Shown: positions 1-50,833 of the stretch, in pieces
Layout: the number at the start of each line of letters is the position of its first letter
Position numbering within the stretch: the stretch's first letter is position 1
Assembly: GCA_017462545.1 (NCBI GenBank)
Contig: JAFTQX010000044.1
Coordinates: 1-50,833, forward strand
Direction of reading: 5' to 3'
Origin: Clostridia bacterium
GTDB taxonomy: Bacteria; Bacillota; Clostridia; Oscillospirales; CAG-272
DNA length: 50,833 nucleotides
The notes under the pieces: generated by a model
What the model was told of the DNA's origin: nothing
Database searches by the model: none
Seen by the model: only the letters and a program-made list of their open reading frames with translations
Made by a program: the position numbers and the translations under genes

Positions 1-140
1 AGGGAGGCGGTGACAATTGCCACATTTGTGGCGGTGGGGCAAGTCATGCGCGTGACGGACTTTTATGAGCCTATAGGCTCTGCTGGGAATAGGCCCCAAG
101 GGGGCTAGTGCAAGCCACCGGCGCGGCCGGTGGTCATGAC
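1..140 (+). mobile_element. Probable right end / omegaRNA-like structured end of an IS200/IS605-type (TnpB) element, partial
   Basis: No coding region is visible here, but the stretch is dense in base pairing. GCCAC/GTGGC pair at 20-33; GAGCC-TATA-GGCTC is a hairpin at about 67-80; an 8-bp stem with GCG loop lies at 115-133 (CCACCGGC/GCCGGTGG). GTCATG at 43-48 is complementary to CATGAC at 135-140, which would make a long-range pairing enclosing the inner hairpins. A strong GC hairpin followed directly by a short CATGAC end, paired back to an upstream segment, resembles the 3' scaffold of TnpB guide RNAs at the right end of IS200/IS605 elements. On that reading the element ends at 140, the guide would be the bases just after it, and tnpB would lie left of the window. 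This rests on structure and recalled resemblance. A different structured RNA is also possible, and neither the strand nor the left limit can be fixed. Confidence 0.45.
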
Positions 141-162
141 TTTGCCTGTTCTTCTCCGTGCC

Positions 163-1428
163 TTACTCCTCGCCCGGGAAGATCGAAACGCTTGCGTCCT
201 CGCATACCTCGTCCAGGCAGTACTTAGAGCGAACGACCGGCTCACGGTTGATCCATTTGCCACGCGTGAAGTCCGGGATATCCACAGGGGCACCGCCGCG
301 CGCAATCGACATTTCCGAGAGGGGGCCGATGGCCATCCAAGAAACGGTATCGTAGGCGTCGATGGGGGTGTTGGTTCCGTTCTTAACGCTCTCTACAAAG
401 GCACGGCTGACCAGCCAGTCAATGCCGCCATGGCCGCCCTTGGTGCCGTGTGACTCATATTCGCGGTGCAGCGGGTGGTCATATTTTTCGTGCATTTCCT
501 CAAGATTGTTTTCTACAGGCTCCTGCATTCCCTCAAGGAACACAACATGCCGCTCCTCGGTGTACATGCCGCGCGTGCCGCGCACGGTAAAGTTGCGGCT
601 GTAATAGGGGCGGGGCAGGGTGGTGTCCAGGCACAGGTGGATGGTCTCGCCGCCTGCGCAGGTGATGACGGTGGTGATGATGTCGCCCTGGCGGTAGTCG
701 ATCTTGGCGTAGGGGCTATCCTCGCCCAAGATGTCGCGTGCCGCCTGCTTCAGCCCGCCCGATTTGGAGGCAAAGGAGGAGAGGGTGAGCATGCGGTTGC
801 CACGGTTGATGCCGAGCAGCTTGGCAATCGGCCCCAGCTCATGGGTGGGGTACTGCTCGCAGTTGCGCGAGATGTAAGAGGCAAGGCGATAGTGCAGCGG
901 CTCCTTGCCCATATTGAGAAACAGCTCGCATTCGGGCAGGTTGTGGTGATAGCCGCCGTCGCAATGCACCACGTCACCAAACAGCCCCTCGCGCACTAGG
1001 CGCAGGGCCATCATCTCGTCACGGCCGTAGCAGCAGTTTTCCAGCATCATCAGCGGGCTGCCCGTTTTTTCGTATACGTCGATCAGGCGATAGCATTCGC
1101 TCAGGTCAAAGGCACAGCCGACCTCTACGCCGGTATACTTGCCGGCCAGCATGGCTTTTTCCGCCATCTCAACGTGCTCGTGCCAGCCGGTCATGATCAC
1201 CACGGCATCAATGTCCTGGTTGGCTACCAGCTCGTCATAGTCATGCGTCATCACAGGGGCAGGCTTGCCTGCTTCCTTCAATACGCGGCAGCCCTCCTCC
1301 AGACGGTCATCATACAGGTCACAAATGATCGGAATCTCCACATCCGGCATTTGCGAAAAGCAGGCGCGCAGCATGGCCATGCCGCGGCGGCCAAGGCCTA
1401 CATAGCCGATCTTTACGGTTTCTTTCAT
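163..1428 (-). CDS. Gfo/Idh/MocA family NAD(P)-dependent oxidoreductase
   Basis: A 421-residue cytoplasmic oxidoreductase of the glucose-fructose oxidoreductase/inositol dehydrogenase family. The Rossmann start is at residues 6-15 (IGYVGLGRRG), followed by the family-typical DAVVIMTGWHEHVEMAEKAM (about 75-95), where substrates are normally handled after NAD binding, then a long C-terminal alpha/beta domain. The usual EKP motif after the Rossmann fold is replaced here by GVEVGCA, as in GH109-like or other divergent members, so sugar specificity cannot be read off. The start has GGGAGG about 10 bases upstream. It is divergent from the AraC gene at 1526, which is its likely regulator, and a second family member follows that regulator. 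The role is inferred as oxidation or epimerisation of a sugar or inositol-like compound. Confidence 0.85.
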   Translation of the reverse strand: MKETVKIGYVGLGRRGMAMLRACFSQMPDVEIPIICDLYDDRLEEGCRVLKEAGKPAPVMTHDYDELVANQDIDAVVIMTGWHEHVEMAEKAMLAGKYTGVEVGCAFDLSECYRLIDVYEKTGSPLMMLENCCYGRDEMMALRLVREGLFGDVVHCDGGYHHNLPECELFLNMGKEPLHYRLASYISRNCEQYPTHELGPIAKLLGINRGNRMLTLSSFASKSGGLKQAARDILGEDSPYAKIDYRQGDIITTVITCAGGETIHLCLDTTLPRPYYSRNFTVRGTRGMYTEERHVVFLEGMQEPVENNLEEMHEKYDHPLHREYESHGTKGGHGGIDWLVSRAFVESVKNGTNTPIDAYDTVSWMAIGPLSEMSIARGGAPVDIPDFTRGKWINREPVVRSKYCLDEVCEDASVSIFPGEE

Positions 1429-1444
1429 ATTCTTGTCCTCCCTC

Positions 1445-1473
1445 TTGACAATGAAATGTTTCTATGATACTAT
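1445..1473 (+). promoter_or_regulatory. SigA-type promoter for the AraC gene
   Basis: TTGACA at 1445-1450 and TACTAT at 1468-1473 are separated by exactly 17 bases, about 50 bases before the AraC start. It lies in the 97-base gap between the divergent oxidoreductase and AraC genes, so an AraC operator here could control both directions. Confidence 0.6.
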
Positions 1474-1525
1474 GAGTATATACCACCAAAGAACATAATT
1501 CAATACGAAAAAAGGTATAAAAATT

Positions 1526-2350
1526 ATGATTTTAGACAATCCGCACTATGCCCCCTACTTTCGCGCGGTAGAGCGCGATTTTACCATACAGGGGCTTGGC
1601 TGCGCGCTGGCGCAGCAGTTTGATTCCAATTTTACCTTCGCGGGGGAGAGCCACGATTTTTTGGAGATCGTATATGTGGAGGAGGGGAACGTAGAGGTCG
1701 TGGAAAACGAGCAGGTCTACCGCATGCGCGGGGGAGACATGATCTTTCACGCACCGATGGAGCTTCACCGGATCAAGAGTGACCGCGGCAGCGCACCACG
1801 CTTTTTCAATCTTTCGGCGGTGGTCAGCGGAAGCCTGCCGTGTCGGCTGTGGGAGGGTGTCTTTTCGCCGGGGGAGGAGGCGTGCGGCGAGTTTTTGCGC
1901 CTGTTTGCGCTGGCCTCCCGCTTCCTTGCGGGCGAAGAGAGCCTTGGTCAGGAGTGCGCCGAGGGGCTTGCCGCCTTTCTTTTGCGCATCAGCCGCGAGG
2001 GGCAGCCGCATGATCGCCCGGTTGCGGATGCGGGCGCGCAGGTCTATCGGGCACTGGTGCGGGCGATGCATGACACGGTGTACGAGGGGCTTTCGCTGGA
2101 GGAGCTTGGCGCACGCTGCCATGTCAGCGTCAGCTATATGAAGCTGCTTTTTCGCCAATACGCCAACACCTCCCCCAAGCACTATTACGCCAAGCTGCGC
2201 GCGGCAGAGGCCGCGCGCCTGCTCTCGGCCGGCGAGACGGCCGCCAAGGTGGCCGATCGGATGGGCTTTTCCTCGCCCGGGTATTTTACCGTGTTTTTTG
2301 AAAAGCAGACCGGGGTGACACCAACGGCATATAAGAGACGAAGAGAGTGA
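1526..2350 (+). CDS. AraC family transcriptional regulator with N-terminal cupin
   Basis: A 274-residue DNA-binding regulator. Residues about 30-95 form an AraC-type cupin sensor (HDFLEIVYVEEGNVEV, then RGGDMIFHAPMELHRI), the fold that binds sugars in this family. The C-terminal 100 residues carry two helix-turn-helix motifs, with the typical LSLEELGARCHVSVSYMKLL and VADRMGFSSPGYFTVFFEK segments followed by GVTPTAYKRR. It sits between two Gfo/Idh/MocA genes, divergent to one and convergent to the other, so it probably senses a sugar that they metabolise. The ribosome site is weak (AAAAGG). The ligand is unknown. Confidence 0.9.
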   Translation: MILDNPHYAPYFRAVERDFTIQGLGCALAQQFDSNFTFAGESHDFLEIVYVEEGNVEVVENEQVYRMRGGDMIFHAPMELHRIKSDRGSAPRFFNLSAVVSGSLPCRLWEGVFSPGEEACGEFLRLFALASRFLAGEESLGQECAEGLAAFLLRISREGQPHDRPVADAGAQVYRALVRAMHDTVYEGLSLEELGARCHVSVSYMKLLFRQYANTSPKHYYAKLRAAEAARLLSAGETAAKVADRMGFSSPGYFTVFFEKQTGVTPTAYKRRRE

Positions 2351-2382
2351 AACCGGGCACACGAAAATCGTGTGCCCGGTTT
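2350..2382. terminator. Bidirectional intrinsic terminator
   Basis: A 15-bp perfect stem (AAACCGGGCACACGA / TCGTGTGCCCGGTTT) with an AAA loop lies between the convergent AraC and oxidoreductase genes. The A/T-flanked arms let it serve both strands. Confidence 0.85.
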
Positions 2383-2388
2383 GCTGTA

Positions 2389-3381
2389 TTATTCGCAGCA
2401 GCGAAGAAGCGTTTTGTAGAGTGCAAGCTCGTAGTCGTAGGTGTAGGGGTTTTCCTGCTCGCCGTTGACCATGGCGGCAAAGGCGCGTATCATGTCGCGA
2501 TAGCGGTGGTAGGGCGCGGGGGAGATCTTTTCGGCCTCGGCGTTCCAATCCTCGCTCTTGCATACGGTGTATTCGGTGCGCTGCATCGGGTAGCTTACGT
2601 TGATCTCAAGCGGGCGCACCTCAAAGCGCCCCTTGGTGCCGGTAACCACCAGCTGGCGGCGCAAAAAGCCGCCGCGCTCGGCCTGCGTGGTCTTGACAAA
2701 GGAAACGCCGTGCTCATATTCCAAGAGTGCCATAGAGAAATCCTTGGAGGGCAGGTCGTAAACACCGCTTGCTTTGTTAAAGGGGAAGATCTTTTTCGGC
2801 ATTCCCTGCAGCTGCAGCACCAGGTCGATCAGGTGGCAGCCAAGGAAGAACATCATGCCGCCGGGGAAGGCGGAGAGAAAGGCGGTCTGCTGTTCGTTTC
2901 GCCAGCCGCTCATATGCGCCTCTACGCTGATCACGTCGCCGATCTCGCCCGCCTTCACGCGACAAAGAATGTCGCGGATAGCGGGATTGTAGCGATACAT
3001 ATAGCCGACATGGAAGACTGTGCCCGCTTGCTTGACAAGGGAGATCAGCTCCTCAAAATCGGAAAGGCAGGTGCCGCCCGGCTTTTCCATATGGATATGC
3101 TTGCCGCTTGCCGCCGCCATGCGGGCGTATTTGGTCAGGTAGATCTCCTCGGTCTCGATCGTGACCGCCTCGATGCTCGGATCCGAAAGGATCTCCTCTA
3201 CCGTCATCTCACGGTAGCCCGCAAAGGCCTGCATCTGCCAAGGGAAACGCTCGCGCTCGCCCTCAGGCAGCGCGTAGCCCACAATTTCAAACAGATCGGG
3301 ATTTTCCTTCAGCGTGGTGAAAATTTCGTTGCCGTGGCTGTAGGTGCTGGTGCCGATCTGGGCAATACGGATTTGTTTCAT
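2389..3381 (-). CDS. Gfo/Idh/MocA family oxidoreductase
   Basis: A 330-residue NAD(P)-dependent dehydrogenase of the Gfo/Idh/MocA family. The N-terminal Rossmann fold begins IRIAQIGTSTYSHG. The canonical substrate-side EKP motif is intact as HIHMEKPGGTCLSDFEEL (about residue 95), whose Lys is the usual catalytic residue, followed by VGYMYRYNPAIRDI. It is a second member next to the AraC regulator but shares only the fold with the 163-1428 protein. Here the EKP motif is present, there it is not, so the two probably act on different intermediates. The start has ACAGGAG upstream and its own promoter. Confidence 0.87.
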   Translation of the reverse strand: MKQIRIAQIGTSTYSHGNEIFTTLKENPDLFEIVGYALPEGERERFPWQMQAFAGYREMTVEEILSDPSIEAVTIETEEIYLTKYARMAAASGKHIHMEKPGGTCLSDFEELISLVKQAGTVFHVGYMYRYNPAIRDILCRVKAGEIGDVISVEAHMSGWRNEQQTAFLSAFPGGMMFFLGCHLIDLVLQLQGMPKKIFPFNKASGVYDLPSKDFSMALLEYEHGVSFVKTTQAERGGFLRRQLVVTGTKGRFEVRPLEINVSYPMQRTEYTVCKSEDWNAEAEKISPAPYHRYRDMIRAFAAMVNGEQENPYTYDYELALYKTLLRCCE

Positions 3382-3407
3382 AGATTGCTCCTGTATGTCT
3401 TTTTTTT

Positions 3408-3437
3408 ATTATAGCAAAGGAGAGCGGTGTCTGTCAA
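3408..3437 (-). promoter_or_regulatory. SigA-type promoter for the second oxidoreductase gene
   Basis: On the minus strand TTGACA (plus-strand 3432-3437) is followed after 18 bases by TATAAT (3408-3413), about 30 bases before the start codon at 3381. Confidence 0.75.
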
Positions 3438-3459
3438 GCGGATGGGAAACAGATTTCTA

Positions 3460-3488
3460 TTGACAGGATCGCGCGTGTGGGGTATAAT
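3460..3488 (+). promoter_or_regulatory. SigA-type promoter, decides start of the next gene
   Basis: TTGACA at 3460-3465 and TATAAT at 3483-3488 are 17 bases apart, a consensus promoter. Transcription would begin near 3495, so the upstream ATG at 3477 is inside the promoter and cannot be used. This forces the start to the GTG at 3519. Confidence 0.88.
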
Positions 3489-3518
3489 AATGATAATGAA
3501 GAAAAAAGGAGAAGTAGT

Positions 3519-4208
3519 GTGAAACCGAATAAGGAGCTATTGCATAACAAGCACTATTTTGAGAGAAGCGAGCTGATGAACCTGGTTGCCCTTGGGCTGA
3601 TGCTGGCAGCGGCGATCTCCTATGTCGTTGGCCGTGGGTTGATCTCGTATCTGCTGTTGGCCTTTGGTCTGCCGCTTGGCGCTTTTCTCTTTATCTACAA
3701 TTCGATCACGCGGTCAAACGAGAAGGATCTTGACGAGTACATCTCCCGCATGACCGAGGATCTTGGTCTGACGGTTGAGAATGACAAGCATTTTGAGAAA
3801 AAGATGCAAGCGCGCCTTGAAAAGCATACCGTCAGCGGCTACGAATATCGCGAGGGGGTCATGCTGCGGCAGGATAAGAGCGGCAAGCTGCGCTCCTCTC
3901 TCTTTACCAAGACCCGCCTGTATCCGTTCCGCGAGGCGCTTTGTGTCAATAGCCGCACGATTTCTCTTGTTGAGGAGGAGAAGAGCGAATGGACAGAGGA
4001 GATCGCATTTTCCGAGATCCTTTCGCTTCACATACAGGAGGAGGAGCGGAGCCTCTTTTTTGGCAAAAAGAGCTTTACGGTCAAGGATATTCGCCTGGTG
4101 ATCGAACGCGCGGGGGGAGAAACGATCTCGCTGCCCATGCGAGAGGATCTGGAGCTGAACGAGTTTCTTGACACGCTGAACAAGCAGATCGCAAAAAGCA
4201 AGCAGTAA
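3519..4208 (+). CDS. Conserved membrane protein with two N-terminal membrane helices
   Basis: I do not recognise a named family. The GTG start at 3519 is chosen because the promoter lies just upstream and AAAAAAGGAG sits 7 bases before it, giving 229 residues. After about 20 polar residues come two hydrophobic segments (about 22-38 and 41-60), then a charged cytoplasmic part. Its C-terminal half (SLFTKTRLYPFREALCV, then SFTVKDIRLVIERAGGE) has the alternating beta pattern of a PH-like (YcxB/bPH) domain, which is an inference from pattern only. It is co-directional with the DUF1622 gene 16 bases downstream and probably co-transcribed with it. Confidence 0.7.
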   Translation: MKPNKELLHNKHYFERSELMNLVALGLMLAAAISYVVGRGLISYLLLAFGLPLGAFLFIYNSITRSNEKDLDEYISRMTEDLGLTVENDKHFEKKMQARLEKHTVSGYEYREGVMLRQDKSGKLRSSLFTKTRLYPFREALCVNSRTISLVEEEKSEWTEEIAFSEILSLHIQEEERSLFFGKKSFTVKDIRLVIERAGGETISLPMREDLELNEFLDTLNKQIAKSKQ

Positions 4209-4224
4209 GACGGAGGGGTGGCAT

Positions 4225-4569
4225 ATGTACGAGAAGATCTTACAGGTATTTGATGCGTTTGTCGAATATGCCGTTCTGCTGATCGAGTTGATCGGCGTGG
4301 GCGTGATCCTGTTTTCGGTTGGACGGGCCCTTTGGGGGCTTTGGAAAAGGAATCGCCGCGTGCGGCTGGAGCTGGCAGAGGGCATTGCGCTTGCCTTGGA
4401 GTTTAAGTTGGGCGGCGAGCTGCTGCGCACGCTGACCGTGCGCGATTGGAACGAGCTGCTCATCCTCGGTGCGGTCATCCTTCTTCGAGCGGCCATGACC
4501 TTTCTTATTCAATGGGAGATTCGGCTGGAGAAGAAGAGCGAGCAGGAGGAATGGGAGAAAAAGAAATAA
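4225..4569 (+). CDS. DUF1622 family small membrane protein
   Basis: A 114-residue integral membrane protein with two or three hydrophobic segments (about 10-35, and 75-100) and a strongly charged Lys/Glu tail. The motif RVRLELAEGIALALEFKLGG in the middle is typical of DUF1622 proteins, whose biochemical role is unknown. It follows the preceding membrane protein after 16 bases with GGAGGGG as ribosome site and ends at a strong terminator. Confidence 0.82.
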   Translation: MYEKILQVFDAFVEYAVLLIELIGVGVILFSVGRALWGLWKRNRRVRLELAEGIALALEFKLGGELLRTLTVRDWNELLILGAVILLRAAMTFLIQWEIRLEKKSEQEEWEKKK

Positions 4570-4574
4570 TCATG

Positions 4575-4601
4575 GGCGGCGAGTTTTCTCGCCGCCTTTT
4601 T
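4575..4601 (+). terminator. Intrinsic terminator of the 3519-4569 operon
   Basis: GGCGGCGAG (4575-4583) and CTCGCCGCC (4588-4596) form a 9-bp GC stem with a TTTT loop, followed by TTTTTC. Confidence 0.9.
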
Positions 4602-4693
4602 CTCTGGCTTCTTACAATGCTGGGGAAACCCGTGTTTGCTCGCAAAGAATCATGCCTGTGCAACCACGGCGATTTCTTTCCTCTACTTTCCAC

Positions 4694-4722
4694 TTGACAA
4701 AATCGTCATTTTGTGATACCAT
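4694..4722 (+). promoter_or_regulatory. SigA-type promoter for a structured RNA
   Basis: TTGACA at 4694-4699 and TACCAT at 4717-4722 are 17 bases apart. No good coding region follows for 290 bases. Instead the predicted start (near 4729) coincides with the first arm of a 12-bp inverted repeat. Confidence 0.7.
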
Positions 4723-4726
4723 ACAC

Positions 4727-4920
4727 TTGTCACACAACTTGAATATGTCTGTAAGAGATTCACTTGGCAAAAAGTGTTTCTCTCTTTTCTCTATCACTTG
4801 CAGACGGAGGTTGTGTGACAACAATTGAGAGACGCGCTTTTTCGGTGTGTCTTTCGGGACACAACTTTTTATTGTGAAAAGAAAACAGGACTTTTGCCGA
4901 GGCAAAAGTCCTGTTTTGTC
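4727..4920 (+). ncRNA. Unrecognised structured small RNA or leader upstream of cardiolipin synthase
   Basis: Between its promoter and a terminator the transcript folds as a nested stem. P1 is 12 perfect bp (TTGTCACACAAC 4727-4738 with GTTGTGTGACAA 4810-4821). P2 is GTCTG 4747-4751 with CAGAC 4801-4805. P3 is AGAGA/TCTCT plus CACTT/AAGTG around a GGCAAA loop (4754-4783). A short hairpin TGTGTC/GACACA follows (4846-4863). ACACAAC at 4859-4865 can compete with the 5' arm for GTTGTGT, so two exclusive folds are possible. It is too short for 6S RNA in P1 and lacks SRP, tmRNA or T-box signatures that I know. Together with the small upstream stretch this accounts for the gene-free 4570-5013 region. 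Confidence 0.55.
4884..4916. terminator. Terminator ending the structured RNA
   Basis: A 15-bp perfect stem (AACAGGACTTTTGCC / GGCAAAAGTCCTGTT, loop GA), extended by AA/TT at the base. The T tract is short (TTTT), so it may attenuate rather than stop transcription completely. Confidence 0.75.
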
Positions 4921-4946
4921 ATCCATCTTAACAAAAAAGAAACATT

Positions 4947-4981
4947 TTGCAAACCTTTTTCAAACAGGGGAATGCTAAAAT
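4947..4981 (+). promoter_or_regulatory. Activator-type promoter of cls with half-sites 11 bp apart
   Basis: TTGCAA (4947-4952) and TTTCAA (4958-4963) start 11 bases apart, and TAAAAT (4976-4981) follows the second half-site after 12 bases. There is no proper -35 box at 17 bases. The same arrangement with identical distances occurs before the membrane-protein gene at 7142. Half-sites at 11-bp period just upstream of a -10 box are how OmpR/PhoB-type regulators activate, and such a regulator is encoded at 7893. Confidence 0.6.
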
Positions 4982-5013
4982 GGTAGTATGGAATACGTTG
5001 CTTGGAGGATCAC

Positions 5014-6576
5014 ATGAAACGAAAGTTCCAATATAAGGCGGGGAACAAGACCATCGAGCGGGAGTATGAGTATATTCCCGTGCGCTATATTTTTGCCGTA
5101 TTGATCTCGGCACTCGAGGTCTTGGCGGTGATCGGGATCGTGGCCACGCTCTGCTATTATGTTCCTTTCTTTTATATGGCGGCGTGGGCGACCGAGATCG
5201 TTTGCGTGGTCAAGATCATCTCCTCGGATGATAACCCTGATTACAAGGTGCCGTGGCTGCTGTTTGTGCTGATTTTGCCGATTGCCGGCTTTATGCTCTA
5301 TTTTATGTTTTACTCGCGCAAGCTGCAGAAAAAGTTTGTTCGTCGGCTGGATGAGCTTGAGCGGTACGAATACAAAAAGGAAGAGACAGGCGAGATGGCG
5401 GCCTTGGCGGCCGAAAGCCCCGTGGCGGCGGCGCAGGCCGGTATGCTGACCAAGATCGCGGGAGCGCATCTGTTTACGGGCACGCGCCAGACCTACTTTT
5501 CGCTGGGTGAAGAGATGCACCGCCGCATGCTGCCCGATTTAGAGGCAGCCGAGCATTTTATTTTGATGGAATACTTCATCATCGAGGAAGGGGTGTTCTG
5601 GAACTCGATTTTGGAGATCCTCAAGAAAAAGGCCGCCGCCGGCGTGGTGGTGCGCGTGATGTACGACGATATTGGCTGTATGCGCACCCTGCCCGGCAAT
5701 TATGCCAAAGCTCTGCGTTCCTTTGGGATCGAGGCGGTGCCCTTTTCCCGCCTGCGCGGCAATGCGGATAGCGAGTTCAACAACCGCAGTCACCGCAAAA
5801 TCTTGGTGATCGACGGCAAGGTCGGCTATACGGGCGGCGTGAATATTGCGGACGAATACATCAATGCCGTCACGCGCTTTGGGCATTGGAAGGATACGGG
5901 CATCCGACTGGAGGGGGAGGCAGTATGGGAGCTGACAAAGCTCTTTCTTTCCGACTACGGCATGAATGTCAAGCAGCTGCCGCCCGCTCTGCCGTCTGCC
6001 TATCCGTCCTGCCCGCAGCAGGAGGGGGGCTATCTGATCCCCTTTGGGGACGGCCCGCGTCCGCTTTACCCGCGCCGTGTCGGGAAAAGCGTCATTCAGA
6101 ATATGCTGAGCAGCGCCAACCGCTATATGTATATGACCACCCCCTACCTGATCGTGGATAACGACCTGTGCCAAAGCATGGAAAACGCCGCGCTGCGCGG
6201 GGTAGATGTGCGCATCATTGTGCCGCACATCCCGGATAAAAAGCTGGTGTTCGGCATCACGCGCAGCTATTATCGCCGCCTGATGGAGGCAGGAGTGCGC
6301 ATCTACGAGTATGAGCCCGGCTTTATCCACGCCAAGAGCTATCTTTCGGATGACGAATATGCCATGATCGGCACCATCAACCTCGATTATCGCAGTCTGG
6401 TACACCATTTTGAAAACGGCGTGTGGATGTATCGGTGCCGTGCGATTCAAGATCTGCGTGCCGATATCGAGGCGACCCTGGCAAAATCCATCGAGATCAC
6501 GCCAAGCGATCTGCATGTCAAGCTCCCCACGCGTATGCTGCGTGCCGTGGTGAGAATTTTTGCGCCGATGCTATGA
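5014..6576 (+). CDS. cls: Cardiolipin synthase, two PLD domains
   Basis: A 520-residue membrane-anchored phospholipase-D family enzyme that condenses two phosphatidylglycerol molecules to cardiolipin and glycerol. The ATG at 5014 is preferred over upstream codons because GGAGG ends six bases before it. Two hydrophobic helices at about 27-50 and 52-100 anchor the protein (PLDc_N). The two catalytic HKD motifs are complete: HRKILVID (His260, Lys262, Asp267) and HAKSYLSD (His439, Lys441, Asp446), each followed by the family GG/GTINLDYRS segment. It overlaps the HD-domain gene by 4 bases (ATGA). The special promoter suggests control by a two-component system. Confidence 0.93.
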   Translation: MKRKFQYKAGNKTIEREYEYIPVRYIFAVLISALEVLAVIGIVATLCYYVPFFYMAAWATEIVCVVKIISSDDNPDYKVPWLLFVLILPIAGFMLYFMFYSRKLQKKFVRRLDELERYEYKKEETGEMAALAAESPVAAAQAGMLTKIAGAHLFTGTRQTYFSLGEEMHRRMLPDLEAAEHFILMEYFIIEEGVFWNSILEILKKKAAAGVVVRVMYDDIGCMRTLPGNYAKALRSFGIEAVPFSRLRGNADSEFNNRSHRKILVIDGKVGYTGGVNIADEYINAVTRFGHWKDTGIRLEGEAVWELTKLFLSDYGMNVKQLPPALPSAYPSCPQQEGGYLIPFGDGPRPLYPRRVGKSVIQNMLSSANRYMYMTTPYLIVDNDLCQSMENAALRGVDVRIIVPHIPDKKLVFGITRSYYRRLMEAGVRIYEYEPGFIHAKSYLSDDEYAMIGTINLDYRSLVHHFENGVWMYRCRAIQDLRADIEATLAKSIEITPSDLHVKLPTRMLRAVVRIFAPML

Positions 6577-7055
6577 AAAAATACAGAAGCGAGAAGGAAT
6601 TTGTGCTGCTTGTTCGTGATATCCTTCGTTCGGAGGAGTTTCGCAGGATGAAGGGACATCGGCACCATGTGCGGGGCACGGTCTATGACCATTCGGTCAA
6701 GGTTGCCTATCTCTGCTACCGCCACCACAAGCGCTTCGGCATGAAGTGTGATCTGCGGGAGCTTGTGCGCGGCGCGCTGCTGCACGATTACTTTTTATAC
6801 GACCTGCACGGGGGTGCGCGCACGCATCGGCTGCATTGGTTCAAACACCCGGGCTGTGCCTTGCGCAACGCGGAGAAAAAATACCCCACCCTGACCGCCA
6901 TGCAGCGGGATATGATCAAGCATCATATGTTTCCCCTGACGCTCAAGCCGCCCGCTACTGCGGGCGGTTGGCTTGTCTGTCTTTACGACAAGGTGGCCGC
7001 CTTCAGTGATCGGTTTGGGGGCGAAAAGGATTTTTTGAAAAAATCGCGGGATTAA
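6573..7055 (+). CDS. HD domain hydrolase
   Basis: A 160-residue cytoplasmic protein of the HD phosphohydrolase type. The ATG at 6573 overlaps the cls stop as ATGA, indicating translational coupling. Metal-ligand motifs are visible: HRHHVRGTVYDHSVKVAYLC near the start and LVRGALLHDYFLYD (the HD pair, about residue 70), then later HHMFPLT. Such short HD proteins act on nucleotides or phosphate esters. The substrate here is unknown, and its pairing with cls suggests a membrane or growth-related function. The gene continues directly to the next promoter. Confidence 0.82.
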   Translation: MKKYRSEKEFVLLVRDILRSEEFRRMKGHRHHVRGTVYDHSVKVAYLCYRHHKRFGMKCDLRELVRGALLHDYFLYDLHGGARTHRLHWFKHPGCALRNAEKKYPTLTAMQRDMIKHHMFPLTLKPPATAGGWLVCLYDKVAAFSDRFGGEKDFLKKSRD

Positions 7056-7070
7056 CAAAACAAAAACATT

Positions 7071-7105
7071 TTGCAAAACAATTGAAAACACATGTGCGGT
7101 ACAAT
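7071..7105 (+). promoter_or_regulatory. Second copy of the 11-bp half-site promoter
   Basis: TTGCAA (7071-7076) and TTGAAA (7082-7087) start 11 bases apart, with TACAAT (7100-7105) 12 bases further on. The upstream flank ACATTTTGCAAA is also shared with the cls promoter. It drives 7142-7773. Confidence 0.6.
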
Positions 7106-7141
7106 ATGCTCGTAAACCAAAACAACATGGAGGAAACAAGC

Positions 7142-7519
7142 ATGAATACCAACGATCAGAAATTTATCGCACAAAAAATTCGTACGCAGTATATGGAGAG
7201 CGAGCCCTCCGAGCTGGAGGCTCTTCGCGCGCTGGATGCCAAGGTAAAGCGTCCCGTGAACGTATTTTCTTACGTATTTGGCAGCATCAGCGCCTTGATC
7301 ATGGGGGGTGGCATGAGCCTGGTGATGACCGAGCTGCCCACGCAGCTTGGCCTTGGTGACATGATGGTGCCCGGCATTGCCATTGGCGTGCTTGGTCTGG
7401 TGATGGCACTTTTGACCTATCCCATGCACAAGCGCATTCTGGAAAACCGCAGAAAAAGGTTTGCCCCGCAGATCATCGCACTCAGCGACGAGATCGTTTC
7501 CCGGAAGGAGGAGCAGTGA
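7142..7519 (+). CDS. Small membrane protein, paralogue of 10513-10926
   Basis: 125 residues, start chosen at 7142 for GGAGG eight bases upstream. Charged N-terminal third, then two membrane helices (about 43-65 and 72-98) joined by a short loop, and a basic/acidic tail. The first helix carries GGGMSLVMTEL, matched by GLGMSLVMSEL in the protein encoded at 10513, and both have LGL.MALLTYPMH / LGGALVAAAYPMY in the second helix and a basic stretch before a final D-E-I/L helix. Family not recognised. It is transcribed from the special promoter and overlaps the next gene by one base. Confidence 0.75.
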   Translation: MNTNDQKFIAQKIRTQYMESEPSELEALRALDAKVKRPVNVFSYVFGSISALIMGGGMSLVMTELPTQLGLGDMMVPGIAIGVLGLVMALLTYPMHKRILENRRKRFAPQIIALSDEIVSRKEEQ

Positions 7520-7773
7520 TGAGCATTAAGAATTTTTTCAAAAACGCCTTCCACGATATGAAGGAGAGCACCAAGGCACAGCACGAGGTAGACAAGGCCA
7601 ATTTTGCCGCTGCAAAGGCAGAATCCAAGGCGCAATGGGAGGAGGCCAAGGCAATGGGCAAGCCTGACACGCGCAAGGCCATGCTGCAAAAGCAGCGTGA
7701 TGAGCAGATCGCTGCGGCGAACGAGAGACGGGCTGAGGCAGAGGCACGCTGCGAGGCCGCCAAAAAGAAGTAA
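7519..7773 (+). CDS. Small Ala/Lys/Glu-rich coiled-coil protein
   Basis: 84 residues beginning at the ATG at 7519, which shares one base with the previous stop, with GGAGGAG upstream. After a short amphipathic N-terminus (SIKNFFKNAFHDM) it is almost all helix-forming residues (KANFAAAKAESKAQWEEAKA and ANERRAEAEARCEA), the pattern of a long amphipathic or coiled-coil helix. The N-terminus could lie on the membrane. No family recognised. Co-transcribed with the membrane protein before it. Confidence 0.7.
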   Translation: MSIKNFFKNAFHDMKESTKAQHEVDKANFAAAKAESKAQWEEAKAMGKPDTRKAMLQKQRDEQIAAANERRAEAEARCEAAKKK

Positions 7774-7814
7774 AATTACGGCAACGGCATATTTGCCGTT
7801 GCCGTAATTTTTTC
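7772..7814. terminator. Strong bidirectional terminator
   Basis: A 17-bp perfect stem (arms 7772-7788 and 7795-7811, core ACGGCAACGGC) followed by T-rich sequence. Confidence 0.92.
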
Positions 7815-7892
7815 AAAAAAGAGCAAATACAAACAAAATTTTAATATTTATGTGGTATGATAAGAGTGTCAAGCAACAGAAGGGGGATGCAT

Positions 7893-8564
7893 ATGTTTAA
7901 AATTTTGGTTGTGGAGGACGATCGTGATCTCAATCGCTCGGTCTGCTCCTTTCTTTCACAAAACGGCTATGCGCCGACAGGCTGCCCGGGGGCCGAGGAG
8001 GCCTACGACGCGATGTATAAGACCACCTTTGATCTGATTATTTCGGATATTATGATGCCGGGGATCGACGGCTTTGAGTTTGCCCGCACCGTGCGCTCAC
8101 TCAATGAGGATATTCCCCTTCTTTTTATGACCGCGCGGGATGATCTTGGCGCCAAGCAGCGCGGCTTTGCGCTGGGGATTGACGATTATATGACCAAGCC
8201 CATCGAGCTGGACGAGCTGCTGTTGCGCGTGGGGGCGCTGCTGCGCCGCGCGCGCATCGCGGCCAGCCGCCGTCTGGAGATTGGTGATTTCATCATGAAT
8301 GCCGACGAGCGAACGGCCGCGTGGCGGGGCGAAGAGATCGCGCTGACGGTGCGCGAGTTTGATCTGCTGTACAAGCTGCTCTCCTACCCCAAAAAGACCT
8401 TTACCCGTACGCAGCTGATGGATGAATTTTGGGATGCGGATACGCAGACGGGCACCCGCACGGTGGACGTGTATATGACCAAGCTGCGCGCCAAGCTGTC
8501 GGCCTGCGACAGCTTTGAGATCAGCACGGTGCACGGGCTTGGCTACAAGGCGGTGATCAAATGA
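7893..8564 (+). CDS. OmpR/PhoB family response regulator
   Basis: 223 residues. The ATG at 7893 is chosen over an in-frame ATG at 7887 because the AGGGGG ribosome site is too close to the latter. The receiver domain has the acidic pair at 9-10 (VEDD), the phospho-acceptor Asp52 (LIISDIMMPGIDGFEF), Thr at LLFMTARDD and Lys at YMTKPIEL. The C-terminal winged helix (about 128-222) has TVREFDLLYKLLSYP and RTVDVYMTKLRAKL, which bind direct repeats. Overlaps its kinase by 4 bases. It is the obvious candidate to bind the half-site promoters at 4947 and 7071. Confidence 0.95.
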   Translation: MFKILVVEDDRDLNRSVCSFLSQNGYAPTGCPGAEEAYDAMYKTTFDLIISDIMMPGIDGFEFARTVRSLNEDIPLLFMTARDDLGAKQRGFALGIDDYMTKPIELDELLLRVGALLRRARIAASRRLEIGDFIMNADERTAAWRGEEIALTVREFDLLYKLLSYPKKTFTRTQLMDEFWDADTQTGTRTVDVYMTKLRAKLSACDSFEISTVHGLGYKAVIK

Positions 8565-9658
8565 AGAGGGAACAGCGTTTTCGCTGGGTGCTGCGGGCGA
8601 TCAACCACTACTTCACCTTCTTTTTGCTGGTAGCCTTTGTCATTACCTGCTGCATGCTGCTGTTTTTGTCGGTGCTACGCGCAGAGCTGGGCATCACGCT
8701 GACCGATGACAACATCAGCGCGGCCGCCAAGCTGACCTTTCTCAACGTGGTGCTGATCAGCCTGCTGCTGACGGTAGCAGATGCGCTCCGCCGTCGCTAT
8801 ACGGTTGCACGGCCTGTGCGGCATATTGCCGCCGCGGTGGAAAAAATGGTACAGGGGGATTTCAGCGTTCGGGTGAAGCCGGTTTCCAGATTGGTTTCGG
8901 ACGACCGCTTTAACGAGATCATTTCCTGCATCAATCAGATGGCAGAGGAGCTTTCGGGCGTGGAGACGCTGCGCACCGATTTTGTGGCCAACGTCTCGCA
9001 TGAGATGAAGACCCCCCTTGCCGTGATGCAAAATTACGGTACGCTGCTGCAGACCCCCGGCCTTTCGGAGGAAAAGCGTATGGAGTATGCCAAGGCGGTG
9101 ACAACGGCATCTCGCCGCCTCTCGGATATGATGACCAACATTCTCAAGCTCAATCGGTTGGAAAATCAGCAGATCTATCCGAAGGAGGAGTTCTACGACC
9201 TTGGTGAGCAGCTTTGTGAGTGCCTTTTGCCGTATGAGCAGGTGTGGGAGGAGCGCGAGATCGAGATCGACACCGATCTGGCCGACGAGGTGCTTGTCTT
9301 CGCTGACCGCGAGCTGTTGTCGCTTGTTTGGAACAATCTGCTCTCCAACGCCTTTAAGTTTACCGAGCGCGGCGGGCGTATCACGCTCTCGCTTGCGACA
9401 GAGGGGGCGTATGCCGTGGTGCGCGTGCGCGATACCGGCTGCGGCATGACGGCCGAGGTGGGCGCGCATATCTTTGAAAAATTTTATCAGGGAGACCGCT
9501 CACGCGCCACGCAGGGCAACGGCCTGGGGCTGGCACTTGTCAAGCGCGTGGTGGATATTTTACAAGGGGAGATTGGGGTAGAGAGTACTCTTGGAGAGGG
9601 CACGACCTTTACCGTCAAGATCAAAAGGAGCATGGATGAAGCGAAAGAACCTCGGTAA
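8561..9658 (+). CDS. Sensor histidine kinase
   Basis: 365-residue membrane kinase partner of the preceding regulator. Two membrane helices (about 18-40 and 57-75) enclose only about 20 extracytoplasmic residues, so the sensor is of the short-loop, intramembrane-sensing type typical of cell-envelope stress kinases. A HAMP-like segment follows (RPVRHIAAAVEKMVQGDFSV), then HisKA with phospho-acceptor His147 (FVANVSHEMKTPLAV), N box (NNLLSNAFKFTERGG), DTGCGM, FEKFYQGD and GNGLGLALVKR. The gene overlaps its neighbours on both sides, so the block is one operon. Confidence 0.95.
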   Translation: MKREQRFRWVLRAINHYFTFFLLVAFVITCCMLLFLSVLRAELGITLTDDNISAAAKLTFLNVVLISLLLTVADALRRRYTVARPVRHIAAAVEKMVQGDFSVRVKPVSRLVSDDRFNEIISCINQMAEELSGVETLRTDFVANVSHEMKTPLAVMQNYGTLLQTPGLSEEKRMEYAKAVTTASRRLSDMMTNILKLNRLENQQIYPKEEFYDLGEQLCECLLPYEQVWEEREIEIDTDLADEVLVFADRELLSLVWNNLLSNAFKFTERGGRITLSLATEGAYAVVRVRDTGCGMTAEVGAHIFEKFYQGDRSRATQGNGLGLALVKRVVDILQGEIGVESTLGEGTTFTVKIKRSMDEAKEPR

Positions 9659-10529
9659 AGCCTGCCTTTTTTTGCCGCTTGCCCTGCTGATTTTACTGAC
9701 CCCGGTTTCTGTGGTGCTGCTCGTTTGCGCGATGGTGTATGCGGGCAGCGGCTCGGTCTTGGCCATCCTCTCCTATATCCTCTCGGCCTATGTCTTAACG
9801 GTGTGGTGCATACGGATTCCGTATCTGATCCGGTTTTTTCGTGCCTTTCGGCATGAAAACAAATATGCAAGACGCTGGTTTGCTGATGAAGCGCTGCGGA
9901 TGAAGGTCTCGCTGTACGGCTCCCTTGCCTTGAACATCGCCTATGCGGTCTTTTGGCTGTGGCTTGGGCTGTACCACAGATCCTTTTGGTTTTACTCGCT
10001 TGCCGCCTACTATGCCTCCCTTGCCCTTATGCGGTTCTTTTTGGTGCGGCACGCGCGGCAGTATGCCCCCGGCGAGCGGCTGCGTGCCGAGCTTGTCCGC
10101 TATCGGGCCTGCGGCGTCGTCTTTTTGGTAATGAACCTGGCTCTTGCCTTGATGGTCTTTTTTATGGTGTATTGGAACAGGAGCTTTCACCACCATGAGA
10201 TTACGGCCATTGCCATGGCGGCCTATACCTTTACCGCCGTCAGCGTGGCGATCATCCATCTGCGGCGGCAGTCAAGTCCCCTCTATTCTGCCGCGCGGAC
10301 GATCAGCCTGGCGGCGGCATGCGTGTCGCTCCTGACGCTGGAATCTACCATGCTGACCGCCTTTGGGGATGGCAGCATGGCGCCCGAGGCGCGCAGGCTG
10401 CTGCTGGGGATCAGCGGTGGTGTCATTTCCGCCTTGATTTTGGCCATGGCGATCTATATGATCCTGCAAAGCACCAAACAACTACAAAGCATGCAAATAA
10501 AGGAAACGACTGATGGAAAAGAAGAATGA
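9636..10529 (+). CDS. Polytopic membrane protein in the two-component operon
   Basis: 297 residues, start at ATG 9636 with AAAAGGAG just upstream, overlapping the kinase end by 23 bases in another frame. It has about eight hydrophobic helices arranged in pairs with short basic loops and no long soluble domain. I cannot name the family. Position inside a regulator-kinase operon with very short overlaps suggests that it is a target or accessory sensor of the kinase, which itself has almost no outside domain. It overlaps the next gene by 17 bases. Confidence 0.72.
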   Translation: MKRKNLGKACLFLPLALLILLTPVSVVLLVCAMVYAGSGSVLAILSYILSAYVLTVWCIRIPYLIRFFRAFRHENKYARRWFADEALRMKVSLYGSLALNIAYAVFWLWLGLYHRSFWFYSLAAYYASLALMRFFLVRHARQYAPGERLRAELVRYRACGVVFLVMNLALALMVFFMVYWNRSFHHHEITAIAMAAYTFTAVSVAIIHLRRQSSPLYSAARTISLAAACVSLLTLESTMLTAFGDGSMAPEARRLLLGISGGVISALILAMAIYMILQSTKQLQSMQIKETTDGKEE

Positions 10530-10926
10530 AAACAACACCTTTCAATACACCTATTCGGCTGCCGAGCAGGCAGAGCTGAGGCGGATTCGCGAGAAATATG
10601 CCGGCCGTGCGGAGAAACAGGAAAGCAAGCTGGAGCGGCTGCGCCGCTTGGATCGCGGCGTGACCGAGAAGGCACAGGCCGTTTCGCTGATCTTCGGCAT
10701 TCTTGGCGCGCTGTTGCTGGGTCTCGGGATGAGCCTTGTCATGTCCGAGCTTGCTGCCATGCTCGGCCTCTCGCACATTCCGGCGCTGGTGCTTGGCATT
10801 GCGCTTGGCATCCTTGGCGGCGCGCTGGTGGCTGCGGCGTATCCCATGTACCAGCTTGTTACGCGCCGCGCGCGCAAAAAGATCGCCCCCGAGGTGCTTC
10901 GTCTGACCGACGAGCTGATGCAATAA
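10513..10926 (+). CDS. Small membrane protein, paralogue of 7142-7519
   Basis: 137 residues, with a charged N-terminal half (many Glu/Arg, probably helical), two membrane helices (about 57-80 and 86-110) and a basic tail. It shares GLGMSLVMSEL, the following AxxGIALGILGG-type helix and the final basic-to-DEL end with the protein at 7142, so the two come from an internal duplication. One copy sits in the two-component operon and the other under the special promoter. Family not recognised. The ORF starts inside the previous gene. Confidence 0.75.
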   Translation: MEKKNENNTFQYTYSAAEQAELRRIREKYAGRAEKQESKLERLRRLDRGVTEKAQAVSLIFGILGALLLGLGMSLVMSELAAMLGLSHIPALVLGIALGILGGALVAAAYPMYQLVTRRARKKIAPEVLRLTDELMQ

Positions 10927-10960
10927 AAGGGGCTGTCGCATTTTGGCATAACCGTAAACA

Positions 10961-10991
10961 AAAAGAGGGAAGAAAATTTCTTCCCTCTTTT
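10961..10991. terminator. Bidirectional terminator
   Basis: AAAAGAGGGAAGAAA and its exact complement TTTCTTCCCTCTTTT lie between convergent genes, and the second arm overlaps the stop codon of the AraC gene at 10990. Confidence 0.85.
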
Positions 10992-11739
10992 ACTTCTTCG
11001 CCGCGTAGGCGCGTGGGGAGAGGCCAAGGGCCGCCTTAAAGGCGCGGCTGAACTGGTAAATATCGCTATAGCCGACTGCACGGGCCACCTCGCTCACCGG
11101 GTAGTGCTCGGCAAGCAGGGCGCGCGCGTGCGTCATCCGCACCCCGGTCAGGTAGGCAAAGGGTGTTTTGCCAAGGTGAGCGCGAAACAGGCGACCAAGA
11201 TAGGCGGGGCTGATGTGGCAGCAGGCCGCCAATGTCGTAAGTGAGAGGGCAGGGTCGCCAAACCGCTGCTCGATCAGCTCCAGCGCGGGGGCAAGCAGCG
11301 CGTCCTCCCGCGAGGGCGGTGCCTCGCGGTACAGCTCGCCCATCAGGTGGTAGAGCAGGGATAGCGTTTCTGCCTCGCTGCGGCGATCCTTGTGCGCCTG
11401 CCGGGCGCAGATGCGCGCAAACAGCGAAAGCGCCCATTCGCCCTCTACCGACGAAAGCGGCGTGATTTCCCGCACGGTTTCGGTATCGTAAATGTTAAAA
11501 AGCAGGCTGTCTGCCTCCTCCAGGCACTCATTGAGGTAGGCAGCACCGCGCGGAATATAGATGGGTGTGGTGGCATCGGCGATCACGATGTGCTCCCCCT
11601 GCGTAAAGCGGATGCGGCCGCATAGCGGCAGAATGAACACCGCGCAATCGCGCCCCTTTTGACAGATGCGGTTGCCCTGCCGATCATGCACGCGGATGGC
11701 AGAAAGAAAGCGGAGAAGAATGGGTAGACTGCGTTCCAT
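10990..11739 (-). CDS. AraC family transcriptional regulator
   Basis: 249 residues. The N-terminal part is a cupin-like sensor (FILPLCGRIRFTQGEHIVIA, then IYIPRGAAYLNECLE). The C-terminal 100 residues hold the two helix-turn-helix motifs, LTTLAACCHISPAYLGRLFR and VARAVGYSDIYQFSRAFKAA, ending GLSPRAYAAKK. It is divergent from the short-chain dehydrogenase gene at 11889, which is its most likely target. The ligand is unknown. Confidence 0.9.
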   Translation of the reverse strand: MERSLPILLRFLSAIRVHDRQGNRICQKGRDCAVFILPLCGRIRFTQGEHIVIADATTPIYIPRGAAYLNECLEEADSLLFNIYDTETVREITPLSSVEGEWALSLFARICARQAHKDRRSEAETLSLLYHLMGELYREAPPSREDALLAPALELIEQRFGDPALSLTTLAACCHISPAYLGRLFRAHLGKTPFAYLTGVRMTHARALLAEHYPVSEVARAVGYSDIYQFSRAFKAALGLSPRAYAAKK

Positions 11740-11831
11740 AAAACACCTTTTTTGCTTTTATGATAGCACACTTTCTCTTGTTATGCAATCGTTTTGTATG
11801 CTTTTAGCTAAATTTTGTTCTGTTTTGAGCA

Positions 11832-11860
11832 TTGCAATATAAGGGGGATGGCGGTATAAT
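11832..11860 (+). promoter_or_regulatory. SigA-type promoter of the SDR gene
   Basis: TTGCAA at 11832-11837 and TATAAT at 11855-11860 are 17 bases apart. The upstream ATG at 11832 lies in the promoter, so translation must begin at 11889. Confidence 0.75.
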
Positions 11861-11888
11861 AAAGCAAAAAACGGTAAGGAGAACGAAT

Positions 11889-12611
11889 ATGTTTGATTTT
11901 TCCGAAAAAACGGCTTTCTTGACCGGTGCCGCTCGTGGCATTGGTCGTGCTATCGCGCTGGGGCTGGCCAAGGGCGGCGCCAAGATCGTTTTGTGCGATA
12001 TCAACGAGGAGGCGCTTGCCGCCACCGCGCGCGAGGCAGAGGCGCTTGGTGCGCAGGTGCTCCCTCTGCGCGTGGACGTAGCCTGTGAGGAGGCTGTTCG
12101 CGCGGCGATCAAGCAGGCAGAGGAGACCTTTGGCAAGATCGACATTCTTATCAATAATGCGGGCATTTACCCAGTCAGCGATTTTGTGGAGAGCAAGTCG
12201 GAGGATTGGAAGAGGATGATCGACATCAACATCCTCGGCACCATGTACGCCTGCCACGCTGCGCTGCCCGGCATGCTGGCGCGCGGCTATGGTCGTATTG
12301 TCAACATCGGCTCGGTGGCGGGGCACTACGGCTTGAGCTATTTTGTCGATTATTCGATGACCAAGGGCGCGATCATTTCCTTTACGCGCGCGCTGGCCAA
12401 GGCGGTCACCCCCAAGGGCGTGACGGTCAACTGCGTATCCCCCGGCAGCATTGATGTCAACGGCATCAAGAAAAACACGCAGCACTCCTTTACCGGCCGT
12501 GAGGGCACGCCGGAGGAATGCGCCAGCGTGGTGCTCTTCCTCGCAAGCGATGAGGCAAGCTACGTCTCCGGCCAGGAATACCTGGTGGATGGCTGCCGCA
12601 AGCTGATGTAA
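11889..12611 (+). CDS. Short-chain dehydrogenase/reductase (FabG-like)
   Basis: 240-residue NAD(P)-dependent oxidoreductase of the classical SDR type. The nucleotide-binding motif TGAARGIG is at about 12-19, NNAG is at about 84-87 (ILINNAGIYPVS), and the catalytic Tyr-Lys pair occurs as YSMTK (about 155-159) preceded by NIGSVAGHYG. The end carries the usual ASDEASYVSGQEYLVDGC. The start has TAAGGAGA eight bases upstream. FabG, sugar or polyol dehydrogenase roles are all possible. Divergent position from an AraC regulator favours catabolic use of a sugar or polyol. Confidence 0.9.
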   Translation: MFDFSEKTAFLTGAARGIGRAIALGLAKGGAKIVLCDINEEALAATAREAEALGAQVLPLRVDVACEEAVRAAIKQAEETFGKIDILINNAGIYPVSDFVESKSEDWKRMIDINILGTMYACHAALPGMLARGYGRIVNIGSVAGHYGLSYFVDYSMTKGAIISFTRALAKAVTPKGVTVNCVSPGSIDVNGIKKNTQHSFTGREGTPEECASVVLFLASDEASYVSGQEYLVDGCRKLM

Positions 12612-12628
12612 GGGGACATAGATAGCAA

Positions 12629-12666
12629 AGCACGGCATACCTTGTGTGGTATGCCGTGCTGATTTT
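12629..12666. terminator. Intrinsic terminator
   Basis: 13-bp stem AGCACGGCATACC / GGTATGCCGTGCT (12629-12641 and 12648-12660) then GATTTTGTT, between convergent SDR and XRE genes. Confidence 0.8.
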
Positions 12667-12728
12667 GTTGTATCGTGAAGATGCCGCATGGCAAATGGCA
12701 ACGCCCTCGTGCGCAAAGAGGCAGATGG

Positions 12729-13043
12729 TTATGGCTTTTTAATGAGATCCTTGATCAGTGCGGCAATCATTTCAAGCTGCCGATCATTCAGCTTTTTCAT
12801 GTCCTTCATCATACTGTCGAGCTTGGAGGGATTGGCAGATTCCATATCAAAAAATTCGCCGGGTGTTACGCCCAGGTATTCGCAGATGAAGAAAAAGCCA
12901 TCCATGGAGGGCTTGGATTTTCCCGTTTCAATATTGTTGATATATCCCGGATTCTGACCGATCGACAAACTCATGTCGCGGGCAGAAACTCCTTTTTTCT
13001 CGCGCAGACGCGCAAGGCGCATAGCAAAGGCTTGTTCGTCCAT
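12729..13043 (-). CDS. XRE family helix-turn-helix protein
   Basis: 104 residues, start at 13043 chosen for GGAGGAAAGC directly upstream. The N-terminal two-thirds is a Cro/CI-type helix-turn-helix (RLARLREKKGVSARDMSLSI, GQNPGYINNIETGKSKPSM) and the C-terminal 35 residues a helical tail rich in Met/Lys (KLDSMMKDMKKLNDRQLEMI). It is divergent from the SLOG-like gene at 13209 with 165 bases between. Probably a repressor of itself, the neighbour, or both. Confidence 0.88.
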   Translation of the reverse strand: MDEQAFAMRLARLREKKGVSARDMSLSIGQNPGYINNIETGKSKPSMDGFFFICEYLGVTPGEFFDMESANPSKLDSMMKDMKKLNDRQLEMIAALIKDLIKKP

Positions 13044-13121
13044 GTTGCTTTCCTCCATTCTATATATAATATTGTACCCCACACCATGGCAAAAAATATT
13101 TGATTGAAAGCCGCAATTGTG

Positions 13122-13150
13122 TTGAAATGTGGGCTGCAAAATGATATTAT
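13122..13150 (+). promoter_or_regulatory. SigA-type promoter of the SLOG-like gene
   Basis: TTGAAA at 13122-13127 and TATTAT at 13145-13150, 17 bases apart, 59 bases before the start at 13209. Confidence 0.65.
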
Positions 13151-13208
13151 ATAAGATGCGTGGGAACAAATCCCATACATTTTGCGTCGGAGAGGAAATA
13201 GGCGAACG

Positions 13209-13670
13209 ATGGATATTTACAAAATTACCTTGCTCGGTCATAAAAGCATAGATGCTTATCGGGATGTAGAGCAAAAGCTGTATACCGTTTTGAGCGAACG
13301 GATACGAGATATGCTATATATAGAGGTATATCTCGGCCGTAACGGTGAATTTGATTTGTTGGCCGCATCTGTTGTAAAGACGGCACAGAAGGCTTTTGGA
13401 AGAGAGGCCTGCTGTATGACGTTGGTTCTCCCGTACATGAACAAGGATATAGCGTATTATGAGCAATATTATGATAGCATTCTCATACCTGCGTGTCTTT
13501 CTCGTATACATCCCAAGGGTGCGATTACCAAGAGAAATCGGTGGATGGTGGAAGAATGCGATCTCCTTGTCTGCTACGTAGAGCACGAGAGCGGCGGAGC
13601 ATATGCCGCCCTGCAGTATGCAAGAAAAATGGGAAAGGAGATCATCAATTTGGCTGAGATGCGTGAATAA
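13209..13670 (+). CDS. SLOG/DUF1273-like nucleotide-binding-fold protein
   Basis: 153 residues. The start at 13209 gives an N-terminus (MDIYKITLLGHKSI) that matches the first beta strand of SLOG-fold proteins. The C-terminal RNRWMVEECDLLVCYVEHES followed by GGAYAALQYARKMGKEIINL is the typical end of DUF1273/YpsA-like SLOG domains, which bind nucleotides or nucleotide-derived ligands. Members occur in many bacteria with unclear roles, some as sensors in defence systems. A divergent XRE gene and a second SLOG-like gene at 24262 beside another DNA-binding protein are noted as a pattern. Confidence 0.75.
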   Translation: MDIYKITLLGHKSIDAYRDVEQKLYTVLSERIRDMLYIEVYLGRNGEFDLLAASVVKTAQKAFGREACCMTLVLPYMNKDIAYYEQYYDSILIPACLSRIHPKGAITKRNRWMVEECDLLVCYVEHESGGAYAALQYARKMGKEIINLAEMRE

Positions 13671-13712
13671 ACGGCAGGCAATATCTCATGGGATATTGCC
13701 TGCCGTTTTGTT
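13669..13712. terminator. Bidirectional terminator
   Basis: 17-bp stem with arms 13669-13685 and 13692-13708 (core CGGCAGGCAATATC), T-rich to the right, lying between convergent SLOG-like and spoIVB genes. Confidence 0.88.
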
Positions 13713-13724
13713 GGCATCGTCTTG

Positions 13725-14822
13725 CTACGCCACCTCGCGCATTTTCATGCGCGAGAGCATATTGTCGATAAAGATGCCGTAGCCGGTGGTGGGGTCGTCT
13801 ACAAGAACGTGCGTTACCGCGCCGATCAGGCGGCCGTTTTGAATAATGGGGGAGCCGCTCATGCCCTGCACGATGCCGCCGGTGCGGGCAAGAAGTGCCT
13901 CGTCTGTGACGTGCACGGTAAAGGATTTGGTGGGGCGTGCACTGTGGTCGATCCCCGAAATCTCCACCTTGTATTCGCCAATGCCGTCATCCCCCAGCGT
14001 GCAAAGGATGGTGGCCTCGCCCTCGCAGATCTCATCCGCGTGTGCGATCGGCATGGCGGGGTATTTGCCGGCGGGAATCTCGGAAAGCAGGCCAAACACG
14101 CCGCATTCACAGTTGGTGACGATGCTGCCAAGGCGGCGACCGGTAAAGCTGCCGCGCAGCTCACCCGGGTTGCCCGCCTCGCCGCGCGCCGCTCCATTGA
14201 TCTTGACCGAGAGCACGTTGCCGCGCGAGAGGGGAACCAGCGCGCCTGTGTCGCTGTCGCACACGCCGTGGCCAAGTCCGCCAAACAGGCCGCTCTCGGG
14301 CAGGATAAAGGTCACCGTGCCGATGCCGGAGGCCGAATCGCGGATATACATGCCGCAGGCGTATTCGCCGCTTTTGTCGCTTTTGACGGGGGTGATGGTC
14401 AGGGTCTGCTTTTCCTCACCGCGCAGTATTTCCAGCGTAAGCGGCTTGCCGCCCGATGCGCGGATGGCTGCCGTCACCTCCTCGGCATCGGCAATTTTTT
14501 TGCCGCCGACCGAGAGGATGACATCCCGCACGCGCACGCCCGCCTCACGCGCCGGGCAGACGGTTCTGCTGCCCACGGCCACCTCGGAGAGGGAGACGAC
14601 CATCACACCCTCGGTATGCATGCGCACGCCAAAGGGCTGACCGCCGGGAATCAGCATCATGCTTTGTGGGGCTTTTTCTGCGGTGCTCGCCTTTTTTTCC
14701 GTAGGAAAGAAGAAGGCGATCGGTTGTGCCGCGCAGGGGAGGATGGCAGAGGGTAGAAGACATAATATAATAAGAAGAAGGGAAAGAAGCCGAAGAGAGA
14801 AGGAGGGCGTTGCTTTTTTCAT
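13725..14822 (-). CDS. spoIVB: SpoIVB sporulation serine peptidase
   Basis: 365 residues from the ATG at 14822. SpoIVB is secreted by the forespore into the intermembrane space, where it cleaves SpoIVFA and so triggers SigK activation in Bacillus. A signal anchor occupies residues 9-35, and a PDZ domain about 70-150 (GVRVRDVILSVGGKKIADAE). The peptidase domain of family S55 has GLGHGVCD (His185) and QGMSGSPI (Ser322 as nucleophile), followed by the near-invariant LIGAVTHVLVDDPTTGYGIF. No strong ribosome site is seen before 14822, and a TTG at 14864 is the alternative. It is usually accompanied by spo0A, but spo0A is not in the window on the side seen here. Confidence 0.95.
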   Translation of the reverse strand: MKKATPSFSLRLLSLLLIILCLLPSAILPCAAQPIAFFFPTEKKASTAEKAPQSMMLIPGGQPFGVRMHTEGVMVVSLSEVAVGSRTVCPAREAGVRVRDVILSVGGKKIADAEEVTAAIRASGGKPLTLEILRGEEKQTLTITPVKSDKSGEYACGMYIRDSASGIGTVTFILPESGLFGGLGHGVCDSDTGALVPLSRGNVLSVKINGAARGEAGNPGELRGSFTGRRLGSIVTNCECGVFGLLSEIPAGKYPAMPIAHADEICEGEATILCTLGDDGIGEYKVEISGIDHSARPTKSFTVHVTDEALLARTGGIVQGMSGSPIIQNGRLIGAVTHVLVDDPTTGYGIFIDNMLSRMKMREVA

Positions 14823-14906
14823 ATCATAACCGGATTTACATGGCGCAAATCGTTTTCCTTGCAAGATTTTTCACTGTTCATTGTGCGCGAGGCTTGCCGC
14901 TTTTAT

Positions 14907-15102
14907 GTGTAACAAAATTTAGGTGAACGAAGGAAAGAAAAATAGAAAAATGAAAATTTTTCATTGTTCTACTATCGTAGGCTCCCTCCCGGATGGAGGC
15001 TTATGGCTATGCCCGTTTTGCCGTCATCGTTTCTCCTTGCGGACCGTCCGGGAGGCCGGTCCCTACGTTTGCAATTTGGGTGTAACAAAATTTAGGCGAA
15101 CG
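14907..15102. repeat. Direct repeat pair of 23 bp flanking a palindromic element
   Basis: GTGTAACAAAATTTAGGTGAACG at 14907-14929 recurs with one change (GGC for GGT) at 15080-15102, 173 bases further. The palindromic element 14976-15067 lies between. They belong to the 430-base gene-free region before the giant secreted gene. It may be a duplication connected with insertion of the element, or a repeated operator. Confidence 0.7.
14976..15067. repeat. Interspersed palindromic repeat, copy A
   Basis: The right end GCGGACCGTCCGGGAGGCCGGTCCCTACG (15039-15067) differs at only three positions from the right end of the element at 24952-25131. The left end (CGTAGG...CTCCCGGATGG from 14976) is an imperfect inverted copy. 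The two elements differ in the centre of the arm (CCGGGAGG against CGAGGACG). No coding capacity is visible. It looks like a MITE-type or other palindromic repeat family of this genome. Confidence 0.65.
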
Positions 15103-15144
15103 TAAAAATCGCGGGTGTATCAAAACGATGGTTGCGTGTATTCG

Positions 15145-15167
15145 TTTTAGACTTTTTGTCTAAAAAA
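15145..15167. other. Small perfect hairpin upstream of the giant gene promoter
   Basis: TTTTAGAC (15145-15152), TTTTT loop, GTCTAAAA (15158-15165), just before the promoter at 15179. It could be an operator or a weak terminator protecting the promoter. Function not known. Confidence 0.4.
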
Positions 15168-15178
15168 CCGAATTTGAG

Positions 15179-15207
15179 TTGACAAATTTGTGTTGATGTG
15201 GTATAGT
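15179..15207 (+). promoter_or_regulatory. SigA-type promoter of the 1918-residue gene
   Basis: TTGACA at 15179-15184 and TATAGT at 15202-15207, 17 bases apart, 48 bases before the start codon. AAAGGAA precedes the ATG. Confidence 0.85.
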
Positions 15208-15254
15208 AAATCTGTATCTTTATCAGTATTGATAAAAAGGAAAGGAACACAGTT

Positions 15255-18200
15255 ATGAAAAAGAAACTGCTTTCACTTGTTTTGATTGCCTGCATGCTCG
15301 TTCCTCTGCTTCCTGCGCTACCCTTTGCGGCATCCGCGCAGAAGGGGACGCTCGGCTATGTAGGCTCCTCCACCACGCTGTACGATGATATTGCGTTCAG
15401 CGAGAGCAAGCTGCCCATGACCTACGGGCAGTACCTTGCCTCCGGCTTGATCAGCAGTGGCGGCGAGGAGGACGCATACCGTTCTTACGTTCTGGCCAAC
15501 AAGAATGTGACCTGGCACGGCGCATGGTCGCTTGGTGCCGTAGCGAACGGTGTCTATGAAAAGCAGGAATACAACATTCCGTTTGTTGGCATCAATAAGG
15601 AGGCTACCTCCGGCTCCAGCCTGTGGCAGACGACTGCCTCGGGTATGGAGATCATTTTGGATCAGTACCTCTCCGGCAACGCGACCAACATCTGGGGCGC
15701 GGCCGGTGCTGTTCTCTGGTCGAGCGACCGTGTTTGCGTTGTGCGTATGCCGGGCGTGACGAGCAATGTTCCCGCCATTGCCGCCTACGGCTATACCGTG
15801 CAGGCAGACGGCGTGATCGGATTCTCTATGGCGGCGGCCGCGGGCGCGGTTGATACCGACGTGGCCTATGAGACCGCCGTGGCCGGCAACTGTGTCATCA
15901 TCCGCGTGAACGATAAGATCGTTTTCCCGGAAAATGCTACTCTCAATGACCGCACCACCTGGGCGAACTATTCTACCATGACCGCCCTGCGGAATGCCAT
16001 GGCCGACCTGCGCATGGAGGTCAAGGCAGGGGATGTGGTGCAGTTCTGCATGTGCGAGAAGAATGACACCACCGCCAATGCCAAGTACGCGCTGAACCCG
16101 GTGATCAATACTTACGCAAGCACGAGCGCAACCGAGGCGACCTCTACCACCACCTTCGCAACCGATAGAAAGGTGACCATCGGCACCCCCTCCAAGCTGT
16201 ATCCCAACTGGGATGAAGCCAAGGACGGCTACCGCGTTTACGCGCTGAATAACAAGAATGTTGCCTGGAGCGGCAATTGGTCGGTCGGTGCTGTTATTGC
16301 CAACGGCGCATATGAGCCAATAGAATACATTGCCTCCTTTGCCCATGCTGACTGGCATACGACTGCCTCCGGCTTTGCCCAGCTTCTGGAGACCTATCTC
16401 TCCAACGGCTCGGCAAGCATTTGGGGTGCCAGCAATATCGTGCTGCAGTCACAAGCCAGCTCGTCTGTTCTGCGTTTCCCCGGCTCGAATGCGCAAAGCG
16501 GTATTGGTGCCTTTGCCTACACCGTGCCGGCAGACAGCATGATCGGTCTTTCGCTGACCACCTCTGCAACAGACAGCGATATGAACGGTGCGACCTATGA
16601 GTCCAATGTGGCCAACGCTTACGTCATGATCCGCGTCAATGACAAGATCGTCTTCCCGCAAAACGCGACGCTGAATGACCGCACCACCTGGGGCACATAT
16701 ACCACCATTTCTGCCCTGCACAATGCCATTGCCGACCTGCGCCTGACGGTCAAGGCGGGTGACGTGGTGCAATTCTGCCTTGCGGAAAAGAGCGGCTCTG
16801 ACCCCAAGATGGGCTTCAATCCTACCATTTCCACCTATGAGAGCGAGACGGCCGAGACGGCGATCTCCTCTACCACCTTCAGCGCAGATAAAAAATTCAC
16901 CCGTAGCGCTACCATCCAGCTGTTCCCGGCTTGGAAGGATGCCAATGTCACGACCGGCACCGAGACCGAGACGGCAACGGATACCGAGGCAAATCGTCAG
17001 CTTTACCGCGAGTACCTGCTCACCTGTGGTAAGCTGACGCAGAGCAGCCCCACCGGCTGGCAGGTTGGCGGCTACACGGGCGCGAACGGTGCCTTTGAGC
17101 CGATTGCCTATCGCATTCCCTTTACGGGCAACGGCGTGTTCAACACCACCGATACCTCGTGGAGCAACCTGACCTGGTACACGACCACGAAGGGCTACGA
17201 ATATCTGACCGACCTATATATCAGAGACACGGCAGATGTCAGCACCTACGGCGGCATCTGGCAGCACAGCGGCGTTGTGCTGTACCAAAAGAGCCAGCAG
17301 ACCATTCGTTCCTCTAATGATTATACCGATACCTTCGTTTACCGCTGGACGGTTCCCGCGGGTGCGGGTGGCCAGGTGCAGCCGTATTTTGATGCGGGCA
17401 CCAGCGTTACCTCCAACCTGCGCCTGTGCATCGTGTATGACGGGCAAGTCATCTGGCCGGAGGGCGCCAGCCTTTCTGACAGCAAGACCTGGGAATGGGG
17501 CAACACCTCTGCCGATGGCCTCAATGAGGCACTGGCCGGTCTGCATTTTGACGTAGAGCCCGGCAAGACGCTCGACTTCTGCGGTACGGCAGGCAGCGCC
17601 AACGATACCAAGCTGAACATTACCATTAACTATAGCAACATTCCGAAGACCTCTACCTTTACCGAGGATGGCACCTACACCGTAGGCGCGTTCCCGATGG
17701 TATATAGCGCTTACCTGACCGCCAACAGCCTGACTGACGGTGCCGATGCCAAGGCTTCCTATAAAGAATACCTGATGCAGAACGGCAAGATCACCTATAC
17801 CGGTAGCTGGTCGCGCGGTGCTATTAACGTCAATACCGGCGCATACGAGGTGCTCGATCACCTGATCCCCTTCTGGGGGCTGGAGCTGAACGCGACCGCC
17901 TTCAAAACGGCCAAGAACCAGCAGTGGACGACCAACAGTTCGACCTACGCGACCTTGGTTGATCGGTTTATTGCCAACGAGAAACCGGGTGTATGGAACG
18001 CGGGCACGGTTATTCAGAGCCTGGGTGACACGGTACGTTTCCGTCTGCCGGGTAACACCGCCCAGAGCGGCATCTTTGCCTATGCTTACGAAATCCCCGC
18101 TGATGGCGGCGGCCTGGTTGGTTTCCAAGCGGCGACCGATACCGTGGTTTACCAGAATGCCGGAACTCCCGGTACGCCCTACGAAGGCGTTGATAAGATG

Positions 18201-21011
18201 TACGTTTCCATCATGATCAACGGTACGCCCGTATGGCCGCAGGGCGCGACGCGCAACGATGTTTCCAAGTGGGGCAACTATGCGGATGTGGATGCCCTCA
18301 ATGCCGCTCTTGCCGATGCCAAGGTTTACACCAAGGCAGGGGACCTTGTACAGCTTTGCGTGCGTGAAAATGACCCATCCAACGCAAACGCCTACCTCGC
18401 GCTCGATCCCATCATCACCTTCTACTCTGACGGGGAGGAAATGTCGGATTTTGAGGCCAGCGTTTCGCTTGGCTCCGACCTTGCCCTGAACATTTTTGCC
18501 ACCGCCGCTAACGAGACGGTTCTGAAGAGCCTGGAGGTTACCCTGAACGGCGAGACGGCAACTCCCTCCAAGAAGACGGTCAATGACGATCTGACGGTCG
18601 ACGCCGCCTGGACGGTTTCCGATATTGCCGCCAAGGAAATGACGGACGAGATCACCTATTCCTTTAAGAACAAGGCAGATGGGCATGTCTATGCCTCCGG
18701 CACGACCACGCTTGCTACCATTCTCGGCAAGTATATCGGCACGAATGATGCAGCGACCTGGCTTGCCAAGGCTACCTTGAACTACGGCGCAGCCGCACAG
18801 AACTATTTTAGCTATAACACTGCCAATCTTGCAAACAGCCAGCTGCCGACTGCCGATCAGGCGATTCCCGAAAACATCAAAAACGGCTACAAGCAGGCTG
18901 CCGGTGTCACCGAAACAGAAGGTGCCATCATGCATTGGGAGGGCGCAACGCTCCTGCTCAACGACGTGCTGACCATCAAGCTGCTGATCGATGCAGATAA
19001 GGATCTTTCTGACACCACGCTCACGCTCAAGCAGATTGACGAAAACGGCGTAGCGGTGGAGAGCGAGTGGCCGATCGTTTCCCGCGGCACGGTGGATAAC
19101 GGCCGCTATTATAAGATCCTGATCGAGATTCCCATGGTGGATTATACCGATGCCATGACATTCGGCGTATACGCAAACGGCGAGCTGATCAGCGATCTGC
19201 TGACCTACGGCGTTGGCGCGTATGCCTGCCGTATGTACAAGGGCGAGAACCCGGATGCTGCTGCCACCCTGATGAACAACATGGCCGAGACGATCGTGGA
19301 GCTTGGCAAGGCCGCGCAGAATTATCAGGATCTGAACAACACCGAGATCGACCATACGCAGTATGTTGACGTGCGCGAGCTTGAGAGCAACCTGCTGGTT
19401 GTTCCCTCGTTGATGCAGACGGTCAATACCCGCGCCGAGCTGAGACGGCTGCAGAGCCAGTCTCCCTCCCACGCGCTCCTGCGTGTGGCAGAGATCGAGG
19501 GCACGCTGTATGTGACCAACGAAAAGAACGAGCCGATCGCCACGCTGGACTACGCGCTCACCGCCCTTGGTGGCACGATCATTCCCGTGCTGGATGTTGA
19601 TCATGTCGGCACCGACGCGATGAAGACTTATCTGGCAAGCAATACGCATGCCGATCTGTTTGTTTTCTCCTCAAGCAAGGATACCATTAATGCCCTGCGC
19701 GAGGCAAAGCCCCTGCTGCACAGCATTCTGGATGCGCGCGCACGCACCATCGCGAATGAGGCTGACATGGCCGCCATCGTCAAGGATGCCTCGCTTTGCG
19801 CCAGCTACGTCTGCCTCTTCACACCGGAGCAGGCAAGCTCCGCGCTTTCCAACTACTTCAACCATCGTTACATGATCGCCTGGTATGAGGCGAAGAACAC
19901 GACCGATGTCGAGACTGTTCGTCTGGTCACCGCCGGTGCCGGCGGCATCATGACCACCGATCGTAAGACGGTGGAGGCTTGCCTCTGCAATGATACCCTA
20001 TGGGCCGAGGGCTCGCTCAACCGTGTGATCCCGATCATCGGTCACCAGGGCAGCACCTACAACCCCACCACGCAGGCCAATACCATTGGCGCGATGAAGT
20101 GGGCGCAGGAAAACGGTGCGACACTGGTCGAGTTTGACGTGCGCCTGACGATGGACGATTACATCGTTCTGATGCACGACGAAGACGTAGACGGCACCAC
20201 CGATGGCACCGGCAAGGTTGCCGAGATGACGCTGGAAGAGATCAAGGCGCTGTGGGTAAACAGCCACAGCCAGGCCGAGCCGGAGCGCGTTCCCACCTTT
20301 GAGGAGGTGCTGATCGCCTTCCAGGATACCGACATGATCCTCAATATTGAGATCAAGTGCGGCGATACCGATCTCGTGCCGATCATGGTAGACCTGATCC
20401 GCGAGTACGACATGGTTGATCAGTGCCGTGTTTGCTGCTTCTATACGAACCAGATCGCCAAGATGCGTGAGTACGCGCCGGAGATTCCTACCTCCGTGAT
20501 CTCGGGCTCTATGGACAGCCTGGAGAGCCTGATCAACACGGCTACCACATATGAAAGTGCCTACTTTGTCAAGTTTGACAAGTTTGATTACGACAATCTG
20601 CAAAAGCTGGCCTATCGTGGCATCGGCGCCTTTATGTGGACGCCCGACGCCTATGAGCACATCTACGCCACCTATGCAGAGGGGCCGTGGTCGCTCTGCC
20701 TGAACTGGGTAGATCGTATTTCGGATGTTGTTTCCACGCTGGAGACAACGGCTGCCTCCTATAGCCTCACGGCCGGCGGCAGCACAAGCGTAGGCCTGCT
20801 GGCCACCACCTACGTCGGTGACCTGGCAGATACGAGCGCGGCCGAGATGGTCATCATCTCGGGCAACGAGACGCTTTCCTACGCAAACGGCACGCTTTCG
20901 GCTACGGCCGCAGGCGAGGCGACCGTGATGTTCCGCATGAAGGTGACCCTCGATGACACCGACATGGCGGTGTATATCTACACAGCACCCGTTACGGTAA
21001 CGGTAAACTAA
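15255..21011 (+). CDS. Giant secreted modular protein: four X modules, Y module, GDPD domain, Ig-like end
   Basis: 1918 residues. A signal peptide (about 1-28, ending AASA) is followed by four copies of a roughly 250-residue module X starting near 75, 328, 580 and 833. Each has a W..G....NG.YE-type motif, ..VRVNDKIVFPENATLNDRTTW-like strands and an AGD(V/L)(V/L)QFC motif. Residues about 1062-1370 are module Y (SLGSDLALNIFATA to ELGKAAQNYQDL), shared with the cohesin protein at 41692. About 1375-1590 is unassigned. A glycerophosphodiester phosphodiesterase domain follows (about 1591-1825) with GHQGS, EFDVRLTMD, LMHDEDVDGTTDGTG and NIEIKCGD. The first motif has Gln where HRG is normal, and PENT is QANT. 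The end (about 1829-1918) is a bacterial Ig-like domain. It has no sortase motif or dockerin. Confidence 0.85.
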   Translation: MKKKLLSLVLIACMLVPLLPALPFAASAQKGTLGYVGSSTTLYDDIAFSESKLPMTYGQYLASGLISSGGEEDAYRSYVLANKNVTWHGAWSLGAVANGVYEKQEYNIPFVGINKEATSGSSLWQTTASGMEIILDQYLSGNATNIWGAAGAVLWSSDRVCVVRMPGVTSNVPAIAAYGYTVQADGVIGFSMAAAAGAVDTDVAYETAVAGNCVIIRVNDKIVFPENATLNDRTTWANYSTMTALRNAMADLRMEVKAGDVVQFCMCEKNDTTANAKYALNPVINTYASTSATEATSTTTFATDRKVTIGTPSKLYPNWDEAKDGYRVYALNNKNVAWSGNWSVGAVIANGAYEPIEYIASFAHADWHTTASGFAQLLETYLSNGSASIWGASNIVLQSQASSSVLRFPGSNAQSGIGAFAYTVPADSMIGLSLTTSATDSDMNGATYESNVANAYVMIRVNDKIVFPQNATLNDRTTWGTYTTISALHNAIADLRLTVKAGDVVQFCLAEKSGSDPKMGFNPTISTYESETAETAISSTTFSADKKFTRSATIQLFPAWKDANVTTGTETETATDTEANRQLYREYLLTCGKLTQSSPTGWQVGGYTGANGAFEPIAYRIPFTGNGVFNTTDTSWSNLTWYTTTKGYEYLTDLYIRDTADVSTYGGIWQHSGVVLYQKSQQTIRSSNDYTDTFVYRWTVPAGAGGQVQPYFDAGTSVTSNLRLCIVYDGQVIWPEGASLSDSKTWEWGNTSADGLNEALAGLHFDVEPGKTLDFCGTAGSANDTKLNITINYSNIPKTSTFTEDGTYTVGAFPMVYSAYLTANSLTDGADAKASYKEYLMQNGKITYTGSWSRGAINVNTGAYEVLDHLIPFWGLELNATAFKTAKNQQWTTNSSTYATLVDRFIANEKPGVWNAGTVIQSLGDTVRFRLPGNTAQSGIFAYAYEIPADGGGLVGFQAATDTVVYQNAGTPGTPYEGVDKMYVSIMINGTPVWPQGATRNDVSKWGNYADVDALNAALADAKVYTKAGDLVQLCVRENDPSNANAYLALDPIITFYSDGEEMSDFEASVSLGSDLALNIFATAANETVLKSLEVTLNGETATPSKKTVNDDLTVDAAWTVSDIAAKEMTDEITYSFKNKADGHVYASGTTTLATILGKYIGTNDAATWLAKATLNYGAAAQNYFSYNTANLANSQLPTADQAIPENIKNGYKQAAGVTETEGAIMHWEGATLLLNDVLTIKLLIDADKDLSDTTLTLKQIDENGVAVESEWPIVSRGTVDNGRYYKILIEIPMVDYTDAMTFGVYANGELISDLLTYGVGAYACRMYKGENPDAAATLMNNMAETIVELGKAAQNYQDLNNTEIDHTQYVDVRELESNLLVVPSLMQTVNTRAELRRLQSQSPSHALLRVAEIEGTLYVTNEKNEPIATLDYALTALGGTIIPVLDVDHVGTDAMKTYLASNTHADLFVFSSSKDTINALREAKPLLHSILDARARTIANEADMAAIVKDASLCASYVCLFTPEQASSALSNYFNHRYMIAWYEAKNTTDVETVRLVTAGAGGIMTTDRKTVEACLCNDTLWAEGSLNRVIPIIGHQGSTYNPTTQANTIGAMKWAQENGATLVEFDVRLTMDDYIVLMHDEDVDGTTDGTGKVAEMTLEEIKALWVNSHSQAEPERVPTFEEVLIAFQDTDMILNIEIKCGDTDLVPIMVDLIREYDMVDQCRVCCFYTNQIAKMREYAPEIPTSVISGSMDSLESLINTATTYESAYFVKFDKFDYDNLQKLAYRGIGAFMWTPDAYEHIYATYAEGPWSLCLNWVDRISDVVSTLETTAASYSLTAGGSTSVGLLATTYVGDLADTSAAEMVIISGNETLSYANGTLSATAAGEATVMFRMKVTLDDTDMAVYIYTAPVTVTVN

Positions 21012-21015
21012 AGCA

Positions 21016-21054
21016 AAAGAAAAAAACGACCGCATCGCGGTCGTTTTTTTTCTT
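21016..21054. terminator. Bidirectional terminator
   Basis: AAAGAAAAAAACGACCGC, ATC loop, then GCGGTCGTTTTTTTTCTT, an almost perfect 18-bp inverted repeat between the giant gene and the convergent LUD gene. Confidence 0.9.
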
Positions 21055-21057
21055 GGC

Positions 21058-21693
21058 TTAAAATCCCCAATCCTCGCCTACCAGAATGATGTGAATGCGG
21101 CCGGCCGGGCGGCAGAGGCGCATGGTGGTCATGGTGGCGCAAATGCAATCGGGTGATTTGCAATCGGCACAGCGGCCGGTCTTGCGGCAGGGGGTGTCAA
21201 TATCAAAGCGCTGCGCGTTGGTGGGGGCGGCAAGGCCGCGCACGCGGGCAATGGCGGCCTGCTCGTTTTGTACCACCTTGTTCATGCCAACCAGCAGCAG
21301 CACATTCTTCGGGCCGTAGATGTAGGATGCCACACGGTTGCCGTTGCCATCCATGTTGTAGAGCACGCCGTCCTCGGACATGGCGTTGACAGAGCCAAGA
21401 AACCAGTCGGCAAAAAAGTGCTCCTCGACAAATTTCGCGCGCTCGGCGGCGGGCACGCTGCCACGGTCAAACACGGCGCAGCCCTTCTCGGCAAGACGAG
21501 AAATAAGACCGCTGTCCTGTACCGTCATCGACCCGCCAAAGGTCACCTCTGCGTCAGCGGGGATCATGCTTTCGGCAAGGGCAAGTGCCTCCTCCATCGT
21601 GGCGCGGTAGTGCGCATCAAAGTGGCGCATACGCAGGGCGGTGACCACGCTCTCGCCCGCCTTGCGATTTCTCTCTATCATCGGTTTTTGCAT
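21058..21693 (-). CDS. LUD domain protein (LutC/YkgG-like)
   Basis: 211 residues, the whole length being a LUD (DUF162) domain. Visible features are AEVTFGGSMTVQDSGLIS, the central VLYNMDGNGNRVASYIYGPK and, near the end, the Cys cluster CRKTGRCADCKSPDCIC, which is common in anaerobe members and could hold metal. The family includes LutC of lactate utilisation, but no lutA or lutB is nearby, so the role is open. The start has AAAGGAGAA and the gene has its own promoter. It is monocistronic between two terminators. Confidence 0.88.
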   Translation of the reverse strand: MQKPMIERNRKAGESVVTALRMRHFDAHYRATMEEALALAESMIPADAEVTFGGSMTVQDSGLISRLAEKGCAVFDRGSVPAAERAKFVEEHFFADWFLGSVNAMSEDGVLYNMDGNGNRVASYIYGPKNVLLLVGMNKVVQNEQAAIARVRGLAAPTNAQRFDIDTPCRKTGRCADCKSPDCICATMTTMRLCRPAGRIHIILVGEDWGF

Positions 21694-21722
21694 AGAATTC
21701 TCCTTTCGGGATTGGTGCTTTT

Positions 21723-21751
21723 ATTGTAGCATATTTCGCTCCGGTTGTCAA
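21723..21751 (-). promoter_or_regulatory. SigA-type promoter of the LUD gene
   Basis: On the minus strand TTGACA (21746-21751) and TACAAT (21723-21728) are 17 bases apart. Confidence 0.8.
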
Positions 21752-21823
21752 TTGGGTTCTATTCCTGTCCCCATACGCATAGAATGAAAACGAAAAATCA
21801 TCTGAAAAGAAAAGGAGAATCCT

Positions 21824-23419
21824 ATGCGTGAAGAATTCAAAGAGAACGCGATAGAGCCGAAGCGGGAGACGGTGATGCACGACATCTGCCCGGAGCCGAT
21901 TGTGTGTGAGGCGGCGGGGGAATACACCCTGCCCGACTATCGCCCCGAGATCCGCAAGATCCTACACCTGCGTGCAACGGTCATGCCCGCCGGGCACTAT
22001 CAAAATGGCGGCCGCGCCGAGTTTGCCGGCACGGTACAGCACACCATCCTGTATGCGGACGGCGAGGGCAAGCTGGCGGCTGTGACGCTGGATGCCGATT
22101 ATGATTTTTCCCACCCGCTGCCGGAGGAGGGGGAGTACACCCCCACGGTGGACAGCATGGTCGAGAACACGACCTGCCGCCTCTCCGGCCCGCGCAAGCT
22201 GTCGCTGCGCACGCGTGTGCGCAATCTGGTGCACCTGTGGCAAGAGGAGGAGGTCGCCCCCGTCATTCGCGGCATGGGCAGCGAGAAAGATCTCTCCTCG
22301 CTTGAAAAGCAGAGCGAGCGGATGGAGAGCATGACGCAGGCCTGCGGCTCCTCGGGTGCCTTTACGCTGACAAGCACCGTGCATCTGGATAGCCCTGCCG
22401 TGGGGGCAGAGGCGGTATGGGCGGGCGGTAGCCTGCTGATCAGCGAGTGTCGCGCGCAGGAGGGCGGCTGCCTTTGTCGTGGCCACGCCTGGGTGCGCTG
22501 TCTCTTGCACGAGGAGGGGGGATTGCCCTACGCCGTGCGAGAAAAGATCCCGTTTGAGCAGCTGGTGCCGATCGCCGAGGCAAATGAGCGTTCCTCCTGC
22601 ATCGGCTATGGCCGTTTGCTGGCGGCAGAGGTGGAGCTTTTGCCCGGGGAGGGGGAGGAAAACGGAAGCCTGGTCTTTACCGTGAGTGCCGAGGTGGATG
22701 CCTGTGCCACGGGCACGCAGATCTGCAATCCCGTCTCCGATCTGTATTCCACCGATTATGAAATGTCCTGTCATTATCGACCGCTGACCGCCACCCGCTC
22801 GCTTGGTGCGGTGATGGGCAATTACACCGTCAGCGGCAGCCGTGCGCGGAGCGAGTGCGATTGCGAGAATGCCGCCACGGTGGTGGATGCGGACGGTCGC
22901 ATGGAGATCCACAGCGTGCAGGTGGAGCGTGGCCGCGCGGTGGTGTGCGGCAAGCTGCTGACCGTGGCCATTCTGACGGCGGCAGAGGAGGAAGCCATGC
23001 CGCTTCTTTCGGCCGAGGTGGCGGTGCCCTTCCGCATCGAGACCGAGCTGCGCCCCGCGCCCGGCACACAGCCGCGCTTTGATTGCCACGGGGAGCTGAT
23101 CTCGGCGCGCGCCCGCATCGAGCAGAATGCCATTACGGTGGATTGCGAGATCGCCTTGGCACTCTCGGCGTACGAGGATGAGACAAGACAGGTGCTGGCC
23201 GAGGCCGAGCCGGATCGCAGCCTGCCCGTAGAGCACCGCGGCAACCGCGTCTATGTGGTCTACCCGCGCGAGGAGGATACCCTCTTCTCGGTTGCTGCCC
23301 GCTACCACAAGAGCCGCGCTGCCATTGCCGCGCAAAACGGCTTGGGCGAGGGCGTGCTGGCCGTTTCACACATGCCTGCCTCGCTTGACGGCGTGCATCA
23401 TTTGCTGATAGAGGATTAA
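21824..23419 (+). CDS. sipL: SPOCS (DUF3794) and LysM protein, SipL-like spore envelope protein
   Basis: 531 residues. Several DUF3794/SPOCS domains are seen, with ICPEPIVCEAAGEYTLPDYR at the start, GTVQHTILYADGEGKLAAVT, and a later copy about 320-450. The C-terminal 55 residues form a LysM-like domain (VYVVYPREEDTLFSVAARYH then KSRAAIAAQNG). This order and length match clostridial SipL (about 520 residues, SPOCS plus LysM), which binds SpoIVA and drives coat encasement in the mother cell. AAGGAGAATCCT precedes the ATG. I saw no clear SigE promoter. The sipL symbol is by domain order; other SPOCS proteins are possible. Confidence 0.8.
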   Translation: MREEFKENAIEPKRETVMHDICPEPIVCEAAGEYTLPDYRPEIRKILHLRATVMPAGHYQNGGRAEFAGTVQHTILYADGEGKLAAVTLDADYDFSHPLPEEGEYTPTVDSMVENTTCRLSGPRKLSLRTRVRNLVHLWQEEEVAPVIRGMGSEKDLSSLEKQSERMESMTQACGSSGAFTLTSTVHLDSPAVGAEAVWAGGSLLISECRAQEGGCLCRGHAWVRCLLHEEGGLPYAVREKIPFEQLVPIAEANERSSCIGYGRLLAAEVELLPGEGEENGSLVFTVSAEVDACATGTQICNPVSDLYSTDYEMSCHYRPLTATRSLGAVMGNYTVSGSRARSECDCENAATVVDADGRMEIHSVQVERGRAVVCGKLLTVAILTAAEEEAMPLLSAEVAVPFRIETELRPAPGTQPRFDCHGELISARARIEQNAITVDCEIALALSAYEDETRQVLAEAEPDRSLPVEHRGNRVYVVYPREEDTLFSVAARYHKSRAAIAAQNGLGEGVLAVSHMPASLDGVHHLLIED

Positions 23420-23428
23420 CCGAAGCGC

Positions 23429-23466
23429 AAAAAAACGGCGCGACCGCATGGTCGCGCCGTTTTTTA
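23429..23466. terminator. Bidirectional terminator
   Basis: A16-bp stem AAAAAACGGCGCGACC / GGTCGCGCCGTTTTTT around GCAT (left arm to 23445, right arm from 23450), between the convergent sipL-like and spoIIQ genes. Confidence 0.92.
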
Positions 23467-24159
23467 GTCCTCAAACACCTCTTCATCAAAGGTCAGGGAG
23501 GCAGAAACGCTCTCCTCTGCAAGGTAGGAAAGCGGATCTACCGGCTCGCCGCTCACCATCATTTCAAAGTGCAGGTGCGGCTCCTCGGCCAGCTCCTCCA
23601 GCGCGCTCTCGCCAACCACGCCGATGGCATCGCCCGCCTTCACCGTCTTGCCGGCGGCAATCGTTTCGGGCAAGGCCTCGTCCAGGTTTTTGTAGATGGT
23701 CACCACATCATTGCCGTGGTCGATCGAGACACAGGTGCCCATCATGACATCCTCCCAGACCTCCTTGACCGTGCCGTCTGCGCTGGCGCGTACGGTCTCG
23801 CCGAGCGAGGTGGCAATATCAATGCCCGTGTGGATGCGCCAGTCGCCCATGGTGGAGGAGAAGACCAGCGTTTCGGTATCGTGCTTGGCGTTTACCACGC
23901 CGGCAATCGGGCAAAGGTAGCTTGGCTTGCTTTCGGTCGGCTTTTGCTGCTCGGGCGGCGGGGTCGTGCTGCCGCCATCATCCTCAGGCTGCTGGGTGCC
24001 GGACGAGGGGGGCGGGGTGGTGCTGCCATCATCGGGCGAGGGCTTTGCACGATTGGTGGCGGCTACAATACCAATGATGATCGCGGTCACGCAAAGCACC
24101 GCAACTATGGAGATATACAGGATACGGCTGTTTTTCAGGGGATTTGTCTGTTTTTCCAT
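23464..24159 (-). CDS. spoIIQ: SpoIIQ-type M23 peptidase of the engulfing forespore
   Basis: 231 residues. SpoIIQ is a forespore membrane protein that spans the intermembrane space and pairs with SpoIIIAH during engulfment. A single membrane helix (about 13-33) is followed by a Pro/Ser/Thr/Gly-rich linker (about 38-75) and a LytM domain with HTGIDI (first His and Asp ligands) and HLHFEMM. Unlike Bacillus SpoIIQ, which has lost the first His, both zinc motifs are intact, as known from Clostridioides. A SigF-type promoter at 24193 supports the assignment, and it is beside sipL. Its usual partner genes spoIIIA are not in the window. Confidence 0.88.
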   Translation of the reverse strand: MEKQTNPLKNSRILYISIVAVLCVTAIIIGIVAATNRAKPSPDDGSTTPPPSSGTQQPEDDGGSTTPPPEQQKPTESKPSYLCPIAGVVNAKHDTETLVFSSTMGDWRIHTGIDIATSLGETVRASADGTVKEVWEDVMMGTCVSIDHGNDVVTIYKNLDEALPETIAAGKTVKAGDAIGVVGESALEELAEEPHLHFEMMVSGEPVDPLSYLAEESVSASLTFDEEVFED

Positions 24160-24192
24160 CTCTTGTTGTTCCTTTCAAGAAAATTACAGCCA

Positions 24193-24222
24193 TAGTGTTG
24201 ACGAGATGAAAACGGTTTATAC
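24193..24222 (-). promoter_or_regulatory. SigF-type promoter of spoIIQ
   Basis: On the minus strand GTATA (24218-24222), 15 bases, then GTCAACACTA (24193-24202). The SigF consensus is GYATA-N15-GGNNANAMTN. The match is complete except for one base in the -10 GG. Confidence 0.65.
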
Positions 24223-24261
24223 ACGGAAAAGAAAAGATTGTCAACAGCCAATCCCCATAGG

Positions 24262-24594
24262 TTATTTTTTGATCTTGATGATTGTTACCGGATTGCCTTG
24301 CTTTTCTAACAAAGAAAGCGTGTGCTGCGTTCCTTTTGAAATTCCATCCCAAAAGGCCAAGGCTGCATCGGCATAGTCTGCGATCTGACAGTTGCGTTTG
24401 AGTGGGGCACCCCGGCCGTAGCGGGCGTAATCGGGTAAAAATTCTGTCATCGGGATGTGATGCTCCTTGGCATATATGGCCGCTTGGCGGTCGATGCCCT
24501 TGGCACCGCCCGATACGATTTCCGTCACGCCCTGCGGCATGTACGGCGCAATATCCAAGGTTAATGTTCTTGAACCAATAATAGCAAGCTTCAT
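24262..24594 (-). CDS. SLOG-fold protein, YspA/DUF2493-like
   Basis: 110 residues. MKLAIIGSRTLTLDIAPYM at the start, VTEIVSGGAKGIDRQAAIYA in the first third and NCQIADYADAALAFWDGIS in the second half are the conserved parts of SLOG/YspA-type proteins, which bind nucleotides through a Rossmann-like fold (GGAKGID is the ligand loop). The function is unknown. ACGGAGGAAAAT precedes the ATG. It is divergent from a ribbon-helix-helix gene at 24700, an arrangement similar to the XRE/SLOG pair at 12729-13670. Confidence 0.85.
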   Translation of the reverse strand: MKLAIIGSRTLTLDIAPYMPQGVTEIVSGGAKGIDRQAAIYAKEHHIPMTEFLPDYARYGRGAPLKRNCQIADYADAALAFWDGISKGTQHTLSLLEKQGNPVTIIKIKK

Positions 24595-24699
24595 ATTTTC
24601 CTCCGTAGATGCATTTTAGATATATTTTACATCCTTTTGTCACAAAATAGCGAAAATGGGTGTAAAGTAAATATAAAACGTGTCGAAAATGAGGTCAAT

Positions 24700-24870
24700 A
24701 TGGCTGCAAAAAGTTTATCTATTCGAATTGAGGATGAGGTGCTGGATAAGCTGCATGTCATTGCCGACTATGAGGGCAGAAGTGCAAACAGTCAGATTTT
24801 GATTTTAATTCGGGACTGTATTGAGGCGTATGAGCAAAAGCACGGCGAAATAAAAACCGGAAAACGATGA
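24700..24870 (+). CDS. Ribbon-helix-helix (Arc/MetJ-like) DNA-binding protein
   Basis: 56 residues from the ATG at 24700. One beta strand (KSLSIRIEDEVLDKLHVIAD) and two helices (GRSANSQILILIRDCIEAYE) give the complete Arc-type ribbon-helix-helix, with a basic tail. It is divergent from the YspA-like gene and probably represses one or both. The ribosome site (GAGGTC) is weak and close. No toxin gene follows it, so there is no sign of a toxin-antitoxin pair here. Confidence 0.8.
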   Translation: MAAKSLSIRIEDEVLDKLHVIADYEGRSANSQILILIRDCIEAYEQKHGEIKTGKR

Positions 24871-24875
24871 AAACA

Positions 24876-24905
24876 GGCGGCATGAGGCATTCGTGCCGCC
24901 TTTCA
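24876..24905 (+). terminator. Terminator of the ribbon-helix-helix gene
   Basis: GGCGGCA (24876-24882) and TGCCGCC (24894-24900) form a stem with an 11-base loop, followed by TTTC. Confidence 0.65.
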
Positions 24906-24951
24906 TTATAAAAAGAAAACCACGCCATAAAAGGCATATAAAACGTATGCC

Positions 24952-25131
24952 TGTAGGGAACGGCGTCCTCGACGGTCCGAAAAAACGAACGAAACCCGTA
25001 AAATCAACGGAGATCGTAAAACGGGCAGAATTTCTATATCCGTGTAGGCGTGGGGAAGGATCGACAACGCTCATAAGCGAGCTTTGCGCAAGCATTGCTT
25101 CTGCGGACCGTCGAGGACGCCGGTCCCTACG
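24952..25131. repeat. Interspersed palindromic repeat, copy B (180 bp, MITE-like)
   Basis: The ends TGTAGGGAACGGCGTCCTC... (24952-24979) and ...GAGGACGCCGGTCCCTACG (25104-25131) are inverted copies that match at 26 of 28 positions. The right end is nearly the same as copy A at 15039-15067. No protein is encoded. The gene-free stretch 24871-25269 consists of the RHH terminator, this element and the ppiC terminator; in 25132-25227 I see only G/C-rich sequence with a weaker repeat-like segment. Confidence 0.75.
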
Positions 25132-25227
25132 GTGGAAAAGCAGAATTTTGTTTTTACCGTGGGCAGGTCTCCCGCGTGGGACATCGTGGGCGCCGTCCCC
25201 CACCGCGTGAGGGGACACGCTTGCAAA

Positions 25228-25256
25228 AATGCCGCAGCGATTTTCGCTGCGGCATT
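25228..25256 (-). terminator. Terminator of the HAD-MATE-ppiC operon
   Basis: AATGCCGCAGCGA / TCGCTGCGGCATT (25228-25240 and 25244-25256), followed on the minus strand by TTTTGC. Confidence 0.85.
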
Positions 25257-25269
25257 GCATCTCTGATCG

Positions 25270-26013
25270 TTAGAATTTATCAACGGGGAAGAGGATCTTG
25301 AGCTGGTTGACCTTGCTCTGATAGGCGGCCTGCTGCTTATCACGCATCAGCTTTGCCTTCAGCTCGTCGCGTACCGCATCCAGCGGCGCGATCTCGCCGG
25401 CCTTTTTGCCGTTCAGGCGAATCAGGTGATAGCCGAACTGGGTCTGCACGGGGGCAGAGATCTCGCCCTCCTGCATGGCAAAGCAGGCGTTTTCAAACTC
25501 GGGTACCATCTGGCCACGGCCGAAATCGCCAAGATTGCCGCCCTCCTTGCCCGAGGGGCAGGAGCTGTACTTCTCGGCAGCCTCCTCAAAGCTGATCGCA
25601 CCGCTGACGATCTCCTCGCGGATACGGGCAGCCTCTGCCTCATCGGCCACCAAAATGTGGCTGGCGTTGACGGTGTCGCCGCCCATCAGCTTATCCTTGT
25701 TTTCTTCATAAAACTTCTCTACCTCATCATCCTTCACGGTGACAGAGGAGAGTGCCTTTTCCATGGCGTAGCTGACAAGCAGCGTCTCCTTTGCCTGCTT
25801 GAGCTGTGCCTTGAAGGCCGGCTCTGCTTCAAAGAGGCCGCGTGTTGCCTCCAGAAGGAACAGGCGACGGTTGATCAGCTCCTCGAGAATGGCGGCTCTG
25901 CCCTCGGGGGAGCGGTAAGCCTCGCCGCGCTGACCAAGGCCGGCAAGAAACAGCTCTACATCCGCCTCGGTAATGCTTTGGCCACCTACGGTGGCAAGAA
26001 TACGTGCATCCAT
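25270..26013 (-). CDS. PpiC-type (parvulin) peptidyl-prolyl cis-trans isomerase
   Basis: 247 residues, ATG at 26013 preferred (AAAGG 10 bases upstream) over a TTG at 26031. An N-terminal SurA-like helical part (QSITEADVELFLAGLGQRGE and RAAILEELINRRLFLLEATR) precedes a full PpiC domain (about 115-205: VNASHILVADEAEAARIREE, FEEAAEKYSSCPSGKEGGNL, GQMVPEFENACFAMQEGEIS, QTQFGYHLIRL). There is no signal peptide or lipobox, unlike PrsA, so it should work in the cytoplasm. It is last in an operon behind MATE and HAD genes. Confidence 0.88.
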   Translation of the reverse strand: MDARILATVGGQSITEADVELFLAGLGQRGEAYRSPEGRAAILEELINRRLFLLEATRGLFEAEPAFKAQLKQAKETLLVSYAMEKALSSVTVKDDEVEKFYEENKDKLMGGDTVNASHILVADEAEAARIREEIVSGAISFEEAAEKYSSCPSGKEGGNLGDFGRGQMVPEFENACFAMQEGEISAPVQTQFGYHLIRLNGKKAGEIAPLDAVRDELKAKLMRDKQQAAYQSKVNQLKILFPVDKF

Positions 26014-26034
26014 GATTGTATATCCTTTCAAAAA

Positions 26035-27429
26035 TTATTCGTTGATTTGGGGGGCGTCTTCCTTTTTGGTAAGCTGCTTGATCCACCTGCGGGAGCGGAA
26101 GTGGAGGACGCAGAGAATGCCCTTGATGGTATCTTCACCGACAAACATGGCAACGATGAGCCAGACAAAGAGCGTGGGCTTGACGAGAAGACCCACGATC
26201 AGCACGGCGGGAATGCCAAAGCCGTACAGCCCCAAAAGGTCGAGAATGCAGCCTGCCTTGGTGTCACCGCCCGCGCGGAAGATGCCGCAGATCATGGTAT
26301 AGGGAATCATGCGGATGGCGATCCAAAAGCCGTAAAAGAGCAGGCATTGCGAGGCGACCGTGCGCGCCGCGTCTGTCTCCACGGGAAAGAGGGAGAGCAG
26401 CGGGTTGCGTACAAGAATGAGGATCGTGCCGAGGATGACACCCATGATCGGTGTCATGACCGCAAAACGCTTGGCGGCGCGATAGCCGCCCTCGTGGTCG
26501 CCGCGGCCAATGCGCATGCCAACCATGATGGAGCAGGCACCGCAAATGCCGACAAAGAAGACGAAAAAGAGCTGCTGCATATTTTCATACAGCGTGTATC
26601 CCGCGTGATTTTCGGTGCCCTGTCGTGCCAGCACCATGGCGTAGATGTTGGTGCCGATGCCCCACATCGTTTCATTCAGCAAAACGGGCGAGGCAACCTT
26701 GATGTACTTGCGGCAAAAGGGGCGGTCAAAGCGAAAGAGCTTGCCAAGCGAGGTGCGGAAGGGGTTTTTGGTGACGACCAGCGCGATCAGAATGATCAGC
26801 GTTTGCACCGCGCAGCCAATGGCCGAGGCCAGCGCTGCACCACGCAGCTCGAGACGCGGGAAACCGAAATGGCCGTTGATGAAGCAATAGTTGAGTGAGG
26901 TGTTGACTACCACCGAGACGGCCGAGGAAATGAGCGGCAGGCGCACGTTTTGCACCGCGCGCAACGCTACGCAAAGAATTTGGGAAAAGACCAAAAAGGG
27001 AATGCCGGGGGCAAACATGCGCATATAGCCGGCGGCAAGCGAAATGATCAGCGGGTCATCATTGAAGATGCGGAGCAGCTGCTCGGGGAAGAGCGCCATA
27101 GCCCCCATGTATACAAGGCCAAAGATCATGGCCACCATCAGGGCAAAGCCGAGAGAGCGGCGGGTGTTTTCCAGATCCTTGGCACCCCAGTACTGCGAAA
27201 GCAGCGCGGCACAGCCGCTGGAGATGCCGAAGCAAACGATGTTCAAAAGAAAGGTAAAGCGTGCCGCCACGCCCATGGCCGAGGTCTCAGCATTGCCAAG
27301 GCCAACCACCATGGCCGTATCGATCAGGGTGGCGCAGGAGGTCAGCAGGTTTTGAAAGGCGATGGGCAGCGCAAGGGCAAGTGCCTCCCGATAAAAGGAA
27401 AGGTCAATTTTTCTGAAAAGGGATCTCAT
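26035..27429 (-). CDS. MATE family efflux transporter
   Basis: 464 residues with about 12 membrane helices in two homologous halves, the MATE fold that exports drugs or metabolites by Na+ or H+ antiport. Typical segments are LPIAFQNLLTSCATLIDTAM near the start, GCAALLSQYWGAKDLENTRR and the mirrored AKVASPVLLNETMWGIG-like segment at mid-length. It starts 8 bases after the HAD stop and ends 21 bases before ppiC. The substrate cannot be deduced. Confidence 0.92.
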   Translation of the reverse strand: MRSLFRKIDLSFYREALALALPIAFQNLLTSCATLIDTAMVVGLGNAETSAMGVAARFTFLLNIVCFGISSGCAALLSQYWGAKDLENTRRSLGFALMVAMIFGLVYMGAMALFPEQLLRIFNDDPLIISLAAGYMRMFAPGIPFLVFSQILCVALRAVQNVRLPLISSAVSVVVNTSLNYCFINGHFGFPRLELRGAALASAIGCAVQTLIILIALVVTKNPFRTSLGKLFRFDRPFCRKYIKVASPVLLNETMWGIGTNIYAMVLARQGTENHAGYTLYENMQQLFFVFFVGICGACSIMVGMRIGRGDHEGGYRAAKRFAVMTPIMGVILGTILILVRNPLLSLFPVETDAARTVASQCLLFYGFWIAIRMIPYTMICGIFRAGGDTKAGCILDLLGLYGFGIPAVLIVGLLVKPTLFVWLIVAMFVGEDTIKGILCVLHFRSRRWIKQLTKKEDAPQINE

Positions 27430-27437
27430 GTTGATGG

Positions 27438-28238
27438 TTAGTCCTCACATTCGACCAGATCGCCGACGTCGTTTAGAATATATTTCGGGCGGTAGGGGAA
27501 CTGCCGTACCGTCTCCATCGAGCTGACGCCCGAGAGCACAAGCACGGTGTCCAGCTCGCTTTCCAGTCCCGCAATGATATCGGTATCCATACGGTCACCG
27601 ATGATGGCGGCATCGCGGCGGCTACAGTTCAGCCGCTTGAGGCCGTGGCGCATCATGAGCGGGTTGGGCTTGCCGATGTAATAGGCCTTTTTGCCGGTGG
27701 TCAGCTCAATGGGGGCGATCAGCGCACGGCAGGCGGGCACAAAGCCGTCCTCTGCCGGGTCGGTCAGGTCGGGGTTGGTGCCGATCAGCTTGGCACCACG
27801 GTTGACCAGCTTGACAGCCCGTTCGATCTCCGCATAGCTGAGCGAGCCGCTCTTGCCAAAGACCACATAATCGGGATCGTGGCTGTTCATGCTGAAGCCG
27901 GCCTCATACATGGCGTTGACAAGGCCCGGCTCGCCGATGACATAGGCGGTGCCGCCGGGGCATTGCCCCGCAAGGAAGGAGGCGGTAGCCAGCGCGCTGG
28001 TATAGAAATGATCCTCGGAAACAGAAAGCCCCATGCGTGCCAGCTTTTCAGAAAGCTCACGCGGGGATTTGCCCGAGCCGTTGGTGAGAAAGAGATAGTC
28101 CTTGCCCTCCCGCTCCAGCCAGCGGACAAAGCGGTCAACGTGCGGGATCAGCTCGTTGCCGTGATAGATCACGCCGTCCATATCGCAAAGAAAGGCCTTT
28201 TTTGCGCGCAGCGCGGTAAGATCAAGCTCCTGTTTCAT
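27438..28238 (-). CDS. HAD-IIA phosphatase (NagD/PGP-like)
   Basis: 266 residues. Motif I is FLCDMDGVIYHG (first Asp nucleophile). The cap region begins HVDRFVRWLEREGKDYLFLT, ending in NGSGKSPRELSEKLARMG with motif II TNGS. Lys is in KKAYYIGKPNPLMM and motif IV in AAIIGDRMDTDIIAGLESEL. These are the HAD-IIA landmarks of NagD/p-nitrophenyl phosphatase, acting on nucleotides or sugar phosphates. First gene of a three-gene operon with a GGAGG site. Confidence 0.92.
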   Translation of the reverse strand: MKQELDLTALRAKKAFLCDMDGVIYHGNELIPHVDRFVRWLEREGKDYLFLTNGSGKSPRELSEKLARMGLSVSEDHFYTSALATASFLAGQCPGGTAYVIGEPGLVNAMYEAGFSMNSHDPDYVVFGKSGSLSYAEIERAVKLVNRGAKLIGTNPDLTDPAEDGFVPACRALIAPIELTTGKKAYYIGKPNPLMMRHGLKRLNCSRRDAAIIGDRMDTDIIAGLESELDTVLVLSGVSSMETVRQFPYRPKYILNDVGDLVECED

Positions 28239-28350
28239 GGTCAGATACCTCCAAAACCGGTTTTATACAAACGCTATTATAGCATACTTTTTTCATTTTG
28301 TACAGAGAAAAGAAAAATAAGTAGCAAGCTTTCCCTGTCTGCCGCCGCCT

Positions 28351-28384
28351 TGCGACAAAATTCCCGTTTTCCCCATGCTATAAT
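28351..28384 (+). promoter_or_regulatory. Possible Spo0A-dependent promoter of spoIIE
   Basis: TGCGACAAA (28351-28359) differs at one position from the reverse 0A box TTCGACAAA and lies about 20 bases before TATAAT (28379-28384). There is no good -35 box at 17 bases, as in the Spo0A-activated spoIIE promoter of Bacillus. Confidence 0.5.
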
Positions 28385-28414
28385 GAACCACGATTTCATT
28401 CGGAGGAAACGATC

Positions 28415-30562
28415 ATGGATGTACAAGAGCCCCGCCGTGCGGTGGGGGTGTTCAACCGCCGCTTTTTTGCCCATAACACGATGGCGCATGCCGAAAATCG
28501 CGGCGCAGCGGTGATCTATAGCACGCTGACGCTGCTGGTCTCCCTGCTTTTTGCGCGTACGCACGCGCTTTTTGGTGCCTATCCCTTTGCCATTGCCTAT
28601 CTTTGTGCGGTGGACAGGCGTGTTCCCTTTGCCTTTCTTGGTGGTCTTTTGGGGGCGTTTTCGCTGGGGGAGAGGGGGTATGCTTACGCGGTCGTGTATC
28701 TCTTTTTGCTTTGCCTGCGCCTTTTTCTTTCCTATCCGCGCGGGGCAGGGCGGTTTTTGTCGCCCTGTGCGGAGTTTTTTGAGGAGGAGGCGGCGCTGCG
28801 TGCGGCCTCGGCCTGTGTGGCGGGGCTGTTTCTCTCGGTGTATGAGCTGATCGCGGGGGGACTTTCCGCCACCTCGCTTGCCTTTGCAGCTGCCATTTTG
28901 CTGCTGCCGGTGGCCTTTTGCATGCTATACCTCGGCTATTTTACCGATCACCGCTCGCTCCTTTTCTGCTTGGTGGAGGAGGAGACAAGCCCTCGCCGCG
29001 CCGCCGACTGGTGGCTCTCGCTTTCGCTTGGCTCGCTTGCCTTTACTTTGGTGCGCGGGGTAGAGACGGTCTCGCTGCTTGGCATTTCGCTTTCCTTTTC
29101 GCTCTCGGCCTTTTTTTGTCTCCTGCTGCCGCAGCGGTGGGGATTGCTGCGCGGCGGTGCGGCGGCCGCCATTGCGGCACTCGGTGCCTGTCTTTCTACG
29201 GTGAATGTGGTGTATCTTCCTGCCTTTTTGGCCATGGCGGCGGCGGGCGGTCTGCTCGCCCGCCTTGGTGCGCGCTACGCGCTGCTTGGTGCGGCCGCCG
29301 CCGGGGGGCTTGTTTCCTATGTGCTGGCGGGGGTGGCTGCTGTGCTTTCCTTTTTGCCTGAGCTGTGCGTGTGCCTGGCTGTTGCCTGGCCGCTCTTACA
29401 TGCCCTGCCGCGCTTGCGCGGCGCAAGGGAGACAGAGGGGGAGCGTGCACGCAACGCCGCGCAGGCGGCTGTGCGTGCCATGGCACCCGGCGGGCAGCGC
29501 ATGGTGCGCTTTGCCGATGCCTTTTCCTCGCTTGCCGAGGTCTTTTCGCGGCTGGCAAGCGGCAGCCCGCGCATGGAAAACGGCCGCGTGCGCGGTGACC
29601 GTAACGAGATCCTTGAGGGGCAATTTCGTATGACGGCAGCGCTGTTACAGGATGCGGCCGCCCGCGAGGAGCGTGAGGCGCGGGAGGATGCGGCTGTCTC
29701 CCTTGCTGCCCTTCGCGTTTTTGAGGAGATGGGGGCCGGCGCGCGGCAGGTCTCGGTATTTGGCAGCCGCGCGCGGCTGCTGCTGGCAAGCGGCGTGCGC
29801 TGGGAGGCCGATCACCCGGAGGAGCGCGCCCTGCGTGCGCGGCTGGAGAAGGTCTGCGGCTGTACGTTTGCCGCCCCCGTGCTTTCGCTGCGCGGCGGGG
29901 TGACCGATATGCGCTATACCGCCGCGCGGCGGCTTGCGATCAGCGCGCATACGGCGGGCGTTGCCCGCGGGCGTGAGGTCAGCGGGGATGTTTTTTCCAC
30001 CTTTTCGGATGAGGAGGGGCGGTACTACGCGCTCCTCTCGGATGGTATGGGCAGCGGCCGTGAGGCGGCTATCACAGCGGGGATCTGCGGCTCCTTTCTT
30101 TCCGGCGTGCTGGGGGATGGGGCAGGAAAAAAGCGCGCGCTGGAGGCACTGAACCTGCTGCTTGCCGAGCGAGAGGGGGAGTGCACGGCCACGGTCGATC
30201 TGTGCGAGATCGATCTGCTCACCGGAAACGCCTGCTTTCTCAAATGCGGCGCAGCCTCCTCGTATGTACGGCGAGGGGAGAGCTTGTTCCACATTCCGGC
30301 CGGTCGGCTGCCGCTGGGGATGCCCTATGAGGTGGATGTGGAAAAAACCAAATTCCCCCTGCAGGCGGGCGATCGCGTGATTTTGCTCTCGGATGGCGTC
30401 AGCCAGAGTCCGGAGGATGCGCTGTGGCTGTGTGAGCTGCTCTCCGACCGTTGGGAGGACGAGCCCGATGTGATGACCGATCGGATCCTTCACGCCGCCC
30501 GCGCACATGCGGCGCAGAACGACGATATGACGGTGGCCATTCTCTATGTGGAAAAGGCGTAA
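28415..30562 (+). CDS. spoIIE: Stage II sporulation protein E
   Basis: 715 residues. SpoIIE is the membrane PP2C-type serine phosphatase that dephosphorylates SpoIIAA and so turns on SigF in the forespore, besides acting at the polar septum. About ten hydrophobic helices fill residues 30-325. After a central region, the C-terminal phosphatase runs about 500-712, with SGDVFSTFSDEEGRYYALLS, DGMGSGREAAITAG, CTATVDLCEIDLLTGNACFL and RVILLSDGVSQSPEDALW. It is somewhat shorter than the 827-residue Bacillus protein, as usual in Clostridia. CGGAGGAAACGATC precedes the ATG. Confidence 0.95.
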   Translation: MDVQEPRRAVGVFNRRFFAHNTMAHAENRGAAVIYSTLTLLVSLLFARTHALFGAYPFAIAYLCAVDRRVPFAFLGGLLGAFSLGERGYAYAVVYLFLLCLRLFLSYPRGAGRFLSPCAEFFEEEAALRAASACVAGLFLSVYELIAGGLSATSLAFAAAILLLPVAFCMLYLGYFTDHRSLLFCLVEEETSPRRAADWWLSLSLGSLAFTLVRGVETVSLLGISLSFSLSAFFCLLLPQRWGLLRGGAAAAIAALGACLSTVNVVYLPAFLAMAAAGGLLARLGARYALLGAAAAGGLVSYVLAGVAAVLSFLPELCVCLAVAWPLLHALPRLRGARETEGERARNAAQAAVRAMAPGGQRMVRFADAFSSLAEVFSRLASGSPRMENGRVRGDRNEILEGQFRMTAALLQDAAAREEREAREDAAVSLAALRVFEEMGAGARQVSVFGSRARLLLASGVRWEADHPEERALRARLEKVCGCTFAAPVLSLRGGVTDMRYTAARRLAISAHTAGVARGREVSGDVFSTFSDEEGRYYALLSDGMGSGREAAITAGICGSFLSGVLGDGAGKKRALEALNLLLAEREGECTATVDLCEIDLLTGNACFLKCGAASSYVRRGESLFHIPAGRLPLGMPYEVDVEKTKFPLQAGDRVILLSDGVSQSPEDALWLCELLSDRWEDEPDVMTDRILHAARAHAAQNDDMTVAILYVEKA

Positions 30563-30569
30563 GGGAGGC

Positions 30570-30598
30570 TTGACTTTTTTCTCTCTTTGCAGTAGAAT
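30570..30598 (+). promoter_or_regulatory. SigA-type promoter of the SemiSWEET-like operon
   Basis: TTGACT at 30570-30575 and TAGAAT at 30593-30598, 17 bases apart, before the start at 30626 (AAAAGGAG). Confidence 0.75.
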
Positions 30599-30625
30599 AG
30601 AGAAAAAACGAAAAGGAGCTCCCGT

Positions 30626-30928
30626 ATGGCTGAAATTCCTGAAATTGCCATGATCCTCTGCTTTGGTGCCTCTTGGCCGATGAACGTGGTCAAATCCTGG
30701 AAGGCTCGCTCAACAAAGGGCAAGAGTCTGGCCTTTCTTTGTCTGATCTTTGTCGGTTACATCGCGGGCATTGCCTCCAAGCTGCTCAACGAGGCCTATA
30801 TGGCAGAGTTCGCAGCCAAGTGGTATGTTCTTGTCTTCTATGTTCTCAATTTCCTGATGGTGGGGGCTGACCTTGTGCTCTACGCACGCAACTACCGCCT
30901 GGATAAGGAGAAGGAGACGCAGGCATGA
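30626..30928 (+). CDS. SemiSWEET-like (MtN3/PQ-loop type) small membrane protein
   Basis: 100 residues with three hydrophobic segments (about 6-20, 32-52, 65-88), the usual size for a SemiSWEET half-transporter, which moves sugars as a dimer. WPMNVVKSWKARSTKGKSLA has the loop and STKGxS element of the family, but Pro-Met replaces Pro-Gln. The following genes are an esterase, overlapping by 4 bases, and a beta-helix protein, so sugar or oligosaccharide uptake fits. The assignment is by length, topology and the STKG motif and is not certain. Confidence 0.65.
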   Translation: MAEIPEIAMILCFGASWPMNVVKSWKARSTKGKSLAFLCLIFVGYIAGIASKLLNEAYMAEFAAKWYVLVFYVLNFLMVGADLVLYARNYRLDKEKETQA

Positions 30929-31704
30929 AGGCGCTGCTTGACCTGTATTACACCGAGGAAAAGCACCCGGCGAGGATGCTTGACCTCTTTTTGCCCGAGG
31001 GAGAGGGGTTTCCTGTGCTCTTGTATTTTCACGGCGGCGGGATGGAGTCGGGCAGCCGAAAGGAGTTTCGCATCATGGCCGAGCATCTTTGCGCGCACGG
31101 CGTCGCGGTTGCCTCGGCAGATTATCGCATGTACCCCAACGCCGCCTACCCGGATTTTTTGGTAGATGCTGCGGCGGCTGCCGCTTGGGTGAAAGGCCAC
31201 ATCGGGGAATACGGCGGCTCGGGCCGCGTGTATCTCGGCGGCACCTCTGCCGGCGGCTACATCAGCATGATGCTCTGCTTTGATGACCGCTATCTGACCG
31301 CCGTTGGGCTCTCTCCTGCCGATATTGTCGGCTATGTGCATGATGCGGGCCAGCCTACCGTGCATTTCAACGTCCTGCGTGAGCGCGGGGTGGATACGCG
31401 CCGCATTGTGGTAGACGAGGCCGCGCCTCTCTATTACATCGGGCTTGCCAAGGAATACGCGCCCATGCTGTTCCTCATCTCGGATCACGATATGGAGTGC
31501 CGCCACGAGCAGACCGAGCTGGTGCTGGCCTCCATGCGCCACTTTGGCTATGACCAAAGCAAGGTCTTTCATCGTATTTTGCACGGTAGCCACTGCAGCT
31601 ACTGCAACGAGCTGGACGAGCAGGGCGAGAGCGTGCTGGGACGAGAGATTTATGCCTTTATCCGTGCCTGTGAGGCATCATCAAACAAAGGAGACATACG
31701 ATGA
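30925..31704 (+). CDS. Alpha/beta hydrolase (esterase/lipase, BD-FAE-like)
   Basis: 259 residues, cytoplasmic. Oxyanion-hole motif HGGGMESGSR (about 35-44), then SADYRMYPNAAYPDFLVDAA, the nucleophile elbow GGTSAGGY (Ser in GxSxG, about residue 109), and LFLISDHDMECRHEQTELVL with the acid Asp and later HGSHCSYC with the catalytic His. Related proteins de-esterify plant sugars. ATGA overlap with the SemiSWEET-like gene and with the beta-helix gene downstream means one operon. Confidence 0.9.
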   Translation: MKALLDLYYTEEKHPARMLDLFLPEGEGFPVLLYFHGGGMESGSRKEFRIMAEHLCAHGVAVASADYRMYPNAAYPDFLVDAAAAAAWVKGHIGEYGGSGRVYLGGTSAGGYISMMLCFDDRYLTAVGLSPADIVGYVHDAGQPTVHFNVLRERGVDTRRIVVDEAAPLYYIGLAKEYAPMLFLISDHDMECRHEQTELVLASMRHFGYDQSKVFHRILHGSHCSYCNELDEQGESVLGREIYAFIRACEASSNKGDIR

Positions 31705-32705
31705 ATACCACCTCTTCGATGCTGACCGTGACCGACTATATCCCGGCCGACGGCAAGACCGATGTTGCAGACAGCCTGCAACGCCTGATTGACGAAAACC
31801 CCAACCGCACGCTCTATTTCCCGGACGGCGTGTACCTGCTCGGCAAGCCGATCTTAACGCCCGCCGCGCCGAAAAAGAGCGTATCCCTTTCCCTTTCGGC
31901 CTACGCTATTCTGCGCGCGACCGACGACTGGTCGAGTGAGGAGGCCATGGTGCGCCTGGGGGCAAAGGAGGCAGCCAACGATATTAAAACCGTGGGCAGC
32001 AACTATTATTTTGAGGGCGGCATTATCGACGGCTGCGGCCGCGCAAACGGCATCTCGATTGACGGCGGACGAGAAACCGTCATTCGCGACGTCTCGATCA
32101 AGCACACCCGCGTGGGCGTTCATGTCAAGCGCGGTGCCAATGCCGGCTCGTCCGACGCGGATGTCTCGGGCGTGAATATTGTCGGCACGGGCGGCGTTGA
32201 TTCGATCGGTCTCTTGGTGGAGGGATGGGATAACACCTTTACCAAGATGCGGATCGCGAATGTCTTCATCGGGGTGGATGTCTATTCGGCGGGTAACCAG
32301 TTCCGCGCCATTCACCCGCTCTACACCTCGGATTACACCGATTACGAAAACAGCTGCGGTTTCCGCGTAGCCGAAAGCAACAACTGGTTCCTCAACTGCT
32401 ACAGCGATCAGTTTGCAAACGGCTTCCGCACCACCGAAAGCGCACGCTGCGTTCTGGACAGCTGCTTTAGCTGGTGGTATTCCCCGCGAGAGGGCAAGCA
32501 TGTTGCCTTCCGCGCGGATAAACAATTCTGCTCGCTCGTTAAAGACATGACCATGGGCGGCAACCACGGCACCGAGACCGAGGTGCATGTTCTGCTTGTG
32601 GGCGCGGAGGGCGGTCATGGCAGCATTGAGCGCGTGCTGGCAGACCCGTCCACCATCACCGGGCACGGGCACGAGCCATATATGCAGGGTGAGTTCGTCT
32701 ATTAA
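31701..32705 (+). CDS. Pectate-lyase-like right-handed beta-helix protein
   Basis: 334 residues. DYIPADGKTDVADSLQRLID with LYFPDGVYLLGKPI is the entry strand block of the Pectate_lyase_3 fold, followed by many short turns with Asn/Gly ladders (GGIIDGCGRANGISIDGGRE, GVHVKRGAN, NCYSDQFANGFRT). There is no signal peptide, so it seems intracellular, in line with a cytoplasmic esterase partner. Catalytic residues are not recognisable, so lyase, hydrolase or epimerase activity stays open. ATGA overlap with the esterase. Confidence 0.8.
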   Translation: MNTTSSMLTVTDYIPADGKTDVADSLQRLIDENPNRTLYFPDGVYLLGKPILTPAAPKKSVSLSLSAYAILRATDDWSSEEAMVRLGAKEAANDIKTVGSNYYFEGGIIDGCGRANGISIDGGRETVIRDVSIKHTRVGVHVKRGANAGSSDADVSGVNIVGTGGVDSIGLLVEGWDNTFTKMRIANVFIGVDVYSAGNQFRAIHPLYTSDYTDYENSCGFRVAESNNWFLNCYSDQFANGFRTTESARCVLDSCFSWWYSPREGKHVAFRADKQFCSLVKDMTMGGNHGTETEVHVLLVGAEGGHGSIERVLADPSTITGHGHEPYMQGEFVY

Positions 32706-32758
32706 CAGCGCACCTTTCCTGAAAGGACATGAAACCGGCGGTTTGTCCTGCGCGGAAA

Positions 32759-32787
32759 TTGTTTTTGCTCCTTCCATATGCTACCAT
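32759..32787 (+). promoter_or_regulatory. SigA-type promoter
   Basis: TTGTTT at 32759-32764 and TACCAT at 32782-32787, 17 bases apart, before the gene at 32821 (TAAAGGAG). Confidence 0.5.
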
Positions 32788-32820
32788 AAAAGCATACTTC
32801 AGTTCTAAAGGAGTCATTTT

Positions 32821-34278
32821 ATGAAACATTACGGCCCTTCTCTTCCCAAAGAGCTTTGTTGGGATATGAGTATCGTGGAGAACAGCAACGATGTTCGCGT
32901 GCAGATGCACCACCCGGTACGCAAGAACCGCATCATGGAATGCAACCAGCCCTGGGAGGGCTCCTGCTGCTGCTATGCTAAGGTCTTTTTTGACGGCGAA
33001 AAATACCGCTTCTACTACCGCGGCGCGGAGCGCAAGGAAGGCTTTAGCAGTCATTACGCGCACGGTGTTTGGTGCGTTGCCTACTCGGAGGACGGCAAGA
33101 CCTTTACCCGTCCCGACCTTGGTCTGTTTGAATTTAACGGCTCCAAGCATAATAACATCATTATGCAGATCGACAATGACGTCATTGACAATTTCTCCAT
33201 CGTGCTGGATGAAAACCCGAATTGCCCGCCTGAGGAGAAATACAAGGCCTTTGCAGGCGAGGTGCCGCCCGAGGGGCCGCGCCGCCTGCGCTATTACATC
33301 AGCGCGGACGGCATCCACTTCAACGAGGTGGATCTGGTCAAGGCATCCGGCGGCTTTGACTCGCTCAACATCTGCTTTTTTGACGAGCGTAAGGGGCGTT
33401 ACGCCCTCTATCTGCGTGGTCTGCACAACGCCGACCCCGCGCACAAGATCCCCTTTGAAAACGAGCCCCACGTGCGTGACGTACGCATTTCCTACTCCAC
33501 AGATATGGAAAACTGGACCGAGCCCATCCCCCTAGACTACGGTGAGGCGGACAAGGACGAGATCCAGCTGTATACAAACGGCGTGATGAAGTACCCCGAG
33601 ACCGATCTGTATCTTGCCATTCCCACACGCTATATCGACCGCGCGCTTGATAAGCAGAATTTCAAATACCTCTCCGATCTCGGCGGCAACCGTACTATTG
33701 CGCTGGAGGGCAAGTGCGAGGAGCGTCTTGGCACCGCCATAACCGAGGCCATGCTGATGACCTCGCGCGATGGCGAGCACTTTATCCGCACCAAGGAGGC
33801 CTTCTACACCCCCGGACTTGAGCGCCCCGACAACTGGGCCTATGGTGACGGCTATTTTGCTGTTGGTATGGTAGAGACCGCCTCGGATTTTGAATACGAG
33901 CCGAACGAGCTCTCGCTCTACGTTGGTACCTACCCGGCCTACAAGCCCGCCTCCTTTGAGCGATACACGATCAGAAAGGACGGCTTCTTCTCCTACCGCG
34001 CCGATTTTGCGGGCGGTAGCCTGATCACGAAGCCCTTTACCTTTGATGGCTCTGCCTTGCAGATCAATTTCGCCACGTCCGCGTTGGGGTATCTGCGCAT
34101 AGAGATCCTTGACGAGCAGGGCAACGCCATAGAGGGCTATGACACAGGCCGCCTCTTTGGCAACTCACTTACTCGCCCCTGTGATTTTGCCGCACCGCTT
34201 TCTGCTCTGGCAGGCAAGCCTGTTCGGTTCCGCATCACCATGCAGGATGCGGATCTCTACGCCTTCCGCTTTGTGTAA
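32821..34278 (+). CDS. Beta-propeller protein related to GH32/GH43-type glycosidases
   Basis: 485 residues without a signal peptide. Repeated blades with YRFYYRG, VAYSEDGKTFTRPDLGLFEF, YISADGIHFNEVD, YALYLRGLHN and RISYSTDMENWTEPIPLDYG are the standard look of a five-bladed propeller of glycoside hydrolases (clans GH-J/GH-F). Residues about 370-485 form a beta-sandwich end (SYRADFAGGSLITKPFTF). I cannot identify a complete catalytic triad. It follows the beta-helix gene with its own promoter and terminator and is probably part of the same sugar-processing function. Confidence 0.72.
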   Translation: MKHYGPSLPKELCWDMSIVENSNDVRVQMHHPVRKNRIMECNQPWEGSCCCYAKVFFDGEKYRFYYRGAERKEGFSSHYAHGVWCVAYSEDGKTFTRPDLGLFEFNGSKHNNIIMQIDNDVIDNFSIVLDENPNCPPEEKYKAFAGEVPPEGPRRLRYYISADGIHFNEVDLVKASGGFDSLNICFFDERKGRYALYLRGLHNADPAHKIPFENEPHVRDVRISYSTDMENWTEPIPLDYGEADKDEIQLYTNGVMKYPETDLYLAIPTRYIDRALDKQNFKYLSDLGGNRTIALEGKCEERLGTAITEAMLMTSRDGEHFIRTKEAFYTPGLERPDNWAYGDGYFAVGMVETASDFEYEPNELSLYVGTYPAYKPASFERYTIRKDGFFSYRADFAGGSLITKPFTFDGSALQINFATSALGYLRIEILDEQGNAIEGYDTGRLFGNSLTRPCDFAAPLSALAGKPVRFRITMQDADLYAFRFV

Positions 34279-34331
34279 GCGTGGCGGTTGAAAAGAGAAC
34301 CGTACATCGGCAAGGCGTGTGCCATGCCTCC

Positions 34332-34380
34332 TTCACCGAAAAGCAAATGAGAAAAGCATTTGTTTTTCGGTGAATTTTTT
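34332..34380 (+). terminator. Intrinsic terminator
   Basis: TTCACCGAAAAGCAAATG (34332-34349) pairs with CATTTGTTTTTCGGTGAA (34357-34374) with one mismatch, followed by T6. Confidence 0.9.
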
Positions 34381-34392
34381 TGCTGTTAGATA

Positions 34393-34421
34393 TTGTAAAT
34401 TTTGTTCTTGTGATGTATAAT
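34393..34421 (+). promoter_or_regulatory. SigA-type promoter of the LysR-pncC-pfkA-hpt-decarboxylase cluster
   Basis: TTGTAA at 34393-34398 and TATAAT at 34416-34421, 17 bases apart. Confidence 0.75.
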
Positions 34422-34501
34422 AAGATGATCTCATATTTTTATGTTGCTATAAGAAAGTCAAATTGTATGTATTTGTCTGCTTTATGGCGGAACGAGGGAG
34501 C

Positions 34502-35404
34502 ATGAACGATACGATCGCCCATTACGAGAGCTTTTTGGCGGTGGCCGAATGCGGCAGCATTTCCGGCGCGGCAAAGCGCCTGTATGTCACGCAGCCTGCC
34601 ATCAGCGCCGAGATCGCGTTGCTTGAACGATCGCTCAAGGTGCGCCTCTTTTTCCGTACCAACCGCGGCGTTCGCCTGACACCGGAGGGGCAGGTGCTCT
34701 ACGATCACGTATCCAAGGGCTTCTCCTTTATCCGCGCGGGGGAGGAAAAGCTGCGCGAGTTCGGCGGTCTTCGCAGCGGTATGCTGCGCATTGGCGCCTC
34801 GGACATGACGCTGCGTTTCTTCCTGCTGGATTACATTGCCGATTTTCGCCAGCGGTATCCGGATGTGCAGATGCAGGTTCTCAGTGCCTCTACGCCCAAG
34901 ACCCTGGAGGCTTTGCGCGCGGGGCAGATCGACTTTGGCGTGATCTCCGGGCCGATTTCCGAAGCGGAGGCGGAGGATCTCGAGCTGGTGCCGGTACGGG
35001 AGATTCGGGACGTGTTTATCGCAAGCGAGGAGTTTGAGATCGCGCACCAGGCTGTGGTTGAGAAACGGGATCTGGCAGAATATCCGCTCATCATGCTGGA
35101 GCGGGCAACCTCCACGCGACGGTATGTTTCCGCTTGGCTTGGCGAGGGCTTTCCCGAGCCGGCGATCGAGCTTGCCACCAGCGACATGCTGATGGAATTT
35201 GCCGAGCGCGGCATTGGTGTTTGCGCGGTGACAGAGGATTTTGCCCGTGAGGCGATTGATGCCGGGCGTGTGGTTTGTCTGCCCCTGCGAGAGCAGATTC
35301 CGCCCCGCCGCTTCTTTGTTGCCTATTTGCGTCGCCTGCCGGTCAGCGCGGCCGCCCGTCGCATGCTGGATCGGCTGAAGGAGGTACGCCTTGCTGACGG
35401 ATGA
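34502..35404 (+). CDS. LysR family transcriptional regulator
   Basis: 300 residues from ATG 34502 (GAGGGAGC upstream; other in-frame codons lack such a site). N-terminal winged helix with SFLAVAECGSISGAAKRLYV and QPAISAEIALLERSLKVRLF. The substrate domain (about 90-295) has LRIGASDMTLRFFLLDYIAD and LIMLERATSTRRYVSAWLGE. It is upstream of pncC, overlapping by 14 bases, rather than divergent from a target, which is unusual for LysR and implies that it is made together with the housekeeping genes that follow. The ligand is unknown. Confidence 0.92.
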   Translation: MNDTIAHYESFLAVAECGSISGAAKRLYVTQPAISAEIALLERSLKVRLFFRTNRGVRLTPEGQVLYDHVSKGFSFIRAGEEKLREFGGLRSGMLRIGASDMTLRFFLLDYIADFRQRYPDVQMQVLSASTPKTLEALRAGQIDFGVISGPISEAEAEDLELVPVREIRDVFIASEEFEIAHQAVVEKRDLAEYPLIMLERATSTRRYVSAWLGEGFPEPAIELATSDMLMEFAERGIGVCAVTEDFAREAIDAGRVVCLPLREQIPPRRFFVAYLRRLPVSAAARRMLDRLKEVRLADG

Positions 35405-35876
35405 TATCAAGCAAGCCGCAAGCGAGCTGGTTGACCTGCTGCGCGCACGCGGACTGACGCTTTCGGCGGCAGAATCCTGCACGGGGGGCTGGTTTGCCAA
35501 GTCGGTGGTGGATGTGCCGGGGGCAAGTGCCGTCTTCTTTGGCGGCGTGGTCTCTTATGTAAATGAAGTAAAAGAAAAGGTGCTTTCCGTGTCGCGGGAG
35601 GATCTTGCGCAATATACCGCCGTCTCCGCGCCTGTGGCAGCCGCTATGGCAGAGGGCGCGCGGCGCCTGATGGGAAGTGATCTTGCCGTCTCGGTCACGG
35701 GGCTGGCAGGCCCGGGGGGAGGGACGCCCGATATTCCCGTTGGCCGTGTCTACCTTGGTCTTGCGCAAGCGGGAAAGACCGAAACGGTGACGCTTGACCT
35801 GCCCGGCGACCGAGAGGCCGTGCGTATGGCAGCTGTGCTGCACATGATCAACGAAATAACAAAAAGACTCATATAA
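35391..35876 (+). CDS. pncC: CinA C-terminal domain protein, nicotinamide-nucleotide amidase
   Basis: 161 residues, TTG start at 35391 with GGAGG seven bases upstream. It is the stand-alone form of the CinA C-terminal domain, which deamidates NMN to nicotinate mononucleotide in pyridine recycling. Visible motifs are LSAAESCTGGWFAKSVVDVP, VSYVNEVKEKVLSV and AVSVTGLAGPGGGTPDIPVG, the binding loops of PncC. The gene overlaps lysR by 14 bases and is followed 19 bases later by pfkA. Confidence 0.92.
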   Translation: MLTDDIKQAASELVDLLRARGLTLSAAESCTGGWFAKSVVDVPGASAVFFGGVVSYVNEVKEKVLSVSREDLAQYTAVSAPVAAAMAEGARRLMGSDLAVSVTGLAGPGGGTPDIPVGRVYLGLAQAGKTETVTLDLPGDREAVRMAAVLHMINEITKRLI

Positions 35877-35895
35877 ATCAAGGGGGAAAAACAAA

Positions 35896-36960
35896 ATGAA
35901 GGTTTTCAGAAAAATTGGTATTCTGTCCTCTGGGGGGGACGCGCCCGGCATGAACGCGGCCATTCGCGCCGTTGCCCGTGCCGCGATCTCCAGCGGGGTA
36001 CAGGTGGTAGGCATCTACTCGGGCTACGAGGGGCTGATCCATGATGACGTGAAGGATTTTACCGTGCGTGATGTTTCCAACATCGTCAACCACGGCGGCA
36101 CGGTGCTGTTCTCGGCTCGTTCTCCTCTCTTTAAGACCAAAGAGGGCATGGACGCGGCACTGGAGACCTGCCGCCGCCACGCCATTGACGGTATTGTTGC
36201 CATCGGCGGCGACGGTACCTTCCGCGGTGCGACCGACCTGACCGCCCACGGCGTTTCCTGCATCGGTCTGCCCGGCACCATTGATAACGATATTACCGCC
36301 ACCGATTACACCATCGGCTTTGATACGGCGATGAACACCGCCATTGAGATGATCGACCGCCTGCGCGACACCTGCGAGTCGCATGCCCGCTGCAGCGTGG
36401 TAGAGGTCATGGGGCGTGACGCAGGCGATATCGCCCTGCAGACCGCCATTGCCACCGGTGCTACCGGTGTTGTCGTGCCCGAGCTGTCCTTTGATGAGGC
36501 TGCCCTGATCGAGAAGATCCGCACCTCGCGCGCGCTCGGCAAGCGTAACTTCATCGTGATCGTGGCAGAGGGGCTTGGCTCTACCTTTGGCGAGGAGCTG
36601 ACCACCCGCATCGAGAAGGAAACCGGCGTGGAATCCCGCTTTGCGCGTCTGGCGCACGTCATTCGCGGCGGTGTGCCCAGCCTGCGTGACCGTCTGCTTG
36701 CTACCCGTATGGGTGAGTTTGCGGTCGACGAGCTGCTGGCCGGCCGCTCCAACGAGGTCATTTGTGATGTCAACAATGAGATCTGCGCGGTCGACATCGA
36801 CTACGCGCTCATTCTCGACCGTATGTATAAGAACAAGCTCAAGGAGGGCGATCTTGATCGCTTCACCAAGGAGCAGATCGCCGAGATGCAGGCCGCCTGT
36901 GCCCGTCGCCGCGCGAATATCGAGTCGCTGTATGCAACTGTAAACCGACTCAATCTGTAA
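35896..36960 (+). CDS. pfkA: 6-phosphofructokinase
   Basis: 354 residues. Phosphorylates fructose 6-phosphate at C1, the committed step of glycolysis. N-terminal IGILSSGGDAPGMNAAIRAV binds nucleotide, GGDGTFRGA forms the phosphate loop (Gly rather than the Asp of many PPi enzymes, which favours ATP), and catalytic Asp is in LPGTIDNDI. Further motifs are VVEVMGRDAGDIAL and HVIRGGVPSLRDRLLATRMG. Longer than the 319-residue Bacillus enzyme by a C-terminal extension. Probably ATP-dependent, judging from that single position. Confidence 0.95.
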   Translation: MKVFRKIGILSSGGDAPGMNAAIRAVARAAISSGVQVVGIYSGYEGLIHDDVKDFTVRDVSNIVNHGGTVLFSARSPLFKTKEGMDAALETCRRHAIDGIVAIGGDGTFRGATDLTAHGVSCIGLPGTIDNDITATDYTIGFDTAMNTAIEMIDRLRDTCESHARCSVVEVMGRDAGDIALQTAIATGATGVVVPELSFDEAALIEKIRTSRALGKRNFIVIVAEGLGSTFGEELTTRIEKETGVESRFARLAHVIRGGVPSLRDRLLATRMGEFAVDELLAGRSNEVICDVNNEICAVDIDYALILDRMYKNKLKEGDLDRFTKEQIAEMQAACARRRANIESLYATVNRLNL

Positions 36961-36984
36961 TAGCGACCATAAACGAGGGACACT

Positions 36985-37521
36985 ATGTCAGAGTTTGAAC
37001 GTGTTTTGATCAGCAAGGAAGAGATCGACCGCCGCACCACCGCGCTGGCCGAGGAGCTCAACCGTGACTATGCGGGCAAAAACCCGCTCTTTATCGGCAT
37101 CCTGAAGGGAAGCATCTTCTTCTTCTCCGACCTGCTGCAAAAGCTACAGATTGAGGCAGAGATGGATTTTATGGCCATCTCCAGCTATGGTGCCGGCACC
37201 ACCTCCTCCGGTTACGTACGCATCATCAAGGATCTTGACCGTCATATCGACGGCCGTCACGTGGTCATCGTGGAGGACATGGTTGACAGCGGCACCACGC
37301 TTGCCCACTTAAAAGAGGTGCTTGCCACGCGTGAGCCGGCCTCTATTGCCATTTGTGCGCTGCTCAGCAAGCCGGAGCGGCGCAGAACGCCGGTGGATAT
37401 CGACTACCTCGGCTTTGAGGTGCCGGATGAATTCGTTGTCGGCTATGGCCTTGACTATGCCGAAAAATACCGCGTGCTGCCCGATGTACGCATTCTTGAC
37501 CGCTCGGTATACGAAAAGTGA
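36985..37521 (+). CDS. hpt: Hypoxanthine phosphoribosyltransferase
   Basis: 178 residues. Type I PRTase that makes IMP or GMP from hypoxanthine or guanine and PRPP. The flexible-loop region has AISSYGAGTTSSGYVRIIKD and the PRPP motif is HVVIVEDMVDSGTTLAHLKE, with the purine pocket at LGFEVPDEFVVGYGLDYAEK near the C-terminus, all as in clostridial Hpt. It begins 24 bases after pfkA with GAGGGACAC upstream. Confidence 0.95.
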   Translation: MSEFERVLISKEEIDRRTTALAEELNRDYAGKNPLFIGILKGSIFFFSDLLQKLQIEAEMDFMAISSYGAGTTSSGYVRIIKDLDRHIDGRHVVIVEDMVDSGTTLAHLKEVLATREPASIAICALLSKPERRRTPVDIDYLGFEVPDEFVVGYGLDYAEKYRVLPDVRILDRSVYEK

Positions 37522-37538
37522 TGAAAGGATAAGCTACA

Positions 37539-38693
37539 ATGGATTTTCTGCAAGAATTTTTCACCAACGTGTTTGGCAACCTTGCCAACTTTGATTGGCG
37601 TCAGCCCGTGATGTGGGTCATTGGCGGCATTCTGATCTACCTCGCCATTAAAAAGGATATGGAGCCTACGCTCCTGCTGCCCATGGGTTTTGGCGCTATT
37701 CTGCTCAACCTGCCTATGTCCGGTGCGCTGGAGCCGATCCATGTGCTCTACAATGCCGGTATCGCCAACGACCTGTTCCCGCTTTTGCTGTTTGTCGGCA
37801 TTGGTGCCATGATCGACTTCACCCCGCTGCTCTCCAACCCCAAGCTGATGCTCTTTGGCGCGGCAGCGCAGTTCGGTATTTTCTTCACCTTTACCATGGC
37901 AACCCTCATTCCCATGCCCGTGTTTAACGCAAGCGGCTTTGCCGGCTGGGACTTCTTTACGCTGAGGGATGCCGCCTCTATCGCCATTATCGGCGCAGCC
38001 GATGGTCCTACCTCAATCAAGGTAGCAAACGCCCTCGGCACGCAGTATGCAGGCGCTATCGCCGTAGCCGCTTATTCCTACATGGCACTTGTGCCGGTGA
38101 TCATTCCGCCGGTTGTCAAGCTGGTCACCACCAAGAAGGAACGGCAGATCCGCATGGCCTATTCGACCACCCAGGTCAAGAAGAGCACCAAGATCCTGTT
38201 CCCGATCGCCGTTACCATCGTTGCCGGCTGTATCGCGCCGGAGGCTGCCTCGCTTGTCGGCTTTTTGATGTTCGGTAACCTTATTCGTGAGTGTGGCGTG
38301 CTGGAATCCCTTTCCGAGACGGCGCAGAAGGTGCTGGCCAACCTCATCACCCTCTTCCTCGGTATCACCATCGCCTTCCAGATGCAGGCGGATAAGTTCG
38401 TTACCGTGCCCACCCTCGTTATCATCTGCCTTGGTCTCGTTGCCTTTATCTTTGATATCATCGGCGGCGTGATGTTTGCCAAGCTCATCAACCTGTTTGC
38501 CAAGAACAAGGTCAACCCCATGATCGGCGCAGCCGGTATCTCGGCATTCCCCATGGCCTCTCGCGTGGTACACAAGATGGGTCTTGAGGAGGATCCGCAG
38601 AACTTCCTGCTCATGCATGCGGCAGGCGCGAACGTGGCCGGGCAGATCTCGTCTGCCATTGCCGGCGGTCTGATTCTCAGCTTTATGCTTTAA
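37539..38693 (+). CDS. Sodium-pumping decarboxylase beta subunit (OadB/GcdB/MmdB)
   Basis: 384 residues with about 10 membrane helices. Beta subunits use decarboxylation of biotin-bound carboxyl groups to pump Na+ out. The characteristic NDLFPLLLFVGIGAMIDFTP and GAADGPTSI segments, whose Asp residues take part in Na+/H+ passage, are present, as is NLIRECGVLE near the third quarter. The carboxyltransferase alpha and biotin subunits are absent nearby. It lies 17 bases after hpt and 15 before the small partner. Which organic acid (oxaloacetate, glutaconyl-CoA, methylmalonyl-CoA) cannot be told. Confidence 0.92.
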   Translation: MDFLQEFFTNVFGNLANFDWRQPVMWVIGGILIYLAIKKDMEPTLLLPMGFGAILLNLPMSGALEPIHVLYNAGIANDLFPLLLFVGIGAMIDFTPLLSNPKLMLFGAAAQFGIFFTFTMATLIPMPVFNASGFAGWDFFTLRDAASIAIIGAADGPTSIKVANALGTQYAGAIAVAAYSYMALVPVIIPPVVKLVTTKKERQIRMAYSTTQVKKSTKILFPIAVTIVAGCIAPEAASLVGFLMFGNLIRECGVLESLSETAQKVLANLITLFLGITIAFQMQADKFVTVPTLVIICLGLVAFIFDIIGGVMFAKLINLFAKNKVNPMIGAAGISAFPMASRVVHKMGLEEDPQNFLLMHAAGANVAGQISSAIAGGLILSFML

Positions 38694-38708
38694 TGAAGGA
38701 GGGACGAT

Positions 38709-38855
38709 ATGAACTTCGAGAATACGATTCAATCGCTCAAGTACATGCTCTTTGGCATGGTTGGCATCTTTATTATCACCGCCATCATCATTGCGTGCAT
38801 TTTCGCTTTGAACTATTTCTCTAACAAAGAGAAAAAACCGGAGATCGAAGAATAA
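38709..38855 (+). CDS. 48-residue single-helix protein, OadG-like partner of the beta subunit
   Basis: A 48-residue protein (ATG 38709, GGAGGGACGAT just before) with one membrane helix (MLFGMVGIFIITAIIIACIF) and a short charged tail KEKKPEIEE. Its size, topology and position 15 bases behind the beta subunit suggest a reduced gamma (OadG-type) subunit that stabilises the complex. OadG proteins are often not conserved in sequence, so this is inference from context. Confidence 0.7.
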   Translation: MNFENTIQSLKYMLFGMVGIFIITAIIIACIFALNYFSNKEKKPEIEE

Positions 38856-38887
38856 GCACATAGCAAAAGCCCCGTGCTTTTTAAGAA

Positions 38888-38924
38888 AAAAGGACAGAGA
38901 ATGAGAAAAATTCTCTGTCCTTTT
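38888..38924. terminator. Bidirectional terminator
   Basis: AAAAGGACAGAGAAT / ATTCTCTGTCCTTTT with a 7-base loop between the decarboxylase cluster and the convergent rubrerythrin gene. Confidence 0.88.
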
Positions 38925-38978
38925 CGTTTTACAAAAAAGCAGAAAGACCGTAGCCTTCCTGCTCTTTCTTTGGAGGGA

Positions 38979-39512
38979 TTAATAGTTTTCCTTGCGCACC
39001 TCGAAGTAGCTCTTCGGATGTGCGCAAACGGGGCAAACCTCGGGGGCCTTTTTGCCGATCACCAGGTGACCGCAGTTGCAGCATTCCCACATGGTCTCTT
39101 CTGCCTTTTCAAATACCTGCTGCATCTCAACATTGGAGAGCAGGGCGCGATAACGCTCCTCGTGCGACTTCTCAATGGCGGCAACAGCGCGGAACTGATA
39201 TGCCAGACGGGTGAAGCCCTCTTCCTCGGCCTCGCGAGCAAACTGGTCGTACATATCCGTCCACTCGTAGTTCTCGCCCTCGGCAGCAGCCAGCAGGTTC
39301 TCGGCGGTGGTGCCCAGCTCGCCAAGAGCCTTAAACCACATCTTGGCGTGCTCCTTCTCGTTGTTGGCGGTCTGCTCAAAGATGGCAGCGATCTGCTCGT
39401 AGCCTTCCTTTCTTGCTACCGATGCAAAGTAGGTGTACTTGTTTCTTGCCTGGCTCTCGCCTGCAAATGCGGTGGCCAGATTCTTTTCGGTTTTCGATCC
39501 CTTGAGTTCCAT
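38979..39512 (-). CDS. rbr: Rubrerythrin
   Basis: 177 residues. Diiron peroxidase that reduces hydrogen peroxide in anaerobes. The four-helix part has the Glu ligands in [25 protein letters not shown] and [15 protein letters not shown]. The C-terminal rubredoxin domain has CCNCGHLV and CPVCAHP for one Fe(Cys)4. It follows perR after 30 bases in the same direction, with AAAGGAGAAAAAAC upstream, and therefore should be induced by peroxide. Confidence 0.96.
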
Positions 39513-39542
39513 GTTTTTTTCTCCTTTTATATATGAAGTTTT

Positions 39543-39911
39543 TTATAATTGGTCGTTTCTGCAATCGGCACACAGGTAGTGCATATTCAGCTCGTAAGAG
39601 GAGACCGCTGCCCCCACCTGCTTGGAAAGCTCGGCAAGGAAGTCTTCAAACTTCTCGTCACTGATCCTGCCGCAGCCGTCACATACCAGATGCTCGTGCT
39701 GGTCAATGTTGCGATCATAGCGATCAGCCTGCCCGACAATGTGCAAGCGGCGGATCAGCCCCTCGGCGACCAGCGCACCAAGATTGTTGTATACAGTAGC
39801 CATGGCAATGCCCGGCCGCTGCTCCTTGGCGGCAAGAAAGATCTGCTCCGCTGTCATATGCCGCGGTGCCGCGCGGATAATGTCCAGTAAAAGCGATTTA
39901 TTCTTCGTCAT
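39543..39911 (-). CDS. perR: Fur family regulator, PerR-type
   Basis: 122 residues. Winged helix in the N-terminal half (APRHMTAEQIFLAAKEQRPG, ATVYNNLGALVAEGLI), regulatory metal site around RYDRNIDQHEHLV and structural zinc Cys pairs CDGCGRI and CADCRN. The DQHEHLV segment and the rubrerythrin gene in the same operon favour PerR over Fur. A palindrome like a Per box covers the start region of its promoter, indicating autoregulation. Slightly shorter than Bacillus PerR (145). Confidence 0.85.
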   Translation of the reverse strand: MTKNKSLLLDIIRAAPRHMTAEQIFLAAKEQRPGIAMATVYNNLGALVAEGLIRRLHIVGQADRYDRNIDQHEHLVCDGCGRISDEKFEDFLAELSKQVGAAVSSYELNMHYLCADCRNDQL

Positions 39912-39929
39912 ACTTCCTCGTTTTTAGAA

Positions 39930-39977
39930 TTAGAATTGTTCTAAAATTATTTTACACAAAAGATGGCGATTTGTCAA
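39930..39977 (-). promoter_or_regulatory. perR promoter with PerR box
   Basis: On the minus strand TTGACA (39972-39977) and TAAAAT (39949-39954) are 17 bases apart. TTAGAATTGTTCTAA (39930-39944) is a 7-1-7 inverted repeat with one mismatch just downstream of the -10 box, like Per boxes. A bound regulator there would block transcription. The other strand carries the promoter of the dockerin gene 100 bases away. Confidence 0.75.
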
Positions 39978-40044
39978 GAGGTTTTTCAAAAATTTTTTCA
40001 GTTTTTTGTGATGGCAAAATCCTACTTAATTATATACACATATA

Positions 40045-40073
40045 TTGACAAATCATTCATTTGGTGATATGAT
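40045..40073 (+). promoter_or_regulatory. SigA-type promoter of the dockerin gene
   Basis: TTGACA at 40045-40050 and TATGAT at 40068-40073, 17 bases apart. Confidence 0.82.
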
Positions 40074-40151
40074 TAATATGTATATTTGTATTTTCGCCGA
40101 AAAAGGCGGCTGCCCCCTTCATGGGAAAACTACAAAAAGAGGGTAAACGAT

Positions 40152-41567
40152 ATGAAAAAACACGTATTCGCACGCATCCTTTGTACCCTGATGGCGACCT
40201 TGCTGGTGGCTGCGCTGCTGCCGCTTTCGGTTCTTTCTGCCGGCGGGGATGACGAAGTGGTGCTCGACCCGTTTGAATTTGGTGAGAAGACGGCTTTTTT
40301 GAGCAATCTGCCGACCTATGACAGCGAAAGCGAGACCGTAACCTCAAACGGCGGCTGGCAGGTTGGTAATTATGATACCGCTACCGGTGCGTTTACGCCC
40401 TTTTCAGTGATGGATGAATATGGCATCATCAGCACGACCGGTGCTGTTTGGGGCGCAGGCGGCGGCCTGTATGTGACGAATCACACGGGCAAAATCGCCA
40501 TTTCGGCCTGTCAACCGACCGACACGTTGACAAACGAGATCCGCTACACGGCCGAGCATACCGGCAGAGCGGTGCTCAACTACGATCAAATTCTCTGCCT
40601 CCGTGAAGGTGCCGTGGCAGAAGATTACATTGCCTACGAATTTTCCATTTATATCAACGGCACCAAGGTGTGGCCGAGCGACGCGGATTGGTATGTCTAT
40701 CAAAGCGAGACGACCTATACAGAGGCGGATGTAAGCATGGATGCGCTGGCAGCCGTGCGGCAGGGCGGGTTTCCGATTGCCGTTACGCTGGCGGCGGGGG
40801 ATGTCATTTCCTTCCGTACGCGTCAGCACAATACCAATACTTGGATGATCTATGAGAATCCCACCGTGACCTATACGCTGATCGAGCATACGCACGAATA
40901 CGGCGAATGGGAAAGATATGACAGTGAGCAGCATGTGCACACCTGCGCGTGCAGCAAGCAGGAGTTTGCCCCCCACAGCTGGGATGCCGGGCAGGAGATC
41001 GCACCTCCCACGCACTTCGAGGAGGGAGAGATGCTCTACACCTGCACCGATTGCGGTGAGACAAAGATTGTGCCGGTCGAAAAAACAGGTGACCATGTGT
41101 TTGAAGGGGATTGGCTGCCCCATGATGATGCGAAGCACAAGCGCGTATGCTCCTGTGGCGATGTCGATGGCGTGGAGTATGCCGACCACCGCTGGGATAA
41201 CGGCGAAGTGACCATCCCGCCCATGGTTGGCTCGATTGGTGAGAAGACCTATACCTGTACCGATTGCGGCGAGACCAAAACAGAAGACCTGCCGGCACTA
41301 ACGCCTACCGCCGGTGATGTGAATGGGGATGGCATTGTGAGCAATGCCGATGTGCTTTGTATCTTCCGTTATCTTTATAATACTGCAGAGTATCCGCTCG
41401 CGCTGCCCGAGATGGCTGACGTGAACGGAGATGGTGATATCACCAATGCCGATGTGCTTTGCATCTTCCGCTATCTGTACAACGCAGAGCAATACCCGTT
41501 CTACTTCCCGATGTCGCCCGAGGAGGAGAACGAGCTGCCGATTGACAGCGTGCTTGGCATCGGCTAA
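40152..41567 (+). CDS. Secreted dockerin protein with module X and Cys-rich repeats
   Basis: 471 residues, ATG 40152 with AGAGGG upstream. Signal peptide 1-30. Residues about 40-240 are one copy of module X, the same as the four copies in the 15255 protein (GGWQVGNYDTATGAFTPFS, INGTKVWPSDADWYVY, TLAAGDVISFR). About 245-385 holds three Cys-pair segments (HTCACSKQE, YTCTDCGET, CSCGDVDG), like those in the LRR protein at 45401. The end (388-455) is a type I dockerin with two calcium loops DVNGDGIVSNAD and DVNGDGDITNAD, each followed by LCIFRYLYN. It should therefore bind a cohesin. The gene next to it encodes one. Confidence 0.9.
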   Translation: MKKHVFARILCTLMATLLVAALLPLSVLSAGGDDEVVLDPFEFGEKTAFLSNLPTYDSESETVTSNGGWQVGNYDTATGAFTPFSVMDEYGIISTTGAVWGAGGGLYVTNHTGKIAISACQPTDTLTNEIRYTAEHTGRAVLNYDQILCLREGAVAEDYIAYEFSIYINGTKVWPSDADWYVYQSETTYTEADVSMDALAAVRQGGFPIAVTLAAGDVISFRTRQHNTNTWMIYENPTVTYTLIEHTHEYGEWERYDSEQHVHTCACSKQEFAPHSWDAGQEIAPPTHFEEGEMLYTCTDCGETKIVPVEKTGDHVFEGDWLPHDDAKHKRVCSCGDVDGVEYADHRWDNGEVTIPPMVGSIGEKTYTCTDCGETKTEDLPALTPTAGDVNGDGIVSNADVLCIFRYLYNTAEYPLALPEMADVNGDGDITNADVLCIFRYLYNAEQYPFYFPMSPEEENELPIDSVLGIG

Positions 41568-41578
41568 AAAAGAAGGCG

Positions 41579-41607
41579 TTGACAGGAATAGACTTCCGTG
41601 CTATAAT
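41579..41607 (+). promoter_or_regulatory. SigA-type promoter of the cohesin gene
   Basis: TTGACA at 41579-41584 and TATAAT at 41602-41607, 17 bases apart, giving independent expression from the dockerin gene. The leader is about 80 bases. Confidence 0.88.
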
Positions 41608-41691
41608 ATAATCCCCATGATAGGCTTGTGGAAATGTCCTTTCATGCGGTTTCGTTATGTTGCTGGTGATTATTTTCAAAGGAGAAAAGGA

Positions 41692-43152
41692 ATGAAATTC
41701 AGTAAAAAGCTTTTGGCACTGGTGCTGGCCGTGCTGTGCCTGTTTACCTGCAGCCTGCCTGTGCTGGCCACCGAAGAGGAAGGTGCTGCAGCTCTGACGG
41801 TGACCCCCTCTGCGACGACGGTAGCTCCCGGTGAGACCTTTACCGTGACGGTTGCGCTTGTAAACAACCCCGGTTTGTGGTCCCTTATGTTCAACATGGC
41901 GATCGATGCCACGGTATTTGATGTCGTTTCCGTAGATGCATCGGTTGCCCCGTTTGCCCAGATTGCTAACGCAATGTTTGACGCCTCTGCAAATACCGTG
42001 AAGGTAAACATGTACAACAATAACGCCCAAACCGGTGAGCCGCAGAACGTGACGATAGACGGTATCGTTGTCGTAATCACGCTGAAGGCGTTGGAGAGCG
42101 CTGCGCTGACAGATTACACGCTGACCGCTGAGGTCTCTGCCGAGAACACGATTAATGCCGTTCCCGTAAAGGTCGCCGTTGCCGATGGCAGTGCAACGAT
42201 CACGGTGAAGGAGTTGGCCTCCGAGATCACCAAGGCAGACGTTTCTCTTGGTACTGATGTAACGGTCAACTACTACGCCACGCTGGCAAACGGTCAGACC
42301 GATGCGCAGATGGTCTTTACCATGAACGAGAAGACCACCACGGTAGATGCCGTGGCTACCGAGACGAATGGCTTGTACCGTTTCCCGTTTGAGAAGGTTG
42401 CGCCCCAGTGCATGGGTGATAACATCAAGGCCGAGCTGAAGCTGGGCGAGACGGTGCTGGATACCTACGACGGCTTTAGCGTGCGTGCCTACTGCGATCA
42501 GGTGGTTGCCATGGATGCCGCCACGCTTGGCATCAGCGAGGCCAAAAAGGCTGCGCTGAACACCCTGACGGCCGACCTGCTTGCCTACGGTGCCGCCGCG
42601 CAGACCTACCGCAATTATAAGACGACCACGCTTGCCAATGCCGACTTTGCCGTTGCGGCGAGTGCGTATCCCGGACTCAGCACAGACGATTGGTCTATTC
42701 CGACAGATGGTGATTCTACTGAAAAATACGGCTTTGCTGGTGCAGGTGTATACTATAATAATATTAATGCGCTGTATATTATGTTTACGGCAGAAGGCTA
42801 TACCGATAAAAACTTTGCCCTTCGTGTAACGAACAATGATACAGGAGACGTTCTTCTTTATAAGCTTTCTGAGTTGCAAGAACCTACAGATGAGATTCCT
42901 TACTATACGTTCCTTGGTGATGGGATCAGTGCGTTGAATTTTGATACCTTTTACATTTTTGAACTGTGTACAGTCAATGCATTGGGGAGAGTGAGTACAG
43001 TTTTACAGACCGCCTATTACAGTGTGAACACATACGCATGCAATATGCAGAACAAGACCGGTGAAAACGGTGAGCTGACGGCCATGGCTCTCCTGGCGCG
43101 CGCCACCTATAATTACGGCGCGGCTGCCGAGGCGTATGCCGCAGCGGTATAA
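41692..43152 (+). CDS. Secreted cohesin-domain protein with module Y
   Basis: 486 residues, ATG 41692 with AAAGGAGAAAAGG. Signal peptide 1-26. Residues about 35-172 look like a type I cohesin: LTVTPSATTVAPGETFTVTV, then PGLWSLMFNMAIDATVFDVV and DGIVVVITLKAL, with the final GSATITV strand. The rest (178-486) is module Y, also in the 15255 protein, with LLAYGAAAQTYRNYKTTTLA and YGAAAEAYAAA. No anchor (LPXTG, SLH) is visible. The bases 42721-42960 are clearly poorer in G+C than the remainder, suggesting a replaced segment. Cohesin assignment is by pattern. Confidence 0.8.
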   Translation: MKFSKKLLALVLAVLCLFTCSLPVLATEEEGAAALTVTPSATTVAPGETFTVTVALVNNPGLWSLMFNMAIDATVFDVVSVDASVAPFAQIANAMFDASANTVKVNMYNNNAQTGEPQNVTIDGIVVVITLKALESAALTDYTLTAEVSAENTINAVPVKVAVADGSATITVKELASEITKADVSLGTDVTVNYYATLANGQTDAQMVFTMNEKTTTVDAVATETNGLYRFPFEKVAPQCMGDNIKAELKLGETVLDTYDGFSVRAYCDQVVAMDAATLGISEAKKAALNTLTADLLAYGAAAQTYRNYKTTTLANADFAVAASAYPGLSTDDWSIPTDGDSTEKYGFAGAGVYYNNINALYIMFTAEGYTDKNFALRVTNNDTGDVLLYKLSELQEPTDEIPYYTFLGDGISALNFDTFYIFELCTVNALGRVSTVLQTAYYSVNTYACNMQNKTGENGELTAMALLARATYNYGAAAEAYAAAV

Positions 43153-43165
43153 GGAGGAAAGCGAT

Positions 43166-43315
43166 ATGAAGAACAATACAAAAAAGCCCTATGAGGCAGC
43201 AGAGCTTTCCTTGCTCGTGTTCCCGGCTGAAGATCTGATGACCGGCAGCCCGGAGGCAGACGAGGCCTTCTACGGCGATATTGACAGCTTTATTTCCGGC
43301 GTTTTGAAGCTGTAA
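43166..43315 (+). CDS. 49-residue peptide of unknown function
   Basis: ATG 43166 behind AAGGAGG, 13 bases after the cohesin gene, stop at 43313-43315. The KKPYEAAELSLLVFPAEDLM stretch belongs to a pattern (KPY-x-x-x-E...EDx-x-x-x-S) that I recall in short Clostridia proteins of unknown role, then an acidic half (PEADEAFYGDIDSFISG). No signal peptide, no membrane helix. Co-transcribed with the cohesin gene, ended by a terminator. A RiPP precursor or a small regulatory partner are both conceivable but unproven. Confidence 0.7.
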   Translation: MKNNTKKPYEAAELSLLVFPAEDLMTGSPEADEAFYGDIDSFISGVLKL

Positions 43316-43334
43316 GGCTTATCGAATAGAAAAC

Positions 43335-43366
43335 AAGCACCCGTGGCGATCGCTACGGGTGCTTTT
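43335..43366 (+). terminator. Terminator of the cohesin operon
   Basis: AAGCACCCGT and ACGGGTGCTT flank GGCGATCGCT, which can pair too, then TTTTC. The following 240 bases up to 43606 contain no gene: I see an A/T-rich segment with a possible -10 box (TAAAAT at 43463-43468) and a small CGGGC-AAGA-GCCCG hairpin in the leader of the next gene. Confidence 0.85.
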
Positions 43367-43606
43367 CTTGTCAAAAAACAAGGTTTTTCTCGGTAAAAAT
43401 TTTGTCAAATATGCCGATGGATTATTTTGCCGCAAGGGGTTTTTTTCTCAATTTCTTTGTGATAAAATATATTTGTCGAAAGTTGGCTTTCTTGGGATAG
43501 ACCAATTCGTCGCGCGTGCGGCTTTATATAAAAAACGCCGATCGGGCAAGAGCCCGAGACGGCAGATGTTAGACGTTGTGAAAAGAAAAAGGAGAAAAAC
43601 AAATCA

Positions 43607-45349
43607 ATGGATCTATTTAGCGTACTTGCACTTGTAGGCGGTCTTGCCCTCTTTTTGTTTGGTATGAACGTGATGGGCGAATCGCTTGAGCGCCGTGCCG
43701 GCAACAGCCTGCGCGGGTTGCTTGGCAAATTTACCACCAAAAGATCAGCCGGCTTTTTGACCGGTCTGGCCATTACCGCCGTTATTCAAAGCTCGTCTGC
43801 GACCACGGTCATGGTGGTCGGCTTTGTTAACTCGGGCCTGATGGCGTTGCGCCAGGCCATTAACGTCATCATGGGTGCCAATGTGGGCACCACGGTGACC
43901 GCATGGCTCCTAAGCCTTGGCGGCATTGATGGAGATGCGCTCTGGCTTAAGCTGCTCAAGCCCACCAGCTTTACTCCCGTCCTGGCACTCATTGGCATTA
44001 TCCTTTATATGTTCTGCAAGAGCGATAAGAAAAAGGACGTGGGCATGATCCTGCTCGGCTTTGCTACGCTCATGTTCGGTATGGATGCGATGTCCGATGC
44101 CGTTTCAGGCCTCAAGGAAGTACCCGCATTTACCAATCTGTTCATTGCGTTTTCCAACCCCATTCTCGGCGTGCTGGCCGGCGCGGTCTTGACCGCGATC
44201 ATCCAATCCAGCTCTGCCTCGGTCGGTATTTTACAGGCGCTGGCTTCTACGGGGGCGGTGACCTACGGTGCCGCCATTCCGATCATCATGGGTCAGAATA
44301 TCGGTACTTGCGTGACCGCGTTGCTTTCCTCGATCGGTGCCAACCGCAACGCCAAGCGCGCAGCGCTTGTGCATCTTTCCTTTAATGTGATCGGTACGGC
44401 CGTGTGGTTGACGGTTTTCTGCATTGTCAAGGCAATTTTTGCCCCCGTGCTGCTCGCACAGTCTGCCTCGCTCTTCGGCATTGCCGTTGCACACTCAATT
44501 TTTAATGTCGCCTGCACCGTTCTGCTGCTGCCCATGACAGGGCTTTTGGAAAAGCTGGTCGTCATGCTGCTGCCAGAACCAAAGGCTGCCGAGACCCGTT
44601 CCGAGCTGGACGAGCGTCTTCTCAGCACCCCCGCCATTGCATTGGAGCGTTGCCACATTGTGACGCATGAAATGGCGCATTGCGCGGTTGACTGCTTGCA
44701 TTCTGCCGTGCGCTGCCTGTATGATTACACGCCCGAGCTGGCTGCCGAGGTGCGTGAGGGAGAGGATAAGACCGATCATTACGAGTATATTCTCGGCACC
44801 TATCTTGTCAAGCTCAGCGCCCTGCGTATCGGCGAAAGCGACAGCGCGGAGGCTGCCATGCTGCTCAAGGTCATTGGTGATTTTGAGCGCATTTCCGATC
44901 TTGGCGTTGACCTGCTTTGCTCGGCAGAGGAGATCCGCGAGAAATCTGTGCCGCTGTCCGACCTCGCCATGGCCGAGCTGCGTACCATGACGACGGCGGT
45001 GGAGGAGATCGTAGATCTTGCCCTGCGCGCGTTTGATGAAAACGATGCCGAGGCCATTGCCCGTGTAGAGCCGCTGGAGCAGGTGATCGACCAACTGAAG
45101 GAAACGCTCCGCTCCAACCATATTGCCCGTCTGCAGAAGGGCAACTGTACCATCGAGGCCGGCTTTGTTTGGTCGGATATGCTGACGGCGCTGGAGCGCA
45201 CCTCTGACCATTGCTCCAACGTAGCAGGCTACATGATGGAGCTGCGCAAGAACGATATGAATCTTCACGAGACCCTGCGCGCCATTAAGGCGGGCGCCGG
45301 CAACTTTGAAGAGATGTTTGCCGCGTACGAGAAGAAGTACGCCGTATAA
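43607..45349 (+). CDS. Na+/phosphate cotransporter (NptA/YjbB type) with PhoU-like C-terminus
   Basis: 580 residues. Eight to nine membrane helices in two repeats, each with the QSSSAT/S motif of Na/Pi-II transporters (AVIQSSSATTVMVV and AIIQSSSASVGILQ) and the MGANVGTT / MGQNIGTC partner segments. The last 230 residues are helical with a PhoU-like layout (ALERCHIVTHEMAHCAVDCL, DFERISDLGVDLLCSAEEI). Transports phosphate with Na+, coupling to the cytoplasmic PhoU-like part. AAAGGAGAAAAACAAATCA precedes the start. I did not find a convincing Pho box. Confidence 0.93.
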   Translation: MDLFSVLALVGGLALFLFGMNVMGESLERRAGNSLRGLLGKFTTKRSAGFLTGLAITAVIQSSSATTVMVVGFVNSGLMALRQAINVIMGANVGTTVTAWLLSLGGIDGDALWLKLLKPTSFTPVLALIGIILYMFCKSDKKKDVGMILLGFATLMFGMDAMSDAVSGLKEVPAFTNLFIAFSNPILGVLAGAVLTAIIQSSSASVGILQALASTGAVTYGAAIPIIMGQNIGTCVTALLSSIGANRNAKRAALVHLSFNVIGTAVWLTVFCIVKAIFAPVLLAQSASLFGIAVAHSIFNVACTVLLLPMTGLLEKLVVMLLPEPKAAETRSELDERLLSTPAIALERCHIVTHEMAHCAVDCLHSAVRCLYDYTPELAAEVREGEDKTDHYEYILGTYLVKLSALRIGESDSAEAAMLLKVIGDFERISDLGVDLLCSAEEIREKSVPLSDLAMAELRTMTTAVEEIVDLALRAFDENDAEAIARVEPLEQVIDQLKETLRSNHIARLQKGNCTIEAGFVWSDMLTALERTSDHCSNVAGYMMELRKNDMNLHETLRAIKAGAGNFEEMFAAYEKKYAV

Positions 45350-45361
45350 TCTCACGAAATG

Positions 45362-45396
45362 AAAAAAGATCGCTGCCGCGGCAGCGATCTTTTTTT
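45362..45396. terminator. Bidirectional terminator
   Basis: AAAAAAGATCGCTGCC, GC, GGCAGCGATCTTTTTT, a 16-bp perfect palindrome between convergent genes. Confidence 0.93.
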
Positions 45397-45400
45397 GTGT

Positions 45401-48400
45401 TTACCAATGCACGGGAAGTCCGTTTTCATCATAATGCCAGGCGTTATCCGTGCCGGGATCGGTCTCGGCATAGTAGTAGCGCGGGGCATCCGTAAGCGGC
45501 TCATTGCGGGTGTCAAAATCAATGCTGCTCCACTTGCTGCTTGTGCCAAGGTAGTAGACGGTCAGATCGCTATCCAAGCGGGCAAAGTTGTAAAAGCCAA
45601 CGCTTGTCAGGCTTTCTGAAAGGATCAGCGTGGTGAGCTGGCAATCGCTGAAGGCTCGTTGCCCGATGGTTTTGACACCGGGCAGAGAGGCGAAGGCCAG
45701 ATCGTAGCACCATTCAAACGCGGCTTCGGGAATGGCGGTGACCGACGCGGGCAGGGAAATGCTTTTCAGCTTGGTGCTGGCGAAGCAACCGTATTCCAGC
45801 GTGGTCAGCGATGCCGGCAGATCTATGCTCTCCATCGCACAGCCGCAGAAGGCATTCATCCCGATGGTGGTCAGCGTGCTTGGCAGCTTGACCTCGGAAA
45901 GCGAGCGGCAATACATGAAGGTGTATGTGCTGATGGCGGTAACGCCCTCGGGGATGGTGATGCTCTTGAGGGCAAAGCAGCTTTCAAAGGCAGACTTGCC
46001 AATGCTCTTGACCGTGGAGGGGAGTGTGATCTTCTCCAGCGTTATCCAGCCGTAGAAGGCGTAGGCGTTGATGGCGGTGACCCCCTCGGAAAGCACGACC
46101 TCGGTCACGGGCTTGCCGTTATAGTAGATATGACCGCCGCACGCGGGGTTGGCATTGGCCTCTGACAGCGTGACGCGTGCCCAGGCATCCATGTCGGTGA
46201 TATGGAAAATATGCTCGCCGTTAAAGCCAAATGCCTTGGCCCCAATCGAGGTGACCGAGGCGGGCAGGGTGAATTCGGTGATCGATGTGCAGCCCTCAAA
46301 GGCACTTGCGCCGATGGTCAGCAGGCCGGTGGGCAGCTTGATGCTTGCAAGACCTGCACAGCCGGAAAAGGCTGAGCCGTTGATGGTCGTAACGCCGGTA
46401 GGGATCTCTACTGCTGCCAGGCTCGTGCAGCCGGACAACAGGGCATAGGGAATCTCGGTCAGCTGACTCGGCAGGGTGATGGATTGCAGCGCTGTGCATT
46501 TTTGGAAGACACTTGAGCCAAGCTTGGTGGCCGATGCGGGCAGCGAGATACTGACAAGCGACGTGCAGCCTTCAAAGGCGAAAGCGCCAATTTCTGTCAG
46601 GGTGCTTGGTAGGGAGACGCTCGTCAGCCCGGTACAGCCACGGAACATGCTGGCCTGGATGACGGTCAGGCCGGCGGGGATGGTGATGGTCTTAAGGGAT
46701 TGGCAATAGCTGAAGCACCACATGCCGGTCTCACTCAAGCCGTTTGGCAGGGTGATGCTGCCAAGCGAGGAGCAGCCGTAGAAGACCTGATCGCCCAGTG
46801 TTGTCAGCGTGCTCGGCAGCTCGATTGTCGCAAGCGCGGCACAGCTATGGAAGGCATAGCCCTCGATCTCGGTCAACCCGGTGGGCAGATTGATCTTTTG
46901 AAGACTTGTGCATTCGTAGAAGGCATACATTGGCAGCGAACGCAGCGTGCTGTTGATCTGCACCTCCACCAAGGCACTACACTTGCGGAAAGCACCCTCG
47001 CTGATATAGGTCAGGCTTTCGGGCAGGATCACGGCTGTTATTGCCGTATCTCCTTGGAAGGCATTTTTGCCAATGCCAATGACCGGGTGGCCGTCAATTT
47101 CGGCAGGGATATTCAAAATCGTGTCGGGGCAATTTCCGCGCCCCGTGATATAGCAGTTGTTCCCCCAAGAGACGGTATAGGTAAGGCCGTTTGAAACGGG
47201 AGGTGGCAGCTTGGCGACAAAATCGCTTTGGTAGCTATCCCCGCACTTGCTGCAGGTATAGACCGTGTAGCCCTCGGCCTCGGTGGTGGGGGGGACGATT
47301 TCGCCCGCCTGGTAGTCGTGGCCGGTGGCGGGGATCGTTTCGGTTGCCATTAGCTCGCCGCAGGAGCATATTTGCACCCGCTCGCCCGGCTCGGTGCAGG
47401 TGGCGGCCTGTGTGACCTTCCATTCGCCTGCGTGGATGTGAGGATGGAGCACTGCCTCCATGAGCGCGATGTTGTAGTTGCCAATCGTAACGCTTGCCCA
47501 TTCGTCTGCCGTGCCGGCATAATACACATCGGTCAGCGCGGTGCAGCCGTCGAAGGTGTAGTACCCAATGCTGACAAGGCCGCGGGGGAGCGTGACGGTG
47601 GCAAGATTCGTACAGTCTTGGAACGCAGAGGTATCAATTTCGGTAACCCCCTTGCCAATGATGATGGCGGTCAGACCCGTGCAGCCACAAAAGGCGTTTT
47701 CATCGATCATGGTGATGGTGTCGGGGATCGTGATCGATGTCAGGCTTGCCATGCCCTCAAACGCGCCGGGGCCGATGATGGCCACGCTGCCGTCCGTGGG
47801 GATGACGCTGGTCTTGCAGCCGGAAAGCAGCATGCCCTCGGTCTTGACAACAAGGCAGTTTTGCACGGTGCTGTAGGTGGCGTTCTCGCCTGCGAGGGTC
47901 ATGCTTGTCAGGCTGGTGCAGCCGGCAAAGACATAGTAGCCGATGTAGGTAACACCGCTCGGAATGGTGATGCTGCCAAGGCTTGCGCAATTCCGGAACG
48001 CGGCGGTATCAATGAACGTGACACCCTCGGGAATCAAGATGCTTGCAAGGCTGGTGCAGCCATAGAACGCGCCGCCTTCAATTCTCGTCACGCTGCTTGG
48101 AATGGGAGCGCTTACAAGCGCGGTGCAGCCGGAGAAGAGATTGCTTGCCAAGCGGGTGATGCGATTTGAGAGAGAGATGCTGACAAGGCTTGTGCAATCC
48201 CAGAAGGCATTTTCGCCAATTTCGGTCACGCTGTCCGGAATGGTGATGCTTGTCAAGGCCGAGTCGGCAAAGGCCCCCTCGCCAATGCTCGCAAGGCTCT
48301 TTGGAAGGGTGATGGAGACCATGCTTTGGCAGGCGGAAAACGCAAGCCTGCCAATTTCGGTCACGTTGTCGGAAAGGGTGACGGAGGCAAGGCGGATGCA

Positions 48401-50833
48401 GCCATTAAAGGCCTGCTCCTCGATGCTTGTAACGGTATCGGGAATCACGATGCTTGTGATCTCAAAATCGTTATAGAATGCTTTTTCGCCAATGGCTGTG
48501 ACAGGCAAACCCTTATACATATTCGCAACGATGATGTCAGTATCCGTGCAGGAGCCTTTTTTGGTAAGAGTGTAGGATTGGCCGTCGCTGTTTAAGGAAT
48601 AGACAAGCCCCTCAGAACCGGCAATGATGGGGGGCAGCTTGGCGACAAAATCGTCTTGGTAGCTGTCACCGCAATTGCCGCAGGTGTAGACCGTGTAGCC
48701 ATCAGCCTCGGTGGTGGGGGGAACCGGCTCGCCCGCCTGGTAGTCGTGGCCGGTGGTGGGGATCGTCTCGGTTGCCATTAGCTCGCCGCAGGTGGCGCAA
48801 TAGACCTCCTGCTTGCCGTCGGACGTGCAGGAGACGGCGGCGATGACCTTGATCTCGCCGCGTGTGTGTACATGGGCGTAGAGCGTCGCGCTTGAAAGGG
48901 CGTCGTTGCCGCTCTCAATGGAGATCTCGGTCCAATCGATCGCCGTGCCGGTATAATGAATCTCGATCAGGGCAGTACAGCCATAGAAGGCATGGCCGGA
49001 AATGTCGGTGATCTTCTCGGAAAGGGTGATGCTTGCGAGGCTTGAGCAGTTGAAAAACAAACCAAAGCTAATCGTCGTGATGCCCTTGCCAAGCGTGACA
49101 TTCGTCAGCGCATGGCATTCGTTAAACGCAGTCGCGTCGATGCTTGTGGTGCTGTCCGGGATGACGATGGTGGTCAGGCTTTTACAGTAGGCAAATGCAG
49201 AATCACCGATGCTTGTGAGGCCATTGCCGAATGTTACCGTTGTCAGATCTTCGCAGGCATAGAACGCCTCGCTGCCGATGCTGATGACACTATCGGGAAT
49301 GGTGATTCCTGTTAGGGCGGTGCAGTTGGAGAACGCCTTTCTGCCAATGCCGGTAACATGAGCGGGAATCGTGATGCTCTTCAAGCTTGTGCAGTTGAAG
49401 AATGCGACTTCACCAATGCTTGTGATGCTGTCCGGGAGGGTGATGCTTGCCAAAAGGCTGCAATCATAGAACGCATAGTCTCCAATGGTGGCGACACCAT
49501 GGCTGATCGCTACGTTTGCCAGACTGTGGCAGTAGGAGAACGTATCTCTGCCAATGGCGGTGACGCTGCCGGGAATGGTAATATCGGTAAGTGCCCAGCA
49601 GGCAGAGAAGGCATAGTCACCAATGTTGGTAACGCTTGCGGGAATGGTGATGCTTGTCAGACCGCAATTGTGGAACGCATGGTTGCCAATGTCGGTAATG
49701 CGATCGTGAAGGGTGATGGTTTTGAGATCGTGCCAAAAGGCGAAAGCTTGACTTTTTATGACGGTAATGCTGCTAGGTACGACCACGTCGGTCACAAGCG
49801 ATCCATTCAGGTACAGGCTCGCGTAATAGAGCGGAGTAGCACCACCGTCGCTGAAGTCGATCTTGAGCCAACACTCGATGCTGCTGATATGCACGGTCTT
49901 CAATTTTGAGCAGTTGGAAAAGGCACCGCTGCCGATGCTGGTAATGCTATTCGGGATGGTGATGCTTGTGATCGTTTTGCGGCCGGAGAAGGCCTCTGCG
50001 CCAATGGCCGTTACCGGCAGACCCTTGTAGGTCTCCGGAATGACGATTTCGGTGTCTTGGCAGGTGCCCATTCCTGCTACGGTATAGGATTGACCATCGC
50101 TGTTTAATACAAAGGAAAGATCGTCAGAGGCGATGATGGGGGGCAGCTTTTCAACAAAATCGTCATGGTAGCTATCCCCGCAATTGCCGCAGGTGTAGAC
50201 CGTGTAGCCCTCGGCCTCGGTGGTGGGCGGAATGATCTCGCCTGCCTTGTAGGCATGGCTGGTGGTAGGAATTTCCTTGGTGGCGATTTTTTCGCCACAA
50301 GTTGCGCAGACCTGTGTTTTCTCACCCTTTTCGGTACAGGTCGGCTCGGTCGTGGTGCTCCACGCGCCGGGGGTGTGACCGCCGGCGGGAATGGTGGTCG
50401 TTTCTACGGTTGCGCCACACACGGTGCATGCCTTGTGCTTGCTGCCGCCCGTGGTGCAGGAGGCACCCGCATCGAGAATCCATTCACCGGGGGTGTGGTT
50501 GCCGGTGGCGGGGATGGTATCGGTGGCGATCTTTTCGCCGCAGGTGGCGCAGACCTGTGTTTTCTCACCCTTTTGGGTACAGGTCGGCTCGGTGGTGGTG
50601 CTCCATGCGCCGGGGGTGTGACCGCCGGCAGGAATGGTGGCCGTCTCTACGGTTGCGCCGCAAACGGTGCACGCCTTGTGCTTGCTGCCGCCGGTGGTGT
50701 AGGAGGCACCCGTATCCAGAATCCACTCGCCGGGGGTTTGAATGCCGGTGGCGGGAATGGTGTCGGTGGCGATCTTTTCGCCGCACACGGTGCAGGCCTG
50801 TGTTTTCTCACCCTTTTGGGTACAGGTCGGCTC
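45401..50833 (-). CDS. Giant BspA-type leucine-rich repeat protein, N-terminus outside the window
   Basis: 1810 residues of a protein that runs past the right edge: the open frame has no stop up to 50833, so the signal peptide is not seen. It has three cassettes. Each starts with a Cys-pair segment (EKTQVCATCGEKIATD, TVYTCGNCGDSYHDDF), followed by LPPIIA and then a long block of LRR_5 repeats of the form IGxxAFxxCxxLxSITIP. The right-hand edge adds 81-residue tandem copies. The C-terminus is ETDPGTDNAWHYDENGLPVH. Secreted BspA-like LRR proteins bind other proteins or host or polymer surfaces. The Cys module resembles that of the dockerin protein. Confidence 0.88.
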   Translation of the reverse strand, partial: EPTCTQKGEKTQACTVCGEKIATDTIPATGIQTPGEWILDTGASYTTGGSKHKACTVCGATVETATIPAGGHTPGAWSTTTEPTCTQKGEKTQVCATCGEKIATDTIPATGNHTPGEWILDAGASCTTGGSKHKACTVCGATVETTTIPAGGHTPGAWSTTTEPTCTEKGEKTQVCATCGEKIATKEIPTTSHAYKAGEIIPPTTEAEGYTVYTCGNCGDSYHDDFVEKLPPIIASDDLSFVLNSDGQSYTVAGMGTCQDTEIVIPETYKGLPVTAIGAEAFSGRKTITSITIPNSITSIGSGAFSNCSKLKTVHISSIECWLKIDFSDGGATPLYYASLYLNGSLVTDVVVPSSITVIKSQAFAFWHDLKTITLHDRITDIGNHAFHNCGLTSITIPASVTNIGDYAFSACWALTDITIPGSVTAIGRDTFSYCHSLANVAISHGVATIGDYAFYDCSLLASITLPDSITSIGEVAFFNCTSLKSITIPAHVTGIGRKAFSNCTALTGITIPDSVISIGSEAFYACEDLTTVTFGNGLTSIGDSAFAYCKSLTTIVIPDSTTSIDATAFNECHALTNVTLGKGITTISFGLFFNCSSLASITLSEKITDISGHAFYGCTALIEIHYTGTAIDWTEISIESGNDALSSATLYAHVHTRGEIKVIAAVSCTSDGKQEVYCATCGELMATETIPTTGHDYQAGEPVPPTTEADGYTVYTCGNCGDSYQDDFVAKLPPIIAGSEGLVYSLNSDGQSYTLTKKGSCTDTDIIVANMYKGLPVTAIGEKAFYNDFEITSIVIPDTVTSIEEQAFNGCIRLASVTLSDNVTEIGRLAFSACQSMVSITLPKSLASIGEGAFADSALTSITIPDSVTEIGENAFWDCTSLVSISLSNRITRLASNLFSGCTALVSAPIPSSVTRIEGGAFYGCTSLASILIPEGVTFIDTAAFRNCASLGSITIPSGVTYIGYYVFAGCTSLTSMTLAGENATYSTVQNCLVVKTEGMLLSGCKTSVIPTDGSVAIIGPGAFEGMASLTSITIPDTITMIDENAFCGCTGLTAIIIGKGVTEIDTSAFQDCTNLATVTLPRGLVSIGYYTFDGCTALTDVYYAGTADEWASVTIGNYNIALMEAVLHPHIHAGEWKVTQAATCTEPGERVQICSCGELMATETIPATGHDYQAGEIVPPTTEAEGYTVYTCSKCGDSYQSDFVAKLPPPVSNGLTYTVSWGNNCYITGRGNCPDTILNIPAEIDGHPVIGIGKNAFQGDTAITAVILPESLTYISEGAFRKCSALVEVQINSTLRSLPMYAFYECTSLQKINLPTGLTEIEGYAFHSCAALATIELPSTLTTLGDQVFYGCSSLGSITLPNGLSETGMWCFSYCQSLKTITIPAGLTVIQASMFRGCTGLTSVSLPSTLTEIGAFAFEGCTSLVSISLPASATKLGSSVFQKCTALQSITLPSQLTEIPYALLSGCTSLAAVEIPTGVTTINGSAFSGCAGLASIKLPTGLLTIGASAFEGCTSITEFTLPASVTSIGAKAFGFNGEHIFHITDMDAWARVTLSEANANPACGGHIYYNGKPVTEVVLSEGVTAINAYAFYGWITLEKITLPSTVKSIGKSAFESCFALKSITIPEGVTAISTYTFMYCRSLSEVKLPSTLTTIGMNAFCGCAMESIDLPASLTTLEYGCFASTKLKSISLPASVTAIPEAAFEWCYDLAFASLPGVKTIGQRAFSDCQLTTLILSESLTSVGFYNFARLDSDLTVYYLGTSSKWSSIDFDTRNEPLTDAPRYYYAETDPGTDNAWHYDENGLPVHW
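50290..50833. repeat. Tandem 243-bp repeats inside the LRR gene
   Basis: The sequence TTTTCTCACCCTTTT with its neighbourhood occurs at 50317, 50560 and 50803, exactly 243 bases (81 codons) apart, and the copies are nearly the same in DNA. The array goes on past the edge. Near-identity in DNA indicates recent expansion and likely copy-number variation. Confidence 0.85.

Follow-up and report, generated by a model that had tools for sequence, protein, structure and literature searches.

Type I dockerins bind cohesins with calcium, and Archaeoglobus fulgidus carries a non-cellulosomal cohesin and dockerin in adjoining genes, a pair that is archaeal and bears modules other than those described below. 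In Ruminococcus flavefaciens, symmetric group-4 dockerins bind the anchoring cohesin ScaE in dual mode (PMC5301203); in the sections of the two reports drawn on here, the group-4 list includes transglutaminase-like, LRR and unknown modules, with binding tested for some members only (PMC5301203, PMC2930009). ScaE is a single-cohesin surface protein holding proteins with symmetric dockerins, is sortase-linked by LPXTG and receives several dockerins of a large cellulosome (PMC5301203, PMC2930009). Clostridium perfringens has pairwise cohesin–dockerin glycoside hydrolases, as far as the work of Adams 2008 is described in PMC12997984. The same source, in the part relevant here, describes the mucinolysome of Limousia, a case of gut Clostridia with cohesin–dockerin outside plant fibre, in which scaffoldins with tandem cohesins are combined with dockerin-borne glycoside hydrolases (PMC12997984).

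Here we examine a dockerin gene and a cohesin gene that lie on the same strand with 124 bp between them, in a 50,833-nucleotide stretch of DNA (the window) that makes up one contig (C15) of a 2.0-Mb, 78-contig Clostridia assembly that is 81.3% complete. We lean, with moderate confidence, towards reading the pair as a two-gene, swappable, one-to-one docking cassette in which a protein made of a cohesin and a module termed Y (Coh-Y) would hold cargo at the cell surface. In the literature searched, which covered titles and abstract openings and left subscription journals mostly outside its scope, no such cassette is described. The features on which the text relies are as follows.

15255..21011, + strand: giant protein of 1918 residues, X-X-X-X-Y-GDPD, outside the cassette and related to it by modules
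20043..20666, + strand: GDPD domain of the giant (Pfam, E 2e-26)
40045..40073, + strand: promoter-like site of the dockerin gene, TTGACA-17-TATGAT with TG before (11/12)
40152..41567, + strand: dockerin gene, 471 residues; signal peptide (by eye), X, Cys/His-rich repeats, dockerin
40263..40880, + strand: module X of the dockerin protein, residues 38–243, in two pieces (profile match)
40887..41291, + strand: Cys/His-rich repeats (CxxC) of the dockerin protein, unnamed; limits by eye, from the translation
41310..41477, + strand: type I dockerin, two repeats identical at 19/22 positions (Pfam, repeat alignment)
41579..41607, + strand: promoter-like site of the cohesin gene, TTGACA-17-TATAAT, full consensus with TG (12/12)
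41692..43152, + strand: cohesin gene, 486 residues; signal peptide (by eye), cohesin, Y
41797..42198, + strand: cohesin module (Pfam, 1e-9 and 1.2e-10)
42226..43137, + strand: module Y of the cohesin protein, made of two related halves in tandem (profile match, tree, hhalign)
43166..43315, + strand: small ORF of 49 codons after the cohesin gene, with AGGAGG (ribosome site) before it
43335..43364, + strand: terminator-like hairpin, 13 pairs

The dockerin (residues 387–442 of the 40152 protein) matches Dockerin_1, PF00404, at E 5e-11; the match runs over two calcium-binding repeats with D or N at the calcium positions, as expected of type I. The cohesin (residues 36–169 of the 41692 protein) matches PF00963 above the cut-off at E 1e-9, and the solved scaffoldin cohesin 2vn5 matches it at 6e-4. 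A Pfam search with the Cys/His-rich repeats of the dockerin protein returned no family above the cut-off, and both signal peptides were judged by eye only. The original prediction had described the two genes as direct neighbours with separate promoters and without a recognisable glycoside hydrolase, and it holds on each point: the genes adjoin, one promoter-like site precedes each of them (at 40045 and 41579), and Pfam finds no glycoside hydrolase family in either protein. The range given in that prediction, up to 43315, extends past the cohesin gene and covers the 49-codon ORF as well. The stretch contains 10 promoter-like sites where shuffles give 4.0 (sd 2.3), and 6 terminator-like sites where they give 3.4 (sd 1.9); the scan of the stretch placed no terminator-like site in the 124-bp gap.

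Several neighbours of the pair deserve mention in their own right. An ORF similar to the small one at 43166–43315 (+), sharing the pattern Y..PEIEL..DVI.TSG, lies at L135:8703 on the minus strand and precedes the Y-Coh gene of G036. Directly 3' of the cassette, at 43607–45349 (+), is a Na/Pi cotransporter with PhoU domains, followed at 45401–50788 (−) by a BspA-type LRR protein whose frame reaches the contig end and whose Cys/His repeats, by eye, resemble those of the dockerin protein. On the other side, a gene that looks PerR/Fur-like by eye (39543–39911, −) adjoins the cassette and falls inside a block of 87% DNA identity with the sibling species G028. The named relatives found through the cohesin protein are Clostridia, Oscillospiraceae and Ruminococcaceae MAGs, with deer, goat, sheep or yak gut in 9/13 titles.

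Set beside the described systems, the locus combines familiar elements in another layout. Coh-Y as we read it would be, like ScaE, a single-cohesin surface protein for proteins with symmetric dockerins; the window differs in that one dockerin gene and one cohesin gene adjoin, and Y, or a membrane-like helix in sister cassettes, replaces LPXTG. With C. perfringens, as far as that account goes, it would share the pairing of proteins through single cohesins and dockerins, with no scaffold of several cohesins; the cohesin and dockerin proteins there are glycoside hydrolases, whereas neither is in the window. Like the Limousia system it places cohesin and dockerin in gut Clostridia outside plant fibre, but the tandem-cohesin scaffoldins and dockerin-borne glycoside hydrolases are features of Limousia.

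The original prediction had also held that this is not a normal cellulosome, and as far as an 81.3% complete assembly allows, our searches bear this out. The source genome has two cohesin matches, located in separate proteins, and two dockerin matches, and no scaffoldin with several cohesins was seen. Across 20 dockerin proteins scanned with Pfam at E<=0.01, two of them from the source genome, none carries a glycoside hydrolase family (three of the 20 were assigned as dockerin proteins by the genome dockerin search, by motif or by our own profile, not by Pfam in those scans). The domains that such proteins do carry include LRR, C-type lectin, MACPF, transglutaminase and a weak GDSL. In the relative G027, cohesin and dockerin occur in a single protein (L133:2045–6928, +) together with a C-type lectin and a MACPF domain.

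The pairing of the two genes recurs. A genome scan for other dockerins, proposed together with the original prediction, yielded one further dockerin, beside the second cohesin on contig 12, so that each of two loci in the genome has one cohesin and one dockerin match, at distances of 320 and 231 bp. This second dockerin is weak alone and rises above the cut-off only with its neighbours in frame. In a random placement control, crude in that genes were treated as free points, 0/200000 placements matched the cohesin–dockerin proximity within 1000 bp. At the contig 12 locus (L006:3822–9961) a 1529-residue Cys-rich dockerin protein is followed by a cohesin protein that contains both Cys-rich repeats and a membrane-like helix, and a similar pair is present in G028. 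This arrangement, in which the position of Y is taken by Cys-rich repeats and a C-terminal helix that looks membrane-like (helices called by a crude count of hydrophobic runs), is shared by the cassettes of contig 12, G028, G184 and G162.

Full-length relatives of Coh-Y occur in two other genera (G167 and G147, 38% and 36% identical), in both cases directly after a dockerin gene. The cargo attached to the dockerin is different there, namely LRR, a C-type lectin and a further cohesin in G167 and LRR in G147, and no X was found in these dockerin proteins. We examined seven proteins with Y and a cohesin, from five genomes in three genera and at loci selected by the presence of a cohesin or Y, and each of the seven has a dockerin gene next to it; the cohesin of the G036 case is under the Pfam cut-off, and the dockerin of the G167 case on C13 was seen by motif only. 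Three of the seven have the gene order of the window and four are mirrored, [Y-Coh][Coh-Doc-cargo]; the mirrored proteins (G036, two in G167, G289) each hold about half of Y. Over all fetched cohesin loci, a dockerin is present in the same or the neighbouring gene at 13/20, and none was found there at the other 7/20; among these seven, the cohesin proteins of G216 and G230 have a membrane-like helix at their end.

Modules X and Y, which the original prediction had been unable to name, are still nameless after sequence searches: neither has a Pfam family above the cut-off or a PDB relative. Of the checks proposed for them, profile searches of X and Y gave no named relative, and the AlphaFold model of X1, built from five window rows, was poor (mean pLDDT 50.7). 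Foldseek gave no match to this model at E<=0.001, with CBM35 at 3e-3 as the top hit, and we assign no fold on its basis. Y arose by internal duplication, its halves being related at an hhalign probability of 98.1% (E 8e-14 for that one pair). Relationships of Y to X or to the cohesin were rejected (hhalign probabilities 0.4% and 0.1%), as was one of X to the cohesin (0.3%). The claim that the giant protein contains X four times and Y once, homologous to those of the pair, proved correct: X of the dockerin protein matches a profile of the giant's four copies at E 1.4e-6, compared with 0.012 for the best of 1000 shuffles, and the two Ys match at E 4e-7 with 30% identity over 158 columns.

The two modules differ in their spread. 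X was found in 1/196 genomes of the family sample, which is the source genome, and with a wider profile in 6/117 relatives, of which five belong to one genus, the source genome included, and the sixth is a weak match from another family. Y was found in 57/196 genomes and 33/71 genera of the family sample. X and Y are two unlisted modules, of which X, among the 117 relatives, is nearly confined to five species of one genus and has multiplied there. Both keep company with phosphoesterases and esterases, one case being the GDPD domain of the giant. Eighteen of the 26 listed ORFs with X or Y in the source genome were scanned: six have a metallophosphatase, single ones have a GDSL lipase, a SASA esterase or a beta-helix, and the other nine show no catalytic family, by which a glycoside hydrolase function for these proteins was rejected. 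Taken with the Na/Pi cotransporter, the X-Y proteins that are phosphoesterases possibly reflect a phosphate-scavenging lifestyle.

It is against this distribution that the central claim of the original prediction has to be weighed, namely that a single assembly, to which the giant belongs and which the dockerin–cohesin contact joins, has X and Y as its interchangeable parts. The homology of both modules between the pair and the giant speaks for it, as does the X-Y tandem, which is the rule within one chain: X lies directly upstream of Y in 25/36 Y hits at the loci examined in four species, or 27 counting two overlaps, with the Y of the cohesin protein among the exceptions. However, X and Y are common throughout the source genome, at 55 and 23 places at E<=1, of which 36 and 20 reach E<=1e-5 (some modules were counted in separate pieces). 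In a midpoint-rooted tree of 65 rows, restricted to Y of >=240 residues, the Ys of the cohesin protein and of the giant fall in different old clades with branch support 98/97; the former is the only source-genome Y among the 28 rows of a clade from other genera, whereas the latter falls in the clade proper to the lineage. In a quick tree without bootstrap, the dockerin protein's X stands apart from those of the giant and joins the final X of X-X-Y proteins. The sibling G028 keeps an orthologue of the giant with the same layout but not the pair, and its three cohesin matches are all in proteins without Y. In X-rich G272 (95% complete) X-Y proteins are present but cohesin gave no match, and in G003 (72% complete), which also has X, neither cohesin nor dockerin gave one. 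Because of the Y clades, the grouping of X and these three genomes, we regard the pair and the giant as separate systems, and an assembly shared between them as very unlikely. A role for the giant as scaffold was rejected in any case, given that it ends in a GDPD domain, a feature absent from the original prediction, and has no cohesin or dockerin by Pfam. In G028 the DNA on either side of the pair is kept as two blocks (87% and 81% identity) that lie 145 bp apart, one of them inverted, and the segment corresponding to 39987–43394 is absent; hence the pair behaves as a unit.

Whether the two proteins of the unit are dedicated to each other bears on two further readings. They may be members of a small cellulosome-like network with open exchange, in which the window's dockerin also docks to the contig 12 cohesin and the cohesin takes other dockerins. 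Two of each in an assembly only 81% complete would leave room for this, and several dockerins share one cohesin in the R. flavefaciens system as presented in the portion of PMC5301203 used here; the two dockerins of the source genome are, however, unlike each other, with repeats identical at 19/22 versus 4/22 positions, and we consider open exchange unlikely. The dockerins beside Coh-Y have repeats identical at 19 (the window), 18 and 16 of 22 positions, and positions 10–11 of the repeat (our own numbering) differ among the three, being NA, NK and SL. Those beside membrane-ended cohesin proteins score 9, 9 and 4 of 22, but 16 and 11 in G184, so symmetry is no clean sorter of the two cassette types. 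Alternatively, cohesin and dockerin could be plain adhesion or calcium-stabilised modules that do not bind each other, their neighbourhood being inherited without function. The seven cohesin loci without a dockerin beside them fit such a view, but the adjacency persists in several genera while the cargo changes, and the dockerin keeps D or N at its calcium positions and repeated residues at 10–11, which makes this explanation improbable, more so than open exchange.

We therefore return to the docking cassette as the favoured reading. The first gene would yield a secreted cargo protein, X with Cys/His repeats, ending in a dockerin as plug, and the second its partner, a cohesin socket fused to Y; outside the cell the two proteins would bind one to one, and Y, or the membrane anchor in sister cassettes, would keep the complex at the surface. 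The domains, the adjacency of the genes and its recurrence are observed, as is the turnover of cargo between lineages while the Coh-Y half is kept. The cassette may do what the anchoring-cohesin step does in a cellulosome, but with neither enzymes nor a scaffold of several cohesins. Coh-Y is read as the surface-holding partner because a membrane-like helix stands in the place of Y in sister cassettes and because of the analogy with ScaE. Y need not itself be an anchor, given that the cohesin protein has no membrane-like helix, in contrast to the contig 12 cohesin protein (crude hydrophobic-run count), and that six X-Y-phosphoesterase proteins (five metallophosphatases and the giant) carry Y inside the chain. 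X may serve as cargo in the window's version of the cassette.

A more general principle can be offered tentatively, and we think it rather doubtful: the X-Y tandem that is usually one chain would here be made as two proteins rejoined by dockerin and cohesin, so that Y, as a surface-holding part exchangeable with a membrane anchor, fits any cargo with a dockerin tail. In the mirrored [Y-Coh][Coh-Doc-cargo] cassettes, socket and plug are on one chain, and head-to-tail surface fibres could grow from such a base.

The plug and socket are of a known kind; the gene-pair layout and the two modules are those for which no name was found. Together the results suggest that uncultured gut Clostridia use cohesin–dockerin for non-enzymatic proteins, in the form of a minimal gene cassette that works one to one. 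If they bind, these natural matched pairs with different recognition residues would be useful as orthogonal plugs.
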